Assembly: GCF_019823065.1 (NCBI RefSeq)
Contig: NZ_CP081966.1
Span: 6,169,501-6,233,500 of the forward strand
DNA from: Pseudomonas mosselii
GTDB taxonomy: Bacteria; Pseudomonadota; Gammaproteobacteria; Pseudomonadales; Pseudomonadaceae
Direction of reading: 5' to 3'
DNA: 64,000 bases
The notes beneath the pieces were generated by a model. The model had not been told where the DNA came from, did not search any database, and saw only the letters and a list, made by a program, of their open reading frames with translations. Below are positions 1-64,000 of this stretch, one piece after another (the first letter of the stretch is position 1; the number at the start of each line of letters is the position of its first letter). The position numbers were made by a program, and so were the translations under genes.

Positions 1-23
1 CACGCTGATCCCGCTGTAATCCT

Positions 24-71
24 ATCGCGGGGCAGGCCCGCTCCCTGGAGGGAGCAGGCCTGCCCCGCGAT
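24..71. repeat. REP-type inverted repeat
   Basis: Two 22-nt arms (24-45 and 50-71) are complementary with one mismatch around a 4-nt loop. They carry the ATCGCGGGGCA / GCCCGCTCC core that recurs between genes across this window. This is a typical P. putida extragenic palindrome. It lies upstream of the first lipoprotein gene and marks the left end of the window. Confidence 0.75.
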
Positions 72-214
72 GCTTTCACCCCCGCCCACGCAAATAGATG
101 GCTTATAGCCATCAACCTTTGTGTTTGACCATAAAGATTCCCGGTAGACTGCCGAAACAACGTGACAGTATGCTCGTTCGTTGCGAATAGTTTCTATTTA
201 CCTGGAGATCACGC

Positions 215-895
215 GTGAAATACGCATCACAAGGACTCGTGCTGGCAGCCGCCCTGGCTGTCGGGTCCATCGCCGGCTGTGCCACCGAAACCTCCACCGC
301 TGTTGCCGTGCAACAGGTCGAAAGCGTCAACCGCCCCTACAGTGGCGTGCGCACGCCGATCGCCGTGGGCAAGTTCGACAACCGCTCCAGCTATATGCGC
401 GGCATCTTCTCCGACGGCGTCGACCGCCTCGGCGGCCAGGCCAAGACCATCCTGATCACCCACCTGCAGCAGACCAACCGTTTCAACGTGCTGGACCGCG
501 ACAACATGGGCGAGATCCAGCAGGAGGCGGCCATCAAGGGCCAGGCCCAGCGCCTGAAGGGCGCCGACTTCGTGGTGACCGGCGACGTCACCGAGTTCGG
601 CCGCAAGGAAGTCGGCGATCACCAGCTGTTCGGCATCCTCGGCCGCGGCAAGACCCAGATCGCCTACGCCAAGGTCGCCCTGAATATCGTCAACATCAGC
701 ACCTCCGAAGTGGTCTATTCGAGCCAGGGCGCCGGTGAATATGCCCTGTCCAACCGTGAAGTCATCGGCTTCGGCGGCACCGCCAGCTACGACTCGACCC
801 TCAACGGCAAAGTGCTCGACCTGGCCATGCGCGAAGCCGTCAACAAGCTGGTGGGCGCAGTCGAAAGCGGCCAGTGGAAACCACAAGCGCAATAA
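215..895 (+). CDS. CsgG-like outer-membrane lipoprotein
   Basis: A 226-aa protein of the CsgG/HfaB-like family. The first 22 residues form a lipoprotein signal peptide ending in the lipobox IAGC (Cys22). The body resembles the periplasmic domain of CsgG-type proteins: a conserved 'IAVGKFDNRSS' strand, then 'RFNVLDRDNM' and a 'GADFVVTGDVTEF' segment. The start is GTG at 215, with GGAG at 204-207 as ribosome binding site. It heads a three-lipoprotein operon with the DUF4810 and DUF799 genes. True CsgG forms the curli secretion pore, but no curli genes are visible here, so a secretion role is only an inference. An envelope-assembly role is equally possible. Confidence 0.88.
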   Translation: MKYASQGLVLAAALAVGSIAGCATETSTAVAVQQVESVNRPYSGVRTPIAVGKFDNRSSYMRGIFSDGVDRLGGQAKTILITHLQQTNRFNVLDRDNMGEIQQEAAIKGQAQRLKGADFVVTGDVTEFGRKEVGDHQLFGILGRGKTQIAYAKVALNIVNISTSEVVYSSQGAGEYALSNREVIGFGGTASYDSTLNGKVLDLAMREAVNKLVGAVESGQWKPQAQ

Positions 896-925
896 CAAGC
901 ACAACACGACAAGGAAGACCGTTCG

Positions 926-1294
926 ATGAGCATCACCTACCCGGCCTGGCGCACTGTCGCCGGGCTGCTGCTGGGCAGCGTCCTGCTGGCCGGCTGCAAT
1001 TCGCCCAAGACCCTGTACCAGTGGGAAAGCTACCAGCCCCAGGTGTACGGCTACCTCAAGGGTGACGCCAAGGAAGAGCAAGTCACAGCCCTGGAGCGCG
1101 ACCTGGAGAAGATCAAGGCCAAGAACGGCGCCGTGCCGCCGGGCTACCACGCGCAGTTGGGCCTGCTGTACTCCAGCCTGGGCAAGGATGACCAGATGAT
1201 CCAGCAGTTCCGTACCGAAAAAGCGCTGTTCCCCGAGTCGGCGGCCTACATGGACTTCCTGATGAGCAACGCCAGCAAGGGAGCCAAGCAATGA
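926..1294 (+). CDS. DUF4810 family lipoprotein
   Basis: A 122-aa small lipoprotein with a signal peptide ending at lipobox LAGC (Cys24). After the cysteine comes the 'TLYQWESYQPQVYGYLK' segment typical of DUF4810, then a charged helical stretch resembling a short TPR-like region ('GYHAQLGLLYSSLGKDDQMIQQF'). It follows the CsgG-like gene by 30 nt, and its stop codon overlaps the next start (ATGA at 1291), so translation is probably coupled. The function is not known. The conserved trio suggests the three lipoproteins form one outer-membrane complex. Confidence 0.88.
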   Translation: MSITYPAWRTVAGLLLGSVLLAGCNSPKTLYQWESYQPQVYGYLKGDAKEEQVTALERDLEKIKAKNGAVPPGYHAQLGLLYSSLGKDDQMIQQFRTEKALFPESAAYMDFLMSNASKGAKQ

Positions 1295-1950
1295 TCAAGC
1301 GCCTGACCCAACTGATCGTCGGCGCCTGCGTGCTGGCCCTGTTCGCCGGCTGCGCCGAACGCAAGAGCATCGACTATTCGGCCTACAAGCAGAGCCGACC
1401 GAAGTCGATCCTGATCCTGCCGCCGCTGAACGAGTCGCCCGACGTCAAGGCCACCTACAGCATGCTGTCCCAGGTCACCTATCCGCTGGCCGAGGCCGGC
1501 TACTACGTGATGCCGGTGGCACTGGTGGATGAAACCTTCCGCCAGAACGGCCTAACCACGCCGGCCGATATCCACCAGCTGCCCACGGCCAAGCTGAACG
1601 AGATCTTCGGCGCCGACGCCGGTCTGTACGTGACCGTCAGCGACTACGGCACCCGCTACATGGTGCTGAGCAGCGCGACCATCGTCACCGCCAGCGCCAA
1701 ACTGGTCGACCTGAAGACCGGTGCCACCTTGTGGACCGGCAGCGCCACGGCCTCCAGCGAGGAAGGCAAGCAGAACCAGGGCGGCCTGATCGGCATGCTG
1801 GTGGCGGCGGCCATCAACCAGATCATCAGCAGCGTGCAGGATGACGCCGGCTACCCGATCGCCGGGATGACCAGCGCACGCCTGCTTACACCCTATCCGA
1901 ATGGCGGGATCCTCTACGGGCCACGCTCGCCGAAGTACGGCACAGACTGA
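1291..1950 (+). CDS. DUF799 (GNA1162-like) lipoprotein
   Basis: A 219-aa lipoprotein; the signal peptide ends at lipobox FAGC (Cys21). The mature part matches the DUF799 family, whose Neisseria member is the lipoprotein GNA1162. It contains 'RPKSILILPPLNESPDVKATYSM' and a later glycine-rich hydrophobic segment 'GGLIGMLVAAAINQIISS' that may touch a membrane or partner. It overlaps the upstream gene by 4 nt and is last in the operon, followed by a strong terminator at 1961-1987. The fold is related to nucleoside-binding and CsgG-like domains, but the role is unknown. Confidence 0.88.
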   Translation: MIKRLTQLIVGACVLALFAGCAERKSIDYSAYKQSRPKSILILPPLNESPDVKATYSMLSQVTYPLAEAGYYVMPVALVDETFRQNGLTTPADIHQLPTAKLNEIFGADAGLYVTVSDYGTRYMVLSSATIVTASAKLVDLKTGATLWTGSATASSEEGKQNQGGLIGMLVAAAINQIISSVQDDAGYPIAGMTSARLLTPYPNGGILYGPRSPKYGTD

Positions 1951-1960
1951 CACGAGGTAC

Positions 1961-1987
1961 AGGCGGCCCAAGGGCCGCCTTTCTTTC
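1961..1987 (+). terminator. Rho-independent terminator of the lipoprotein operon
   Basis: A 9-bp perfect stem, AGGCGGCCC (1961-1969) with GGGCCGCCT (1972-1980), has an AA loop core and is followed by a T-rich tract at 1980-1986. It sits 10 nt after the DUF799 stop codon. Confidence 0.85.
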
Positions 1988-2050
1988 GCCGCTCGGAAAT
2001 CTCCTTGATGCCGTGCAGGCCAGTTACCCGAACCGCCGCTGAATAACAGG

Positions 2051-2086
2051 CATGAAAAAGGCGACCCTAAGGTCGCCATTTTCATG
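2051..2086 (-). terminator. Rho-independent terminator of pyrE (possibly bidirectional)
   Basis: The stem GGCGACC (2060-2066) pairs with GGTCGCC (2071-2077) around CTAA. An A5 run at 2055-2059 reads as T5 on the minus strand, and outer CATGAAAA/TTTTCATG bases extend the stem, so it could also act on plus-strand transcripts. It lies just downstream of the pyrE stop at 2100. Confidence 0.82.
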
Positions 2087-2099
2087 AGCCGCGAGCCGG

Positions 2100-2741
2100 T
2101 CAGATGCCGTACTGGGCGCGGTAGGCCTCGACCGCCGGCAGGTGCTGCTTGAGCTGCGGGTCGTCAGCCAGGAACTCCAGCACCTGGGTCAGCGAGACGA
2201 TGCTCACGACCGGAATGCCGAAGTCGCGTTCGACTTCCTGGATCGCCGACAGCTCGCCATTGCCGCGCTCTTCACGGTTCAGCGCGATCAGCACGCCGGC
2301 GGCCTTGGCCTGTTGGGCGTTGATGATCTGCATGACCTCGCGGATCGCGGTGCCGGCGGTAATTACATCGTCGATGATCAGCACGTCACCGGCCAGCGGG
2401 GCACCGACCAGGCTGCCGCCCTCGCCGTGATCCTTGGCCTCTTTGCGGTTGAAGCACCACGGTACGTCGAGCTGATGTTGTTCGGCCAGGGCCACGGCAG
2501 TGGCTGCCGCCAGGGGAATGCCCTTGTAGGCCGGGCCAAACAGCACATCGAAGGGGATCTTGCTGTCGACGATGGCCGCCGCGTAGCAACGCCCCAGCTG
2601 GGCCAGCGCGGAACCTGTGTTGAACAGGCCGGCATTGAAGAAGTACGGGCTGGTACGCCCCGATTTCAGGGTGAACTCACCGAAGCGCAGAACGCCGCGA
2701 TCGATGGCAAAACGGATGAAGTCGCGCTGATACGGCTGCAT
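2100..2741 (-). CDS. pyrE: Orotate phosphoribosyltransferase
   Basis: A 213-aa enzyme of pyrimidine synthesis that joins orotate and PRPP to give orotidine 5'-monophosphate. It is full length for the family (E. coli PyrE is also 213 aa). The PRPP-binding motif '[14 protein letters not shown]' lies near residues 119-132, and 'SPYFFNAG' near the N-terminus is typical of the active site. It is divergent from crc, with about 80 nt between the start codons; the same pyrE/crc arrangement is conserved across Pseudomonas. It ends at a strong terminator shared with the convergent lipoprotein operon. Confidence 0.97.
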
Positions 2742-2821
2742 GAAAGGTCCCGGACACCACGGATTTAGCTAAATGTGTTGAGCTCGGGTATCATACACGC
2801 ACGAGATTTTTGGGGCCATTT

Positions 2822-3601
2822 ATGCGGATCATCAGTGTGAACGTAAATGGCATTCAGGCTGCGGCCGAGCGTGGATTGCTCAGCTGGTTGCAAGCCCAGA
2901 ATGCCGACGTCATCTGCCTTCAGGATACCCGCGCCTCGGCCTTTGAACTCGACGACCCAGCTTTCCAGCTCGATGGCTATTTCCTTTACGCCTGCGACGC
3001 GGAGGTGCCCACCCAAGGTGGCGTGGCACTGTACTCGCGCATGCAGCCCAAGGCAGTCATCACCGGCCTGGGCTTCGAGACAGCCGATCGCTACGGGCGT
3101 TATCTGCAAGCAGATTTCGACAAAGTCAGTATTGCCAGCCTGCTGCTGCCTTCGGGCATGCACGGCGACGAAGACCTGAACCAGAAGTTCAAGTTGATGG
3201 ACGACTTCGCCAAGTACCTGGACAAGCAGCGTCGCAAGCGTCGCGAATACATCTACTGCGGCTCGTTCTACGTGGCGCAGCAGAAGCTCGACATCAAGAA
3301 CTGGCGCGACAGCCAGCAGTCGGTCGGTTTCCTGCCGCCGGAACGCGCCTGGATGGACGCCATCGTCGGCGACATGGGCTATGTCGACGCCCTGCGCGAA
3401 GTCAGCCGTGAAGGCGACCAGTACAGCTGGTGGCCGGACAACGAGCAGGCCGAGATGCTCAACCTGGGTTACCGGTTCGACTACCAGATCCTCACCCCAG
3501 GCCTGCGCCGCTTCGTGCGCAACGCCCGTCTGCCACGCCAGCCGCGCTTCTCCCAGCATGCGCCGCTGATCGTGGACTACGACTGGACGCTGACCATCTG
3601 A
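2822..3601 (+). CDS. crc: Catabolite repression control protein Crc
   Basis: A 259-aa protein of the exonuclease/endonuclease/phosphatase fold. Established knowledge: in Pseudomonas, Crc works with Hfq on A-rich target mRNAs to repress use of non-preferred carbon sources, and it does not itself act as a nuclease. I chose the ATG at 2822 (MRIISVNVNGIQAA), which gives the usual length; a start 12 nt upstream (2810) adds four residues that known Crc proteins lack. Hallmarks are 'NADVICLQDTRA' near residue 30 and the C-terminal 'PRQPRFSQHAPLIVDYDW'. It is followed directly by a bidirectional terminator. Confidence 0.97.
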   Translation: MRIISVNVNGIQAAAERGLLSWLQAQNADVICLQDTRASAFELDDPAFQLDGYFLYACDAEVPTQGGVALYSRMQPKAVITGLGFETADRYGRYLQADFDKVSIASLLLPSGMHGDEDLNQKFKLMDDFAKYLDKQRRKRREYIYCGSFYVAQQKLDIKNWRDSQQSVGFLPPERAWMDAIVGDMGYVDALREVSREGDQYSWWPDNEQAEMLNLGYRFDYQILTPGLRRFVRNARLPRQPRFSQHAPLIVDYDWTLTI

Positions 3602-3612
3602 GGATGGCGCAC

Positions 3613-3648
3613 ACAAAAAAGCCGACCCATGGGGTCGGCTTTTTTGTG
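3613..3648. terminator. Bidirectional terminator between crc and the DUF4870 gene
   Basis: A nearly perfect palindrome: CACAAAAAAGCCGACCC (3613-3629) and its complement GGGTCGGCTTTTTTGTG (3632-3648), around a 2-nt centre. A6 on the left and T6 on the right allow termination of crc (plus) and of the convergent gene (minus). Confidence 0.92.
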
Positions 3649-3649
3649 C

Positions 3650-4018
3650 CTATCTGATCGGCCGCCAGATCCAAGGATAGCGATACGGCTTCCCTTCGTT
3701 GGCCCTGACTGCCGCCAGGATGATCAGGATCAGCACCGCCACCATCAGCGCGGCGAACAGCACGATACCGATGAACACGAACATCAACAGCAAGCAGACG
3801 AACCCGGCGAGGGTCACGCTGATCTGAAAGTTCAGCGCCTCCTTGCCCTGGGCATCGATGAACGGATCCTGCTCGCGCTTGAGGTGCCACAGCACCAGCG
3901 GGCCAAGCAGATGCCCAAGGGGCATCACCAGACCCAGCAGCGCGGACAGGTGGCAGAACATCGCCCACTGCCGGACATCGGCGCTGGGCGGGGTGATCGG
4001 CAAGTCCACATCGCTCAT
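3650..4018 (-). CDS. DUF4870 family membrane protein
   Basis: A 122-aa inner-membrane protein of the DUF4870 (Tic20-like) family. It has three or four hydrophobic segments: about residues 19-42, 57-75 and 78-100, with the conserved 'KREQDPFIDAQGKEALNFQIS' loop between the first two. I chose the ATG at 4018 because AGGAAGG sits about 7 nt before it. The alternative GTG at 4027 would overlap that ribosome binding site. The gene lies between rph and crc on the minus strand, 24 nt after rph, so it probably shares the rph transcript. Function is unknown. Confidence 0.88.
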   Translation of the reverse strand: MSDVDLPITPPSADVRQWAMFCHLSALLGLVMPLGHLLGPLVLWHLKREQDPFIDAQGKEALNFQISVTLAGFVCLLLMFVFIGIVLFAALMVAVLILIILAAVRANEGKPYRYPWIWRPIR

Positions 4019-4042
4019 GTTGCGCACCTTCCTGGCGTGTCG

Positions 4043-4765
4043 TCAGTCGGCCAGCGCGGCCTGCTGCAGTTCGAAGATCTCGGTCATGCCCTTCTGCGCC
4101 AGCGCCAGCATGGCGTTGAAGTCTTCTGGCTGGAACGGCGCGCCTTCGGCGGTGCCCTGCACTTCGATGAAGCCACCGGCACTGGTCATGACCACGTTCA
4201 GGTCGGTCTCGGCGGCGGAGTCCTCGAGGTAATCGAGGTCGAGCACGGCCTCGCCCTGGTACATGCCCACCGACACCGCGGCGATCATATGCTTGAGCGG
4301 GTTGCCGCCCTTGAGGCCGCCACGCTTCTTGATCACCGCCAGGGCGTCGCACAGCGCGACCATGGCGCCGGTGATCGAGGCGGTGCGGGTACCGCCGTCA
4401 GCCTGGATCACATCGCAGTCGACGTACAGGGTGATGTCGCCGAGCTTGCTCATGTCCAGCGCGGCGCGCAGGGAGCGGCCGATCAGGCGCTGGATTTCGA
4501 GGGTGCGGCCGCCTTGCTTGCCGCGGCTGGCCTCACGCTGGTTACGCTCGCCGGTCGAACGCGGCAGCATGCCGTATTCGGCGGTGAGCCAGCCTTGGCC
4601 CTGACCTTTGAGGAAGCGGGGAACACCATTCTCGACGCTGACCGTGCAGATGACCTTGGTGTCACCGAACTCGACCAGTACCGATCCCTCGGCGTGCTTG
4701 GTGTAGTTGCGGGTAATGCGGATCGAGCGGAGCTGATCGGCGGCGCGACCACTTGGACGTTTCAT
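4043..4765 (-). CDS. rph: Ribonuclease PH
   Basis: A 240-aa phosphorolytic 3'-to-5' exoribonuclease that trims tRNA 3' ends. The start at 4765 ([15 protein letters not shown]) gives the standard family length; the upstream extension to 4804 adds 13 atypical residues. Recognised segments are '[15 protein letters not shown]', '[14 protein letters not shown]', '[15 protein letters not shown]' and '[19 protein letters not shown]', which form the phosphate-binding active site. It is divergent from yicC, an arrangement common in proteobacteria and linked to RNA turnover. The 224-nt gap to yicC should hold both promoters. Confidence 0.97.
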
Positions 4766-4989
4766 CTGGGATACCTGTACCGGGACTTTGAATCTGCCGA
4801 GCATTATAGAGCCCGCCGCCCGCCGAAGGCACGCCTGTCGTCGTACCCGCGCAGCCTGTCACCTTTTCCGACAAGCCCGAGGAGGGTCGGTAGCATGGGC
4901 GGATTGGGCGCCCGGGCCGCACTGCGCTACAATCCTGCGCCTTGCAGCCGACAGGCTCCCCGTTCACCTGAATACGCGAGGTACTCCCC

Positions 4990-6487
<1,498 letters not shown>

Positions 6488-6537
6488 AGACCGCCGGGGC
6501 CTCTGCGAGGCCCTATCCGACCGGTACGGCGCCCCGG

Positions 6538-6599
6538 CAAGGCCGCTACAGGTACGGTGCAGAGTCTGAAACTGTGCTGTACCTGTGGGAGCGGCCTTG
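6538..6599. repeat. REP-type inverted repeat
   Basis: The arm at 6538-6555 is the reverse complement of 6579-6599 except for a 3-nt deletion in the left arm. The right arm carries the core CTGTGGGAGCGGCCTTG, the 'GCGGCC' subtype of Pseudomonas REP. It lies between the convergent gmk and permease genes. Confidence 0.7.
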
Positions 6600-6605
6600 T
6601 GTCGC

Positions 6606-6626
6606 AAAAGGGGCGCAAAGCGCCCC
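6606..6626 (-). terminator. Terminator of the APC permease
   Basis: GGGGCGC (6610-6616) pairs with GCGCCCC (6620-6626) around AAA; the A4 at 6606-6609 reads as T4 on the minus strand. It lies 7 nt past the permease stop codon. Confidence 0.75.
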
Positions 6627-6632
6627 CATGCG

Positions 6633-8174
6633 TCAGTCCTGCAACTGAATGGTCGCCTGCTGGCGCAGGGTCGCCCCCAGGAAATACGCCGGCGCCCGCA
6701 GCCGCGACAGCATCATCAGCACGATCCCCAGTGCCGAGATGATCGCTGCGATCACGAACACCAGCCCCAGCCCGCCCACATGCGAGCCGCTGCCGAAGTC
6801 CGGCGAAGCGCTGTCGATCGCCGTGCGCACGAAGATCACCGACAGGATCACCCCACCCACCAGCGGGCAGACGCCGCGCATGAAAAAGTGACGCACGCTG
6901 TCGAACAGGCTGCGGCGGAAGTACCACACGCAAGCGAAAGCAGTCAGCGAGTAATAGAAGCAGATCATCATGCCCAGGGCGGTGATGGTGTCTGCCAGCA
7001 CGTTCTCGCTCAAGGTACGCATGGTCACGTAGAACAGCGCCGCGGCAATGCCGGCACAGATGGTCGCGTAGCGCGGCGTCTGCGAGCGCGGGCAGACCGT
7101 GGCGAAGCGCTGCGGCACGGCGCCGTAGTAACCCATGGCGAGCAGGGTGCGCGCCGGCGAGACGAAGGTCGACTGCAGCGAGGCGGCGGTGCTGGCCAGC
7201 ACCGCGATCGACATCAGGATTGCCAGCGGTCCCATGACCGGGCCGGCCAGGTGGGCGAACACGTTCTCCTGGATGCGTGGGTTGCCCAGGCCCAATCCAT
7301 CCTCGCTGATCCCGGCGAACTGCAGGGTGGCGATGGCGGTGAGCAGATACAGGCCAAGGATCAGCAACACCGTCCAGGTGGCGGCCTTGCCCGGCACCTC
7401 TTCGCTACCGATCGACTCCTCGCTGACGGTCAGACACACGTCCCAACCCCAGAAGATGAAGATCGACAACGACAGGCCGGCCGCGAATGCCGAGAACGAC
7501 TCGACGCCGAACGGGTTGAACCAGGCAAGATCGAATGCCAGCGGTGGTGGCGCCGTGGTTTCGCCGAAGGCGGCGAACGCAAAGCCGATCAACACCAGCA
7601 ACTGCAAGGCCACCAGGCCGTACTGCACAGTCATGGTGGTGGCCATGCCCCGACAGCAGATCCACACCGCCAGGGCGATGAACACGCAACAGGTGGTGAC
7701 GTTGACCAGCAGGTTGTCCGCCAGCGCCGCCAGCTCCTGGTTGCCGGTGATCTGGGCCAGGAACAGGTAGAAGAAGTCCACCGCCACGCCCGCCAGGTTG
7801 GACAGCACGATGGTGGTGGCGACCACCAGCCCCCAGCCGCCGATCCAGCCGATCATCGGACCGAAGGCCCGGGCCGACCAGGTGAAGGAGGTGCCGCTGT
7901 CGGGCTCGGCCGAGTTCAGCTCGCGGTAGCCCAGGGCCACCAGCAGCATCGGCAGGAAGCCGACGATGAACACCGCCGGCAGGTGGGCGCCGACTTCGCG
8001 CACGGTCGGGCCGAGTGCGCCGGTCAGGGTGTAGACCGGCGCGATGGTGGAAATGCCCAGCACGACGCTGGCCAGCAGACCGAGACGGCCCTTGGCCAGG
8101 CCCTTGCTGCGCTGGGTGTTGCCCGAGTCGGACGCCATGTCGGGTGGGCGTCCGGCTTCTGTGTATTCATTCAT
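6633..8174 (-). CDS. APC family amino acid/amine permease
   Basis: A 513-aa inner-membrane transporter with about 12 hydrophobic helices. The N-terminal 'GLLASVVLGISTIAPVYTLTGALGP' is the typical first helix of amino acid-polyamine-organocation permeases; 'PDSGTSFTWSARAFGPMIGWIGGW' is also characteristic. It lies downstream of puuD- and puuA-like genes on the same strand, so the substrate is probably the amine or amino acid that these enzymes gamma-glutamylate. The exact substrate cannot be told from sequence. The gap to the upstream hydrolase is 112 nt. Confidence 0.92.
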   Translation of the reverse strand: MNEYTEAGRPPDMASDSGNTQRSKGLAKGRLGLLASVVLGISTIAPVYTLTGALGPTVREVGAHLPAVFIVGFLPMLLVALGYRELNSAEPDSGTSFTWSARAFGPMIGWIGGWGLVVATTIVLSNLAGVAVDFFYLFLAQITGNQELAALADNLLVNVTTCCVFIALAVWICCRGMATTMTVQYGLVALQLLVLIGFAFAAFGETTAPPPLAFDLAWFNPFGVESFSAFAAGLSLSIFIFWGWDVCLTVSEESIGSEEVPGKAATWTVLLILGLYLLTAIATLQFAGISEDGLGLGNPRIQENVFAHLAGPVMGPLAILMSIAVLASTAASLQSTFVSPARTLLAMGYYGAVPQRFATVCPRSQTPRYATICAGIAAALFYVTMRTLSENVLADTITALGMMICFYYSLTAFACVWYFRRSLFDSVRHFFMRGVCPLVGGVILSVIFVRTAIDSASPDFGSGSHVGGLGLVFVIAAIISALGIVLMMLSRLRAPAYFLGATLRQQATIQLQD

Positions 8175-8286
8175 GAGTCTGTGCCGTAACTATTGGAATT
8201 GTTCTCACAGGCCCGCCGTAGTGGGCCCGCTTTCACTCATTGAAAGCTCGTGGTGGGGCACGGTCATCCTGGACCTTCGGCTAACG

Positions 8287-9060
8287 TCAGCGTGTTTCCT
8301 GACGTACACCCTCCCGAGCAGCATGGGCAATGCAAGCCTCGCGGAACGCCTCGAACAGGCGCAGCGAAACCGGGTTTTCGGCGAAACGCCATTCAGGGTG
8401 CCACTGCACGCCGACTACAAAGCCCGGCGCATCAGGCATCGACACCGCTTCGACCAGGCCATCCGGGGCCCGTGCCTCGACGCGCAGACCCGGGGCCAGG
8501 CGGTCGATACCCTGGCTGTGCAGCGAGTTGACCTCGAACTGCGCCGCCAGGCCCAGGCGCTCGAACAACCCGCCTGCGGTGACCGCGACGGGATGACGAG
8601 GGCCGTATTGCACCTCCAGGGGTGCGTCCTCAGGTTCGCGGTGGTCCAGGTAGCCGGGCAGTTCCTGCACGCGCTGGTGCAGGGTGCCGCCAAGGGCCAC
8701 GTTCAGTTCCTGGAAGCCACGGCAGATGCACAACACCGGCACACCGGCGGCAATGGCCGCCTGCAGCAGCGGCAAGGTAAGGCGATCACGTGCAAGATCG
8801 TGCCGGGTACCTTCCGCGCTGGGGGCGCCATTGTAATGATGCGGCTCGACATTTGAAGGCGAACCGGTAAAAAGAATGCCATCGAGCCGGGCCAGCAGCG
8901 CCCGGGTGTCGCTGCCGCCATCACGCGCCGGCAGGATCAGCGGCAGCCCGGCAAAGCCCGCGGCCTCGACATACTTGTCGCCCACCGTGTGCGACGAGTT
9001 CTTTCCCACCTGCTGGCGGCAGGCGCTGACACCGATCAAGGGGACCGCAAATGCGCTCAT
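8287..9060 (-). CDS. puuD: Gamma-glutamyl-gamma-aminobutyrate hydrolase family protein (PuuD-like)
   Basis: A 257-aa class I glutamine amidotransferase-like hydrolase. The nucleophile motif is 'PVLCICRGFQELNVALGG' (Cys about residue 115), and the His-Glu of the triad sits in 'GVQWHPEW'. In the Puu pathway this family cleaves gamma-glutamyl-GABA to GABA and glutamate. The start at 9060 (MSAFAVPLIGVSACRQ) fits the family. It follows the glutamine synthetase-like gene by 4 nt and is surely co-transcribed. The true substrate may be another gamma-glutamyl amine. Confidence 0.9.
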   Translation of the reverse strand: MSAFAVPLIGVSACRQQVGKNSSHTVGDKYVEAAGFAGLPLILPARDGGSDTRALLARLDGILFTGSPSNVEPHHYNGAPSAEGTRHDLARDRLTLPLLQAAIAAGVPVLCICRGFQELNVALGGTLHQRVQELPGYLDHREPEDAPLEVQYGPRHPVAVTAGGLFERLGLAAQFEVNSLHSQGIDRLAPGLRVEARAPDGLVEAVSMPDAPGFVVGVQWHPEWRFAENPVSLRLFEAFREACIAHAAREGVRQETR

Positions 9061-9064
9061 GGGC

Positions 9065-10447
9065 TTACACCGTGTGCAGGTACCAGTTGTACTCGAGGTC
9101 GGAGATCGACACTTCGAACTCGGCCAGCTCGCTCTCCTTGCAGGCCACGAAGATGTCGATGTAGTCCGGGCTGATGTATTGGTTGAGGACTTCGCTGTCA
9201 TCCAGCGCGCGCAGGGCGTCGCGCAGGTTGTTCGGCAGGCTCTGTTCCAGCTGTTCGTACGAGTTGCCTTCGATCGGCGCGTTCGGCTCGACCTTGTTGG
9301 TCAGGCCATGGTGGATGCCGGCGAGGATCGCCGCGAGCATCAGGTACGGGTTGGCGTCGGCACCGGCCACGCGGTGCTCGATGCGCACGTTCTCACTGCT
9401 GTCGGTCGGCACGCGGACCGCGACGGTGCGGTTGTCCAGGCCCCAGCTCGGCGCATTGGGCACGTAGAACTGGGCGCCGAAGCGGCGGTAGGAGTTGATG
9501 TTCGGGCACAGGAACGCCATCGATGCCGGCATGGTCTCCAGCACGCCGCCGATGGCGTGGCGCAGGGTCTCGCTCTGCAGCGGGTCGTCATTGGTAAAGA
9601 TGTTCTTGCCGGTCTTCTTGTCCAGCAGCGAGATGTGCACGTGCAGACCGTTGCCTGCCTGGCCCGGATAGGGCTTGGCCATGAAGGTGGAGTCCATCTC
9701 ATGGTCGTAGGCGACGTTCTTGATCAGGCGCTTGAGCAGGATCGCATAGTCGCAGGCCTTCAGCGGGTCGGCGACATGGTGCAGGTTGACCTCGAACTGC
9801 GCCGGGGCGCTTTCCTTGACGATGGCGTCGGCGGGCAGGCCCTGCTCCTTGGCGGCTTCGAGCATGTCCTGCAGGCAGTCGGCATATTCGTCGAGGTCGT
9901 CGATCAGGTACACCTGGGTCGACTGCGGGCGCTTGCCCGAAATCGGCGAGCGCGGCGGCTGCGGACGGCCGTTGAGGTTGTCCTGGTCGATCAGGTAGAA
10001 CTCCAGCTCGAACGCGGCGCAGATATCCAGGCCCAGGTCGTCGAACCGGCTCACCACCTGGCGCAGCACCTCGCGCGGATCGGCGAAGAACGGCGCGCCA
10101 TCCAGCTCATGCATGGTCATCAGCAACTGCGCGGTCGGACGCTTCTGCCATGGCTCGTCGCAGAGCGTGCCCGGAATCGGGAAACAGATACGGTCGGCGT
10201 CGCCGATGTCCAGGCCAAGACCGGTGCTTTCGACGGTTGAACCGTTGATATCCAGGGCGAAGAGCGAGGCCGGCAGGTTGATGCCTTTCTCGTACACCTT
10301 GTGCAGGCTGGCGCGTTCGATGCGCTTGCCGCGCACCACCCCGTTCATGTCGGAGATCAGCAGGTCGACGTACTGGGTATCCGGATGGGCATCCAGGAAC
10401 TCATTCATCTCGCGGGAAGAACTGGCGCACGGGGAGACCGACGTCAT
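9065..10447 (-). CDS. puuA: Glutamine synthetase family protein, gamma-glutamyl-amine ligase (PuuA-like)
   Basis: A 460-aa glutamine synthetase-fold enzyme. The N-terminal beta-Grasp segment includes 'VDLLISDMNGVVRGKRI'; the catalytic domain includes 'CAAFELEFYLI', 'GNGLHVHISLLDK' and 'PNAPSWGLDNRTVAVRVP'. Members of this subgroup ligate glutamate to polyamines or other amines, the first step of gamma-glutamylation catabolism. It is first in a three-gene operon with the puuD-like hydrolase and the permease, and divergent from a LysR regulator. Pseudomonads carry several paralogues, so putrescine is only one candidate substrate. Confidence 0.92.
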   Translation of the reverse strand: MTSVSPCASSSREMNEFLDAHPDTQYVDLLISDMNGVVRGKRIERASLHKVYEKGINLPASLFALDINGSTVESTGLGLDIGDADRICFPIPGTLCDEPWQKRPTAQLLMTMHELDGAPFFADPREVLRQVVSRFDDLGLDICAAFELEFYLIDQDNLNGRPQPPRSPISGKRPQSTQVYLIDDLDEYADCLQDMLEAAKEQGLPADAIVKESAPAQFEVNLHHVADPLKACDYAILLKRLIKNVAYDHEMDSTFMAKPYPGQAGNGLHVHISLLDKKTGKNIFTNDDPLQSETLRHAIGGVLETMPASMAFLCPNINSYRRFGAQFYVPNAPSWGLDNRTVAVRVPTDSSENVRIEHRVAGADANPYLMLAAILAGIHHGLTNKVEPNAPIEGNSYEQLEQSLPNNLRDALRALDDSEVLNQYISPDYIDIFVACKESELAEFEVSISDLEYNWYLHTV

Positions 10448-10575
10448 GGCTGTACATCCTTTGATTCGGAGCGGCGATGTGGGGAACTGCGGATGACGCC
10501 TCGAAAGGCGACGATGGTGCTGCTGTTGTTCTTTTCACTGGCCCATCGTGGGGGGCTGGTTGCCGACCGGCTGCA

Positions 10576-10604
10576 TTGATTCCCGGGGGCCGTTTCACTA
10601 TAAA
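10576..10604 (+). promoter_or_regulatory. Sigma70-type promoter of the LysR regulator
   Basis: TTGATT (10576-10581), a 17-nt spacer, and TATAAA (10599-10604) match the sigma70 consensus well. It lies about 50 nt before the LysR start and divergent from the puuA-like gene. Confidence 0.65.
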
Positions 10605-10655
10605 ATGGCCCCAACGCAACAGACATTGGCATTTCGGCAAGCAGAGCGTGCATCG

Positions 10656-11531
10656 ATGCAATATCAGATCAACCATGCGGACCTCGCCCTGGTCCTGGCG
10701 CTGGAGCGCGGCCGGTCCCTGGCCAAGGCCGCCGAACTGCTCAAGGTCGACGTTTCCACGGTCTTCCGTTCGATCCGCCGGCTGGAATCGGCACTGGGCA
10801 CTGCGCTGTTCGTCAAGAGCCGCAAGGGCTACCTGCCCACCGACACCGCCCAGGCCCTGGCCGAGCAGGCCGAGCGCGCCGAACAGGCGCTGGACGCGGC
10901 GCGCATCGCGCTGACCAGCGGCGAGCAGGTGGTCAGCGGCACCGTGCGCCTGACCTGCACCGAGGCGGTGTTGCACAGCCTGCTGCTGCCGGCGCTGGCC
11001 GAGTTCATGCCCAACTACCCGGCGCTGTCGCTGGAAATGGGCACCTCCAACACCTTTGCCAACCTCAGCCGCCGCGATGCCGACATCGCCCTGCGCCTGA
11101 CCAACACGCCGCCGGAACACCTCGTGGGCCGCTGCCTGGGCTCGACCTCCTACGTGGTCTGCGGCCTGCCGGTGCTACGCGAGCGCCTGCAGGAATCTGC
11201 CGCCAGCGTGCCATGGATCGCCCCCGACGACTCCATGCAGGACCACGCCACGGTGGTCTGGCGCAACCAACATCACCCGGGGCTGATTCCGCGCTACCAG
11301 TGCAGCGGCATGTCGACCATCGCCCAACTGGTGACCACCGGCCTGGGCGTGGCGGCACTGCCCGACTACATGGTCCACGACTTGCCCGGCGTCGAGGCGC
11401 TGAGCGGCCCGCTGCCCGGCTGCGACACCCAGCTGTGGCTGCTGACCCGCCCCGATTGCCGTGCCCTGCGCTCGGTACAGACGCTGTTCGAGGAGCTGAC
11501 CCCGCGCCTGCGCGACGCAATGTTGCGTTAA
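10656..11531 (+). CDS. LysR family transcriptional regulator
   Basis: A 291-aa regulator. The N-terminal winged helix-turn-helix is 'RSLAKAAELLKVDVSTVFRSIRRLESALGTALF' (about residues 17-49), followed by a substrate-binding domain with 'GTVRLTCTEAVLHSLLLPAL'. I chose the ATG at 10656 (MQYQINHADLALVLALE); the frame is open to 10548, but this start fits family alignments and lies downstream of the promoter at 10576-10604. It is divergent from the PuuA/PuuD/permease operon, so it most likely regulates it in response to the amine or an intermediate. Confidence 0.92.
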   Translation: MQYQINHADLALVLALERGRSLAKAAELLKVDVSTVFRSIRRLESALGTALFVKSRKGYLPTDTAQALAEQAERAEQALDAARIALTSGEQVVSGTVRLTCTEAVLHSLLLPALAEFMPNYPALSLEMGTSNTFANLSRRDADIALRLTNTPPEHLVGRCLGSTSYVVCGLPVLRERLQESAASVPWIAPDDSMQDHATVVWRNQHHPGLIPRYQCSGMSTIAQLVTTGLGVAALPDYMVHDLPGVEALSGPLPGCDTQLWLLTRPDCRALRSVQTLFEELTPRLRDAMLR

Positions 11532-11599
11532 CGCGTCAGGGGCGGTTGTTTTCGGGTAACAGGAACCGTTATCGTCCGTCCCAGCTTGGTGTGAACTGC

Positions 11600-11625
11600 T
11601 TCGCGGACAAGCCCGCTCCCACAGG
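11600..11625. repeat. Single REP half-element
   Basis: One copy of the core TTCGCGGACAAGCCCGCTCC-ACAGG without a paired arm, in the 237-nt gap between the LysR gene and rpoZ. The same gap holds an 8-bp stem (11656-11663 with 11677-11684) that lacks an adjacent T-tract, so I do not call a terminator. Confidence 0.6.
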
Positions 11626-11768
11626 GCCCGCGAAAACGACTCAAACAGCACCGGAGGAAGGGCACCCGACAAAACAGCCCTTCCCTATTGGCTGGTGATT
11701 TTTTAAACTATCGAGTCCGCCTGCCCATTCTGGGCGCACGCCTACCGCATTTGCTACTGAGGAAGACC

Positions 11769-12032
11769 ATGGCCCGCGTAACTGTTGAAGACTGCCTGGA
11801 ACACGTGGATAACCGCTTTGAGCTGGTCATGCTCTCGACCAAGCGCGCCCGCCAGCTGGCTACCGGCGGCAAAGAGCCACGCGTTGCGTGGGAAAACGAC
11901 AAGCCGACCGTCGTCGCCCTGCGTGAAATCGCCGAAGGCATCGTCACGCCAGAGTTCATCGCCGCCGAAGAGATCGTCACCGAGGATCCGGTATTCGCCG
12001 CGTTCGAGGACGAGAACAACGAGGCCGTCTGA
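11769..12032 (+). CDS. rpoZ: RNA polymerase omega subunit
   Basis: An 87-aa small subunit that helps assemble and stabilise the beta' subunit of RNA polymerase and takes part in the ppGpp response. The N-terminal '[30 protein letters not shown]' is the conserved omega signature, and the acidic C-terminus is typical. The ATG at 11769 gives the family length; the longer frame from 11688 is not supported. It stands 59 nt before spoT, the conserved rpoZ-spoT arrangement, and is probably co-transcribed with it. Confidence 0.97.
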
Positions 12033-12091
12033 TTGATGCCCAGTCGACACCGTGCGGCGCAAGGCCCTCTTCTTCAGCAAGAGGTGAAACC

Positions 12092-14200
12092 ATGCCGGGT
12101 ATAGAAGCCCTCGCCGAACGGCTGTCGACTTACCTGGGCCCCGAACAGGTCAACCTGGTTCGCCGGGCCTACTTCTACGCCGAGCAGGCCCACGATGGCC
12201 AGCGTCGCCGCAGCGGCGAGCCTTATGTGACCCATCCGCTGGCGGTCGCCAGCATTCTCGCCGACATGCACATGGACCATCAGAGCCTGATGGCGGCCAT
12301 GCTGCACGACGTGATCGAAGACACCGGCATCGCCAAGGAAGCCTTGAGCCAGCAATTCGGCGAGACCGTCGCCGAGCTGGTCGACGGGGTCAGCAAGCTG
12401 ACCCAGATGAACTTCGAGACCAAGGCCGAGGCCCAGGCCGAGAACTTCCAGAAGATGGCCATGGCCATGGCCCGCGACATCCGCGTGATCCTGGTCAAGC
12501 TGGCCGACCGCCTGCACAACATGCGCACCCTGGAGGTGCTGTCCGGCGAAAAACGCCGACGCATCGCCAAGGAAACCCTCGAGATCTACGCCCCCATCGC
12601 CAACCGCCTGGGGATGCACACTGTGCGCGTCGAGTTCGAGGACCTCGGTTTCAAGGCCATGCACCCGATGCGTTCGTCGCTGATCCACCGGGCGGTCAAG
12701 AGCGCGCGGGGCAACCGCAAGGAAATCGTCGCCAAGATCGAGACCTCGCTGGCCAACTGCCTGGCCGCCGATGGCATTCAAGGCGAAGTCAGCGGCCGGC
12801 AGAAACACCTCTATGGCATCTACAAGAAGATGCGCGGCAAGCGTCGCGCCTTCACCGAGATCATGGACGTGTACGCCTTCCGCATCATCGTCGACAAGGT
12901 CGACACCTGCTACCGCGTGCTCGGCGCCGTGCACAACCTGTACAAGCCACTGCCGGGCCGGTTCAAGGACTACATCGCGATCCCCAAGGCCAACGGCTAC
13001 CAGTCGTTGCACACCACGCTGTTCGGCATGCACGGCGTGCCCATCGAGATCCAGATCCGCACCCGCGAAATGGAAGAGATGGCCAACAACGGCATTGCCG
13101 CGCACTGGCTGTACAAGTCCAACGAGGAAGAGCAGCCCAAGGGCAGCCACGCCCGCGCCCGCCAGTGGGTCAAGGGCATCCTCGAGCTGCAGCAGCGCGC
13201 CGGCAACTCGCTGGAGTTCATCGAGAGCGTGAAGATCGACCTGTTCCCGGACGAGGTCTACGTCTTCACCCCCAAAGGCCGGATCATGGAGCTGCCCAAG
13301 GGCTCCACCGCCGTCGACTTCGCCTACGCGGTGCACACCGACGTCGGCAACAGCTGCATCGCCTGCCGCATCAACCGCCGCCTGGCGCCGCTGTCCGAGC
13401 CGCTGCAGAGCGGCTCCACCGTCGAGATCGTCAGCGCCCCAGGCGCCCGGCCGAACCCGGCCTGGCTCAACTTCGTGGTCACCGGCAAGGCACGCACGCA
13501 CATCCGCCACGCCCTCAAGCAACAGCGCCGCTCCGAGTCCATCAGCCTCGGCGAGCGCCTGCTGAACAAGGTGCTGACCGGCTTCGACAGCAGCCTGGAA
13601 AAGATCCCCCAGGAACGCATCCAGTCGATCCTCGCCGAGTACCGCCTGGAACTGCTCGAGGACCTGCTCGAGGACATCGGCCTGGGCAACCGCATGGCCT
13701 ACGTGGTCGCCCGCCGCCTGCTGTCCGCCGAAGGCGAGCAACTGCCGGCGCCGGAAGGCCCGCTGGCGATCCGCGGCACCGAGGGCCTGGTGCTCAGCTA
13801 CGCCAAGTGCTGTACCCCGATCCCGGGCGACCCTATCGTCGGCCACCTGTCGGCCGGCAAGGGCATGGTCGTGCACCTGGAAGACTGCCGCAACATCAGT
13901 GAAGTCCGCCACAACCCTGAGAAGTGCCTGCAGCTCTCCTGGGCCAAGGACATCACCGGCGAGTTCAACGTCGAACTGCGCGTCGAACTGGAACACCAGC
14001 GCGGCCTGATCGCGCTGCTGGCCAGCAGCGTCAACGCCGCCGACGGCAACATCGAGAAAATCAGCATGGACGAACGCGACGGCCGTATCAGCGTGGTCCA
14101 ACTGGTGGTCAGCGTGCACGACCGCGTGCACCTGGCCCGCGTGATCAAGAAGCTGCGCACCTTGACCGGCGTGGTCCGCATCACCCGGATGCGTGCGTAG
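12092..14200 (+). CDS. spoT: Bifunctional (p)ppGpp synthetase/hydrolase SpoT
   Basis: A 702-aa protein controlling the stringent-response alarmone. The order is HD hydrolase domain (about 25-180, with '[12 protein letters not shown]' keeping the HD residues and '[12 protein letters not shown]'), synthetase domain (about 240-350, with '[11 protein letters not shown]'), TGS domain (about 387-450, '[27 protein letters not shown]'), a helical/zinc-finger region ('[15 protein letters not shown]'), and a C-terminal ACT domain from about 625. The length equals E. coli SpoT. Downstream ridA follows by 23 nt. The whole module is intact. Confidence 0.97.
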
Positions 14201-14223
14201 TCCGCCAACCGCAAGGAGTCATC

Positions 14224-14604
14224 ATGAGCAAGACCGTCATCACCAGCGACAAGGCCCCTGCCGCCATCGGCACCTACTCGCAAGCGATCAAGGCTGGCAA
14301 CACCGTGTACATGTCGGGCCAGATCCCGCTCGATCCGAAGACCATGGAACTGGTCGAAGGCTTCGAAGCCCAGACCGTCCAGGTGTTCGAGAACCTGAAG
14401 TCGGTGGCCGAAGCCGCTGGCGGTTCGTTCAAGGACATCGTCAAGCTGAACATCTTCCTCACCGACCTGAGCCACTTCGCCAAGGTCAACGAAATCATGG
14501 GCCGTTACTTCGAACAGCCTTACCCGGCCCGCGCCGCCATCGGCGTCGCCGCGCTGCCGAAGGGTGCCCAGGTCGAGATGGACGCCATCCTGGTCCTCGA
14601 GTGA
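14224..14604 (+). CDS. ridA: RidA family reactive intermediate deaminase
   Basis: A 126-aa YjgF/YER057c/UK114 family protein that hydrolyses reactive enamine/imine intermediates (such as 2-aminoacrylate) released by PLP enzymes. It carries the family motifs '[26 protein letters not shown]' and '[22 protein letters not shown]'; the Arg of 'PARAA' is the catalytic arginine. Good Shine-Dalgarno AAGGAG sits at about 14212-14217. It follows spoT directly, a conserved placement in gamma-proteobacteria, and is probably on the same transcript. Confidence 0.95.
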
Positions 14605-14663
14605 TGCTCCCGGTGACGGGCATCCAGCCCGTCACCACCCTCTCCTGCCCCAAGGTTTCCCCC

Positions 14664-15389
14664 ATGCGCCACGCATTGCCTATCGCGCTGGCAGCCCTGC
14701 TCCTGGGCGGCTGCGCCAGCCATAAACCCGAAGACTTCAACGGCACCTGGATCAACCAGGCCGCCATCGACGCCGCCCGCAAAGGCACCAGCCTGCGCCA
14801 GGCTCTCGACGCCCAGGGCCCGGTGTTCGAGTGGAAGATCGACGTCAAGAACCAGCAGGCCAGCTTCAGCAATGGCTTCGAGGCTGCCGACGGGCGCCTG
14901 AGCGCCAACGAGAAAGACTGGCAGGTCAGCTTCGAAGGTGGCCTGGTCGAACAGCTCAAGCTCGACGGCGACGAGTTGCTGGCGATCGACCCGTCCGGTC
15001 ACCAGCAAACCTTCGTGCGCAGCGAAGGCCCACAGAACACGCCGCTGGGTGGCAGCTTCGAGAAGGCGCTGTACCAGCAATACCTGGGCGGCGACTGGAA
15101 GATCGTCGAAGGCCAGGGCAAGGGCGCAGTGGTGCGCTTCAGCGACACCGGCAACGTTACCGGCCTGCCTGGCCCTGACCGCTTCGCCCTGTGCCTGGCG
15201 GGCGACTGCGCGACCATGGGCGATGGCAACGACAGCCTATGGCTGGAGCGCGACCAGCGTGGCGCGCCATGGATCTTCAAGCGCGACGGCGACACCCTGG
15301 AAATCTTCCAGGCGGTAAACCGCGCCCAACCGGATGAAATGCCGCAACTGGCCGCCGGTGCGCGGCAGTGGGTGCTGGAAAAGGATTAG
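14664..15389 (+). CDS. Hypothetical lipoprotein
   Basis: A 241-aa predicted lipoprotein; signal peptide 1-16 ends at lipobox LGGC (Cys17). After it come 'EDFNGTWINQAAIDAARKG' and a repeated beta-rich pattern ('GTWI...', 'GDWKIVEGQGKGAVVRFSDTG', 'PDRFALCLAGDC') that looks like two lipocalin- or META-like sheets. Two cysteines in 'CLAGDC' could form a disulfide. I do not recognise a named family with certainty. It lies 59 nt after ridA and ends just before a perfect REP palindrome. Confidence 0.85.
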   Translation: MRHALPIALAALLLGGCASHKPEDFNGTWINQAAIDAARKGTSLRQALDAQGPVFEWKIDVKNQQASFSNGFEAADGRLSANEKDWQVSFEGGLVEQLKLDGDELLAIDPSGHQQTFVRSEGPQNTPLGGSFEKALYQQYLGGDWKIVEGQGKGAVVRFSDTGNVTGLPGPDRFALCLAGDCATMGDGNDSLWLERDQRGAPWIFKRDGDTLEIFQAVNRAQPDEMPQLAAGARQWVLEKD

Positions 15390-15394
15390 CCAAC

Positions 15395-15449
15395 ATCGCG
15401 GGGCAAGCCCGCTCCCACGATATGCGTGGGAGCGGGCTTGCCCCGCGAT
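15395..15449. repeat. Perfect REP palindrome
   Basis: Two exactly complementary 25-nt arms (15395-15419 and 15425-15449) around the 5-nt loop ATATG. Core ATCGCGGGGCAAGCCCGCTC. It lies between the convergent lipoprotein and epimerase genes and could act as an mRNA-stabilising or terminating hairpin for both. Confidence 0.88.
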
Positions 15450-15462
15450 AGGGCCGGTAGTC

Positions 15463-16320
15463 TCAACCACGCCCTTGCAGAATGGCGGCATACCCCTCTT
15501 TGTAACTCGGATACATCGGCACCCACCCCAACGCCCGCGCCCGCGCATTGCTGCAGCGCTTGCTGCCGGTGCGCCGCACCCGCTGCTCATCCGACCACTG
15601 GGTAACGCCCAGGTATTCACGCAGCCAGGCCACCACCTCGGCCAGCGGCGCCGGATCGTCATCCACGCCGATATAGCAGTCATCCAGCGCAACACCCCGG
15701 GCATCGGCCCGCAGCAGGTGCGCCATCAGGCCGGCGGCATCCTCGGCATGAATGCGATTGCCGTACAACGGTGGCTCCTCGGCCACGCGATAACCCTGGC
15801 GCACCTGACTCAGCAACCACTCGCGCCCCGGACCATAGATGCCGGTCAGGCGCACGATCGTCGCGGGAATGCCGCTGTCCAGCGCCAGCCGCTCAGCCTC
15901 GAGCATCACCTTGCCGGAATAGCCCTCGGGCTGCGTGGCTGCCGCTTCGGCAATCCATTCACCGTCCTGCTGCGCATACACGCTGCTGCTGGACACGAAC
16001 ACCAGGCGTCGTGGCCGCTGCCCTTTCGCCGCCAGCCATCCCAGCACATGGCGCAAACCTTCTACATAGGCCGCCTGGTAGCCGGCTTCATCGTGCTGGC
16101 TGGCCGCCACGCAATACACCAGGTAATCAGGTCCCTGCTCGGGCCAGGCGCTCGGTATCTGCGGCTCGGCCAGATCGGCGGCGATCGGCCGAACCCCTTC
16201 GGGCAACTGATCGACCGAACGGCGCAAGCCGCTGACCTGCCAGCCTTGAGCAAGCAGTTGGCGGGCCAGGCGGCTGCCCACATCACCGCAACCCACGATC
16301 AAAGCTGAAACGTCTGACAT
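15463..16320 (-). CDS. NAD-dependent epimerase/dehydratase family (SDR) protein
   Basis: A 285-aa extended/atypical short-chain dehydrogenase fold. The nucleotide-binding motif near the N-terminus is 'ALIVGCGDVGSRLARQLLAQG' (G-x-G-x-x-G), and 'LVFVSSSSVYAQQDGEWIAE' carries the Ser/Tyr region, although the catalytic YxxxK is reduced to 'GYSGKVMLE'. The start at 16320 has GGAGG seven nt upstream. It resembles YeeZ-like NAD(P)-binding proteins. Substrate unknown. It is divergent from the exbB operon. Confidence 0.88.
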   Translation of the reverse strand: MSDVSALIVGCGDVGSRLARQLLAQGWQVSGLRRSVDQLPEGVRPIAADLAEPQIPSAWPEQGPDYLVYCVAASQHDEAGYQAAYVEGLRHVLGWLAAKGQRPRRLVFVSSSSVYAQQDGEWIAEAAATQPEGYSGKVMLEAERLALDSGIPATIVRLTGIYGPGREWLLSQVRQGYRVAEEPPLYGNRIHAEDAAGLMAHLLRADARGVALDDCYIGVDDDPAPLAEVVAWLREYLGVTQWSDEQRVRRTGSKRCSNARARALGWVPMYPSYKEGYAAILQGRG

Positions 16321-16379
16321 ACCAAACCTCCGAATGCGAAAGGCACAGGCTATCGGGTTAGCGCGATAAACGGCTATAC

Positions 16380-16440
16380 CAAGGTCAAAAAAAGCAACAG
16401 TATTACTTTTGTTAACAAGAATTACTTGCAATAATGGCGA
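16380..16440 (+). promoter_or_regulatory. AT-rich promoter region of exbB-exbD-tonB, possible Fur control
   Basis: This stretch is markedly AT-rich against its surroundings. It holds TTGTTA (16409-16414) and AATAAT (16430-16435), plus an imperfect AACAAG-AATTA-CTTG dyad. TonB systems are normally repressed by Fur with iron, but a 19-mer here matches the Fur consensus at only about 6 positions in my best alignment. Iron control is therefore inferred from function, not shown. Confidence 0.35.
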
Positions 16441-16512
16441 CCCTGTCTGTTCTCGGCCTGCTTCGAGGCCTTGAAGAACTCAACCCATCTCTCTTCATCA
16501 GGTCCGGCCAGC

Positions 16513-17487
16513 ATGACACGTACTCAACCTTCCGCTTCGCCAACCCCGTCGCGCGCCTGGCGCGCCATTGCCGCGCTGATGTTCAGCCTGGTACTGGCCC
16601 CGGCAGCCATGGCCGAAGAGCCTGTCGCCGCCACCCCGCCACCCGCCGCTGCCGCCGCCCCGGCCACGCCTGCCGCAGAAGGCCAGGCCCCGGCTGCCGC
16701 ACCAGCCGACGCGACTGCGCCGGTGGAAGGCCAGGCCCCGGCCAACGAGAACGTGCAGGCGATGGTCGAAGACACCTCGCTGGGCATGGCCCACGACCTG
16801 TCCCCATGGGGCATGTACAAGAACGCCGACGTGGTGGTGAAGGCCGTGATGATCGGCCTGGCCATCGCCTCGATCATCACCTGGACCATCTGGATCGCCA
16901 AGGGCTTCGAGCTGATGGGCGCCAAGCGCCGCCTGCGTGGCGAGATCGCCGCCCTGAAGCGCTCGGTGAGCCTGAAAGAGGCCAGCGAGGTGTCGAACAA
17001 GGAAGGCACCCTGGCCCACATCCTGGTGCATGACGCCCTCGAAGAAATGCGCCTGTCGGCCAATGCCCGCGAGAAGGAAGGCATCAAGGAACGCGTCAGC
17101 TTCCGCCTGGAGCGCCTGGTAGCCGCCAGTGGCCGGACCATGAGCAGCGGCACCGGCGTACTGGCTACCATCGGTTCCACCGCACCGTTCGTCGGTCTGT
17201 TCGGCACCGTTTGGGGCATCATGAACAGCTTCATCGGCATCGCCAAGACCCAGACCACCAACCTCGCCGTGGTCGCCCCAGGTATCGCCGAAGCCCTGCT
17301 GGCCACCGCCCTGGGCCTGGTCGCCGCGATTCCGGCCGTGGTCATCTACAACGTCTTCGCCCGCTCCATCGCCGGCTACAAGGCACAGGTGTCCGACGCC
17401 TCCGCCCAGGTCCTGCTGCTGGTCAGCCGCGACCTGGACCACCAGGGCAGCGAGCGCGCCGCCCCGCACATGGTGAAAGTGGGGTAA
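16513..17487 (+). CDS. exbB: TonB-system energiser ExbB
   Basis: A 324-aa inner-membrane proton-channel subunit that, with ExbD and TonB, powers outer-membrane receptors. An N-terminal signal-like helix is followed by an Ala/Pro/Glu-rich periplasmic extension (about residues 35-85), longer than in E. coli ExbB (244 aa) and usual for P. putida. The MotA/TolQ/ExbB domain includes 'GTGVLATIGSTAPFVGLFGTVWGIMNSFIGI'. I chose the ATG at 16513; the TTG at 16471 in the same frame is less likely. First gene of the exbB-exbD-tonB operon. Confidence 0.95.
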   Translation: MTRTQPSASPTPSRAWRAIAALMFSLVLAPAAMAEEPVAATPPPAAAAAPATPAAEGQAPAAAPADATAPVEGQAPANENVQAMVEDTSLGMAHDLSPWGMYKNADVVVKAVMIGLAIASIITWTIWIAKGFELMGAKRRLRGEIAALKRSVSLKEASEVSNKEGTLAHILVHDALEEMRLSANAREKEGIKERVSFRLERLVAASGRTMSSGTGVLATIGSTAPFVGLFGTVWGIMNSFIGIAKTQTTNLAVVAPGIAEALLATALGLVAAIPAVVIYNVFARSIAGYKAQVSDASAQVLLLVSRDLDHQGSERAAPHMVKVG

Positions 17488-17490
17488 GCC

Positions 17491-17919
17491 ATGGGCCTGC
17501 ATCTCAACGAAGGTGGCGACGACCTCGCCGAGAACCACGAAATCAACGTCACGCCGTTCATCGACGTAATGCTGGTGCTGCTGATCATCTTCATGGTCGC
17601 GGCCCCCCTGGCCACGGTCGACATCAAGGTCGACCTGCCCGCCTCGACCGCGAAGCCCGCGCCGAGGCCCGAGAAGCCGGTGTTCGTCAGCGTCAAGGCC
17701 GACAAGAAGCTCTACCTCGGCGACGACGAGGTGGCCCAGCGCGACCAGCTTGGCGCCATGCTCGACGCCAAGACCAAGGGCGACAAGGAAACCACCATCT
17801 TCTTCCAGGCTGACAAGGGCGTCGATTACGGCGACCTGATGGAAGTGATGAACACCATGCGTGCCGCCGGCTACCTCAAGGTCGGCCTGGTCGGACTCGA
17901 GACGGCAGCCAAGAAATGA
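17491..17919 (+). CDS. exbD: TonB-system protein ExbD
   Basis: A 142-aa single-pass inner-membrane protein. The transmembrane helix 'INVTPFIDVMLVLLIIFMVAAPL' (about residues 19-41) contains the essential proton-path aspartate in 'FIDVM'. The C-terminal periplasmic domain is typical of ExbD/TolR. It starts 3 nt after the exbB stop and overlaps tonB by 4 nt (ATGA at 17916), which indicates translational coupling. Confidence 0.97.
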   Translation: MGLHLNEGGDDLAENHEINVTPFIDVMLVLLIIFMVAAPLATVDIKVDLPASTAKPAPRPEKPVFVSVKADKKLYLGDDEVAQRDQLGAMLDAKTKGDKETTIFFQADKGVDYGDLMEVMNTMRAAGYLKVGLVGLETAAKK

Positions 17920-18650
17920 CGAAAACGCGCTCAAACATGGCGCGCTACGGTGGCAGCCTGGCGATCGTGCTGGGCGTGCACGCGGTCGCCGTGCTGCTGA
18001 CGCTCAACTGGTCGGTGCCCCAGGCCCTCGAGTTGCCGCCGGCAGCGATGATGGTCGAGCTGGCACCGCTGCCCGAGCCCGCGCCGCCGCCGCCACCCAA
18101 GGCCGCCCCGAAGCCGCCGACGCCGGTCGAGGAACCGCCGCTGCCGAAGCTGGCAGAGGCGCCGAAGCCGAAGATCGCCATCCCCAAGCCGCCCAAGCCC
18201 AAGGCCAAGCCACAGCCGCCCAAGCCCGAGAAGAAGCTTGAGCCGCCGAAGGACGAGCCGCCAGCCAAGGACGACGTCGCGGACACGCCGCCGAGCAACA
18301 CGCCACCGCAGAAGTCGGCGGCGCCGCAGCCGAGCATCGCGTCCAACAGCAATGCCCTGCCGAGCTGGCAGAGCGATCTGCTGCGCCACCTGGCCAAGTA
18401 CAAGAAGTACCCCGAGGACGCTCGCCGTCGCGGACTGCAGGGCATAAACCGCCTGCGCTTCGTCGTCGACGCCGAAGGCAAGGTGGTCTCGTACGCGCTG
18501 GCCGGCGGTTCCGGCAGTGCGGCGCTTGACCGGGCCACGCTGGAGATGATCCGCCGTGCCGGCACGGTGCCAAAGCCTCCGGCGGAGTTGCTGAACAATG
18601 GCACGATCGAAGTCGTTGCGCCGTTCGTCTATTCGCTGGACCGACGCTGA
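17916..18650 (+). CDS. tonB: Energy transducer TonB
   Basis: A 244-aa protein linking the ExbB/ExbD motor to TonB-dependent receptors. It has one N-terminal transmembrane anchor (about 13-30, 'LAIVLGVHAVAVLLTLNW'), then a long periplasmic spacer very rich in Pro, Lys, Glu and Ala (about 50-135), and a C-terminal TonB domain ('WQSDLLRHLAKYKKYPEDARRRGLQG' and 'VVSYALAGGSGSAALDRATLEMIRRA'). Last gene of the operon. The spacer composition is normal for the family. Confidence 0.96.
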   Translation: MTKTRSNMARYGGSLAIVLGVHAVAVLLTLNWSVPQALELPPAAMMVELAPLPEPAPPPPPKAAPKPPTPVEEPPLPKLAEAPKPKIAIPKPPKPKAKPQPPKPEKKLEPPKDEPPAKDDVADTPPSNTPPQKSAAPQPSIASNSNALPSWQSDLLRHLAKYKKYPEDARRRGLQGINRLRFVVDAEGKVVSYALAGGSGSAALDRATLEMIRRAGTVPKPPAELLNNGTIEVVAPFVYSLDRR

Positions 18651-18744
18651 CGTTTTTGTTTCTGTCACAAAACGGCAAGTCTGATAACGTGCGTCTATCG
18701 ATTGCAGCCGCTATGCTGGGGCCGCAACTTCATGGACGCACGTT

Positions 18745-19671
18745 ATGACCCTCACCGAACTTCGCTACATCGTCACCCTCGCGCAAGAGCAGCACTTCGG
18801 CCACGCGGCCGAGCGTTGCCACGTCAGCCAACCGACCCTGTCGGTGGGCGTGAAGAAGCTCGAGGACGAACTCGGCGTGCTGATCTTCGAGCGCAGCAAG
18901 AGCGCGGTGCGCCTCACGCCGGTCGGCGAGAGCATCGTCGCCCAGGCGCAGAAGGTGCTGGAGCAGGCCCAGGGCATCCGCGAGCTGGCCCAGGCCGGCA
19001 AGAACCAGCTGACCGCGCCGCTCAAGGTCGGCGCCATCTACACCGTCGGCCCCTATCTGTTCCCGCACCTGATCCCGCAGTTGCACCGCGTGGCGCCGCA
19101 GATGCCGTTGTACATCGAAGAGAACTTCACCCACGTGCTGCGTGAAAAGCTGCGCAACGGCGAACTGGACGCGGTGATCATCGCCCTGCCTTTCAACGAG
19201 GCCGACGTGCTGACCTTGCCGCTGTACGACGAGCCGTTCTGCGCCTTGATGCCGGCCGACCACCCGTGGACCGCCAAGGACACCATCGACACCGCCATGC
19301 TCAACGACAAGAGCCTGCTGCTGCTCGGCGAGGGCCACTGCTTCCGCGACCAGGTGCTCGAGGCCTGCCCGACGCTGAACAAGGGCGGCGAGGGCTCCAA
19401 GCACACCACGGTCGAGTCCAGCTCGCTGGAAACCATCCGCCACATGGTCGCATCGGGCCTGGGCGTGTCGATCCTGCCGCTGTCGGCGGTGCACAGCCAT
19501 CATTACGCGCCGGGCGTCATCGAAGTCCGCCCGCTGACCGCGCCCGCACCGTTCCGCACCGTGGCCATCGCCTGGCGCGCCAGCTTCCCGCGGCCGAAGG
19601 CCATCGAGATCCTCGCCGACTCGATCCGCCTCTGCTCGGTGGCCAAGCCGCCGGTGGAACAACCGGCCTGA
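18745..19671 (+). CDS. oxyR: Hydrogen peroxide-sensing regulator OxyR
   Basis: A 308-aa LysR-type regulator of the peroxide response. The N-terminal helix-turn-helix is 'HFGHAAERCHVSQPTLSVGVKKLEDELGVLIFERSK'. The redox-active cysteines of 'GEGHCFRDQVLEACP' fall at residues 199 and 208, exactly as in E. coli OxyR, so disulfide sensing is expected. recG starts 4 nt after the stop; oxyR-recG coupling is conserved in Pseudomonas. Upstream is a 94-nt gap after tonB with no clear terminator. Confidence 0.97.
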   Translation: MTLTELRYIVTLAQEQHFGHAAERCHVSQPTLSVGVKKLEDELGVLIFERSKSAVRLTPVGESIVAQAQKVLEQAQGIRELAQAGKNQLTAPLKVGAIYTVGPYLFPHLIPQLHRVAPQMPLYIEENFTHVLREKLRNGELDAVIIALPFNEADVLTLPLYDEPFCALMPADHPWTAKDTIDTAMLNDKSLLLLGEGHCFRDQVLEACPTLNKGGEGSKHTTVESSSLETIRHMVASGLGVSILPLSAVHSHHYAPGVIEVRPLTAPAPFRTVAIAWRASFPRPKAIEILADSIRLCSVAKPPVEQPA

Positions 19672-19675
19672 ACCC

Positions 19676-21754
19676 ATGACCGAGCTGTCGAACGTCCCGG
19701 TCACCACGCTCAAGGGCGTAGGCGATGCCATGGCGGAAAAACTCGCCAAGGTCGGCCTGGAGAACCTGCAGGACCTGCTGTTCCACCTGCCGCTGCGCTA
19801 CCAGGACCGCACCCGCGTGGTGCCCATCGGCCAACTGCGTCCGGGCCAGGACGCGGTGATCGAGGGCGTGGTCAGCGGGGCCGACGTGACCATGGGCAAG
19901 CGCCGCAGCCTGGTGGTGCGCCTGGGCGACGGCAGCGGCACGCTGAGCCTGCGCTTCTACCATTTCAGCAATGCGCAGAAGGAGGGCCTCAAGCGCGGCA
20001 CCCACCTGCGCTGCTATGGTGAAGCCCGCCCCGGCGCCTCGGGGCTGGAGATCTACCACCCGGAATACCGGGCGCTGAACGGCGACGAAGCACCGCCGCC
20101 GGTCGAACAGACGCTGACACCGATCTACCCGACCACCGAAGGCCTGACCCAACAGCGCCTGCGCCTGCTCTGCCAGCAGAGCCTTGGCCTGCTCGGCCCA
20201 CGCAGCCTGCCCGACTGGCTGCCCGACGAGCTGGCCCGCGACTATCAGCTGGCGCCGCTGAGCGACGCGATCCGCTACCTGCACAACCCGCCGGCCGACG
20301 CCGATCTCGACGAACTCGCCGAAGGCCATCACTGGGCCCAGCACCGCCTGGCCTTCGAAGAACTGCTGACCCACCAGCTGTCGCAACAGCGCCTGCGCGA
20401 AAGCCAGCGAGCCCTGCGCGCGCCGGTACTGCCCAAAGCTACGCGCCTGCCGGCACAGTACCTGGCGAATCTCGGCTTCAGCCCGACCGGCGCCCAGCAG
20501 CGGGTCGGCAACGAAATTGCCTACGATCTCAGCCAGCACGAGCCAATGATGCGCCTGGTGCAAGGCGACGTGGGCGCCGGCAAGACCGTGGTCGCCGCGC
20601 TGGCCGCCCTGCAGGCTCTGGAAGCGGGTTACCAGGTCGCCCTGATGGCGCCCACCGAGATCCTCGCCGAACAGCACTACCTCACCTTCAAGCGCTGGCT
20701 CGAACCGCTGGGCATCGAGGTGGCATGGCTGGCCGGCAAGCTCAAGGGCAAGGCCCGCGCCAGCGCCCTGGAGCAGATCGCCAATGGTGCGCCCATGGTG
20801 GTCGGCACCCACGCACTGTTCCAGGAGGAGGTGCAGTTCAAGCACCTGGCCCTGGCGATCATCGACGAACAGCACCGGTTCGGCGTGCAGCAGCGCCTGG
20901 CCCTGCGTAAAAAGGGCGTCATGGGCCAGCTGTGCCCGCACCAGCTGATCATGACCGCCACGCCAATCCCGCGCACCCTGGCGATGAGCGCCTATGCCGA
21001 CCTGGACACCTCGATCCTCGACGAGCTGCCGCCCGGGCGCACCCCGGTGAACACCGTGCTGGTCGCCGACAGCCGTCGCTTCGAGGTGGTCGAGCGGGTC
21101 CGCGCCGCCTGCGCCGAAGGCCGCCAGGCCTATTGGGTATGCACCCTGATCGAAGAGTCCGAGGAACTCACCTGCCAGGCCGCCGAAAGCACCTTCGAGG
21201 AACTGGGCAGCGCCCTGGGCGAGCTGCGCGTGGGCCTGATCCACGGACGCATGAAGCCCGCAGAAAAGGCCGCGGTGATGGCCGAGTTCAAGGCCGGCGA
21301 CCTGCAACTGCTGGTGGCCACCACGGTGATCGAGGTCGGCGTCGACGTGCCCAATGCCAGCCTTATGATCATCGAGAACCCCGAGCGCCTGGGCCTGGCC
21401 CAGTTGCACCAGTTGCGCGGCCGGGTCGGTCGGGGCAGCGCGGTGAGCCACTGCGTGCTGCTCTACCACCCGCCGCTGTCGCAGATCGGCCGTGAGCGCC
21501 TGGGCATCATGCGGGAAACCAACGACGGATTCGTCATAGCAGAGAAGGACCTGGAGTTGCGCGGCCCGGGCGAGATGCTCGGGACCCGCCAGACCGGCCT
21601 GCTACAGTTCAAGGTCGCCGACCTGATGCGCGACGCCGACCTGCTGCCAGCCGTGCGCGACGCCGCCCAGGCCCTGCTGGCCCGCTGGCCCGACCACGTC
21701 AGCCCGTTGCTCGACCGCTGGCTGCGCCACGGTCAACAATATGGCCAGGTGTGA
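19676..21754 (+). CDS. recG: ATP-dependent DNA helicase RecG
   Basis: A 692-aa helicase that remodels stalled forks and branch-migrates Holliday junctions. The N-terminal wedge domain (about 1-200) contains 'LKGVGDAMAEKLAKVGLENLQDLLFHLPLRYQDRT'. The helicase core has Walker A 'GDVGAGKTVVA', motif II 'IIDEQHRFG', motif III 'MTATPIPRTL' and the C-terminal TRG region 'HQLRGRVGRGSAVSHCVLLY'. Full length. It follows oxyR with a 4-nt gap. Confidence 0.97.
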   Translation: MTELSNVPVTTLKGVGDAMAEKLAKVGLENLQDLLFHLPLRYQDRTRVVPIGQLRPGQDAVIEGVVSGADVTMGKRRSLVVRLGDGSGTLSLRFYHFSNAQKEGLKRGTHLRCYGEARPGASGLEIYHPEYRALNGDEAPPPVEQTLTPIYPTTEGLTQQRLRLLCQQSLGLLGPRSLPDWLPDELARDYQLAPLSDAIRYLHNPPADADLDELAEGHHWAQHRLAFEELLTHQLSQQRLRESQRALRAPVLPKATRLPAQYLANLGFSPTGAQQRVGNEIAYDLSQHEPMMRLVQGDVGAGKTVVAALAALQALEAGYQVALMAPTEILAEQHYLTFKRWLEPLGIEVAWLAGKLKGKARASALEQIANGAPMVVGTHALFQEEVQFKHLALAIIDEQHRFGVQQRLALRKKGVMGQLCPHQLIMTATPIPRTLAMSAYADLDTSILDELPPGRTPVNTVLVADSRRFEVVERVRAACAEGRQAYWVCTLIEESEELTCQAAESTFEELGSALGELRVGLIHGRMKPAEKAAVMAEFKAGDLQLLVATTVIEVGVDVPNASLMIIENPERLGLAQLHQLRGRVGRGSAVSHCVLLYHPPLSQIGRERLGIMRETNDGFVIAEKDLELRGPGEMLGTRQTGLLQFKVADLMRDADLLPAVRDAAQALLARWPDHVSPLLDRWLRHGQQYGQV

Positions 21755-21831
21755 CGTCCGTCCCATAATGGATCCAGCTTGGCGGCCAGGCTGGTTATAC
21801 TTCGCGTTTAAAGAATGATTGGATACAGGCC

Positions 21832-23235
21832 ATGACTGAAGTTGCCCTGGATACCGCAACCCTACACGCACCGTCTGTCATCCGGCTGTTGCTCGACAAG
21901 CTCGGCGTCAGCTTCCGCGAGGTGCCCGAGCACCCGGGGCTGCCGGCCGCCTCGCGGGTGCAGGCCGTGCTGCTCGATGACGAGATCGGTGCCTTGATGG
22001 TGCTGTTCCCGCAAAGCCAGTTGCTGGACCTCAAGCGCCTCGAGGAACTGACCGGGCGCAAGCTCAAGGCCGTGCCGCTGGAGCGCCTGAAGCAGATGCT
22101 CGACAAGCATCACCTCAAGGCGCTGCCGGCGATTCCCGCCCTGACCAGCTCGCCATGCCAGTACGAGAAGAGCCTGCTCGACAACGAGACGCTGCTGATC
22201 CAGTCCGGCGAAACCGGCCTGCTCCTGGAAATCGGCAGAACCGCCTTCAAGAAGATGCTGTTCAAGGCCAGCGCCAGCACGTTCGGCCAGCAGATCAGCG
22301 AGATTCGCCTCAGTTTCGACCAGTTGGACGGCCCTCCCAAGGAAGTCATCCGCGCCGTCCAGGCCTTCACCGCCCGTCGCATCCAGCAACGCCTGGAACA
22401 GACCATCGAGATTCCGCCGCTGGCCGACACCGCGCAAAAGATCATCAAGCTGCGCGTCGACCCCAATGCCAGCATCGACGACATCACCGGCGTGGTGGAA
22501 ACCGATCCGGCCCTGGCCGCGCAGGTGGTCAGCTGGGCTGCCTCCCCGTACTACGCCTCACCCGGCAAGATTCGCTCGGTGGAAGACGCCATCGTCCGCG
22601 TGCTGGGCTTCGACCTGGTGATCAACCTGGCCCTGGGCCTGGCGTTGGGCAAGACCCTGAGCCTACCCAAGGACCACCCGCAGCAGGCCACGCCATACTG
22701 GCAGCAGTCGATCTACACCGCCGCGGTGATCGAGGGCCTGACGCGCGCCATGCCACGTGCCGAGCGCCCGGAAGCGGGCCTGACCTACCTGGCCGGCCTG
22801 CTGCACAACTTTGGCTACCTGCTGCTGGCCCACGTCTTCCCACCGCATTTCTCGCTGATCTGCCGTCACCTGGAGGTCAACCCGCACTTGTGCCACAGCT
22901 ATGTGGAACAGCACCTGCTGGGGATCAGCCGTGAACAGATCGGGGCCTGGCTGATGAAGCTGTGGGACATGCCCGATGAGCTGTCCACAGCCCTGCGTTT
23001 CCAGCACGATCCAGCGTACGACGGCGATTATGCGGCATTCCCCAATCTGGTGTGCCTGGCGACGCGCCTGCTGCGCGCCCGGGGGATCGGTTCAGGGCCC
23101 AAGGACGAGATCCCGGATGCCCTGCTCGAGCGCCTGGGGCTGAGTCGGGAGAAGGCTGAAGAGGTGGTGAACAAGGTGCTGGAGGCCGAGGCCCTGCTGC
23201 GCGAGCTGGCGTCGCAGTTCCACACGCCGCACTGA
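21832..23235 (+). CDS. YbaK-like domain fused to HDOD domain signalling protein
   Basis: A 467-aa cytoplasmic protein in two parts. Residues about 10-150 resemble the YbaK/aminoacyl-tRNA deacylase fold ('RLLLDKLGVSFREVPEH', 'GALMVLFPQSQLLDLKRLEELTGRKLKAVPLERL'). Residues about 190-390 form an HDOD domain ('IEIPPLADTAQKIIKLRVDPNASIDDITGVVETDPALAAQVV', 'LTYLAGLLHNFGYLLLAHVFP'). HDOD proteins act in signalling without a known enzymatic activity. The gene stands alone after recG. Whether the N-terminal part edits tRNA or merely binds a ligand cannot be judged from sequence. Confidence 0.88.
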   Translation: MTEVALDTATLHAPSVIRLLLDKLGVSFREVPEHPGLPAASRVQAVLLDDEIGALMVLFPQSQLLDLKRLEELTGRKLKAVPLERLKQMLDKHHLKALPAIPALTSSPCQYEKSLLDNETLLIQSGETGLLLEIGRTAFKKMLFKASASTFGQQISEIRLSFDQLDGPPKEVIRAVQAFTARRIQQRLEQTIEIPPLADTAQKIIKLRVDPNASIDDITGVVETDPALAAQVVSWAASPYYASPGKIRSVEDAIVRVLGFDLVINLALGLALGKTLSLPKDHPQQATPYWQQSIYTAAVIEGLTRAMPRAERPEAGLTYLAGLLHNFGYLLLAHVFPPHFSLICRHLEVNPHLCHSYVEQHLLGISREQIGAWLMKLWDMPDELSTALRFQHDPAYDGDYAAFPNLVCLATRLLRARGIGSGPKDEIPDALLERLGLSREKAEEVVNKVLEAEALLRELASQFHTPH

Positions 23236-23240
23236 GAGGT

Positions 23241-23260
23241 GGGGCGCCCTGCGCCCCTTT
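23241..23260 (+). terminator. Possible terminator of the HDOD gene
   Basis: GGGGCGC (23241-23247) pairs with GCGCCCC (23251-23257) around CCT, followed only by TTT. A single REP-like half-site (about 23262-23284) follows. Confidence 0.55.
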
Positions 23261-23339
23261 CGCCGGCAGGCCGGTTCCCACAGGGATGGTGCAAGCCTGC
23301 GCATCATGGGAACTGGCTGCCAATGCAGGTCCGGCGATT

Positions 23340-23714
23340 TCAGGCCGTCTTCTTCGGCTTCAGGTACTTCATCAAGCCCTGGAACCAGATCACCAGCGCC
23401 GGATTGCCCTTGATCTGGATGTTCTTCTCCTGGATCCCCTGCATGAACGCCAGCTGCTTGTTACCGGCTTGCAGCGTGGCAAAGCCATAAGCGGCGTCCT
23501 TGAACGCGATGGCGAAGGCCGGCTGCGGGTGCAGGCCGCCCTTGCTGCTGATGCGCAGGTCCTTGACGATGAAGTGCCGGGCAACCTTGCCGTCGAGCGT
23601 CTGCATCTGGAAGACCAGGTCCTTGTCCTGCAGCTGCTGCTGGAACGCCGGGTTGTTGCGGCTGGCCTTGGCCATCAGCAAGCCCATGGCCCAGAGAAGA
23701 AAGCGAAACTTCAT
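23340..23714 (-). CDS. Conserved hypothetical protein, possibly SCP2-like
   Basis: A 124-aa basic protein starting at 23714 (MKFRFLLWAMGLLMAKASRNN). The first 17 residues are hydrophobic, perhaps a membrane anchor. The rest ('KDLVFQMQTLDGKVARHFIVKDLRISSKGG', 'AFAIAFKDAAYGFATLQAG') has the alternating pattern of SCP2/sterol-binding-like folds. That assignment is tentative. It lies alone between the HDOD gene and the HU gene, all with their own flanking gaps. Confidence 0.8.
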   Translation of the reverse strand: MKFRFLLWAMGLLMAKASRNNPAFQQQLQDKDLVFQMQTLDGKVARHFIVKDLRISSKGGLHPQPAFAIAFKDAAYGFATLQAGNKQLAFMQGIQEKNIQIKGNPALVIWFQGLMKYLKPKKTA

Positions 23715-23810
23715 CAACACGCCTCGAATGAAAAGTGACTGAGTAGCGCAGTTTATCCGTTTCTCGCCCTGTTTATGCAAGTTCGCCGCATTTGCTTACC
23801 AGAAACGCAA

Positions 23811-23830
23811 CGGGCGCCTCCAGGCGCCCG
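23811..23830 (-). terminator. Terminator of the HU gene
   Basis: CGGGCGCCT (23811-23819) and AGGCGCCCG (23822-23830) form a 9-bp stem. The minus strand continues TTGCGTTTCTGG, a moderately T-rich tract. It lies 19 nt past the HU stop codon. Confidence 0.7.
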
Positions 23831-23848
23831 TCGGGTGAAGCTGTCCGG

Positions 23849-24145
23849 TCACTTTTTCTTGGCAGGCTTGGCAGGTACGTTGACGCTGTCACGCAGGCCC
23901 TTGCCAGGTTTGAAGGCGACAGTGTTGCTGGCCTTGATCTTGACCGGCTCGCCGGTCTGCGGGTTCTTGCCGGTGCGGGCGCCACGGTGGCGTTTTTCGA
24001 AGGTGCCGAAACCGACCAGGGTGACGGTGTCCTTGTCGAGCGCGCCGGTGATGCTGTCGAGAATCGCGTTCAGGACCTGGTTGGCCTTTTCCTTGGTCAG
24101 ATCGGCCTTTTCGGCGATGACGGCGGCGAGTTCTGGTTTACGCAT
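23849..24145 (-). CDS. hupA: HU family DNA-binding protein
   Basis: A 98-aa histone-like nucleoid protein, slightly longer than E. coli HU (90 aa) owing to a basic C-terminal tail 'VPAKPAKKK'. The signature 'GFGTFEKRHRGARTGKNPQTGEPVKIKAS' near residues 45-73 covers the DNA-binding arms. AGAGG precedes the ATG by 8 nt. Pseudomonads have several HU paralogues; the letter hupA is my best match from gene neighbourhood (next to rubredoxin reductase) and may differ between annotations. Confidence 0.93.
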   Translation of the reverse strand: MRKPELAAVIAEKADLTKEKANQVLNAILDSITGALDKDTVTLVGFGTFEKRHRGARTGKNPQTGEPVKIKASNTVAFKPGKGLRDSVNVPAKPAKKK

Positions 24146-24333
24146 AGTGAAGCCTCTTTGACGGGATTTCTTGTTGTTATGCCGTGCTGCCGGAGGGAGC
24201 AGCGTTCAAGGCACCGCAGGCTCTAGGCTGCGGCAGACGCCAGTGAGGATGGCACGCCCACCGGGGCCGCGCCAGTATCTGGGCGGCCATTGTCGCGGCA
24301 AGAACAGGATAATTCCGACAGAACGCCCGCCAT

Positions 24334-25482
24334 TTACGCCATCAAGGGCGGCAACTGGCGATTCAGCGCCAGTTTCTCCATGACCGCGCCGCCGGTCAGG
24401 GCATAACCCAGCAGCTGGCCATCGGCGCCGTGGCAGAGCACTTTCAGGTCGGCGCCGCTGCCCTCGACCACCCAGCTGCCCTCGTGGCCGGGCGGCACCG
24501 GGGATACCACCAGCGGACAGGCCGGGGTCTTCACGGTAACCGGCATCGGGCCGTAGGCCACCGCGGTCGGGTTGCCGGCCAGGGTCTGGGCCAGGGCACG
24601 GGCGCAGGTCATCAGCGGCATGACGTACAGCAGGTTGATCCCGTCGACCTCGGCGCAGTCGCCCAAGGCGAAGATATTGGCGTGGGAGGTGCGCAGCTGG
24701 CGGTCCACCACCACCCCACGGTTGACCTGCAACCCCGCCGCTGCCGCCAGGTCGGTGCGCGGGCGCAGGCCGATGGCCGATACCACCAGGTCGCAGGGAA
24801 TCACGCTGCCATCGGACAGGTGCGCATCGAGCGCCTCGCCTGCGCGTTGCAGCCGGGTCAGCACCGGACCGAGATGGAAGCGCACGCCCAGCCCTTCCAG
24901 CCCCGCCTGCACGGCTGCGGCGGCAGCCGGATGCAGCAGGGTCGGCATCACCTGCTCACAGGGGGCGACGACCTGGCACTGCAGGCCGCCGAGGCTGAGG
25001 TCGTTGGCGAATTCGCAACCGATCAGGCCGGCCCCGAGGATCAGCACCCGCTGCTTGCCCGCGGCGGCGGCGCGAAAGCGTGCGTAGTCTTCCAAGTCGT
25101 TGATCGGGAAGATCAGCTCGCCCGCATCGCCTTCGACCGGTACCTGCACGGTCTGCGCGCCCCAGGCCAGCACCAGATCGCGGTATTCCACCGCCTCCTC
25201 GCCGATCCACAGGCGCTTGTGGCCTGGGTCGATGCCGCTGATGCGGGTGTGGGTGCGAATCTCGGCCTTGAGCTGCTCGGCCATGGCACCCGGTTCGGCC
25301 ATGCACAGGCCGTCGGCGTCCTTCTGCTTGGCGAAGCCGGTGGACAGCATGGGCTTGGAGTAGGAGCGACCGTCGTCGGCGGTGATCAGCAACAGCGGCG
25401 TGTCGCCGTCGAGCTTGCGAAACTCTCGCGCCAGGTTGTAGCCGGCAAGGCCGGTACCAATGATCACCACGGGGGACGTCAT
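24334..25482 (-). CDS. alkT: Rubredoxin-NAD(+) reductase
   Basis: A 382-aa FAD flavoenzyme that passes electrons from NADH to rubredoxin. There are two Rossmann motifs: FAD at '[17 protein letters not shown]' (residues 5-21) and NAD at '[17 protein letters not shown]' (about 145-161). The late FAD motif is '[15 protein letters not shown]'. The partner rubredoxin gene lies 33 nt upstream on the same strand. Established role of the pair in pseudomonads: alkane hydroxylation or oxidative-stress electron transfer. No alkane hydroxylase is in this window, so a housekeeping role is more likely. Confidence 0.93.
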
Positions 25483-25515
25483 GTCGTGCGTTCCTTTTTC
25501 AAGCCAGGGTTGCGA

Positions 25516-25683
25516 TCAGCCGATGGCGATCATTTCGAAATCACTCTTGCCGACGCCGCAGTCGGGGCACAGCCAGTCTTCCGGTACGTCCTCCCAGCGG
25601 GTGCCAGGGGCGATGCCGTCGTCCGGCCAGCCTTGGGCCTCGTCGTAGATCAGGCCACAGACAATACATTGCCACTTCTTCAT
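25516..25683 (-). CDS. rubA: Rubredoxin
   Basis: A 55-aa iron-sulfur-free, iron-only electron carrier, read directly from the sequence. Four cysteines bind one iron in two CxxC knuckles: 'CIVC' (Cys6, Cys9) and 'CPDC' (Cys39, Cys42). The aromatic-rich segment '[14 protein letters not shown]' is typical. It sits upstream of the rubredoxin reductase gene on the same strand and is divergent from ubiC. Confidence 0.96.
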
Positions 25684-25871
25684 TTACTGCTGTTCCTCGG
25701 TCAGGCTACAGGGTGCGTTGCAATTGATGGCATCGGCGCGGGGCAAGCCCGCAAGGAGACCACCGTGCAATCTCTGGTCGGCTTTTGTACTGGCCCTGCT
25801 GGCAGTATGCAAGCCACGATGGCAAACATGCTAAGCTCGCCGCCTCTCTGGCCTGTATCAAGCATACCGAC

Positions 25872-26429
25872 GTGCCGTACGAAACCCCGCAAGCAGCCGC
25901 GGTCGCGTGGCTGGCGTATCCGCAGCTGGCGCCCCCCCTCGACCAGCCGACCCTGGGCTGGCTGTTCGACGAAGGCTCCCTGACCCGTCGCCTCACCCGT
26001 CTCTCACACGACCACTTCAGCGTCACCCCCCTGTTCGAGGGCTGGCAGCCCCTGCGCGACGACGAATGCGCCGCCTTGGGCCTTGCCCTCGGCGCGCAGG
26101 GCTGGGTCCGCGAGGTCTACCTGCGCGGCCATGGCCAGCCGTGGGTGTTTGCCCGCAGCGTGGCCAGCCGCACGGCGCTGGAACGCGGTGGGCTGGACCT
26201 GGAGACCCTGGGCAGCCGCTCGCTGGGCGAACTGCTGTTCTGCGACCAGGCGTTCGTCCGCCATCCGATCGAAGTGTGCAGTTATCCACAGAGCTGGCTG
26301 CCCGTGGAGGTCGCCAGCGCCGGGTTGTGGGGACGCCGCTCGCGCTTCGAGCGGGACGGCCTCGACCTGCTGGTGGCCGAGGTGTTCCTGCCCGCCCTGT
26401 GGCATGCGGCCAAGGAGGAGAACCGCTGA
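25872..26429 (+). CDS. ubiC: Chorismate pyruvate-lyase
   Basis: A 185-aa enzyme that makes 4-hydroxybenzoate, the ubiquinone ring precursor, from chorismate. I chose the GTG at 25872 ([14 protein letters not shown]), which matches the family length; the frame is open to 25785, but that part has REP-like composition. Motifs are '[19 protein letters not shown]' and '[21 protein letters not shown]'. The stop overlaps the ubiA start (TGATG at 26427), so the two are translationally coupled. A perfect DnaA-type 9-mer lies within it at 26282-26290. Confidence 0.93.
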
Positions 26430-27319
26430 TGTACCTGCAACTGCTCAAATCGCTCAACCGCGTGCACCCACGAGCCTGGGACTTCATCCAGCTGAGCCGC
26501 ATGGACCGCCCGATCGGCATCTACCTGCTGCTGTGGCCGACGCTGTCGGCGGTGTGGATCGCCGGCAACGGCTCGCCGACCCTGGCCAACGTGCTGATCT
26601 TCGGCCTCGGCGTGGTACTGATGCGCGCCGCAGGCTGCTGCATCAACGATTTTGCCGACCGCAAGGTGGACGGCCACGTCAAGCGCACCGCCGACCGCCC
26701 GCTGGCCAGCGGCCGGGTGAAACCCCGCGAAGCGCTGGTGCTGTTCGCCCTGCTGGTGGGGCTGAGCTTCCTGCTGGTGCTGTGCACCAACGCCACCACG
26801 GTGTGGCTGTCGTTCGGCGCTGTCGCCCTGGCGTTCTGCTACCCGTTCATGAAGCGCTATACCTACTACCCGCAGGTGGTGCTGGGCGCGGCGTACTCTT
26901 GGGGCATCCCGATGGCCTTCACCGCTGCGGGCGGCGAGCTGCCGGCCAGTGCCTGGCTGCTGTACATCGCCAACCTGCTGTGGACAGTGGGCTACGACAC
27001 CTACTACGCCATGGTCGACCGCGACGACGACCTGAAGATCGGCGTGAAATCCACCGCCATCCTGTTCGGCGAGGCCGACCGGGTGATCATCCTGACGTTG
27101 CAGTTGTTGTCGCTGGGCTGCCTGCTGCTGGCGGGCAACCGCTTCGAGCTGGGCGGCTGGTTCCACTTGGGGCTGCTGGCGGCGGCGGTGTGCTTTGCCT
27201 GGGAGTTCTGGTCGACGCGCAAGCTGGATCGGGAGTCGTGCTTTAAGGCGTTTCTGCACAACCATTGGGCGGGGATGCTGATCTTTGGCGGGGTGGTGCT
27301 GGATTACGCGTTACGCTGA
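26429..27319 (+). CDS. ubiA: 4-hydroxybenzoate octaprenyltransferase
   Basis: A 296-aa integral membrane prenyltransferase that attaches the polyprenyl tail to 4-hydroxybenzoate in ubiquinone synthesis. Both aspartate-rich Mg-diphosphate motifs are present: '[20 protein letters not shown]' (about residues 71-90) and '[17 protein letters not shown]' (about 189-205). About eight or nine hydrophobic helices. It overlaps ubiC by one base. Confidence 0.96.
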
Positions 27320-27328
27320 AAGCCTTTG

Positions 27329-27345
27329 GGGCTGCTTTGCAGCCC
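27329..27345 (+). terminator. Likely terminator of ubiCA
   Basis: GGGCTGC (27329-27335) and GCAGCCC (27339-27345) around TTT, 9 nt after the ubiA stop; only TTC follows, so termination may be weak. Confidence 0.5.
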
Positions 27346-27347
27346 TT

Positions 27348-27429
27348 CGCGACACAAGACCGCTCCTACAGGGGGCCCACTTACCTATAGGAGCGGCCCT
27401 GTGCCGCGAAAGGGTCGCAAAGCGACCCT
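27348..27429. repeat. REP-type inverted repeat plus minus-strand terminator hairpin
   Basis: The arms near 27348-27368 and 27388-27408 carry the GACCGCTCCTA / TAGGAGCGGC core of the P. putida REP family with mismatches. Directly after, AGGGTCGC (27411-27418) and GCGACCCT (27422-27429) form a hairpin; on the minus strand it ends in TTTCG and probably ends the transcript of the small periplasmic protein gene. Confidence 0.65.
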
Positions 27430-27436
27430 GGCAATC

Positions 27437-27808
27437 TCACGGCTTGGCGATATGCCAGACGTCCTTCATGCCATCGCCGGTGGTCTCCCCGGCCTTCTTG
27501 TCCTTGACGAAGGTGTACAGCGGCTTGCCGTCATAGGCCCACTGCATCGAGCCATCATCTCGGGTGACGTGGGTCCACTTGTCCTTCGGCGCCTCATCGT
27601 CCTTCTTCACCATCAACGGCGGCCAGTTCTTGGCGCACTCGCCGTTGCACATGGACTTGCCGCCAACATCCTTGTCGAAGGTGTACAGCGTCATGCCGTC
27701 ATGATCGACCCACATGCCGTCCTTTTCCATGGCGTGATGAGCCGACGCCACCCCCGGCACTGCCAGCGCAGCGCAAAGGGCCATCCAGCTCAGCGTATGT
27801 CGTGTCAT
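27437..27808 (-). CDS. Periplasmic protein with Yx(F/W)xxD repeats (COG4315-like)
   Basis: A 123-aa exported protein. A signal peptide (about 1-23) ends 'PGVASA-HH'. Two copies of the family motif follow: 'GMTLYTFDKD' and 'GKPLYTFVKDKK', with a conserved 'CNGECAKNWPPL' segment between them. Function of the family is unknown; members are often called secreted repeat or Yx(FWY)xxD lipoproteins, but no lipobox cysteine is seen here. The ATG at 27808 is preferred to an in-frame TTG-type start further upstream. It is divergent from phoB. Confidence 0.9.
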   Translation of the reverse strand: MTRHTLSWMALCAALAVPGVASAHHAMEKDGMWVDHDGMTLYTFDKDVGGKSMCNGECAKNWPPLMVKKDDEAPKDKWTHVTRDDGSMQWAYDGKPLYTFVKDKKAGETTGDGMKDVWHIAKP

Positions 27809-27910
27809 TGGAATCACCATTGTTTCGGGGTTGGATTGAATGTCCACACCGCCTTCGCGGCCCCCTGAAGCCTAGTCCAGTCACGCAATGTCGCCAGAAC
27901 GGCCAACACC

Positions 27911-27928
27911 CTGTCACACAGCTGCAAT
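27911..27928 (+). promoter_or_regulatory. Pho box of phoB
   Basis: CTGTCAC-ACAG-CTGCAAT fits the 7-4-7 pattern of a Pho box. A -10-like TATCTA at 27937-27942 follows at the expected distance. It suggests autoregulation of phoB-phoR by phosphorylated PhoB under phosphate starvation. Confidence 0.8.
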
Positions 27929-27982
27929 AATTCCGTTATCTAATGCGGGCCAAGACACCGTTCCTGGGAGAGGTAATTGAGC

Positions 27983-28672
27983 ATGGTTGGCAGAAACATT
28001 CTGATCGTCGACGACGAAGCGCCTATCCGCGAGATGATCGCCGTTGCATTGGAAATGGCCGGCTATGACTGCCTCGAGGCCGAGAACTCGCAACAGGCCC
28101 ACGCCATCATCGTCGACCGCAAGCCGGACCTGATCCTGCTCGACTGGATGCTGCCGGGCACCTCGGGCATCGAGCTGGCCCGCCGCCTCAAGCGCGACGA
28201 GCTGACCGGCGACATCCCGATCATCATGCTCACCGCCAAGGGTGAGGAGGACAACAAGATCCAGGGCCTGGAGGTCGGCGCCGATGACTACATCACCAAG
28301 CCGTTCTCGCCCCGCGAGCTGGTGGCGCGCCTGAAGGCCGTGCTGCGCCGCACCGGCCCGAGCGACAGCGAGGCGCCAATCGAAGTCGGTGGCCTGCTGC
28401 TCGACCCGATCAGCCACCGCGTGACCATCGACGGCAAGCCGGCCGAGATGGGTCCCACCGAATACCGCCTGCTGCAGTTCTTCATGACCCACCAGGAGCG
28501 CGCCTACACCCGTGGCCAGCTGCTCGACCAGGTCTGGGGCGGTAACGTCTACGTCGAGGAACGCACCGTCGACGTGCACATCCGTCGCCTGCGCAAGGCG
28601 CTGGGTGAAGCCTATGAAAATCTGGTACAAACCGTCCGCGGCACCGGCTATCGCTTCTCGACCAAGAGCTGA
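27983..28672 (+). CDS. phoB: Phosphate regulon response regulator PhoB
   Basis: A 229-aa OmpR-type regulator, the same length as E. coli PhoB. The receiver domain (1-122) has the acidic pocket 'VDDE', phospho-acceptor Asp54 in '[10 protein letters not shown]' and Lys106 in 'ITKPFSP'. The C-terminal winged helix ends '[30 protein letters not shown]'. The ATG at 27983 lies 9 nt after GGGAGAGG; a TTG at 27977 would crowd that site. PhoR follows by 36 nt. Confidence 0.97.
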
Positions 28673-28708
28673 TCGAAGCCCCGGCGCCCGCTGTACAAGG
28701 ACTGTCAA

Positions 28709-30016
28709 TTGAACCAGAACTGGCACGCGACCCTGATTCGCCACATGCTCCTGCTGATCACCGTCTGCCTGATCGGCGGGCTGGTCAGCGGCTACTATGG
28801 CTGGAGCCTGGCCATCGGCCTGGCCCTGTATTTGGGCTGGACGTTGAAGCAACTGCTGCGTCTGCACGACTGGCTGCGCAACCACCAGCCCGACGAGGCG
28901 CCACCCGACGGCTACGGCCTGTGGGGCGAGGTGTTCGACAGCATCTACCATCTGCAGCGCCGCGACCAGCGCGTGCGCGGCCGCCTGCAGGCGGTGATCG
29001 ACCGGGTCCAGGAGTCCACCGCCGCCCTGCGCGACGCGGTGATCATGCTCGACAGCGAAGGCAACCTGGAGTGGTGGAACCGCGCCGCCGAGACCCTGCT
29101 GGGCTTCAAGACGCCGCAGGACGGCGGCCAGCCGGTGACCAACCTGGTGCGCCACCCGCGCTTCAAGGAGTACTTCGAGTCGGACAACTACGCCGAGCCA
29201 CTGGAGATTCCGTCGCCAATCAACGACCGGCTGCGCGTACAACTGCACCTGACCCGCTACGGCAACAACGAACACCTGATGCTGGTGCGCGACGTGACCC
29301 GTATCCACCAGCTGGAACAGATGCGCAAGGACTTCGTCGCCAACGTTTCCCACGAGCTGCGCACGCCGCTGACGGTGATCACCGGTTACCTGGAGACGCT
29401 GCTGGACAACGTCGAGGACGTGAACCCGCGCTGGAACCGCGCCCTGCAGCAGATGAGCGCGCAAGGCTCGCGCATGCAGACCCTGCTCAACGACCTGCTG
29501 CTGCTGGCCAAGCTCGAGGCCACCGACTACCCCTCCGACAACCAGCCCGTGTTGGTCGACACCCTGCTCGGCGCCATCAAGAACGATGCCCAGGCCCTGT
29601 CCGGCCCGCGCAATCAGCGCATCAGCCTGGAGGCGACGCCTGGCATTCGTCTAAAGGGCAGTGAGTCGGAGCTGCGCAGCGCGTTCTCCAACCTGGTGTT
29701 CAACGCGGTCAAGTACACCCAGGACGAAGGCAATATCCGCATCCGCTGGTGGGCCGACGAACAGGGCGCGCACCTGAGCGTGCAGGACTCGGGGGTGGGG
29801 ATCGAGGCCAAGCATCTGCCACGCCTGACCGAGCGCTTCTACCGGGTCGACTCCAGCCGAGCGTCGAACACCGGCGGCACCGGGTTGGGGCTGGCGATCG
29901 TCAAGCATGTGCTGATGCGCCATCGCGGGCGGCTGGAAATCAGCAGCGTGCCGGGGCACGGCAGCACCTTTACCTGCCACTTTGCGCCGGCGCAATTGGT
30001 CGCAAACAAGGCCTGA
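28709..30016 (+). CDS. phoR: Phosphate regulon sensor kinase PhoR
   Basis: A 435-aa membrane histidine kinase. Two N-terminal hydrophobic segments (about 12-30 and 32-50) lie before a PAS domain (about 98-200, 'AVIMLDSEGNLEWWNRAAETLLG'). The H box is 'FVANVSHELRTPLTVITGYLETL' with His215, and the kinase domain ends in the G2 region 'NTGGTGLGLAIVKHV'. The start is TTG at 28709 after AAGG; no better ATG gives the conserved N-terminus MNQNWH. With PstSCAB and PhoU it senses phosphate supply. Confidence 0.95.
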   Translation: MNQNWHATLIRHMLLLITVCLIGGLVSGYYGWSLAIGLALYLGWTLKQLLRLHDWLRNHQPDEAPPDGYGLWGEVFDSIYHLQRRDQRVRGRLQAVIDRVQESTAALRDAVIMLDSEGNLEWWNRAAETLLGFKTPQDGGQPVTNLVRHPRFKEYFESDNYAEPLEIPSPINDRLRVQLHLTRYGNNEHLMLVRDVTRIHQLEQMRKDFVANVSHELRTPLTVITGYLETLLDNVEDVNPRWNRALQQMSAQGSRMQTLLNDLLLLAKLEATDYPSDNQPVLVDTLLGAIKNDAQALSGPRNQRISLEATPGIRLKGSESELRSAFSNLVFNAVKYTQDEGNIRIRWWADEQGAHLSVQDSGVGIEAKHLPRLTERFYRVDSSRASNTGGTGLGLAIVKHVLMRHRGRLEISSVPGHGSTFTCHFAPAQLVANKA

Positions 30017-30024
30017 CAGTACCG

Positions 30025-30050
30025 GGGCTGCTTTGCAGCCCTTTGCTTTT
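30025..30050 (+). terminator. Terminator of phoBR
   Basis: GGGCTGC (30025-30031) and GCAGCCC (30035-30041) around TTT, followed by TTTGCTTTT, 9 nt past the phoR stop. Confidence 0.75.
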
Positions 30051-30079
30051 ACGGCTCCAGCCGCTACATTGGATCCCCC

Positions 30080-30106
30080 GTGCCAGCCATCGCTGGCACT
30101 TTTTTT
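30080..30106 (+). terminator. Strong intrinsic terminator just before the CNNM gene, possible leader attenuator
   Basis: GTGCCAGC (30080-30087) and GCTGGCAC (30092-30099) form a perfect 8-bp stem around CATC, followed by T7 (30100-30106). Only 38 nt separate it from the next start codon. A candidate promoter, TTGCTT (30043-30048) - 16 nt - TACATT (30065-30070), lies upstream of the hairpin, so it may either be a second phoR terminator or act within the leader of the next gene. Confidence 0.85.
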
Positions 30107-30144
30107 CTCTCCATTGCAAAGACGGACCCCGTAAAAACTCCATC

Positions 30145-31485
30145 ATGGACCCTTCCCCTGGTATCAGCCTCACCTCGTTGTTCGCCGATTTCGGCATGAT
30201 TCTCTTCGCCTTGTTCCTGGTGCTGCTCAACGGCTTCTTCGTTGCCGCCGAGTTCGCCATGGTCAAGCTGCGCTCCACCCGAGTCGAAGCCATCGCCGAG
30301 CTGCACGGCTGGCGTGGCAGCATCCTGCGCAAGGTGCACAACCAGCTCGACGCCTACCTGTCGGCCTGCCAGCTGGGCATCACCCTCGCCTCCCTGGGCC
30401 TGGGCTGGGTCGGCGAGCCGGCCTTCGCCCACCTGCTCGAGCCGCTGCTGGCTGCCGTGGGCGTGGACAGCCCGGAGCTGATCAAGGCGATCTCGTTCTT
30501 CGTCGCCTTCTTCGTGATCTCCTACCTGCACATCGTCGTCGGCGAGCTGGCGCCCAAGTCCTGGGCGATCCGCAAGCCCGAGCTGCTGTCGCTGTGGACG
30601 GCCGTGCCGCTGTACCTGTTCTACTGGGCGATGTACCCGGCCATCTACCTGCTCAACGCCAGCGCCAATACCATCCTGCGCATCGCAGGCCAAGGCGAGC
30701 CCGGGCCGCACCACGAGCACCACTACAGCCGCGAGGAGCTCAAGCTGATCCTGCACTCCAGCCGCGGCCAGGATCCGAGCGACCAGGGCATGCGCGTACT
30801 GGCCTCGGCCGTGGAGATGGGCGAGCTGGAAGTGGTCGACTGGGCCAACTCCCGCGAGGACATGGTCAGCATCGACGCCCATGCGCCGCTGAAGGAAATC
30901 CTCGCCCTGCTGCGCCGCCACAAGTTCAGCCGCTACCCGTTGTATGACGCCGAGCGCGAGGAATTCACCGGTCTGCTGCACATCAAGGACCTGCTGCTGG
31001 AGCTGGCCGAGCTGGACCACCTGCCCGAGACCATCGACCTTGAAGACCTCGCCCGCCCGCTGGAGCGCGTGTCGCGGCACATGCCGCTGTCCCAGTTGCT
31101 GGAGCAGTTCCGCAAGGGCGGCGCGCACTTCGTGCTGGTGGAGGAAGCCGATGGCAAGGTGATCGGCTACCTGACCATGGAAGACGTGCTGGAAGTACTG
31201 GTCGGCGATATCCAGGACGAACACCGCAAGACCGAGCGCGGCATCCTCGCCTACCAACCCGGCAAGCTGCTGGTGCGCGGTGATACGCCGCTGTTCAAGG
31301 TCGAGCGCCTGCTGGGTGTCGACCTGGACCATATCGAAGCGGAAACCCTTGCCGGCCTGGTCTACGAGACCCTCAAGCGCGTGCCCGAGGAAGAGGAAGT
31401 ACTCGAGGTCGAAGGCCTGCGCATCATCATCAAGAAGATGAAAGGTCCGAAGATCGTGCTGGCCAAGGTGCTCAAGCTCGATTGA
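30145..31485 (+). CDS. CNNM/CBS domain membrane protein (HlyC/CorC family)
   Basis: A 446-aa inner-membrane protein. The DUF21/CNNM domain covers about 10-205 with four hydrophobic segments ('LFALFLVLLNGFFVAAEFAMVKLRSTRVE', 'GITLASLGLGWVGEPAFAHLLEPLL', 'VAFFVISYLHIVVGELAPKS'). A CBS pair follows (about 220-340, 'FSRYPLYDAEREEFTGLLHIKDLL', 'FVLVEEADGKVIGYLTMEDVLEVLVGDI'), and a C-terminal CorC/HlyC domain. Relatives take part in Mg or Co efflux; older annotations say hemolysin, which is misleading. The ATG is at 30145. Confidence 0.92.
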   Translation: MDPSPGISLTSLFADFGMILFALFLVLLNGFFVAAEFAMVKLRSTRVEAIAELHGWRGSILRKVHNQLDAYLSACQLGITLASLGLGWVGEPAFAHLLEPLLAAVGVDSPELIKAISFFVAFFVISYLHIVVGELAPKSWAIRKPELLSLWTAVPLYLFYWAMYPAIYLLNASANTILRIAGQGEPGPHHEHHYSREELKLILHSSRGQDPSDQGMRVLASAVEMGELEVVDWANSREDMVSIDAHAPLKEILALLRRHKFSRYPLYDAEREEFTGLLHIKDLLLELAELDHLPETIDLEDLARPLERVSRHMPLSQLLEQFRKGGAHFVLVEEADGKVIGYLTMEDVLEVLVGDIQDEHRKTERGILAYQPGKLLVRGDTPLFKVERLLGVDLDHIEAETLAGLVYETLKRVPEEEEVLEVEGLRIIIKKMKGPKIVLAKVLKLD

Positions 31486-31488
31486 TCC

Positions 31489-31513
31489 TTTGGGGCCGCT
31501 TTGCGGCCCCAAA
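31489..31513. terminator. Bidirectional terminator
   Basis: TTTGGGGCCGC and GCGGCCCCAAA form a near-perfect stem around TTT between the convergent CNNM and M23 genes; T- and A-runs on the two sides allow use in both directions. Confidence 0.85.
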
Positions 31514-31517
31514 AGCC

Positions 31518-32417
31518 TCAAGGGTTGCCGGCAGTGAAATCCGGCAACCCGTTAATCGGTCGGTCGAACTGGTACGGTATCGACTCCAGCGCCAATCCCA
31601 CATTGCGCTGCACCACGAAATGCAGGTGCGGCCCGCTGCTGTTGCCGGTGTTGCCCGATTTGGCAAGCGCCTGTCCCTGGGCCACCCGCTGCCCCTCGCC
31701 CACCACCACCGAACCACGCATCAGGTGCAGGTACACGCCCATGGTGCCGTCAGGGTGCAGGATCCTGACGAAATTGCCCGCCGGGTTGTTGCCCCGCCCG
31801 CTCTGGTTGTTCTCGATCTTCACCACCACCCCACCCCGCGCCGCGATAATCGGTGTGCCCTCGGGCATGGCGATGTCCATGGCGTAGCGGCCCTTGGGCC
31901 CGAAATGGCTGAACCGGCCATTGGGGCCCTGGCTCAGGCGAAACGGTCCGCCCTTCCAGGGAAAGGGATAGCGATAGCCCTGCGGGCGCTGCCCTGGATC
32001 GCCCATGGCATAGCGAAACTGGGTGTCGTACCTGAGGCTGCCCCCCTGACGGGCCTGGACCACACTGAGCACCTGGGTCGAGCGCGGCGGCACCAGGCGC
32101 CGGACGATACGCGGGGCATTACCGCCCTGGGCATTGGCCAGGCGCTCCACACGCAGCTCCACCTCCATGGGTACGAACAGTTCATTGCGAGCGACAAAGC
32201 GCACGCCACCGGCAAAGGGCTCGGTTTTCAGGCGAACCTGGCCATCCAGGCGCTCGACCATGGGCTCACGAAACACGAAGGCCTTGGCCCCAGGGCTCGG
32301 GCGATCGGAATAGGAGACCACGCCGAAGGTGTCGGTGGTCTTGTAGACGGTCATGGCCAAGCTCGACGCCGAGGCCGTAAGCAAGGCACAGAACAGCAGG
32401 AGGCGGGCGGGCGGCAT
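31518..32417 (-). CDS. M23 family (LytM-type) peptidase
   Basis: A 299-aa exported protein. A signal peptide (about 1-21, ending 'ASSLA-M') is followed by a beta-rich N-terminal part and a C-terminal M23 domain (about 165-285). Zinc-site motifs are 'FSHFGPKGRYAMDIAMPEGTPIIAARGG' and 'SGPHLHFVVQRN', with 'YLHLM' between. The first ligand is probably the His of 'FSH' rather than the residue four before Asp as in classical LytM. A role in peptidoglycan cleavage or activation is likely. Confidence 0.92.
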   Translation of the reverse strand: MPPARLLLFCALLTASASSLAMTVYKTTDTFGVVSYSDRPSPGAKAFVFREPMVERLDGQVRLKTEPFAGGVRFVARNELFVPMEVELRVERLANAQGGNAPRIVRRLVPPRSTQVLSVVQARQGGSLRYDTQFRYAMGDPGQRPQGYRYPFPWKGGPFRLSQGPNGRFSHFGPKGRYAMDIAMPEGTPIIAARGGVVVKIENNQSGRGNNPAGNFVRILHPDGTMGVYLHLMRGSVVVGEGQRVAQGQALAKSGNTGNSSGPHLHFVVQRNVGLALESIPYQFDRPINGLPDFTAGNP

Positions 32418-32513
32418 GATAGTGGCTTTTTGACAGTTGTGTTCTGTCGAAGCCTAGCAGCCGAATTTGAGAGGGATATGACAGTTGGTCGGGCGAAGTG
32501 CCGGATGGGTAAC

Positions 32514-32585
32514 GTGGGAGCGGGCTTGCCCCGCGATGACGACGGTGGCCATACCATCGCTATCGCGGGGTAAGCCCGCTCCCAC
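32514..32585. repeat. REP inverted-repeat pair
   Basis: The arms 32514-32537 and 32562-32585 are 24-nt reverse complements with one mismatch, spaced by 24 nt. They carry the GTGGGAGCGGGCTTGCCCCG core seen elsewhere in the window. They lie between the M23 gene and the response regulator gene. Confidence 0.85.
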
Positions 32586-32623
32586 AAAATCCGCTCCGAC
32601 CTGTCGCGGTGCTCAAGCGGCCA

Positions 32624-33535
32624 TCAAGCCCCGGGCGTGAAGTGCTTCTGCGCCGTGCCGCGGGCAATCAGTCGCGACAGGTAGTCGAGCTTCTGCGCAT
32701 CCTGGTCGACGAACTTGAAGGTCAGTTGCAGCCAGTCGCTCTCAGGCTTGGGCTCCAGCGCCGCAATAGCGTGCAGGTAGCCATTTAGCCGCGCCGTTTC
32801 GGCATTCTCGCCTTGCTCCAGGTCCAGCACCGCGCCTTCGAGCACCTGTGGCAGGTTGGTGCCGCGACGCACCACCAGCAGGGCTTCCTTGAGGCTCAGG
32901 GCCTTGATCATGCACGGCTGGGTTCCGCTGGACAGCCGCAGTTGGCCTTGGCCACGACCAGCCTGGGCCGCCGCAGCGGCGGTCTTCGGCGTGGGGGCGT
33001 TGATCAGAGGCTTGGCCGCCGCGGCCACAGGCGCGGCGGCGGGTGCGGTTACCTTGGCCGCGTCTGGACGACCGCCGGTCAGGGCGCTGAGCGAGTCGTT
33101 GGCGAACGCCGAGTTGACTCGCGCCGGCGCGCTGGACATCAGGCTGTCGAGCTTGCCGATCTTGGTCAGCGACTTCTTCACCTTGGTCAGCAGCTGCTCG
33201 TTGGTGAACGGCTTGCCGACGAAATCGGACACACCGGCCTGGATTGCCTGGATCACGTTTTCCTTGTCACCACGGCTGGTCACCATGATGAACTGCATGG
33301 TCTTCATCTCTTCCTGCTGGCGGCACCAGGTCAGCAGTTCAAGGCCGGACATCTCCGGCATCTCCCAGTCGCACAGGACCAGGTCGAAACGTTCCTTGCT
33401 CAGCATGGCCATGGCCTTGCGGCCATTGACCGCGTCCTCGATCACCATGCCGGGGAAGGCATTGCGCAGGCACTTCCTCACCAGGTCGCGGATGAACGGG
33501 GCATCGTCCACGACCAGCACATTCACTTTACTCAT
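32624..33535 (-). CDS. Response regulator with receiver and PilZ-like domains
   Basis: A 303-aa cytoplasmic protein. An N-terminal CheY-like receiver (1-125) has 'VLVVDDAPFIRDLVRKCL', phospho-acceptor Asp in 'FDLVLCDWEMPEMSG' and Lys in 'DFVGKPFTNEQ'. An Ala/Pro-rich linker (about 150-200) precedes a C-terminal region ('ALLVVRRGTNLPQVLEGAVLDLEQGENAETARLNG') that resembles PilZ, although the usual D/NxSxxG motif is degenerate ('LDLEQGE'), so c-di-GMP binding is uncertain. No kinase gene is adjacent. The ATG at 33535 is used. Confidence 0.9.
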   Translation of the reverse strand: MSKVNVLVVDDAPFIRDLVRKCLRNAFPGMVIEDAVNGRKAMAMLSKERFDLVLCDWEMPEMSGLELLTWCRQQEEMKTMQFIMVTSRGDKENVIQAIQAGVSDFVGKPFTNEQLLTKVKKSLTKIGKLDSLMSSAPARVNSAFANDSLSALTGGRPDAAKVTAPAAAPVAAAAKPLINAPTPKTAAAAAQAGRGQGQLRLSSGTQPCMIKALSLKEALLVVRRGTNLPQVLEGAVLDLEQGENAETARLNGYLHAIAALEPKPESDWLQLTFKFVDQDAQKLDYLSRLIARGTAQKHFTPGA

Positions 33536-33651
33536 CGATATTCCTCTTGAATCCCGGCTAGCATACCGCCGACTGATGGCCATTTGCCAAACCACTGGTC
33601 ACGCCGGGACTTCTCACACGGTTCGCGGGTGCCTGCTGGTGCTCGACCGCA

Positions 33652-33681
33652 AACGAAAACGCCCGGCGGTTGCCGGGCGTT
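33652..33681 (-). terminator. Terminator of the pst-phoU operon
   Basis: A 7-bp GC stem, GCCCGGC (33661-33667) with GCCGGGC (33672-33678), extended by AAC/GTT. The minus strand continues GTTTTCGTTTG, a clear T-rich tail. It lies 18 nt past the phoU stop. Confidence 0.88.
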
Positions 33682-33698
33682 CATGCTCGGGAGCAATC

Positions 33699-34469
33699 CT
33701 ATTTATCGTCCGGTTCAGCCGGAACATTAGCGATTTCGCCCTCATCGAACGCTTCGCCCTGCACCTCGGCCTTCATGCGCTTGAGGCCCATGTGGCGCAC
33801 GTCGGTGCCGCGCACCAGGTAGATCACCAGCTCCGAGATATTGCGCGCGTGATCGCCGATGCGCTCCAGCGAACGCAGGGCCCAGATCACGCTGAGCACG
33901 CGGGAGATCGAGCGTGGGTCTTCCATCATGTAGGTGACCAGCTCGCGCAGCGCGGTCTTGTATTCACGGTCGATGGTCTTGTCGTACTGCGCCACCGACA
34001 GCGCCAGGTCGGCATCGAAACGGGCGAAGGCGTCCAGCGCGTCGCGAACCATGTTGCGCACCTGGTCGCCGATGTGGCGCACTTCGACGTAGCCGCGCGG
34101 CGACTCGCCTTCCTCGCACAGCTGGATGGCGCGGCGGGCGATCTTGGTCGACTCGTCGCCGATGCGCTCCAGGTCGATCACCGACTTGGAGATGCTGATG
34201 ATCAGGCGCAGGTCGGAGGCCGCCGGCTGGCGACGGGCGAGGATGCGCACGCACTCCTCGTCGATGTTGCGCTCCATCTGGTTGATCTGCTCATCGACCT
34301 CGCGCACTTGCTGGGCCAGGCCCGAGTCGGCCTCGATCAGCGCGGTGACGGCGTCGTTCACCTGTTTCTCGACCAGGCCGCCCATGGCCAGCAGGTGGCT
34401 GCGCACCTCCTCGAGTTCGGCGTTGAACTGCTGGGAGATGTGGTGGGTAAGGCTTTCTTTGTTGATCAT
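33699..34469 (-). CDS. phoU: Phosphate signalling complex protein PhoU
   Basis: A 256-aa all-helical protein of two three-helix-bundle repeats. The repeated motif appears as 'IDLERIGDESTKIAR' and 'RSLERIGDHARNISELVIYLVRG', the metal-binding E/DxxxD-type segments. It connects the Pst transporter with PhoR and represses the Pho regulon when phosphate is plentiful. It is last in the pstC-pstA-pstB-phoU order; the gap to pstB is 97 nt. Confidence 0.96.
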   Translation of the reverse strand: MINKESLTHHISQQFNAELEEVRSHLLAMGGLVEKQVNDAVTALIEADSGLAQQVREVDEQINQMERNIDEECVRILARRQPAASDLRLIISISKSVIDLERIGDESTKIARRAIQLCEEGESPRGYVEVRHIGDQVRNMVRDALDAFARFDADLALSVAQYDKTIDREYKTALRELVTYMMEDPRSISRVLSVIWALRSLERIGDHARNISELVIYLVRGTDVRHMGLKRMKAEVQGEAFDEGEIANVPAEPDDK

Positions 34470-34566
34470 CGTTTCGCTCCGCGAAGCAGCTGCAAGCTTC
34501 TAGTCGTTCGTATCGTTCCCTGGCAAGAAGAATCCATTGTGGGAGCCTGCCCCCACGGGTCGCCCC

Positions 34567-35400
34567 CTAGCCATAGCGACCGGTGATGTAGTCTTCGGTC
34601 TGCTTTTTCGCCGGGTTGGTGAACAGGGTGTCGGTGTCACCGAATTCGACCAGTTTGCCCATGTACATGAACGCGGTGTAGTCCGAAACGCGGGCTGCCT
34701 GCTGCATGTTGTGGGTCACGATGACGATGGTGTACTTGGATTTCAGTTCGTAGATCAGCTCCTCGACCTTCAGGGTCGAGATCGGGTCCAGCGCCGAGCA
34801 CGGTTCGTCGAGCAGCAGCACTTCAGGCTCCACGGCGATGGTGCGGGCAATCACCAGACGCTGCTGCTGACCACCGGACAGGCCCAGGGCCGAGTCGTGC
34901 AGGCGATCCTTGACCTCATCCCACAGCGCCGCGCCCTTCAGCGCCCACTCGACGGCTTCGTCGAGCACACGCTTCTTGTTGATGCCCTGGATGCGCAAGC
35001 CATAGACCACGTTCTCGTAAATGGTCTTGGGGAACGGGTTGGGCTTCTGGAACACCATGCCCACGCGACGGCGCAGCTCGGCCACGTCCTCGCCCTTGCG
35101 GTAGATGTTGCTGCCATACAGGTTGATGGCGCCTTCCACGCGGCAGCCGTCGACCAGGTCGTTCATGCGGTTGAACGTCCGCAGCAGGGTGGACTTGCCG
35201 CAGCCGGACGGACCGATGAAGGCTGTCACGCGCTGCTTGGGGATGTTCATGCTGACGTCGAACAGCGCTTGCTTGTCGCCGTAGAACAGGGACAGCCCGG
35301 GAACTTCGATGGCCACGGTCTCTTCGGCCAGGCGCAGGCTCTGCTTGTCGCGGCCCAGGGCCGACATGTCGATGCCGTGGGCGTGGGATTCATGCTGCAT
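34567..35400 (-). CDS. pstB: Phosphate ABC transporter ATP-binding protein PstB
   Basis: A 277-aa ATPase. Walker A '[13 protein letters not shown]', signature '[13 protein letters not shown]', Walker B '[13 protein letters not shown]' and H-loop '[11 protein letters not shown]' are all intact. The ATG at 35400 (MQHESHAHG) has GGAG six nt upstream; the ATG at 35412 has no ribosome binding site. It follows pstA with a 72-nt gap. Confidence 0.97.
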
Positions 35401-35472
35401 GGTCAACTCCATACGCTATCAATTCGTTTCAAAGGGCCGCCCGCTGTTCGGGCGGCACGCTTGCAATCAGGA

Positions 35473-37143
35473 TCAGTGGTCGAGGGCCTTGTACTTCTCG
35501 CGCAGGTGGTTACGGATCCACACCGCCGAGAGGTTGAGGGTGGCGATCACCAGCACCAGCAACAGCGCGGTGGCGTACACCAGCGGCCGCGCGGCCTCGA
35601 CGTTGGGGCTCTGGAAGCCGACGTCGTAGATGTGGAAGCCCAGGTGCATGATCTTCTGGTCCAGGTGCAGGTACGGATAGTTGCCGTCCACCGGCAGCGA
35701 CGGCGCCAGCTTCACCACACCCACCAGCATCAGCGGGGCCACCTCACCGGCGGCGCGGGCCACGGCGAGGATCATGCCGGTCATCATGGCCGGGCTGGCC
35801 ATCGGCAGGACGATCTTCCACAGGGTCTCGGCCTTGGTCGCGCCCAGGGCCAGCGAGCCCTCGCGCACGGTGCGCGGAATTCGCGCCAGGCCTTCCTCGG
35901 TGGCCACGATCACCACCGGTACCGCCAGCAGCGCCAGGGTCAGCGAGGCCCACAGCAGGCCGGGGGTGCCGAGGGTCGGCGCCGGCAGCGACTCTGGGAA
36001 GAACAGCCGGTCGATCGAGCCGCCCAGCACGTAGACGAAGAAGCCCAGGCCGAACACGCCATAGACGATCGCCGGAACGCCGGCCAGGTTGTTCACCGCG
36101 ATGCGGATCAACCGGGTCACCGGGCCCTGCTTGGCATACTCGCGCAGGTAGACCGCGGCCAGCACGCCGAACGGGGTGACGATCACGGCCATGATCAGGG
36201 TCATCATCACGGTGCCGAAGATGGCCGGGAAGATCCCCCCCTCGGTGTTGGCCTCACGCGGGTCGTCGCTGAGGAACTCCCACACCTTGGCGAAGTAGGC
36301 CCCCATCTTGGTCAGGCCGGACATGGCGTTCGGCTGGATGGCGTGGACCACCTTGCTCAGGTTGATCTCCACCTCGCGACCATTGCCGTCGCGGGCGACC
36401 AGGCTGTCGCGGGCAAAGGCCTGGTGCAGGCCGGTCAGGCGCTCCTCGATGGCCTTGTAACGGTTGTTCAGCTCGGCACGTTCAGCGTCCATGTCGGCCT
36501 GGGCGGCGGCGTCCAGCTTGCCGTCCAGTTCCAGCTTGCGGCCGTGCAGGCGCAGGCGCTCGAGGCCATGGTTGATGGCGCCGATATCCTTCTTCTCCAG
36601 CTTCACCAGCTGGTCGTTGAGCTCGCTGGCGCGCTGGAGGCGGGCCTGCAGCTCGTTCCAGGCCTCGGGGCCCTGGGCGACCACGCGCCCCTCTTCCTTG
36701 ACGCTGACCAGGTAACCGTAGAAGTTGCCCCACTCACGGCGTTCCAGGGCGATCAGGTCGGCAGGCTTTTGCTGGTCCACCAGCCACTCGCCGACCACCC
36801 AGGTGAAGTCACTGCCGTTGAGGTCGCGGTTACCGACCTTGATCAGCTCTCGGGTCATGAACTCCGGGCCCTGCTCGGGCACCGGCAGGCCGGCGCCCTT
36901 GAGGCGTTCGCGCGGTACTTCTTCTTTCTGCACCACTTCACCGATGACCACGTGGTCGGCCTGGCCCGGCACCTTGTAGGTGGCCTGGACCAGGTCGGCC
37001 GGCCAGAAGTGGCCCAGGCCGCGCACGGCGATCACGGCCAGCAGGCCGACGGTCATGATGACCGCCATGGCGACCGCGCCACCACTGATCCAGACGCCGG
37101 GGGCGCCGCTCTTGAACCAGCCTTTGAGGGAATCCTTTTTCAC
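35473..37143 (-). CDS. pstA: Phosphate ABC transporter permease PstA (extended form)
   Basis: A 556-aa permease, nearly twice the length of E. coli PstA (296 aa). One transmembrane helix (about 18-42) is followed by a large periplasmic insertion (about 45-300) rich in charged heptad-like sequence ('ASELNDQLVKLEKKDIGAINHGLERLRLHGRK', 'ERAELNNRYKAIEERLTG') that is probably coiled coil. The usual MetI-type core starts near residue 305, with the EAA-like loop 'EGSLALGATKAETLWKIVLP'. Long forms are usual in Pseudomonas. It follows pstC by 17 nt. Confidence 0.95.
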   Translation of the reverse strand: MKKDSLKGWFKSGAPGVWISGGAVAMAVIMTVGLLAVIAVRGLGHFWPADLVQATYKVPGQADHVVIGEVVQKEEVPRERLKGAGLPVPEQGPEFMTRELIKVGNRDLNGSDFTWVVGEWLVDQQKPADLIALERREWGNFYGYLVSVKEEGRVVAQGPEAWNELQARLQRASELNDQLVKLEKKDIGAINHGLERLRLHGRKLELDGKLDAAAQADMDAERAELNNRYKAIEERLTGLHQAFARDSLVARDGNGREVEINLSKVVHAIQPNAMSGLTKMGAYFAKVWEFLSDDPREANTEGGIFPAIFGTVMMTLIMAVIVTPFGVLAAVYLREYAKQGPVTRLIRIAVNNLAGVPAIVYGVFGLGFFVYVLGGSIDRLFFPESLPAPTLGTPGLLWASLTLALLAVPVVIVATEEGLARIPRTVREGSLALGATKAETLWKIVLPMASPAMMTGMILAVARAAGEVAPLMLVGVVKLAPSLPVDGNYPYLHLDQKIMHLGFHIYDVGFQSPNVEAARPLVYATALLLVLVIATLNLSAVWIRNHLREKYKALDH

Positions 37144-37160
37144 GGATCTCTACCTTTCTA

Positions 37161-39449
37161 TCAAAGCGACGAGTATTTCTTGCGCAGGCGCTGGCGAATC
37201 AGCTCGGCCAGGGTGTTCATCACGAAGGTGAACAGCAGCAGCACGAGGGCAGCGAGGAACAGCACACGATAGTGGCTGCCGCCGACTTCCGATTCGGGCA
37301 TTTCCACGGCCACGTTGGCGGCCAGGGTGCGCATGCCCTCGAACAGGTTCATCTCCATCACCGGCGTGTTGCCGGTGGCCATCAGCACGATCATGGTCTC
37401 GCCCACCGCACGGCCCATGCCGATCATCAGCGCCGAGAAGATGCCCGGGCTGGCGGTGAGGATGACCACGCGGGTCAGGGTCTGCCACGGCGTGGCGCCC
37501 AGCGCCAGCGAACCCAGGGTCAGGCTGCGCGGCACGCTGAACACGGCGTCTTCGGCGATGGAATAGATGTTCGGGATGACCGCGAAGCCCATGGCGATAC
37601 CGACCACCAAGGCGTTGCGCTGGTCGTAGGTGATGCCCAGGTCGTTGCTGATCCACAGGCGCATGTCGCCCTTGAAGAACCAGCTCTCGAGGAACGGGCT
37701 CATGTACAGGGCGAACCAACCGATCACCAGGATCACCGGGATCAGGATCGCCGCTTCCCAGCCATCAGGGATGCGCAGGCGGATCGACTCAGGCAGGCGG
37801 CTCCAGCTGAAGCCGGCGAGCAGGATGCCGATCGGCATGATCACGAACAGGCTGAACACGCCCGGCAGGTGGCCTTCCAGGTACGGCGCGAGGAACAGGC
37901 CGGCGAAGAAGCCGAGGATCACCGTCGGCATCGCTTCCATCAGCTCGATCACCGGCTTTACCTTGCGGCGCATGCCCGGGGCCATGAAGTAGGCAGTGTA
38001 GATGGCGGCGGCAATCGCCAGCGGCGCGGCCAGGATCATCGCGTAGAACGCGGCCTTGAGCGTGCCGAAGGTCAGCGGCGACAGACTCAGCTTGGGCTCG
38101 AAGTCGGTGTTCGAGGCGGTCGACTGCCAGACGTATTTAGGCTCGTCGTAGTTCTCGTACCAGACCTTGCCCCACAGCGCGCTGAAGGAGATCTCCGGGT
38201 GCGGGTTGCGCAGGCTCAGCGGGAGCAGCTTGCCGCCTTGCTCGATGATGATGCGGTTGGCGCGTGGCGACAGGGCCAGCACGCCCGCGCCTTCGGCGAC
38301 CGGCTCGACCAGCAGGGTGCGGTGTGCGGTGCTGTGGAACACGCCCAATTTGCCTTCGCTGTCCAGGGCGATGAAGCCCTTGCGGCGCTCTTCGGCGTCG
38401 ATCTGCACCACCGGGGCCTTGCCCAACTGGAAGCTGCGGATCAGCTTGAGGCGCGACTCGCCATCCGGGTCGCGGGCCATGAACCACTGGCTCAGGCCGC
38501 CCTTGGAGTCACCGAAGATCAGCGAGATGCCGCCGACCAACTGGGCGGTCGCGGTGATTTCGGCGTTGCCGTCTTCCAGCAGCTTGTAGCGGCCATTGAG
38601 GCTCTTGTCGCGCAGGCTGAACACGTCGGCGGTGGCACGGCCGTTGACCACGTACAACCACTGCTGGCGCGGGTCGATGAAAATATTCTTCACCACCTCG
38701 GTCATCTGCGGCAGTTCGATGCGGCTCTGCTCGATGGTGACCTCGTCGGTCATCATGTTCTCGGTGCGCGACAGTTCGATCACCTGCAGGTGCGCGCCGG
38801 TGGAGCCGGCCAGCAGCAACGTGTCGCCACTGACGTTGACGCTCACGTGTTCCAGTGCGCGGCCCTGGTCATCCAGGGTGAACAGGTCCTGACCATAGGG
38901 GTAGTCGATACCCGGGTCGATGGTCTTCTTGTTGTCCGGATAGGTGATCTTGTAGGTGTGGTGGAACACCAGCGCCTGGCCGTTGGACAGGCCCAGCACC
39001 ACCAGCGGACTGCCGGGCTGGTCGGTGCTGATCGAGCTGACCTGGGCGCCCGCGGGCAGCGGCAGGTCGACGCGCTTCAATTCGTTACCCGTCTTGGTGT
39101 CGAAGAACAGCGCCTGGCCCTTGTCGGAAACACGCATGCCCACGAGGTTCTGCTCCTCGAGGGCGATCATCAGGGGTTTGCCGGCGTCCTGCTGCAGCCA
39201 GGTCGGCTCCAAGGCCTTTTTGCTGGTCAACTCGGCGCCCTGGAACAGCGGCAGCACCACGTAGGCCAGGTAGAAGAAGATCAGCGTGATCGCTGCCAGC
39301 ACGGCAAGGCCGCCCACCAGGACGTACCAGCGGGTCAGACGGTCCTTGAGGGCGCGCAGGCGGCGCTTGCGTTGCAACTCGGGCGTATTGAAATCAATGC
39401 GCACGGGAGGAGAATTTTGGGTCATTGTGGAGTTGGCCAGATCATTCAT
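37161..39449 (-). CDS. pstC: Phosphate ABC transporter permease PstC (extended form)
   Basis: A 762-aa permease, more than twice E. coli PstC (319 aa). A single helix near 41-64 precedes a periplasmic domain of about 400 residues with repeated four-strand patterns ('KPLMIALEEQNLVGMRVSDKGQALFFDTKTG', 'KNIFIDPRQQWLYVVNGRATADVFSLRD', 'RRKGFIALDSEGKLGVFHS') suggestive of a beta-propeller. The MetI core begins near residue 475 and holds 'SLALGATPWQTLTRVVILTASPG'. I chose the ATG at 39449, with AGGG upstream, over the GTG at 39455. It has its own Pho box. Confidence 0.95.
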   Translation of the reverse strand: MNDLANSTMTQNSPPVRIDFNTPELQRKRRLRALKDRLTRWYVLVGGLAVLAAITLIFFYLAYVVLPLFQGAELTSKKALEPTWLQQDAGKPLMIALEEQNLVGMRVSDKGQALFFDTKTGNELKRVDLPLPAGAQVSSISTDQPGSPLVVLGLSNGQALVFHHTYKITYPDNKKTIDPGIDYPYGQDLFTLDDQGRALEHVSVNVSGDTLLLAGSTGAHLQVIELSRTENMMTDEVTIEQSRIELPQMTEVVKNIFIDPRQQWLYVVNGRATADVFSLRDKSLNGRYKLLEDGNAEITATAQLVGGISLIFGDSKGGLSQWFMARDPDGESRLKLIRSFQLGKAPVVQIDAEERRKGFIALDSEGKLGVFHSTAHRTLLVEPVAEGAGVLALSPRANRIIIEQGGKLLPLSLRNPHPEISFSALWGKVWYENYDEPKYVWQSTASNTDFEPKLSLSPLTFGTLKAAFYAMILAAPLAIAAAIYTAYFMAPGMRRKVKPVIELMEAMPTVILGFFAGLFLAPYLEGHLPGVFSLFVIMPIGILLAGFSWSRLPESIRLRIPDGWEAAILIPVILVIGWFALYMSPFLESWFFKGDMRLWISNDLGITYDQRNALVVGIAMGFAVIPNIYSIAEDAVFSVPRSLTLGSLALGATPWQTLTRVVILTASPGIFSALMIGMGRAVGETMIVLMATGNTPVMEMNLFEGMRTLAANVAVEMPESEVGGSHYRVLFLAALVLLLFTFVMNTLAELIRQRLRKKYSSL

Positions 39450-39471
39450 GCGCACACCCTAGCGGTCCCGT

Positions 39472-39489
39472 ATGACAAAAACATGACAG
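39472..39489 (-). promoter_or_regulatory. Pho box of pstC
   Basis: On the minus strand it reads CTGTCAT-GTTT-TTGTCAT, an almost consensus 7-4-7 Pho box, 23 nt upstream of the pstC start. It implies that pstCAB-phoU has its own PhoB-driven promoter in addition to read-through from pstS. Confidence 0.88.
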
Positions 39490-39500
39490 TGCAGTGACGC

Positions 39501-39530
39501 AAAAAAGCCCGCCGCTCAGGAGCCCTGGCT
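39501..39530 (-). terminator. Terminator-like hairpin after pstS
   Basis: The minus strand reads AGCC...GGCT with internal imperfect pairing, followed by T6 (39506-39501). A second GC hairpin (arms GAGGCCGG/CCGGCCTC at about 39553-39579) lies closer to pstS but has no T-tract. The pair could reduce, rather than stop, read-through into pstC. Confidence 0.5.
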
Positions 39531-39591
39531 TCGGACTAGGGAATTCGTGGGAGAGGCCGGCATTGTTGGCACCGGCCTCGTCCTCAGTTAC

Positions 39592-40590
39592 TTACTTCTT
39601 TGCAACGTTACCCGCGTGGGACAGGCCCAAGTCGGCCAGGGTCTTGTCGACCACCTTGGCTGGCAGCGGGATGTAACCGTCCTTCACGACAACTTGCTGG
39701 CCGGCCTGCGACAGCACCAGCTTGACGAACTCGGCTTCCAGCGGGGCCAGAGGCTTGTTCGGCGCCTTGTTGACGTAGACGTACAGGAAGCGCGACAGCG
39801 GGTAGGTACCGTTCAGGGCGTTGGCTTCGTTGTCTTCGACGAAGGCGCCCCCTTCTTTCTTGGCCAGGGCCACGGTCTTGACGCTGGCGGTCTTGTAGCC
39901 GATGCCCGAGTAGCCGATGCCGTTCAGCGAGGAGCTGATCGACTGCACGACCGAGGCCGAGCCAGGCTGCTCGTTGACGTTAGGCTTGAAGTCGCCTTTG
40001 CACAGGGCTTCTTCCTTGAAGTAGCCGTAGGTGCCCGATACCGAGTTGCGGCCGAACAGCTGGATCGGCTTGTTGGCCAGGTCGCCGGTCACGCCGACGT
40101 CACCCCAGGTCTTGATCTCGCTCTTGCCACCGCACAGGCGGGTGGAGGAGAAGATGGCGTCGACCTGGGCCATGGTCAGGCCCTTGATCGGGTTGTCCTT
40201 GTGCACGAACACGGCCAGGGCGTCGACGGCGACCGGGATGGCGGTCGGCTTGTAGCCGTACTTCTGCTCGAAGGCCTGCAGCTCGACGTCCTTCATCTTG
40301 CGGCTCATCGGGCCCAGGTTGGCGGTGCCTTCGGTCAGCGCGGGTGGCGCGGTGGAGGAGCCGGCGGCCTGGATCTGGATGTTTACGTTCGGATATTCCT
40401 TCTTGTAGGCCTCGGCCCACAGGGTCATCAGGTTCGCGAGGGTGTCGGAACCGACGCTGGAGAGGTTGCCCGATACACCGGTGGTCTTGGTGTAGGTCGG
40501 GATTGCAGGATCGACAGCGGCGACCGCATTGGCGGCAGCGACGCCAGCGGCGGCAAAGGTCAGGGCCGCCATCAAACGCTTCAGTTTCAT
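39592..40590 (-). CDS. pstS: Phosphate-binding periplasmic protein PstS
   Basis: A 332-aa periplasmic binding protein. A signal peptide ends 'NAVA-AVDP' (about residue 24). Phosphate-ligand loops are recognisable: '[12 protein letters not shown]', '[15 protein letters not shown]' and '[15 protein letters not shown]'. It is the first gene of the pst cluster, separated by 142 nt from pstC, and is preceded by three Pho half-sites. High expression on phosphate starvation is expected. Confidence 0.96.
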
Positions 40591-40655
40591 GCCTTGCTCC
40601 TAGCAGGAATATCGTGGGTTGTGAGATGGAACGGGCCCAAGTATCTGCAGGCCGC

Positions 40656-40684
40656 ATGAACACTCTATGACTTGAATATGACAA
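40656..40684 (-). promoter_or_regulatory. Tandem Pho boxes of pstS (three half-sites)
   Basis: The minus strand carries TTGTCAT (40684-40678), AAGTCAT (40673-40667) and TGTTCAT (40662-40656), each separated by exactly 4 nt, an 11-bp periodicity. This is two overlapping Pho boxes and suggests cooperative PhoB binding. A -10-like GATACT lies at 40644-40639. Confidence 0.85.
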
Positions 40685-40758
40685 TTGGATGAAAGGCCAT
40701 CACCGGGAACCGGGATGGCCTTTACAGGATGTTGCAGAGGGGGAACTTAGAGCGGGTG

Positions 40759-42048
40759 TCAGCGTTTGCGAGCCAGCAAATAGGTGCCCACCAGCAGACC
40801 AACGGCACACAGGCACGCCACGTAGTAGGCTGGCGCCATCGGGCTGAACTTGAGCAGCGCGGTTACCACCATCGGCGTCAACCCGCCAAAGATCGCGTAG
40901 GCCAGGTTGTAGGAGAACGACAGGCCGCTGAAGCGCACCACCGGCGGAAACGCCTTGACCATCACGTACGGCACGGCACCGACGATGCCCACGCACAGAC
41001 CGGTCAGGGCGTACAGCGGGAACAGCAGGTCTGGGCGGGTCGGCAGGCTGTGGTAGAAGGCCCAGGACGACGCCAGAAGCGCCAGGCTGCCGACGATGAA
41101 CACGCGCCCAGCGCCGAAGCGGTCGGCCAGACTGCCAGCCCCGATGCAGCCCAGGCTGAGCAGCACGATGGCCAGGCTGTTGGCCTTGAGCGAATCCGTT
41201 GGGCTCAGGTGATAGAGGCTTTGCAGCAATGCCGGAGTCATGAGGATGATCACCACGATGCCGGCCGACAGCAGCCAGGTGAGCAACATCGACAGGATGA
41301 TCGCGCCGCGGTGGTCGCGCAGCACCGCGCGCAGCGGCAGTTCCTCGGCCAGGGCCTTTCGCGCCTGCATCTCGGCAAACACAGGGGTCTCATGCAGCCA
41401 GCGGCGCAGGTAGACCGCGAAGAAGCCGAACACCCCGCCCAGGAGGAACGGAATACGCCAGGCGTAGTCCGCCACTTCCTCGGGGGTATAGAGCGTGTTG
41501 ATCAGCGTCGCCACCAGCGAGCCGAGCAGGATGCCCGAGGTCAGGCCCGCGGTCAGGGTGCCGCAGGCATAGCCGGTGTTGCGCGCCGGCACGTGCTCGG
41601 AGACGAACACCCAGGCGCCCGGCACCTCGCCGCCGATGGCCGCGCCCTGGATCACCCGCATCAACAGCAGCAGGATCGGCGCCCACAGGCCGATCTGCGC
41701 ATAGGTGGGCAGCAGGCCCATCACCAGGGTCGGCACGGCCATCAGGAAGATGCTCAGGGTGAACATCTTCTTGCGCCCGAGCAGGTCGCCGAAGTGGGCC
41801 ATGACGATGCCGCCAAGGGGGCGCGCCAGGTAGCCGGCGGCGAAGATGCCGAAGGTCTGCATCAGGCGCAGCCATTCGGGCATGTCGGCCGGGAAGAACA
41901 ACTTGCCGACCACCGTGGCGAAAAACACGAAGATGATGAAGTCGTAGAACTCCAGAGCTCCGCCCAGGGCGGACAGCGAGAGGGTCTTGTAGTCACTGCG
42001 GGACAACGGCCGGGACGGCTGCTCGATACTGCTCTGCACGGAGGTCAT
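40759..42048 (-). CDS. MFS transporter, metabolite:H+ symporter type
   Basis: A 429-aa inner-membrane protein with about 12 helices. The N-terminal 'LSLSALGGALEFYDFIIFVFFATVVGKLFFP' and the loop 'GYLARPLGGIVMAHFGDLLGRKKMF' are hallmarks of the MHS subfamily (citrate, proline/betaine, shikimate transporters). The substrate cannot be assigned. The ATG at 42048 removes a 35-residue upstream extension that falls in the non-coding gap. It stands alone, upstream of pstS on the same strand, with 74 nt between its stop and the Pho half-sites. Confidence 0.92.
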   Translation of the reverse strand: MTSVQSSIEQPSRPLSRSDYKTLSLSALGGALEFYDFIIFVFFATVVGKLFFPADMPEWLRLMQTFGIFAAGYLARPLGGIVMAHFGDLLGRKKMFTLSIFLMAVPTLVMGLLPTYAQIGLWAPILLLLMRVIQGAAIGGEVPGAWVFVSEHVPARNTGYACGTLTAGLTSGILLGSLVATLINTLYTPEEVADYAWRIPFLLGGVFGFFAVYLRRWLHETPVFAEMQARKALAEELPLRAVLRDHRGAIILSMLLTWLLSAGIVVIILMTPALLQSLYHLSPTDSLKANSLAIVLLSLGCIGAGSLADRFGAGRVFIVGSLALLASSWAFYHSLPTRPDLLFPLYALTGLCVGIVGAVPYVMVKAFPPVVRFSGLSFSYNLAYAIFGGLTPMVVTALLKFSPMAPAYYVACLCAVGLLVGTYLLARKR

Positions 42049-42410
42049 CGCTGTTCTTTCTCTTGTAGGTCTGCGGACCGCTTGGCATGCGGTTTCTGGA
42101 TTGGATAGGCAGCGAAGATAGCAAATTGCCGAGCCGCGCTCATAGCGGTACAAAATCCATACAGATATTCATGAATGTGCGGTCGTCGCTGGCTGTGCAG
42201 GTATATATACTGCCCGCTCGTAGGAAAAGGTTGCTTCCATTTTGGGAAGTTGTGCGAAAACGTCGGTCATTGTTGTCAGACTGTTTCGCAGAGATTCCCT
42301 TTGGCCGCCTCGCGAAGCGAAATCAGCGTAGTATGCGTGATGCTGAATCGTTTTTACGGCGTCCTTCATTGCGCCACCAACGAAGCTTCACGGGTCAGAG
42401 GCCCCACGGC
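42049..42410. other. 362-nt gap between the MFS and thioesterase genes
   Basis: The two flanking genes are divergent, so both promoters should be here. The stretch is AT-richer than its surroundings and holds a 10-bp palindrome ATTCATGAAT (about 42167-42176) and another, GTATATATAC (42201-42210). TATACT (42206-42211) could serve as a -10 for the thioesterase gene, without a convincing -35. I see no credible coding sequence; a 66-aa minus-strand frame at 42169-42369 has no ribosome binding site or recognisable domain. Confidence 0.5.
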
Positions 42411-42809
42411 ATGATTGAACTCGAACAAGAAGATCCTATCCCGCAGGGCGACCTGGCCTTGCAGATCACCGCGCTGCCGCGCGAGACCAATGGTTTCGGC
42501 GATATCTTCGGCGGCTGGCTGGTCGCCCAGATGGACCTGGCCGGCACCGCCATGGCCAGCCGCGTCGCCGGTGGCCGGGTGGCCACGGTGGCCATCGACC
42601 GCATGGCATTCCTGGTGCCGGTGGCAGTGGGCGCGCAGCTGTCCTTCTATACCCAGACCCTGGAGATCGGCCGCAGCTCGATCCAGATGATGGTCGAGGT
42701 GTGGAGCGACGACCCGCTGTCCAGCGAATGGCGCAAGGTCACCGAAGCCGTGTTCGTGTTCGTCGCCATCGATGGCAGCGGTCGCACCCGCTCGGTGCCT
42801 CGTCGCTGA
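42411..42809 (+). CDS. Acyl-CoA thioesterase (hotdog fold, YciA-like)
   Basis: A 132-aa hotdog-fold protein. It has the family segment 'PRETNGFGDIFGGWLVAQMDLAGTAMASRVAGGRVATVAIDRMAF', in which the Asn/Asp residues are catalytic in YciA-type enzymes, then 'FVFVAIDGSGRTRSVP'. It likely hydrolyses acyl-CoA. The ATG at 42411 is preferred; the open frame extends to 42087, but that part is the non-coding gap. It is followed after 73 nt by the mutarotase. Confidence 0.9.
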   Translation: MIELEQEDPIPQGDLALQITALPRETNGFGDIFGGWLVAQMDLAGTAMASRVAGGRVATVAIDRMAFLVPVAVGAQLSFYTQTLEIGRSSIQMMVEVWSDDPLSSEWRKVTEAVFVFVAIDGSGRTRSVPRR

Positions 42810-42882
42810 GCCGAGCGAGCGGTAAACTCATTGCACGTCACCGGGTCCAACGGCCTGACAGACAATCAATGAGACGAGCGCA

Positions 42883-43779
42883 ATGGCTAACTTCACGGTC
42901 GAGACCGAGCTTCACGGCGAACTCAATTGCTGGCGCATTACCAGCGAGCAGGCCGAACTATTGATCGCCCAGCAGGGCGCACAGGTCCTCAGCTACCAGC
43001 GAATCGGCGAACCGCCGCTGCTGTGGCTGAGCGACCAGGCCATTTTCCGCAAGGGCAAGTCGGTGCGCGCCGGCGCGCCGGTGTGCTGGCCGTGGTTCGG
43101 CATCTTCGAACGCAACCCGGATTCGGTCAAAGCCATGTTCAAGGGCGAGCAGCCACCGGCCCATGGCCTGGTGCGCGGGCGCGACTGGCAGTTGCTGGGG
43201 GCCGAGAAGCACGGCGAAAACCTGCACATCGAATTCGAACTACCCGAAGCCCAGGGCGATCTGCCGGGTTGGGCCCACGAAGTCCAGCTCAAGCTGCTGG
43301 TGGAACTGGGCGACCAGCTGAAGCTGACCCTGACCAGCTACAACCTCGGCCATTCCGACGTCACCCTGAGCCAGGCCCTGCACAGCTACTTCGCGGTAAG
43401 CGACGTGCGCCAGGTGCAGGTGGAAGGCGTGGACGGGTTGGCCTATATCGAAACCCTGGCCAACTGGGAGCAACGCCAGCAGCAGGGCAACCTGGGTTTC
43501 GCGGGCGAGATCGACCGCATCTACCTGAACGCCCCCGAGCGCCTGGCCATCGTCGACCCGCACTGGAACCGACGCATCACCCTGCAGGCCGGCGGCTCAC
43601 GCACCGCGGTCATCTGGAACCCCTGGACCGAGCGGGCCCGCGACCTGCCGGACATGGCCGACGATGGCTGGCAGCGCATGCTGTGCATCGAGACGGCGAA
43701 TGTGATGGATGACGTGGTGGTGCTCAAGCCGGGGGCGAGTCATGCGATGAGCGTGGCGATCGGTAGCGAAGTGCTCTGA
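42883..43779 (+). CDS. D-hexose-6-phosphate mutarotase
   Basis: A 298-aa aldose 1-epimerase-fold enzyme of the YeaD type, which interconverts alpha and beta anomers of hexose 6-phosphates. It carries 'VRAGAPVCWPWFGIF', 'AHGLVRGRDWQLL', 'LSQALHSYFAVSD' (catalytic His) and 'WNPWTERARDLPDMADDGWQRMLCIETAN' (catalytic Glu region). The start is ATG at 42883 with GAGACGAGCG upstream. It ends at a hairpin, AGGACCGC-TAC-GCGGTCCT (about 43788-43806). Confidence 0.93.
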   Translation: MANFTVETELHGELNCWRITSEQAELLIAQQGAQVLSYQRIGEPPLLWLSDQAIFRKGKSVRAGAPVCWPWFGIFERNPDSVKAMFKGEQPPAHGLVRGRDWQLLGAEKHGENLHIEFELPEAQGDLPGWAHEVQLKLLVELGDQLKLTLTSYNLGHSDVTLSQALHSYFAVSDVRQVQVEGVDGLAYIETLANWEQRQQQGNLGFAGEIDRIYLNAPERLAIVDPHWNRRITLQAGGSRTAVIWNPWTERARDLPDMADDGWQRMLCIETANVMDDVVVLKPGASHAMSVAIGSEVL

Positions 43780-43787
43780 GGTTTCCA

Positions 43788-43868
43788 GGACCGCTACGCG
43801 GTCCTTTCGCGACACAAGGCCGTTCCCACAGGATTCGCGTGATCCCTGTGGGCGCGGCCTTGCGTCGC
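43788..43868. repeat. Terminator hairpin followed by REP palindrome
   Basis: AGGACCGC/GCGGTCCT around TAC (about 43788-43806) ends in TTTCG and probably terminates the mutarotase transcript. The REP pair 43809-43832 and 43845-43868 (core GACACAAGGCCG / CGGCCTTGCGTC) follows. They separate it from the convergent DUF3299 gene. Confidence 0.7.
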
Positions 43869-43896
43869 GACGGGCTGCAAAGCAGTCCCGGATGCG

Positions 43897-44430
43897 TTAC
43901 AGGTCGGCATCCTCCACCACCCTCACCTGCCCCGCCTCCAGCGCATACGCCGCATCCGCCAGGTCATTGCTGACCGTCTCCACCTTCAGCGTGCCGGTCA
44001 CCCACAACGGCGTGTAGATGTCATCGATCTTCAACCCTTTCGGATAACGCACCAGCACCAGCTGGTTCGGTGGCGGTGGCGGAACATGGATGCAGGCGCC
44101 CGGGTACGGCACGAGGAAGAACAGCGTGCTGTTGCCCTTGGCATCGCTTTCCAACGGCACCGGATACCCGCCCAGGCGGATCTGCTTGCCGTTCATCGCT
44201 GCCACGGTCTTGGTCGAGTACATCACCGCCGGCAAGCCCTTGCTCTGCTTCAGGCCACCCTTGGCAGTGAAGGTCCCTTGGGCTTCCGGGGAGTCGTGGT
44301 CGATCTCGGGCATCTGCTCGAGGGCTTTCTGGTCCGACTTGGGCATCAGCTCAAGCCAGTCGGTCTCGGGCAATTCGGCATGGGCCAGGGCGCTGGCCAG
44401 CAGCAGGGGGACGAGGAATAACGCACGCAT
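43897..44430 (-). CDS. DUF3299 family periplasmic protein
   Basis: A 177-aa exported protein. A signal peptide (about 1-18, 'MRALFLVPLLLASALAHA') precedes the family core: 'QIRLGGYPVPLESDAKGNSTLFFLVPYPGACIHVPPPPPNQLVLV'. The single conserved Cys-His segment 'GACIHVPPPPPN' is a DUF3299 hallmark. Function unknown; relatives are often next to metal or lipoprotein transport genes, which is not the case here. The ATG at 44430 is preferred to the TTG at 44445. Confidence 0.9.
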   Translation of the reverse strand: MRALFLVPLLLASALAHAELPETDWLELMPKSDQKALEQMPEIDHDSPEAQGTFTAKGGLKQSKGLPAVMYSTKTVAAMNGKQIRLGGYPVPLESDAKGNSTLFFLVPYPGACIHVPPPPPNQLVLVRYPKGLKIDDIYTPLWVTGTLKVETVSNDLADAAYALEAGQVRVVEDADL

Positions 44431-44480
44431 GGGAATGCTCGGCAACTCGGGGACTGAATTGCCGGCATTCTAACGTGTGT

Positions 44481-44726
44481 TCAGCTCTTCTTGATGAAGC
44501 CGTAGATCACCAGGAGGATGATCGCGCCGACCAGGGCCCCGAAGAAGCCCGCGGCCTGCCCGGCCTGGTAGATGCCAAGGGCTTGCCCGCCATAGGTGGC
44601 AGCCAGGGAGCCGGCGATGCCGAGGAGGATGGTCATGATCCAGCCCATGCTGTCGTCACCCGGTTTCAGGAAACGCGCCAGCAGGCCGACGATCAGGCCA
44701 ATGAAGATGGTTCCAATGATGCCCAT
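44481..44726 (-). CDS. GlsB/YeaQ/YmgE family membrane protein
   Basis: An 81-aa small inner-membrane protein with three hydrophobic helices and glycine-rich turns ('GIIGTIFIGLIVGLLARFLKPGDD', 'GWIMTILLGIAGSLAATYGG', 'GFFGALVGAIILLVIYGFI'). Family members are often induced by stress, but their function is unknown. The ATG at 44726 has GAGGG seven nt upstream. It is a monocistronic unit, 50 nt upstream of the DUF3299 gene on the same strand. Confidence 0.93.
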   Translation of the reverse strand: MGIIGTIFIGLIVGLLARFLKPGDDSMGWIMTILLGIAGSLAATYGGQALGIYQAGQAAGFFGALVGAIILLVIYGFIKKS

Positions 44727-44822
44727 GGCAATCCCTCTGTGATGAACATGAAACATGCCAAAGCCTAGTCAGCGCTTTGGCATGTTGCCATCTCAGAGCG
44801 GCATTGCCGGGCAGAAGTTCGA

Positions 44823-45905
44823 TCAGCCGGCGATCAAGGCCTCTACTTCGGCAATCTTGGCCTTGAGGGTGGCCATGTCGGCGCAGCGCAGGGTGGCATG
44901 GCCGACTTTGCGTCCGACCTTGAACGCCTTGCCGTAGTGGTGCAGGTGGCAATCGTCGATGGCCAAGACCTTGTCCACTGGCGGTACTTCGCCGATGAAG
45001 TTGAGCATGGCGCTCTCACCCACCTTGGCGGTCGAACCCAACGGCAGGCCGGCGACGGCACGCAGGTGGTTCTCGAACTGGCTGCATTCGCTGCCTTCTA
45101 TGGTCCAGTGCCCGGAGTTGTGCACGCGCGGGGCGATCTCGTTGGCCTTCAGGCCGCCGTCGACCTCGAAGAACTCGAACGCCATGACACCGACATAGTC
45201 CAGCTTCTGCAGCACGCGGCCGACGTAGTCTTCGGCCAGGGCCTGCAGCGGATGCGCCTCGCTGGCCACCGACAATTTCAGGATGCCGCTGTCGTGGGTG
45301 TTGTGCACCAACGGGTAGAAGCGGGTTTCGCCATCGCGGGCACGCACGGCCACCAGCGACACTTCGCCGGTGAACGGTACGAAACCTTCCAGCAAGCAGG
45401 GCACGCTGCCCAGCTCGGCGAAGGTGCCCACCACGTCCTCAGGCTTGCGCAGGACCTTCTGGCCCTTGCCGTCATACCCCAGGGTACGGGTCTTGAGCAC
45501 GGCCGGCAGACCGATGCTGGCGACGGCGGCATCCAGGTCCGCTTGCGAGAGGATGTCGGCGAAAGCCGGGGTCGGAATCCCCAGGTCGCGGAACATGCTC
45601 TTTTCGAACAGACGATCGCGGGCAATGCGCAGGGCCTCGGCACTCGGATAGACCGGCACGAACTGCGAGAGGAAGGCGACGGTTTCGGCCGGCACGCTCT
45701 CGAACTCGAAGGTCACCAGGTCGACTTCGTCGGCCAACTGGCGCAGGTGGTCCTGGTCGCCGTAGTCGGCGCGCAGGTGCTCGCCCAGCGGCGCGGCGCA
45801 AGCGTCCGGGGCCGGGTCGAGGAAGGCGAAGTTCATGCCCAGCGGGGTGCCCGCAAGGGCCAGCATGCGGCCCAGCTGGCCGCCACCGATTACACCGATC
45901 TTCAT
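44823..45905 (-). CDS. purK: N5-carboxyaminoimidazole ribonucleotide synthase
   Basis: A 360-aa ATP-grasp enzyme of purine synthesis; it carboxylates AIR with ATP and bicarbonate to N5-CAIR. The N-terminal motif is 'IGVIGGGQLGRMLALAGTPLGM'; ATP-grasp residues appear in 'AVLKTRTLGYDGKGQKVL' and 'EVSLVAVRARDG', and the metal site in 'ANEIAPRVHNSGHWTIEGS'. It begins 10 nt after purE, so the two form an operon. Confidence 0.97.
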   Translation of the reverse strand: MKIGVIGGGQLGRMLALAGTPLGMNFAFLDPAPDACAAPLGEHLRADYGDQDHLRQLADEVDLVTFEFESVPAETVAFLSQFVPVYPSAEALRIARDRLFEKSMFRDLGIPTPAFADILSQADLDAAVASIGLPAVLKTRTLGYDGKGQKVLRKPEDVVGTFAELGSVPCLLEGFVPFTGEVSLVAVRARDGETRFYPLVHNTHDSGILKLSVASEAHPLQALAEDYVGRVLQKLDYVGVMAFEFFEVDGGLKANEIAPRVHNSGHWTIEGSECSQFENHLRAVAGLPLGSTAKVGESAMLNFIGEVPPVDKVLAIDDCHLHHYGKAFKVGRKVGHATLRCADMATLKAKIAEVEALIAG

Positions 45906-45915
45906 AGCGTCAACC

Positions 45916-46407
45916 TCAAGCCTGGCGCGGGTCTGGATTGTCCAGAACGGTGTCGGTCTGCTCGGTGCGGAACTGCTTGAGCGCCGCGTGGAACTGCGGG
46001 TACTTGGCGCCCAGGATGCTTGCCGACAGCAGCGCGGCATTGACCGCGCCGGCCTTGCCGATGGCCAGGGTGGCCACGGGAACCCCAGCTGGCATCTGCA
46101 CGATCGACAGCAGCGAATCGACACCCGACAGCATCGACGACTGCACCGGCACGCCCAACACCGGCAGGTGGGTCTTGGCGGCGCACATGCCCGGCAGGTG
46201 GGCGGCGCCTCCGGCACCGGCGATGATCACCTCGATGCCGCGGCCTTCGGCCTCCTCGGCGTACTGGAACAGCAGGTCCGGGGTACGGTGGGCGGAAACC
46301 ACCTTCACCTCGTAGGGAATGCCGAGTTTTTCCAGCATATCGGCGGTGTGGCTAAGGGTGGACCAATCGGACTTGGAGCCCATGATCACGCCAACCAGTG
46401 CACTCAT
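45916..46407 (-). CDS. purE: N5-carboxyaminoimidazole ribonucleotide mutase
   Basis: A 163-aa octameric enzyme that converts N5-CAIR to CAIR. It has the class I signature '[40 protein letters not shown]' and '[27 protein letters not shown]'. The start at 46407 has AGAGG 8 nt upstream. It is preceded by a leader with a strong terminator, which may regulate the purEK transcript. Confidence 0.97.
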
Positions 46408-46444
46408 CGTCGAGCCTCTTCGCTTGTGCGCCCGCAGGCGCGTC

Positions 46445-46531
46445 AAAAAACAACAAGCCACGCGGGACGACCGGCGTGGCTTGTTTGCTGATCATGACCG
46501 GATCTATCCGGTCGAGGGGCCGCGCAGTATA
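46445..46531 (-). promoter_or_regulatory. Promoter and attenuator-like leader of purEK
   Basis: Read on the minus strand: a -10 box TATACT (46531-46526), then a palindromic stem GACCGGAT/ATCCGGTC (46513-46496). A perfect 12-bp stem follows, AACAAGCCACGC with GCGTGGCTTGTT (46485-46474 and 46463-46452), with a 10-nt loop and T6 (46450-46445). Only 37 nt then remain before the purE start, too little for another promoter I can recognise. The terminator may also serve the upstream LysR gene. Confidence 0.65.
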
Positions 46532-46578
46532 GCGTAACGCAAGGCGATCACGGCACCCCCGGCGACCAACTGTCGCCC

Positions 46579-47508
46579 TTATTTTTCGGGGGTTTGGCTG
46601 ACTTTCGGGTCAACTGAGCCACCCTCCAGCTTGCGCCACAGCAACCGCACGTTGGCCTTGCGCACCAGCGCGCAGCGGTACAGGCGGATTTCCAGCGGCA
46701 CATGCCACTGGCTGCCGCCACAGATCACCAGTTCGCCGCGCTCCAGCTCGCCGCGCATCGACAGCCTCGGCACCCAGGCGATGCCCATGCCTTCGAGGGC
46801 CATGCTCTTTAGACTGTCGGCCATCGCTGTTTCATAGACAGTGGTATAGCGCAGGTTGCGCTGGCGCAGCAGCAGGTTGACCGAACGGCCGAGGAAGGCA
46901 CCGGCGCTGTAGGCCAGCAGCGGCACGCTGCCCTCGCCCTCCAGGTCGAACAGCGGCTTGCCGTCCGGGCTAACGGCGCACACCGGAAGCATTTCGGTGG
47001 TGCCCATGTGCAACGACGGGAAGATCTCGGCGTCCATCTGCAAGGCGGCGTCCGGATCATAGAAAGCCAGCATCAGGTCGCAACCGCCCTCGCGCAATGC
47101 ATGAACGGCATCGCCAACGTTGGTGGCCACCAGGCGCGTGGCGATGTTCAAGCCATCGTTGCGCAGCTGCGCCACCCAGCGCGGGAAAAAGCCCGACGCC
47201 AGGGAGTGCGCAGCCGACACCTGAATCACCTCGCCCTGCCCGCCCTCAAGGTGATGTAAATGGCGGAGAACTTCGCTCAACTGGTCGACAACGGTACGCG
47301 CGGTGACGAGAAACAGCTGGCCGGCCTCGGTCAGTTCGATCGGTGTGCGGGAACGATTCACCAAGGTCAGCCCCAACGCCGCCTCCAGGCTGCGTATGCG
47401 CCGGCTGAAGGCCGGCTGGGTGACGAACCGGCGCTCGGCCGCCTGGGAGAAACTGCGGGTTGAGGCCAGGGCACTGAAGTCCTCCAGCCATTTGCTTTCG
47501 AGGTTCAT
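46579..47508 (-). CDS. LysR family regulator, HypT/YjiE-like
   Basis: A 309-aa LysR protein. The N-terminus 'ESKWLEDFSALASTRSFSQAAERRFVTQPAFSRRIRSLEAALG' strongly resembles E. coli YjiE/HypT, the hypochlorite-responsive regulator, as do 'VSAAHSLASGFFPRW' and 'ALEGMGIAWVPRLSM'. HypT is activated by methionine oxidation; this protein has several methionines, but I cannot say whether the same ones are present. It is divergent from aspA with 181 nt between, so it may control aspA. Confidence 0.92.
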   Translation of the reverse strand: MNLESKWLEDFSALASTRSFSQAAERRFVTQPAFSRRIRSLEAALGLTLVNRSRTPIELTEAGQLFLVTARTVVDQLSEVLRHLHHLEGGQGEVIQVSAAHSLASGFFPRWVAQLRNDGLNIATRLVATNVGDAVHALREGGCDLMLAFYDPDAALQMDAEIFPSLHMGTTEMLPVCAVSPDGKPLFDLEGEGSVPLLAYSAGAFLGRSVNLLLRQRNLRYTTVYETAMADSLKSMALEGMGIAWVPRLSMRGELERGELVICGGSQWHVPLEIRLYRCALVRKANVRLLWRKLEGGSVDPKVSQTPEK

Positions 47509-47689
47509 CGACTACTCCGCAACGCGTGCACCAAAATGGAACACGCTCGATTGTCAATCGGCGTCACATCAAACCGTATGCCGTTTGTGCATAGGTTAGC
47601 GTGCAACAGCATTGGCCGCAAAATCCGGGCAGCCCTAGCATTGGCGCCATTCCGGCAGGTGCCGGGTCAAAATCGAGATGATATCCATC

Positions 47690-49114
47690 ATGTCCTCCGC
47701 TGCATCGTTCCGCGTCGAAAAAGATCTGCTTGGTACCCTTGAAGTCCCTGCCGATGCCTACTACGGCATCCAGACTCTGCGCGCTGCCAACAACTTCCAC
47801 CTCTCCGGCGTTCCGCTGTCGCACTACCCCAAACTGGTAGTCGGCCTGGCGATGGTCAAGCAGGCTGCTGCTGACGCCAACCGTGAGCTGGGGCACCTGA
47901 GCGATGCCAAGCACGCTGCCATCACTGCAGCCTGCGCCCGACTGATCAAGGGTGATTTCCACGATCAGTTCGTCGTGGACATGATTCAAGGCGGTGCCGG
48001 CACCTCCACCAACATGAACGCCAACGAAGTCATCGCCAACGTCGCGCTGGAGCACATGGGCCACCAGAAAGGTGAGTACCAGTACCTGCACCCGAACAAC
48101 GACGTGAACATGGCGCAGTCGACCAACGACGCCTATCCGACCGCGATCCGTCTGGGCTTGCTGCTGGGCCACGACGCCCTGCTGGCCAGCCTCGACAGCC
48201 TGATCCAGGCCTTCGCCGCCAAGGGTAAAGAGTTCGACCACGTACTGAAGATGGGCCGTACCCAGCTGCAGGACGCCGTACCGATGACCCTGGGCCAGGA
48301 ATTCCGCGCCTTCGCCACCACCATGACCGAAGACCTGCAGCGCCTGCGCTCGCTGGCGCCGGAACTGCTGACCGAAATCAACCTGGGCGGTACCGCCATC
48401 GGTACCGGCATCAACGCCGACCCGGGCTACCAGGCCCTGGCCGTGCAGCGCCTGGCGACCATCAGCGGCCAGCCGCTGGTCCCGGCTGCCGACCTGATCG
48501 AAGCCACCTCCGACATGGGCGCCTTCGTGCTGTTCTCCGGCATGCTCAAGCGTACCGCGGTCAAGCTGTCGAAGATCTGCAACGACCTGCGCCTGCTGTC
48601 CAGCGGCCCACGTACCGGCATCAACGAAATCAACCTGCCAGCACGTCAGCCAGGCAGCTCGATCATGCCAGGCAAGGTCAACCCGGTGATCCCGGAAGCC
48701 GTCAACCAGGTGGCCTTCGCCATCATGGGCAACGATCTGGCACTGACCGTCGCCGCCGAAGGTGGCCAGCTGCAGCTGAACGTGATGGAACCGCTGATCG
48801 CCTACAAGATCTTCGACTCGATCCGCCTGCTGCAACGCGCCATGGACATGCTGCGCGAGCACTGCATCGTCGGCATCACCGCCAACGAACAGCGCTGCCG
48901 TGAACTGGTCGAGCACTCGATCGGCCTGGTCACCGCCCTGAACCCGTACATCGGCTATGAAAACGCCACCCGTATCGCCCGCGTCGCCCTGGAAACCGGC
49001 CGCGGCGTGCTAGAACTGGTGCGCGAGGAGAAGCTGCTAGACGAAGCGATGCTCAACGACATCCTGCGTCCGGAAAACATGATCGCTCCCCGTCTGGTTC
49101 CGCTGAAGGCGTAA
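47690..49114 (+). CDS. aspA: Aspartate ammonia-lyase
   Basis: A 474-aa enzyme that converts aspartate to fumarate and ammonia. Fumarase/aspartase motifs are 'GGAGTSTNMNANEVIAN', 'HVLKMGRTQLQDAVPMTLGQEF' and the active-site loop 'GSSIMPGKVNPVIPEAVNQV'. I chose the ATG at 47690 (MSSAASFRVEKDLLG), the start conserved in Pseudomonas; the ATG at 47678 is 4 codons upstream and crowds the GAG of a possible ribosome site. A strong terminator follows at 49173-49208. Confidence 0.96.
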   Translation: MSSAASFRVEKDLLGTLEVPADAYYGIQTLRAANNFHLSGVPLSHYPKLVVGLAMVKQAAADANRELGHLSDAKHAAITAACARLIKGDFHDQFVVDMIQGGAGTSTNMNANEVIANVALEHMGHQKGEYQYLHPNNDVNMAQSTNDAYPTAIRLGLLLGHDALLASLDSLIQAFAAKGKEFDHVLKMGRTQLQDAVPMTLGQEFRAFATTMTEDLQRLRSLAPELLTEINLGGTAIGTGINADPGYQALAVQRLATISGQPLVPAADLIEATSDMGAFVLFSGMLKRTAVKLSKICNDLRLLSSGPRTGINEINLPARQPGSSIMPGKVNPVIPEAVNQVAFAIMGNDLALTVAAEGGQLQLNVMEPLIAYKIFDSIRLLQRAMDMLREHCIVGITANEQRCRELVEHSIGLVTALNPYIGYENATRIARVALETGRGVLELVREEKLLDEAMLNDILRPENMIAPRLVPLKA

Positions 49115-49172
49115 CCCAGGCCGCTGCAAACAGTCTCACCAGGTCGAGGGACTAGACACCTCTCAACCTTTC

Positions 49173-49208
49173 AAGGGCCCGAGCGCACGCTCCGGGCCCT
49201 TTTTTTGT
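49173..49208 (+). terminator. Terminator of aspA
   Basis: AAGGGCCCGAGC (49173-49184) pairs with GCTCCGGGCCCTT (49189-49201) with one bulge and a CGCAC-type loop, followed by T7 within 49200-49206. It is 58 nt past the aspA stop. Confidence 0.88.
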
Positions 49209-49282
49209 GCCAGGGATTCGATATCCCTCCAACGGCACACAACTTGCTCTCCAAAGCTTCTCAGCCCAATGGGACGCCGAGC

Positions 49283-50275
49283 ATGCTGCACAGCCACCTC
49301 ACCACCCTCAACGCGGTTTCGCTGATCCTCCAGGTGTTCCAGGAGGCCGGCGTCGACCCGCGGCAGCTGCTCGCCGGCAGCGGCATAGGCCCGGCGGACC
49401 TGGGCCACGCCGATGCGCGCATCACCACCCAACAGGAGCTGCAGGTGTGCGCCAACGCCGTGGCCCGGCGTGAGGACATCGGCCTGGAACTGGGCCGGCG
49501 GATGCATGTGTCGTGCTACGGGATGCTCGGTTACGCCCTGCTCTCCAGTGCCACTTTGGGTGACGCCCTGCGCCTGGCGCTGAGTTATCCGGCACTGCTG
49601 GGAACAGTCTTCCAGCTGCGCCTGGTGGATGACGGCCAGCGAGTCTGGCTCAGCGCCACCGACCATTACGACGCCCCCGGCCTTGCCGCCTTCAACGCCG
49701 AGTTCTGCCTGGTGTCGCTGAAGGTGATCTGCGATGACCTGCTCGGCCGCCCGCTGCCGCTGCTGGCGGCGCGCTTCGAACACTCGCGTCCCGGCTACCA
49801 CACGCTCTATGACGGTGCGTTCCAGTGCCCGCTCGGCTTCCAGGCCAGCGACAACGCCTTTGCCTTCGAGCGCCGCTGGCTGGACATGCCACTGCCGCTG
49901 GCCGACCCGATCACCCACAAGGCCATGGGCGAACGCTGCAGGCGCCTGAACCTTGAGTTCACCGGACGCCAGGCCTGGCTCGGACGCATTCGCCAGCTGC
50001 TGGTCCAACAGCTGGATGCCGCCCCCGGGCTGGAGGGGCTGGCACGGCAGATGAACTGCTCATCGCGCACCTTGCGCCGGCACCTGCAAGCGCTGGGCAG
50101 CAGTTATCAACAGCTGCTCGACGAGTTGCGCTTCGAGCGGGCCAAGCAACTGCTGGCCGAAGACCAGATGCCGATCTATCGCATTGCCGAATCGCTGGGA
50201 TTCAGCGAGACCGCGAGTTTCAGGCATGCCTTCCAGCGCTGGAGCGGCGTTGCGCCCAGCCATTTCCGCGGCTGA
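49283..50275 (+). CDS. AraC family transcriptional regulator
   Basis: A 330-aa regulator with an N-terminal arabinose-binding-like domain (PF12625 type, about 15-200, 'VSLILQVFQEAGVDPRQLLAGSGI') and C-terminal AraC HTH pair ('LARQMNCSSRTLRRHLQALGSSYQQLLDELRFERAKQLL' and 'IAESLGFSETASFRHAFQRWSGVAPSHFR'). This architecture is shared with OruR and similar amino acid or amine regulators. The ATG at 49283 is used; the open frame to 49205 overlaps the aspA terminator. It lies before the acetylpolyamine deacetylase and may control it. Confidence 0.92.
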   Translation: MLHSHLTTLNAVSLILQVFQEAGVDPRQLLAGSGIGPADLGHADARITTQQELQVCANAVARREDIGLELGRRMHVSCYGMLGYALLSSATLGDALRLALSYPALLGTVFQLRLVDDGQRVWLSATDHYDAPGLAAFNAEFCLVSLKVICDDLLGRPLPLLAARFEHSRPGYHTLYDGAFQCPLGFQASDNAFAFERRWLDMPLPLADPITHKAMGERCRRLNLEFTGRQAWLGRIRQLLVQQLDAAPGLEGLARQMNCSSRTLRRHLQALGSSYQQLLDELRFERAKQLLAEDQMPIYRIAESLGFSETASFRHAFQRWSGVAPSHFRG

Positions 50276-50403
50276 CCACCCCGCGATAGCGGTCGGCACA
50301 GGTGATGGCCATATCTATCCCCTTTTGGCCATTCATGCCGTTCTCCCTGCATCAGGCCAGCCAGCACAATCGGCCCACGCCAGTCATAAACGGAGAACAA
50401 CAC

Positions 50404-51444
<1,041 letters not shown>

Positions 51445-51446
51445 AC

Positions 51447-52550
51447 ATGGTCCGACTCAAGCGTCTGCTCGCCCCGCTCATCGCCACCGGCCTGCTCGCC
51501 GGCGCGCTCCAGGCCCATGCCGACCAGCGCACCCTGCGGGTCTACAACTGGTTCGACTACATCACCCCGCAGACCCTCACCGACTTCCAGAAGGACAGCG
51601 GGGTGAAGCTGGTCTACGACATCTTCGACACCAACGAGGCACTGGAGGCCAAGCTGCTGACCGGCAACTCCGGCTACGACGTGGTGGTGCCGTCCAACGT
51701 GTTCCTCGCCAAGCAGATCGAAGCGGGCGTGTTCCAGCCGCTCGATCGCGCCAAGCTGCCCAACTGGCAACACCTGGACCCGGCGCTGATGAAGCTGATC
51801 GAGGCCAACGATCCCGGCAACAAGTTCGCCGTGCCCTACATGTACGGCACCGTGCTGATCGGCTTCAACCCGGACAAGGTCAAGGCGGTGCTCGGCGACA
51901 ACGCCCCGGTGGACAGCTGGGACCTGATCTTCAAACCGGAGAACATCGCCAAGCTCAAGCAGTGCGGCGTGGCGCTGCTCGATTCACCGTCGGAGATCCT
52001 GCCGCTGGCCCTGTCGTACCTGGGTCTGGACCCTAACAGCGGCAAGCCGGCCGACTATCAGAAAGCCCAGGACCTGCTGCTGAAGATCCGCCCGCATGTC
52101 ACCTACTTCCACTCTTCCAAGTACATGGCCGACATCGCCAACGGCGACATCTGCGTGGCAGTGGGTTATTCGGGCAGCTTCTCCCAGGCCGCCAACCGCG
52201 CCCGCGAGGCAAAGAATGGCGTGACAGTGGACATGCGCCTGCCCAGGGAGGGGGCACCGATCTGGTTCGACATGCTGGCGATCCCGAAGAACGCGGCCAA
52301 CCCGGAGGATGCCCATGCCTTCATCAACTACCTGCTGCGGCCTGAGGTGATCGCGCCGATCAGCGATTTCGTCGGCTACCCGAACCCGAACAAGGATGCG
52401 AACGACAAGGTCAGCCCAGCGATCCGCAACAACCCGAACCTGTACCCGACAACGGAGGCGATGGCCAAGCTGTATACCTTGAAGCCACTGCCACGGGATG
52501 CCGAGCGGGCACGCACCCGGGCCTGGACCAAGATCAAGTCGGGAACCTGA
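51447..52550 (+). CDS. Polyamine ABC transporter substrate-binding protein (PotF/SpuD-like)
   Basis: A 367-aa periplasmic binding protein. A signal peptide ends near residue 25 ('LQAHA-DQ'). Then follows the PotF-like '[46 protein letters not shown]' and '[19 protein letters not shown]'. It is encoded 2 nt after the acetylpolyamine deacetylase and no permease or ATPase gene accompanies it here. It probably feeds a transporter encoded elsewhere, perhaps with acetylated polyamines as ligand. Confidence 0.94.
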
Positions 52551-52557
52551 TGGGGTT

Positions 52558-52640
52558 GGGGCCTGCTCTGCAGCCCCTCGCCGGCAAGCCGGCTCCTACA
52601 AAGGCATGCGCAGTTACTGTGGGAGTCGGCTTGCCGACGA
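52558..52640. repeat. Hairpin and REP-type pair after the binding-protein gene
   Basis: A GGGGC...GCCCC hairpin (52558-52578) is followed by REP-like arms at 52579-52600 and 52619-52639 (core GCCGGCAAGCCGGCTCCTACA / TGTGGGAGTCGGCTTGCCGAC) with several mismatches. They separate two convergent genes. Confidence 0.6.
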
Positions 52641-52662
52641 CGGGGCGCAGAGCGACCTCAAT

Positions 52663-54192
52663 TCAGCGCCGCCAAGCCTTGCGCAGACGCATCAACGCAT
52701 CCGCTATCTGCGCCTCCGGCACCGCGGCAAACCCCAGCACCAACCCTGCCCTGTTATCCACTGGCTCCTCGCTATCCTCCAGCCAGTAGCTGCTCAGCGG
52801 ATTGACCTCCACCCCCACCGCTTCCGCCCGAGCCACCAGCTCCTGCTCCCGCGCGAAGTTATCCACATCTACCTTCACATGCAGCCCCGCCGCCACCACG
52901 GGCATGGCCCCCAGCCCTGGCACGTCCTGCGGCCAGCCTGCCTTGAGCACATTGCGCCGCGCCAGCGCAGCCCGGCGCATGCGGCGGATATGCCGCTGGA
53001 AATGCCCCTGGGCCATGAATTGCGCCATCACGCACTGGGTGCCGACCTCCGAATGGCGTACCGCCAGCGCCCGGCATCGACTGAACGCCTGCACCAGACG
53101 CCCGGGAAGCACCAGGTATCCCAGGCGCAAGGCCGGAAGCGCGATCTTGCCGAAGGTCCCCACGTACAGCACTCGCCCCTGGCGGTCCAGCGAGGCCAGT
53201 GGCGCCAGCGGCACACCGCTGTAACGGTACTCGCCGTCGTAGTCGTCCTCGAGGATCCAGCCATCCTGGCGCTCGGCCCAATCCAGCAGCGACAGGCGAC
53301 GGGCCAGGCTCATGGTAACGCCCGTGGGGTACTGGTGGGCAGGCGTCACGTAGGCCAGCCGACACTCGGGCATCTCGGTCAGCCTTGCGCAGTCCATGCC
53401 CTCGGCATCCACCGGCACGCCCTTGAGCGTGGCCCCGGCCATCGCGAAGGCATGCCCGGCAGCCCGGTAGCCCGGGTTTTCCACAGCCACGCCATCGCCC
53501 GGTTGCAGCAGCAGCTGTGCACAAAGGCTGATGGCCTCCTGCGCGCCACTGGTGATCACTATTTGTTCAGCCGTGCAGCTAAGCCCCCGCGAGCGTCGCA
53601 GGTAGGTGGCAATCAATTCACGCAGCTGCCACTCACCGGCCGGGTCGCCATAGCCCAGCAACGCCGGGTCGGGATTTCGCCAGAAACCCGCTTGCAGCTT
53701 GGCCCACACCTCGAACGGGAACAGGTCGAACGCCGGCACGCCGACGCGAAAAGCCTTGGGCGCCCCGCCTCTGGGCAGCGGCAAATGATGATTCTTCAGA
53801 CGTTGCAGGGGCTCGCTGATGACTGCCTGCCTGGATAAATCCTCAGTATCTGAAGCACTATATGTGGATAAGTCTGTTGATAACCCCAGGGATAACCCTG
53901 TTGATAATTGTGTGGATAGTTTCGGCAGCTGGCTCACATAGGTGCCATCGCCAACCCGGCTCTCGATGAAGCCCTCCGCATACAGCTGGTCGTAGGCTCG
54001 CACCACGCTGTTACGCGACAGCATCAGCATCGCCGCCAAATCGCGGGTGGCCGGCAACCGCGTGCCGCTGCCCAGGCGCCCATCCAGCACCCTGGCGCGC
54101 AAGGCATGGTAGAGCTGCTGGCTCAGCCCGCGGCGGCGGTCCAGGACAATACCCGCGGGGTCGAAAGGCAGAGGATGGCAACGTTCGCTCAT
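52663..54192 (-). CDS. MocR/PdxR-type GntR regulator with an aminotransferase domain
   Basis: A 509-aa PLP-dependent regulator. The GntR winged helix is about 15-88 ('GLSQQLYHALRARVLDGRLGSGTRLPATRDLAAMLMLSRNSVVRAYDQLYAEGFIESRVGDGTYVSQLP'). A linker at about 93-125 includes five LSTx-like units. The C-terminal type I aminotransferase-like domain (about 130-500) has the PLP Lys in 'GTFGKIALPALRLGY' and 'TSGAQEAISLCAQLL'. The linker DNA contains five DnaA-box-like units in 12-bp register. It is divergent from the PaiB-like gene, its likely target. Confidence 0.94.
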   Translation of the reverse strand: MSERCHPLPFDPAGIVLDRRRGLSQQLYHALRARVLDGRLGSGTRLPATRDLAAMLMLSRNSVVRAYDQLYAEGFIESRVGDGTYVSQLPKLSTQLSTGLSLGLSTDLSTYSASDTEDLSRQAVISEPLQRLKNHHLPLPRGGAPKAFRVGVPAFDLFPFEVWAKLQAGFWRNPDPALLGYGDPAGEWQLRELIATYLRRSRGLSCTAEQIVITSGAQEAISLCAQLLLQPGDGVAVENPGYRAAGHAFAMAGATLKGVPVDAEGMDCARLTEMPECRLAYVTPAHQYPTGVTMSLARRLSLLDWAERQDGWILEDDYDGEYRYSGVPLAPLASLDRQGRVLYVGTFGKIALPALRLGYLVLPGRLVQAFSRCRALAVRHSEVGTQCVMAQFMAQGHFQRHIRRMRRAALARRNVLKAGWPQDVPGLGAMPVVAAGLHVKVDVDNFAREQELVARAEAVGVEVNPLSSYWLEDSEEPVDNRAGLVLGFAAVPEAQIADALMRLRKAWRR

Positions 54193-54637
54193 GACATTGG
54201 ACCTATGAAAACAGCCGTGAATGGCTCTTACCTAGAGCCAATAGCCTGCCTAGCATGGGGTCATTCAGCAAGGACATCCAGCATGTACAACAACACGTCC
54301 CACCAGGAACACGACCTCGACCGCCTGCACCGGCACATGCTGCAAACCCGCCTGGCCCTGCTGGTCAGCCAGGGTGACCAGGGCCTGCTGGCCACCCACC
54401 TGCCCGTACTGGTCGAGGCTGGCGAAGGCGAGTTCGGCACGGTCTACGCCCACCTGGCCCGGGCCAACCGCCAGTGGCAGGACCTGGAGCAAGGGGGCGA
54501 GGCGCTGCTGGTGTTTCCCGGTGCCGATGCCTACGTCAGCCCGAGCTACTACCCGAGCAAGGCGGACAACCCCAAGGTGGTGCCGACCTGGAACTACCTG
54601 GCCGTGCACGCCTATGGCCCGGTCGAAGTTATCCACA
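52754..54637. promoter_or_regulatory. Cluster of DnaA-box-like sites
   Basis: Perfect TTATCCACA occurs at 52859-52867 (+), 53863-53871 (-) and 54629-54637 (+). Near matches are TTATCCACT (52754-52762, +), TTTTCCACA (53477-53485, +), TTATCAACA (53875-53883 and 53899-53907, -), CTATCCACA (53911-53919, -) and TTATCCCTG (53887-53895, -). The five sites between 53863 and 53919 start exactly 12 bp apart and encode the LSTQ-LSTG-LSLG-LSTD-LSTY linker of the MocR protein with TTA/CTA leucine codons. DnaA binding is inferred, not shown. Confidence 0.6.
54222..54240. promoter_or_regulatory. Palindromic operator candidate between the MocR and PaiB-like genes
   Basis: TGGCTCT (54222-54228) and AGAGCCA (54234-54240) form a perfect inverted repeat with a 5-nt spacer, centred between the two divergent start codons (54192 and 54283). 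Such dyads in the divergent gap are typical operators of MocR regulators. A possible promoter for the PaiB-like gene is TTACCT (54228-54233) - 17 nt - TAGCAT (54251-54256). Confidence 0.6.
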
Positions 54638-54912
54638 ACGCCCAGTCGTTACTGGACATTGTCACCCGCCTCACCGAACGCCATGAACAACTCCGCGACG
54701 AGCCCTGGAAAGTGTCTGACGCCCCAAGCGACTACCTCGACGGCATGCTCCGCGCCATCGTTGGCATCCGCCTGTCCATCAGCCGCCTGCAAGGTGCGCG
54801 CAAACTGAGCCAGAACCGTTCGGCGCATGACATTGCCGGCGTGCGCAAAGGCCTCAGTGCCAGCAATGACCACCTGGACAACCAACTCGCCGCGCACATG
54901 CGCGATCTCTGA
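54283..54912 (+). CDS. PaiB-like FMN-binding protein
   Basis: A 209-aa protein of the FMN-binding negative transcriptional regulator (PaiB) family, with 'LVSQGDQGLLATHLPVLVEAGEGEFGTVYAHLARANRQWQ' and 'VSPSYYPSKADNPKVVPTWNYLAVHAYG' motifs of the split-barrel flavin fold. In Bacillus, PaiB is paired with PaiA, a polyamine N-acetyltransferase. Here too an acetyltransferase follows after 11 nt. AAGGA precedes the ATG at 54283. It contains a perfect DnaA 9-mer at 54629-54637. Confidence 0.92.
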   Translation: MYNNTSHQEHDLDRLHRHMLQTRLALLVSQGDQGLLATHLPVLVEAGEGEFGTVYAHLARANRQWQDLEQGGEALLVFPGADAYVSPSYYPSKADNPKVVPTWNYLAVHAYGPVEVIHNAQSLLDIVTRLTERHEQLRDEPWKVSDAPSDYLDGMLRAIVGIRLSISRLQGARKLSQNRSAHDIAGVRKGLSASNDHLDNQLAAHMRDL

Positions 54913-54923
54913 AGGACAAGCCC

Positions 54924-55370
54924 ATGACCCCCGTTACCCTGCGCCCGGTCGGCACTCACGATCACGCCGCCTGGCGCTCCCTGTGGCAGGCCTACCTGCG
55001 CTTCTACCAGACCGAGCTGGCCGACGAGGTCTACCTCAGCACCTGGCAGCGCCTGCTCGACCCCAACGAGCCCACCCATTCGACCCTGGCCTGGGTCGAC
55101 GACAAGGCGGTGGGCCTGGTCAACTTCATCTACCATCGCACCAACTGGAGCATCCAGAATTCCTGCTACCTGCAGGACCTCTACGTGGACGGCGAGCAAC
55201 GCGGCCTGGGTATCGGCCGACAGCTGATCGAGCATGTTTACGCGACGGCCAAGGCCGCCGACTGCACGAGGGTGCACTGGCTGACCCACGAGACCAATGC
55301 CACCGCCATCAGCCTGTACGAACAGATCGCCGATCGGCCGGGCTTCATCCAATTCCGCAAAGCACTGTAG
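54924..55370 (+). CDS. GNAT family N-acetyltransferase
   Basis: A 148-aa acetyltransferase. The acetyl-CoA motif A is 'LQDLYVDGEQRGLGIGRQLIEHVYATAK' with the (R)GLGIG loop (residues about 88-102). 'YQTELADEVYLSTWQRLLDPNEPTHSTLAWVDD' is a common N-terminal pattern in this subfamily. Context next to a PaiB-like gene makes a polyamine or related amine a possible substrate, which is inference. It follows the PaiB-like gene in an apparent operon. Confidence 0.9.
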   Translation: MTPVTLRPVGTHDHAAWRSLWQAYLRFYQTELADEVYLSTWQRLLDPNEPTHSTLAWVDDKAVGLVNFIYHRTNWSIQNSCYLQDLYVDGEQRGLGIGRQLIEHVYATAKAADCTRVHWLTHETNATAISLYEQIADRPGFIQFRKAL

Positions 55371-55377
55371 GCCGAAC

Positions 55378-56049
55378 ATGAACGACGCATTGAACTGGAA
55401 GCCCGCCGGCACCCCGAAGGCCGAGCCCCTCGAAGGCCGTTTCATCCGCCTGGAAAAACTCGACCCGGCCCGCCATGGCAATGACCTGTGGGAAGTACTG
55501 CAAGGCCCGGGCTCGGACCCGTTGCTGTGGGACTACCTGCCCTACGGCCCGTTTGCCGAGCGCGCCGGATTCGACCACTGGCTGCAAGGCAACGCCGCCA
55601 GCCGCGACCCGCTGTTCTACAGCGTGATCGACCGCGCCAGCGGCCAGGTCCAGGGCATCCTCAGCTACATGTCGATCGTCCCGGAACAGGGTCGCTTCGA
55701 AATCGGCCACATCGCCTTCGGCGCCGCCATGCAGCGCACGCCCAAGGGCACCGAGGCGGTCTACCTGCTGAGCAAGCTCGGCTTCGCGCTGGGCAACCGC
55801 CGGCTGGAATGGAAGTGCAACAACGCCAATGATCGCTCCAAGCGTGCAGCGGAGCGGTTCGGCTTTGTGTTTGAAGGGGTGTTCCGTAACCACATGGTGG
55901 TCAAGGACCGCAATCGGGATACCGCCTGGTACTCGATTACCGATGCCGAGTGGCCGGCCGTGGCGGTGGGGTTCGAGCGTTGGTTGAGTGAGGAAAACCA
56001 GCAGCCTCAGGGGCAGGTGCTGACGCTGGAGGCATGTCGCCTGGGTTGA
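55378..56049 (+). CDS. RimJ/RimL-type GNAT acetyltransferase
   Basis: A 223-aa protein of the RimL-like GNAT subfamily ('GRFIRLEKLDPARHGNDLWEVLQGP', 'IGHIAFGAAMQRTPKGTEAVYLLSKLGFALGNRRLEWKCNNANDRSKRAAERFGFVFEGVFRNHMVVKDRNRDTAWYSI'). The 'NxxS...RFGF' region is typical of N-terminal or amino-group acetylators. The ATG at 55378 is 7 nt past the previous stop, so it belongs to the same operon. Substrate unknown. Confidence 0.9.
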   Translation: MNDALNWKPAGTPKAEPLEGRFIRLEKLDPARHGNDLWEVLQGPGSDPLLWDYLPYGPFAERAGFDHWLQGNAASRDPLFYSVIDRASGQVQGILSYMSIVPEQGRFEIGHIAFGAAMQRTPKGTEAVYLLSKLGFALGNRRLEWKCNNANDRSKRAAERFGFVFEGVFRNHMVVKDRNRDTAWYSITDAEWPAVAVGFERWLSEENQQPQGQVLTLEACRLG

Positions 56050-56055
56050 AGCAGT

Positions 56056-56109
56056 GCGGGGCAAGTCGCATCGGCGCACCGCCGCTCCCACGCTTGCGAC
56101 TTGCCCCGC
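56056..56109. repeat. REP-like palindrome
   Basis: A 15-bp perfect stem, GCGGGGCAAGTCGCA (56056-56070) with TGCGACTTGCCCCGC (56095-56109), and a 24-nt loop containing CGCTCCCAC. It sits between the convergent GNAT and XRE genes. Confidence 0.75.
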
Positions 56110-56116
56110 GATGCAG

Positions 56117-56395
56117 TCAACCGATCTGCCGGTGACGACTGACCACACCCATTTTCAAGCCGAACGGCTTGAACACTGCATTCAACGACTTGAGCGTGGG
56201 GTTGCCTTCCCCCTGCTCGATCTGAATCAGCGTGCGAACCGAAATCTTGCACATCTTCGCAAACTGCGCCTGCTGCATCTTGGCCACCTCGACACGCAAG
56301 CGGCGCACTGCCGCGCCGAGTTCCAGGCTGCCGTCGGCGATACCTTCGCGCAAAGCATCGATCAACAACCCGTGCACATCGATGGAAACTGTCAT
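56117..56395 (-). CDS. XRE family transcriptional regulator
   Basis: A 92-aa helix-turn-helix protein. The HTH is 'MQQAQFAKMCKISVRTLIQIEQGEGNPTLKSLNAVFKPFGLKMGVV' (residues about 40-85), similar to HipB-like and other antitoxin-type regulators. Its start codon overlaps the stop of a small upstream ORF (ATGA at 56395-56392), as in toxin-antitoxin operons. No full toxin gene is seen, so it may be a leftover antitoxin or an independent regulator. Confidence 0.88.
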   Translation of the reverse strand: MTVSIDVHGLLIDALREGIADGSLELGAAVRRLRVEVAKMQQAQFAKMCKISVRTLIQIEQGEGNPTLKSLNAVFKPFGLKMGVVSRHRQIG

Positions 56396-56556
56396 GCCAG
56401 CCCCCAGGCAGTCAGCCGCCGTTGCAGTGGGCCGAGGGCAATGGCCGGATGGTTCATTACCGCATCAGAGAGCCCCATATCGGCCAGGACGTCCGGCAAT
56501 GCCAGCAGGCTGCCGGCATCCTGGCGCAGGCGCTGGAAGGCCTGCTCCGGATCCAT
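56392..56556 (-). CDS. Small ORF coupled to the XRE gene, possible remnant
   Basis: A 54-aa frame starting at ATG 56556 and stopping in the ATGA that begins the XRE gene. It reads 'MDPEQAFQRLRQDAGSLLALP' and ends 'PLQRRLTAWGLA'; I know no family for it. The frame stays open for 13 more codons upstream without a start and is closed by a TGA at about 56610. A different frame just upstream ('RGQPLRVGQWDE') is also open, hinting that a longer gene may have been broken by a frameshift. It could be a real small protein or a toxin fragment. Confidence 0.45.
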   Translation of the reverse strand: MDPEQAFQRLRQDAGSLLALPDVLADMGLSDAVMNHPAIALGPLQRRLTAWGLA

Positions 56557-56633
56557 CAGGGGCGCCAAGGCATCAATTTCTGGGATACTCGTCCCATTGG
56601 CCCACCCTCAGCGGCTGGCCACGATCTACCTCA

Positions 56634-57533
56634 TCAAACCAATTTCGCCTTGAGCTCGGCAATGTGCTCCGGGCCGATTCCGCAGCAACCGCCGACCAGA
56701 CTGGCACCGCGCTGGCGCCAGTTCTGTGCCCAGCTCAGGTAGCCCGGTGGGTCCAGGTCTTCACGCAGCTCGTCCAGGCCATCATTGGCCGTTGCATCCT
56801 TGGGCTGGGGTGGGAAGGCGTTGGCGTAGGCACCGATGGCGATATCGGCACCCAGGCGCTCGAATGCTGCCTTGGCGGCATCGATGGCATCACCGATCAC
56901 TTCGGGCTGGCTGCAGTTGAACAACAACACCTGCGCACCAAGCGCGGCAACGGCTTCGGCGGCTTGCGCGACCGGTTCGCCCGAGCGCAGCCGTGGCACG
57001 TCATCGACGTCTTCATCGCGCAGGGTGAACGACACCCAGAACGGCTTGCCATCGCGCGGCAGCTGCGCGTGGATGGCACGCACTTCCGCGATCGAACTCT
57101 GGGTTTCCGCCAGCCACAGGTCGACATGCTCGGCCAGGCCTTCAAGCAGCGGCGTCAGCACTGCGGCGACCTGTTGCGGCTGGAACAGGTCTGGGCGATA
57201 GGAACCGAACAGCGGCGGCAAGGAGCCGGCAACCCGCACCTTGCCCCCGGCAGCATCGGCAGCCGCCCGTGCCAATTGCCCTGCGGTTTGTGCCAGGGCG
57301 TAGCCCTCTTTGGCAAAGCGCGCTTCGCCGATATGAAACGGCACCACCGCATAGCTGTTGCTGGTGATCACTTCGGCACCCGCCGCGATGTAGGCAGCAT
57401 GGACGGCCACTACGGCCTCCGGCGCCTCGCTCAGCGCCAGCGCCGACCACTCCGGCTGACGAAACGGCGCACCCCGGCGCTGCAATTCCCGCCCCATGCC
57501 GCCATCCAGAATAACCAACGACCGTTCGCCCAT
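56634..57533 (-). CDS. mmuM: Homocysteine S-methyltransferase
   Basis: A 299-aa zinc-dependent methyltransferase that makes methionine from homocysteine, using S-methylmethionine or S-adenosylmethionine as donor in the MmuM type. Zinc ligands appear as Cys in 'VLLFNCSQPEVI' and the Cys-Cys pair in 'LVGGCCGIGPEHI'. N-terminal 'VILDGGMGRELQRRGAPF' is typical. I chose the ATG at 57533; the upstream ATG at 57569 lies within the MetR-like operator region. It is divergent from an ABC binding-protein gene. Confidence 0.93.
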   Translation of the reverse strand: MGERSLVILDGGMGRELQRRGAPFRQPEWSALALSEAPEAVVAVHAAYIAAGAEVITSNSYAVVPFHIGEARFAKEGYALAQTAGQLARAAADAAGGKVRVAGSLPPLFGSYRPDLFQPQQVAAVLTPLLEGLAEHVDLWLAETQSSIAEVRAIHAQLPRDGKPFWVSFTLRDEDVDDVPRLRSGEPVAQAAEAVAALGAQVLLFNCSQPEVIGDAIDAAKAAFERLGADIAIGAYANAFPPQPKDATANDGLDELREDLDPPGYLSWAQNWRQRGASLVGGCCGIGPEHIAELKAKLV

Positions 57534-57555
57534 ATGCCATTCACTTATATTGATA

Positions 57556-57568
57556 TGAATAAAATTCA
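57556..57568 (-). promoter_or_regulatory. MetR-type operator
   Basis: On the minus strand TGAATTTTATTCA matches the MetR consensus TGAANNTNNTTCA at every defined position. It lies in an AT-rich gap, 22 nt upstream of mmuM and 71 nt upstream of the ABC binding-protein gene, so it could control either or both in response to homocysteine. The match is seen; binding is inferred. Confidence 0.6.
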
Positions 57569-57639
57569 CTAGTTAGTACATGTTTATAACTATTAAATAT
57601 CAAACATCCTTTATTCAAGCACTTTTTCCAGGTATCTCC

Positions 57640-58461
57640 ATGCGTTTACCAACCTTGCTGGGCGCCGGTCTCCTTGCCCTGAGCGCTGCCACTCAAGCCT
57701 TCGCAGGCGCCACGCTGGAACGTGTGGAAACCCGCAAGGAACTGGTCAATGTGCTGATGGAGAGCTACCCGCCGTTCTCTTTCCTCAACGAGCAAAATCA
57801 GCTCGACGGCTTCGATGTGGACGTGGCCAAGGCCGTCGCCGAAAAGCTGGGGGTGAAACTGCGCCTGGAAACACCCTCCTGGGACGTGATCGCTGCTGGC
57901 CGCTGGAGCGGCCGCTACGACATCTGCATCTGCTCGATGACGCCGAGCAAGGCGCGCGCCGAAGTGTTCGACTTCCCGGTGCAGTACTACGCCTCGCCGG
58001 CGGTTATCGTGGTCAACGCCAAGGACGAGCGCATCCACTCGGCCAAGGACCTGAACGGGCGCAAGGTCGGCCTGACCAGTGCCTCCAGCTACGAGAGCTA
58101 CCTGAACAAGAACCTGGTGATCGAAGGCGCCGAAGACCGCAAGATCGACTACCCCTTCGACTTCGTCCAGGCCGCCCCATACGACACCGACAACGTTGCC
58201 TTCCAGGACCTCGGCCTGGGCGCCGGCGTGCGCCTGGATGCAATCCTGACCAACCTGGTGACCGCGCAACCCCGCCTGAACCAGGACAAGCGTTTCAAGC
58301 TGGCCGGGGCGCCGTTGTATGAAGAGCCCAACTCGGTGGCCATCGAGAAAGGCGACCCAGAATGGGATGCCAAGGTGCGCCAGGTGTTCGCCGAGCTGAA
58401 AGCCGAGGGTACGCTGGCGAAGCTTTCGCAGAAGTGGATCGGCGCCGACATCAGTAAATGA
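57640..58461 (+). CDS. Amino acid ABC transporter substrate-binding protein
   Basis: A 273-aa periplasmic binding protein (solute-binding family 3). The signal peptide ends 'TQAFA-GATL' (about residue 22). Family segments are 'LNVLMESYPPFSFLNEQNQLDGFDVDVAKAVAEKLGVKLRLETPSWDVIAAG' and 'GRYDICICSMTPSKARAEVFDFPVQYY'. The start at 57640 is used. The neighbouring mmuM gene and MetR-like site suggest a methionine-related ligand such as S-methylmethionine; this is inference. It overlaps the permease by 4 nt. Confidence 0.92.
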   Translation: MRLPTLLGAGLLALSAATQAFAGATLERVETRKELVNVLMESYPPFSFLNEQNQLDGFDVDVAKAVAEKLGVKLRLETPSWDVIAAGRWSGRYDICICSMTPSKARAEVFDFPVQYYASPAVIVVNAKDERIHSAKDLNGRKVGLTSASSYESYLNKNLVIEGAEDRKIDYPFDFVQAAPYDTDNVAFQDLGLGAGVRLDAILTNLVTAQPRLNQDKRFKLAGAPLYEEPNSVAIEKGDPEWDAKVRQVFAELKAEGTLAKLSQKWIGADISK

Positions 58462-59279
58462 ATGCACATCAACCTGCTCCCAAACCCGTCGCCACAACGA
58501 CGGGCTCGCGCCTGCTCGGCTTTCGCAGCCGGCTGTACCTGACGTGGCTGGTATTGTTGCTGCTGTTCGTGGGCTTTTTCTTAAACTTTGATCTGAAATT
58601 TTCGATCATCGTAGAGAAATTCCCCAACCTTGCAGGCTTCCGGCTTGGCCCCAACGGCTTTTTGCAAGGCGCCGCGCTGACCCTGTTCCTGTGCATCTGC
58701 TCGATGTTCACCTCGGTGCTGCTGGGTTTTGCCGCCGCCTTGGCAAGGCTGTCCAGCAGTGCGGTGCTGTTTGGCCTGGCGAGTTTCTACACCTCGTTCT
58801 TTCGCGGCACACCGCTGTTGATCCAGATTCTGCTGATCTACCTGGGCCTGCCACAGCTGGGCCTGGTGCCGGGCGCCATCGCCGCCGGGATCATCGCCCT
58901 GTCACTGAACTACGGCGCCTACCTGAGCGAGATCTTCCGCGCCGGCATCATCGGCGTCGCCGTCGGCCAGCGCCAGGCTGCCCTGGCCCTGGGCATGCGC
59001 CCGGCAGCGATCTTCTGGCACATCACCCTGCCCCAGGCCATGCGCACCATCATCCCGCCGAGCGCCAACCAGTTCATCTCAATGCTCAAGGACTCGTCGC
59101 TGATTTCGGTGATGGGTGTCTGGGAAGTGATGTTCCTGGCCCAGTCCTACGGCCGCTCCAGCTATCGCTACCTGGAGATGCTGACCACCGCGGCGGTGAT
59201 CTACTGGGTGCTGTCGATCCTGCTGGAGCTGGTGCAGGCCCGGCTGGAGCGGCATTTCGGCAAGGGTTACCAACGCTGA
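58458..59279 (+). CDS. Amino acid ABC transporter permease
   Basis: A 273-aa permease of the HisM/GlnP type. 'GAALTLFLCICSMFTSVLLGF', 'FFRGTPLLIQILLIYLGLPQLG' and the EAA loop 'GVAVGQRQAALALGMRPAAIFWHITLPQAMRTIIPPSANQFI' identify it. It overlaps the binding-protein gene (ATGA at 58458). No ATP-binding gene follows; the next gene is convergent, so the ATPase must come from elsewhere if the system is functional. Confidence 0.93.
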   Translation: MNAHQPAPKPVATTTGSRLLGFRSRLYLTWLVLLLLFVGFFLNFDLKFSIIVEKFPNLAGFRLGPNGFLQGAALTLFLCICSMFTSVLLGFAAALARLSSSAVLFGLASFYTSFFRGTPLLIQILLIYLGLPQLGLVPGAIAAGIIALSLNYGAYLSEIFRAGIIGVAVGQRQAALALGMRPAAIFWHITLPQAMRTIIPPSANQFISMLKDSSLISVMGVWEVMFLAQSYGRSSYRYLEMLTTAAVIYWVLSILLELVQARLERHFGKGYQR

Positions 59280-59289
59280 GCGGCAGGCG

Positions 59290-59314
59290 AAAAAAAGGGG
59301 AGCATTCGCTCCCC
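59290..59314 (-). terminator. Terminator of pycA-oadA
   Basis: GGGGAGC (59297-59303) and GCTCCCC (59308-59314) around ATTC; an A7 run at 59290-59296 reads as T7 on the minus strand. It lies between the convergent permease and oadA genes. Confidence 0.9.
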
Positions 59315-59346
59315 AGAGGTTAACCGCTTGTAGATGAAGGCTTATC

Positions 59347-61155
59347 TCAGCCTTCGATCTCGATCAGGATCTCGCCCGGGGTGACCCGGTCGCCCTTGGC
59401 CACATGGATGGCCACGACCTTGCCAGCGATCGCCGCCTGCACTTCGGTCTCCATCTTCATGGCTTCGGTGATCAGCACCGCTTGACCGGCCTTGACCACG
59501 TCACCTTCCTTGACCAGCACATCGACGATGTTGCCCGGCATGCTGGTGCTGACATGGCCCGGCTCGCTGGCCTGCTTGCGCTTGCTGCCGCCACCGCCGA
59601 CGAACTCGTTGAGCGGCTCGAACACCACTTCTTCCGGCATCCCGTCGATGGACAGGTAGAAGTGGCGCTTGCCTTCGGCCTTGACGCCCACGCCGGTGAT
59701 GTCGACGCGGTAGGTCTCGCCGTGCACGTCGATGACGAACTCGGTCGGCACGCCCTCACCGCCCACCGAGCCCACCGCGCCGGCTTCCGGAATCGGCAGC
59801 AGGGCTTCGGGCTTGAGGGAGCCGGCTTCGCGCTCCTCGAGGAACTTGCGGCCAATGTCGGGGAACATGGCAAAGGTCAGCACGTCTTCCTCAGAATGCG
59901 CCAGGCTGCCGATATCGGCACGCAGCTTGGCCATCTCCGGCTTGAGCAGGTCGGCCGGGCGCACGTCGATCACTTCCTCGCTGCCGATCGCCTGGCGACG
60001 CAGCTGCTCGTTGACCACGCCCGGCGCCTTGCCGTAACCGCCCTGCAGGTACAGCTTCACCTCGTTGGTGATGGTCTTGTAGCGCTCGCCGGCCAGCACG
60101 TTGAAGAACGCCTGGGTACCGACGATCTGCGAGGTCGGCGTCACCAGCGGCGGGAAGCCGAGGTCTTCGCGCACCCGCGGGATCTCCGCCAGCACTTCGT
60201 TCATGCGGTTGAGCGCGCCCTGCTCCTTGAGCTGGTTGGCCAGGTTGGAAATCATCCCGCCCGGCACCTGGTTGACCTGCACGCGGGTGTCCACGGCGGT
60301 GAATTCACTCTCGAACTGGTGGTACTTCTTGCGCACGGCGTAGAAGTACAGGCCGATCTCCTGCAACAGCTCCAGGTCCAGGCCGGTGTCGAACTCGCTG
60401 CCCTTGAGGGCGGCGACCATCGATTCGGTACCTGGGTGGCTGGTGCCCCAGGCGAAGCTGGAGATGGCGGTGTCGATATGGTCGGCGCCGTTTTCCACCG
60501 CCTTGAGCTGGCACATCGCGGCCAGGCCAGCGGTGTCGTGGGAGTGGATGAACACCGGCAGCGACTGTTCGGCCTTCAGTGCCTTGACCAGCTCGCCGGT
60601 GGCGAACGGGGTCAACAAGCCGGCCATGTCCTTGATCGCCACCGAGTCGCAGCCCATGGCTTCCATCTGCTTGGCCTGCTGCACGAAGGCGTCGATGGTG
60701 TGCACGGGGCTGGTGGTGTAGGCGATGGTGCCCTGGGCGTGCTTGCCGGCGGCCTTCACCGCCTCGATGGCCACGCGCAGGTTACGCACGTCGTTCATGG
60801 CGTCGAAGATGCGGAACACATCGATGCCGTTGACCGCCGCCTTGGCGACGAAGGCCTTGACCACGTCGTCGCTGTAATGGCGGTAGCCCAGCAGGTTCTG
60901 CCCACGCAGGAGCATCTGCAGGCGGGTGTTGGGCAATGCGGCGCGTAGCTTGCGCAGGCGCTCCCACGGGTCTTCCTTGAGGAAGCGCACGCAGGCGTCG
61001 AAGGTGGCGCCGCCCCAGACTTCCAACGACCAGTAGCCGACTTTGTCGAGCTTGTCGCAGATCGGCAGCATGTCTTCGGTGCGCATGCGGGTGGCCAGCA
61101 GGGACTGGTGGGCGTCGCGCAGGATTGTGTCGGTGACAAAGATTTTCTTGGACAT
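59347..61155 (-). CDS. oadA: Pyruvate carboxylase subunit B (OadA-like carboxyltransferase with biotin carrier)
   Basis: A 602-aa protein. The N-terminal carboxyltransferase domain (about 5-300) has 'TDTILRDAHQSLLATRMRTEDM' and the metal site 'FIHSHDTAGLAAMCQLK'. A conserved carboxylase domain follows, then a biotinyl domain (about 530-602) with the biotin lysine in 'ITEAMKMETEVQA'. Together with PycA it forms the two-subunit (alpha4beta4) pyruvate carboxylase of pseudomonads, which makes oxaloacetate. It is often annotated as oxaloacetate decarboxylase alpha, but no beta or gamma membrane subunits are here. The start at 61155 has GAGGAA upstream. Confidence 0.95.
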   Translation of the reverse strand: MSKKIFVTDTILRDAHQSLLATRMRTEDMLPICDKLDKVGYWSLEVWGGATFDACVRFLKEDPWERLRKLRAALPNTRLQMLLRGQNLLGYRHYSDDVVKAFVAKAAVNGIDVFRIFDAMNDVRNLRVAIEAVKAAGKHAQGTIAYTTSPVHTIDAFVQQAKQMEAMGCDSVAIKDMAGLLTPFATGELVKALKAEQSLPVFIHSHDTAGLAAMCQLKAVENGADHIDTAISSFAWGTSHPGTESMVAALKGSEFDTGLDLELLQEIGLYFYAVRKKYHQFESEFTAVDTRVQVNQVPGGMISNLANQLKEQGALNRMNEVLAEIPRVREDLGFPPLVTPTSQIVGTQAFFNVLAGERYKTITNEVKLYLQGGYGKAPGVVNEQLRRQAIGSEEVIDVRPADLLKPEMAKLRADIGSLAHSEEDVLTFAMFPDIGRKFLEEREAGSLKPEALLPIPEAGAVGSVGGEGVPTEFVIDVHGETYRVDITGVGVKAEGKRHFYLSIDGMPEEVVFEPLNEFVGGGGSKRKQASEPGHVSTSMPGNIVDVLVKEGDVVKAGQAVLITEAMKMETEVQAAIAGKVVAIHVAKGDRVTPGEILIEIEG

Positions 61156-61166
61156 TGTTCGGTTCC

Positions 61167-62582
<1,416 letters not shown>

Positions 62583-62770
62583 TGGAGTCTTCCCAAAGCC
62601 GTAGGAACAGACGAGCCGGTTTTACCGGTCGGCGCGTGACCAGACGTCGCTGGCCAGTCGCATATTCACCCTAGCGCCGAAGGTCAATAAACAAAAATCA
62701 ATATTTGTTAGGGATAGTATTAGCAAAAGCTTATAGTGAGGTAACAAGGTTTTGCCGGAGCCCCGGAAAA

Positions 62771-63733
62771 ATGCGTAAGTCCTTGATGCGTATGACTTTG
62801 CGTCAACTGCAGGTGTTCAACGAGGTGTGTGATCTGCGCTCCTACAGCCGGGCGGCCGAGGAGATGGCGCTGACGCAACCCGCCGTTAGTCTACAGATCC
62901 GCCAACTCGAGGAGCTGGTCGGCCAGCCGCTGTTCGAGTACGTCGGCAAGAAGCTCTACCTGACCGAGGCAGCCGAGGCGCTGCAACGCGCCAGCCGGGA
63001 TATCTTCGGGCGTCTGGAGAACCTCGACATGCAGCTGTCGGACCTGCAGGGCTCATTGCAGGGGCAACTGAAACTGGCGATCGAATCCAGCGCCAAGTAC
63101 TTCGTGCCACACCTGTTCGCCGCCTTCAAGCAGCGCCACCCGGAGGTCAACCTCACCCTCACGGTGGTCAACCGGGCCCAGGCGATCCGGCGCCTGTCGG
63201 ACAACCGCGACGACCTGACCATCATGTCCATGGTGCCCCAGGACATGGGCCTGGAGTTCCTGCCCTTCCTCAACAACCCGATCATTGCCGTGGCGCCGCC
63301 GGACCATCCGCTTTGCAAGCTCGAACAGCTGCGCCTGCAGGATCTCGAGCCTCATGCCCTGCTGGTCCGCGAGCAAGGGTCGGGCACGCGCAAGGCCTGC
63401 GAGGAGTTCTTCAAGGACAAGCGCGTGCACTTCACCCAGACCGTCGAGGTGGCCTCCACGGACGCCCAGCGCGAATGCGTGGTGGCCGGCCTGGGCATCG
63501 CCCTGCTGACCCGCCACGCGGTCAATCTGGAGCTGGCCACCGGCGTGCTCAGGGAACTGCCGGTGGAAGAGCTGCCGCTGTACCGCAGTTGGTGCCTGGT
63601 GCAATCCAAAAACAAGCGCCAGTCGCCGGTCGCCCTGGCGTTCCAGGCGTTCATCCGCGGTGAACGTGCGCAGATCAGCGGGCTTGTGGAGCGTTTCTCG
63701 GGTAAGTTGCCGCCGAGACCTGCCACACCGTGA
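62771..63733 (+). CDS. LysR family transcriptional regulator
   Basis: A 320-aa regulator of the CbbR/CysB-like branch. The HTH is 'SYSRAAEEMALTQPAVSLQIRQLEELVGQPLFEYVGKKLYLTEAAEAL' (about 26-73), and the effector domain begins 'LQGQLKLAIESSAKYFVPHLFAAFKQRHP'. The ATG at 62771 is used, with GGAG 10 nt upstream. It is divergent from pycA and is the likely regulator of pyruvate carboxylase; such a pairing is conserved in Pseudomonas. Its last 59 nt overlap the antisense 72-aa gene. Confidence 0.92.
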   Translation: MRKSLMRMTLRQLQVFNEVCDLRSYSRAAEEMALTQPAVSLQIRQLEELVGQPLFEYVGKKLYLTEAAEALQRASRDIFGRLENLDMQLSDLQGSLQGQLKLAIESSAKYFVPHLFAAFKQRHPEVNLTLTVVNRAQAIRRLSDNRDDLTIMSMVPQDMGLEFLPFLNNPIIAVAPPDHPLCKLEQLRLQDLEPHALLVREQGSGTRKACEEFFKDKRVHFTQTVEVASTDAQRECVVAGLGIALLTRHAVNLELATGVLRELPVEELPLYRSWCLVQSKNKRQSPVALAFQAFIRGERAQISGLVERFSGKLPPRPATP

Positions 63734-63893
63734 TGTCTTGCAGGTCGGGGTAGTCGGCCAGCTCGCGCAGCAGCTGGCGCTGGTCGCAGTAGCTTTCGAT
63801 CGCGCGGCGGAACTCCATGCGGCGCTGGTCCTTTTCCTGCTGCTTGCGAGCCTTGGCGTTGGGTTGGTACACACCTGCGTGATCATGTGCCAT
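63675..63893 (-). CDS. Conserved hypothetical 72-aa protein
   Basis: A small, strongly charged protein ('AKARKQQEKDQRRMEFRRAIESYCDQRQLLRELADYPDL'), probably a single helix with a short C-terminal strand. GGGAG lies about 7 nt before the ATG at 63893. The C-terminal 20 codons overlap the 3' end of the LysR gene on the other strand. I know it as a conserved Pseudomonas hypothetical but not its function. The last 107 nt of the window, past its start, hold only its upstream region. Confidence 0.72.
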   Translation of the reverse strand: MAHDHAGVYQPNAKARKQQEKDQRRMEFRRAIESYCDQRQLLRELADYPDLQDITVWQVSAATYPRNAPQAR

Positions 63894-64000
63894 TGCCTGT
63901 CTCCCAAATAGGATGCGGGAGTTTCAGACTGGCCTCAGGGGTTTACCGTTTTGCGGTGAAATAGTGACGAAATGATGAAATCTGCGTATCGCTCAGTCGT

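Follow-up and report, generated by a model that had tools for sequence, protein, structure and literature searches.

A phased array of DnaA boxes conserved within an origin-proximal MocR-family regulator gene of Pseudomonas

A MocR-family regulator gene close to the replication origin of the Pseudomonas genome analysed here (G000) contains a head-to-tail array of DnaA-box-like 9-mers in exact 12-bp register. Judging from its rare, nearly invariant codons, from a box that is kept in a second reading frame and from the linkers of orthologues that have no array, the DNA of this array is under selection, and not only the peptide that it encodes. On balance, we lean towards the view that this regulator gene also serves as a DnaA-binding (titration) locus near the origin. 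The initial annotation of this DNA, which had pointed out a cluster of DnaA boxes with a 12-bp periodicity, was correct in its observation and understated it.

Results

Five phased boxes in the linker of a MocR-family regulator

The window, i.e., the whole 64-kb stretch of DNA that was analysed (G000:C1:6169501-6233500), is part of a 6.28-Mb contig. According to a domain search, the product of the host gene (Table 1) combines a GntR winged helix (PF00392, residues 23-86, E 8.9e-15) with an aminotransferase-like domain (PF00155, residues 156-419, E 4.7e-24), and the array (53863-53919) occupies codons 92-110 in the linker between the two domains, where it is translated as LSTQ LSTG LSLG LSTD LST. 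Its five units, numbered in the table in their order on the - strand, all lie on that strand, head to tail, with spacers of 3 bp. The 12-bp register proved to be as initially annotated, with the qualification that only four of the five 9-mers in register differ from TTATCCACA by at most one base, whereas the middle one (53887, TTATCCCTG) has three mismatches; in many other relatives, the position of this middle unit reads TTTTCAACA or TTATCAACA.

The perfect TTATCCACA sites that had been annotated at 52859 (+), 53863 (-) and 54629 (+) are all three present. Among the additional sites in the MocR gene, the one at 52754 is one base away from the perfect box that most of the compared genomes have there, the one at 53830 lies within a GATACTGAGGATTTATCCAG stretch that is well kept in the nearest relatives, and the conserved sites at 53477 and 53516 belong to the putative element. 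A further perfect TTATCCACA occurs elsewhere in the window at 26282-26290 (+), outside the locus. The MocR gene also has a stretch of low synonymous diversity at 53548-53571 (codons 208-215, AEQIVITS; ratio 0.16) with a GTGATCAC palindrome, in which no DnaA box was found among the window hits of TTATNCACA at one mismatch or less.

Table 1 Host gene, array units and other box-like sites, with positions in the window (n/30, count among the 30 best-aligned genomes; H/E, synonymous diversity relative to expectation)
Feature	Position	Strand	Conservation or source
MocR-family regulator gene, 509 aa, host of the boxes	52663..54192	-	ORF list
Array box 1, CTATCCACA, codons CTA TCC ACA	53911..53919	-	CTA in 29/30, TCC and ACA in 30/30
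Array box 2, TTATCAACA	53899..53907	-	CTATCCACA, GTATCCACA or CTGTCCACA in many relatives
Array box 3, degenerate TTATCCCTG	53887..53895	-	TTA and TCC codons kept in nearest relatives
Array box 4, TTATCAACA	53875..53883	-	TTATCAACA also found in own oriC
Array box 5, perfect TTATCCACA	53863..53871	-	TTA TCC ACA in 30/30
Outlying box-like TTATCCAGG, 33 bp beyond box 5	53830..53838	-	H/E 0.27
Isolated box-like TTGTGCACA	53516..53524	-	Identical in 30/30, H/E 0.00
Isolated TTTTCCACA, fits TTWTNCACA	53477..53485	+	Identical in 30/30, H/E 0.00
Isolated perfect TTATCCACA	52859..52867	+	Identical in 30/30, H/E 0.00
TTATCCACT	52754..52762	+	Perfect TTATCCACA in 25/30, H/E 0.23

Box density and chance

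From base composition, about 13.5 TTATCCACA would be expected per chromosome and about 0.14 per 64 kb, near the initial estimate of about 0.1 perfect box per 64 kb; the chromosome has 106 of them, compared with 12 copies of the reversed word. In the window, TTATNCACA with at most one mismatch gave 19 matches versus 13.7 +/- 3.8 in shuffled versions, and since 11 of 100 shuffles reached 19, the window as a whole is unremarkable and it is the local cluster that stands out. When the linker was recoded synonymously 20,000 times, no version contained more than one box-like 9-mer, against the four observed.

The initial annotation had asked whether the locus is an outlier apart from oriC and had stated that a similar box density at many other genes would count against it. 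The answer differs between phasing and density: a search of the genome for box pairs in 12-bp phase returned the array as its only match, but perfect boxes are similarly dense elsewhere near the origin, with five of them in 2 kb each at C1:6272690 and C1:6247151. The idea of a mobile repeat was rejected: of the 106 TTATCCACA sites, the 71 whose flanks were compared have in common only that G is mildly preferred behind the box and that A is lacking in front of it, and the array region had no plasmid match.

Selection on the DNA of the array

Codon conservation was measured across the 30 best-aligned genomes, own included. The ratio of synonymous diversity to expectation (H/E) was 0.15 for the array versus 0.64 for the remaining 471 codons; for runs of four codons within the latter, the 1% point lies at 0.14. 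Across the 30 genomes, the array codons are mostly frozen, those of box 2 least so, and the residues just past box 5 vary freely. The Leu that opens each unit is encoded by TTA or CTA in all five cases; among 201 Leu codons in six neighbouring ORFs, TTA is used once and CTA never. The amino acids of the array are also conserved (mean 0.91). Since the isolated boxes 52859 and 53477 are on the strand opposite to the array, the boxes have no common factor in codon choice or in mRNA sequence.

Loss of boxes at synonymous positions in close relatives had been named beforehand as evidence against a function. The array and the other boxes of the MocR gene are retained at such positions, while the box of the neighbouring gene (54629) is indeed lost in this way and was dropped as a part of the element, as only 7 of the 30 genomes, own included, keep the site.

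Many relatives outside the nearest group have an extra perfect TTATCCACA behind box 5. In 90 of 119 named loci, among the matches listed, it starts exactly 46 bp after box 5 and is thus read in another frame, as VIH instead of LST. It recurs, always at 46 bp, in two further sets of array loci matched by a regular expression (12/19 and 20/20, together 32/39), which may share genomes with the 119-locus set, and in none (0/30) of the nearest genomes. The peptide can hardly account for a 9-mer that is retained in two frames.

Distribution and history

The array pattern (at most two mismatches) was found in 236 of 298 sampled genomes of the genus, in one copy each, and the reversed control pattern had no match in the same 298 genomes. 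Since 62 of the 298 are without the pattern, the array is not essential to the genus. The labels of the carriers among the matches listed include P. putida, P. fluorescens, P. syringae, P. viridiflava, P. monteilii and P. entomophila, and two of the rows listed with two mismatches (G161, G146) look degenerate. This count replaces a value of 176/298 obtained with a looser first pattern that caught CAACAG-type repeats and missed TTATCCCCA-type arrays. The array is present in all 70 fetched genomes (69 by regular expression, that of L084 seen by eye), but these comprise 50 genomes (30 + 20) from the better alignments and 20 more chosen for failing the looser pattern and are no random draw, so that 236/298 is the fairer figure.

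In a family sample of 198 genomes (165 outside the genus), searched with a looser and partly different pattern, the sole array-like match outside the genus was G423 (L181). Its MocR, at 79% identity, has the full array and is nested in the Pseudomonas array clade, which makes a transfer or a mislabelled genome the likely source. Two other array-bearing records, labelled as a Paucimonas MAG (L211) and as Pantoea sp. Cy-639 (L228), are perhaps mislabelled Pseudomonas.

Of 24 hand-picked genomes queried for MocR, 18 gave a close match (at least 63% identity) and six only matches of at most 39% identity; the orthology of the 18 was deduced from the best match, and a long branch carries L197 and L198. 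One of these close MocRs has the array and 17 do not (13 from other genera and four from the same genus). The array-less orthologues retain an open gene with a shorter linker, which in 15 of the 17 contains no box within one mismatch and in the other two, both of one genus, a single TTA TCC ACA. In the tree, the 46 array rows together with L095 form one clade (support 98/99); four of its 68 rows (L037, L038, L053, L088) were missed by the regular expression, and L161-L180 were left out. As labelled on the tree, the array requires two changes and not one, since L095, with CCCACA in boxes 2 and 4, was scored as array-less. The simplest history, we infer, would be one gain, perhaps from a single box that was tandemly multiplied.

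Proximity to oriC and the chromosome-wide field of boxes

The contig starts with two genes that we take, judging from their proteins, to be dnaA and then dnaN. Directly upstream of dnaA lies the box-rich oriC, with five perfect TTATCCACA and one TTATCAACA at 6280425-6280702, and the array is 57.4 kb away from dnaA, which bears out the earlier description of the locus as not far from oriC. Among 54 complete genomes picked by hand, the array is 48-158 kb from dnaA in 53 (median 85 kb), and in G029 it is present at 1.33 Mb. This proximity may simply be inherited synteny.

Perfect boxes gather around the origin as well. Within 1 Mb of oriC there are 95 of the 106 TTATCCACA (34 expected), and within 100 kb there are 42, oriC's five included. 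Their density is 21 per 100 kb in the latter range and drops to 0.18 per 100 kb beyond 2 Mb. Both strands are used about equally (right arm 31 + and 27 -, left arm 26 + and 22 -). In G203, 126 of 156 TTATCCACA are no more than 1 Mb away from the origin or the ends of the contig (100 of the 156 listed, the rest by sort order), and in G414, a member of another genus whose origin was deduced from boxes at its contig start, 52 of 64 are (50 of the 64 listed, the rest by sort order). In the 280 kb around oriC, 38 of 43 alignable boxes are identical in G190 (33 of 38 outside oriC; 4 of the 47 regional boxes were unalignable and left out), compared with 60 of 106 occurrences of 400 shuffled words (Fisher p 1.4e-4). 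Given this gradient and the identity of the boxes in G190, the array is one phased element in a selected, origin-wide field of DnaA boxes.

Three other origin-proximal regions are rich in perfect boxes that are scattered and unphased, i.e., 6272690-6275927 (7 in 3.2 kb), 6245908-6249008 (6 in 3.1 kb) and 77464-103421 (16 perfect boxes in 26 kb), and most of their alignable boxes are identical in G190. A perfect box is also located inside the dnaA gene (C1:1248-1256, -), again identical in G190, and G203 has one on the same strand at 1218.

Discussion

A proposed DnaA sink that would double with each initiation

The canonical box word, the TTATCAACA unit shared with the own oriC and the one-directional spacing of 3 bp all suggest that DnaA binds the array. 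Within each half of E. coli oriC, boxes of the same direction are separated by 2-4 bp and guide head-to-tail DnaA oligomers (PMC5742627). DnaA would load at the strong end box (53863) and, as on these E. coli boxes, spread through head-to-tail contacts to the weaker phased ones. Because the locus is duplicated early, soon after initiation, each initiation would double the DnaA sink, leaving less free DnaA and thereby hindering re-initiation, with the array acting as a single phased element of a wider, origin-centred titration domain. Chromosomal titration has experimental support in E. coli through a study of 2025, before which, according to the same source, such evidence was lacking (PMC12371093).

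The contribution of the array to titration is probably small, since 42 perfect boxes are already present within 100 kb of oriC and five more sites would add little. In B. subtilis, the removal of six clusters had a strong effect only when they were removed together, and the review that describes this also states that clusters with significant roles were not identified in that species (PMC5295017). The location of the array in a coding sequence could also hinder its use, as a DnaA site in B. subtilis rplB was seen in vitro and was unbound in vivo, with transcription suggested as one cause (PMC4447404).

Gene control, nucleotide switching and other readings

Alternatively, DnaA might form a filament on the array, at about 270-330 bp of the coding sequence, and so act as a roadblock that couples transcription of MocR to replication or to the level of DnaA-ATP. 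DnaA is able to act as a transcription factor (PMC8203912), and the conserved boxes of the locus are all inside the MocR gene, the neighbour's box not being conserved. Such control of the gene is nevertheless doubtful: the boxes occur in both orientations and extend over 1.2 kb of the gene body, the intergenic stretch 54193-54282 has no box among the TTATNCACA hits with at most one mismatch, and the conservation of scattered origin-proximal boxes elsewhere points to a regional rather than a gene-specific role.

The locus had also been likened to datA and DARS in the initial annotation; a conserved box locus near the origin was found, and the likeness to these two sites is by analogy only. The consensus of E. 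coli IHF is WATCAANNNNTTR, and datA and DARS2 need an IHF site. At one mismatch or less, this E. coli consensus, from which Pseudomonas IHF could differ, is absent from 52663-54280, and at two mismatches or less the only sites there overlap array boxes; the same scan returned eight sites (at most one mismatch) elsewhere in the window. A nucleotide switch, in which the array would assemble DnaA for ATP hydrolysis or ADP exchange, is rather improbable on these grounds, even though the locus has several same-direction boxes with strong and weak members and the essential datA boxes also point in one direction (PMC5742627). According to published descriptions, datA and DARS both lie in non-coding DNA (PMC4585315, PMC5742627), a feature that the array shares with neither; different rules might apply in a non-enteric genus. 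With boxes in one direction (five array units, - strand) but no IHF site found and a coding location, the array is, on the features tested, not a member of datA.

At the level of the protein, the LST-x tetrapeptide repeat might be a flexible linker, or its rare codons might pause translation between the domains. The repeat is in frame at a place that suits a linker, TTA and ACA are rare in the neighbouring ORFs, and the encoded amino acids are conserved, but this very improbable reading is largely contradicted by the near-invariance of the codons, by the second-frame VIH 9-mer at its fixed spacing, by the existence of orthologues without the array and by the conserved opposite-strand boxes, since conservation in both orientations argues against an mRNA or codon effect. 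That the locus is a second or relic replication origin is hardly credible: its box variants and TTATCCACAGGG with TTATCAACAG wording resemble the own oriC, but the lowest 40-bp GC in 52663-54282 is 0.35 (at 53832) versus 0.25 in the oriC region, so that this composition test reveals no oriC-type AT-rich unwinding element beside the boxes, and the array looks like one gain within a linker.

Titration of DnaA is the reading that we prefer. Its fuller form, namely that a phased DnaA platform selected near oriC in one clade created and keeps the array, dictates the LST-x linker and acts as an IHF-independent DnaA sink or assembly site in an origin-wide titration domain, seems to us evenly poised between right and wrong. 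If true, a DNA-level control sequence would have shaped the linker of a protein, and the array may contribute to the timing of chromosome replication. As the array can be erased by synonymous recoding that leaves the protein untouched, titration or local DnaA assembly would be directly testable outside E. coli, namely in a lineage where the boxes give a strong signal centred on the origin and where a compact, single-copy element occurs clade-wide.

Comparison with known systems

Among the titles listed by a literature search, none reports a DnaA-box locus in a Pseudomonas regulator gene, and there was no match for MocR with a DnaA box; subscription papers were mostly outside its reach, so that this absence is unproven. 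An origin-proximal accumulation of boxes has been published for E. coli and Salmonella (Olivi 2025, PMC12371093). As in E. coli, the boxes studied here gather around oriC beyond what composition predicts, which suits titration; in contrast, their TTATCCACA density next to oriC exceeds that beyond 2 Mb about 100-fold, and the two strands are about equal, whereas E. coli boxes prefer the lagging strand (Olivi, PMC12371093).

The left and right arrays of E. coli oriC likewise consist of same-direction boxes 2-4 bp apart (PMC5742627; 3 bp here), but the present array has no comparably AT-rich stretch and is not at the origin. With datA of E. coli it shares several same-direction boxes, strong and weak, and differs from it in being coding and in having no IHF site that we could find. 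DARS1 and DARS2 of E. coli are, like the array, compact conserved clusters of DnaA boxes outside oriC; the array differs from them in its coding location, in its five head-to-tail units in 12-bp register and in the lack of an IHF consensus in the scanned region.

The closest likeness is to the DnaA-box clusters (DBCs) of B. subtilis, which are thought to hold DnaA away from oriC (Okumura 2012, via review PMC5295017), that review being divided on how much they matter. In both cases box clusters are found outside oriC and yet near it, in the present case in many species. B. subtilis, however, belongs to another phylum, and the locus described here is distinguished by exact phasing, a coding linker and conservation across many species. 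To judge from these features, it is best filed as a real, selected array that is DBC-like, but embedded in coding sequence, phased and conserved across a large Pseudomonas clade.
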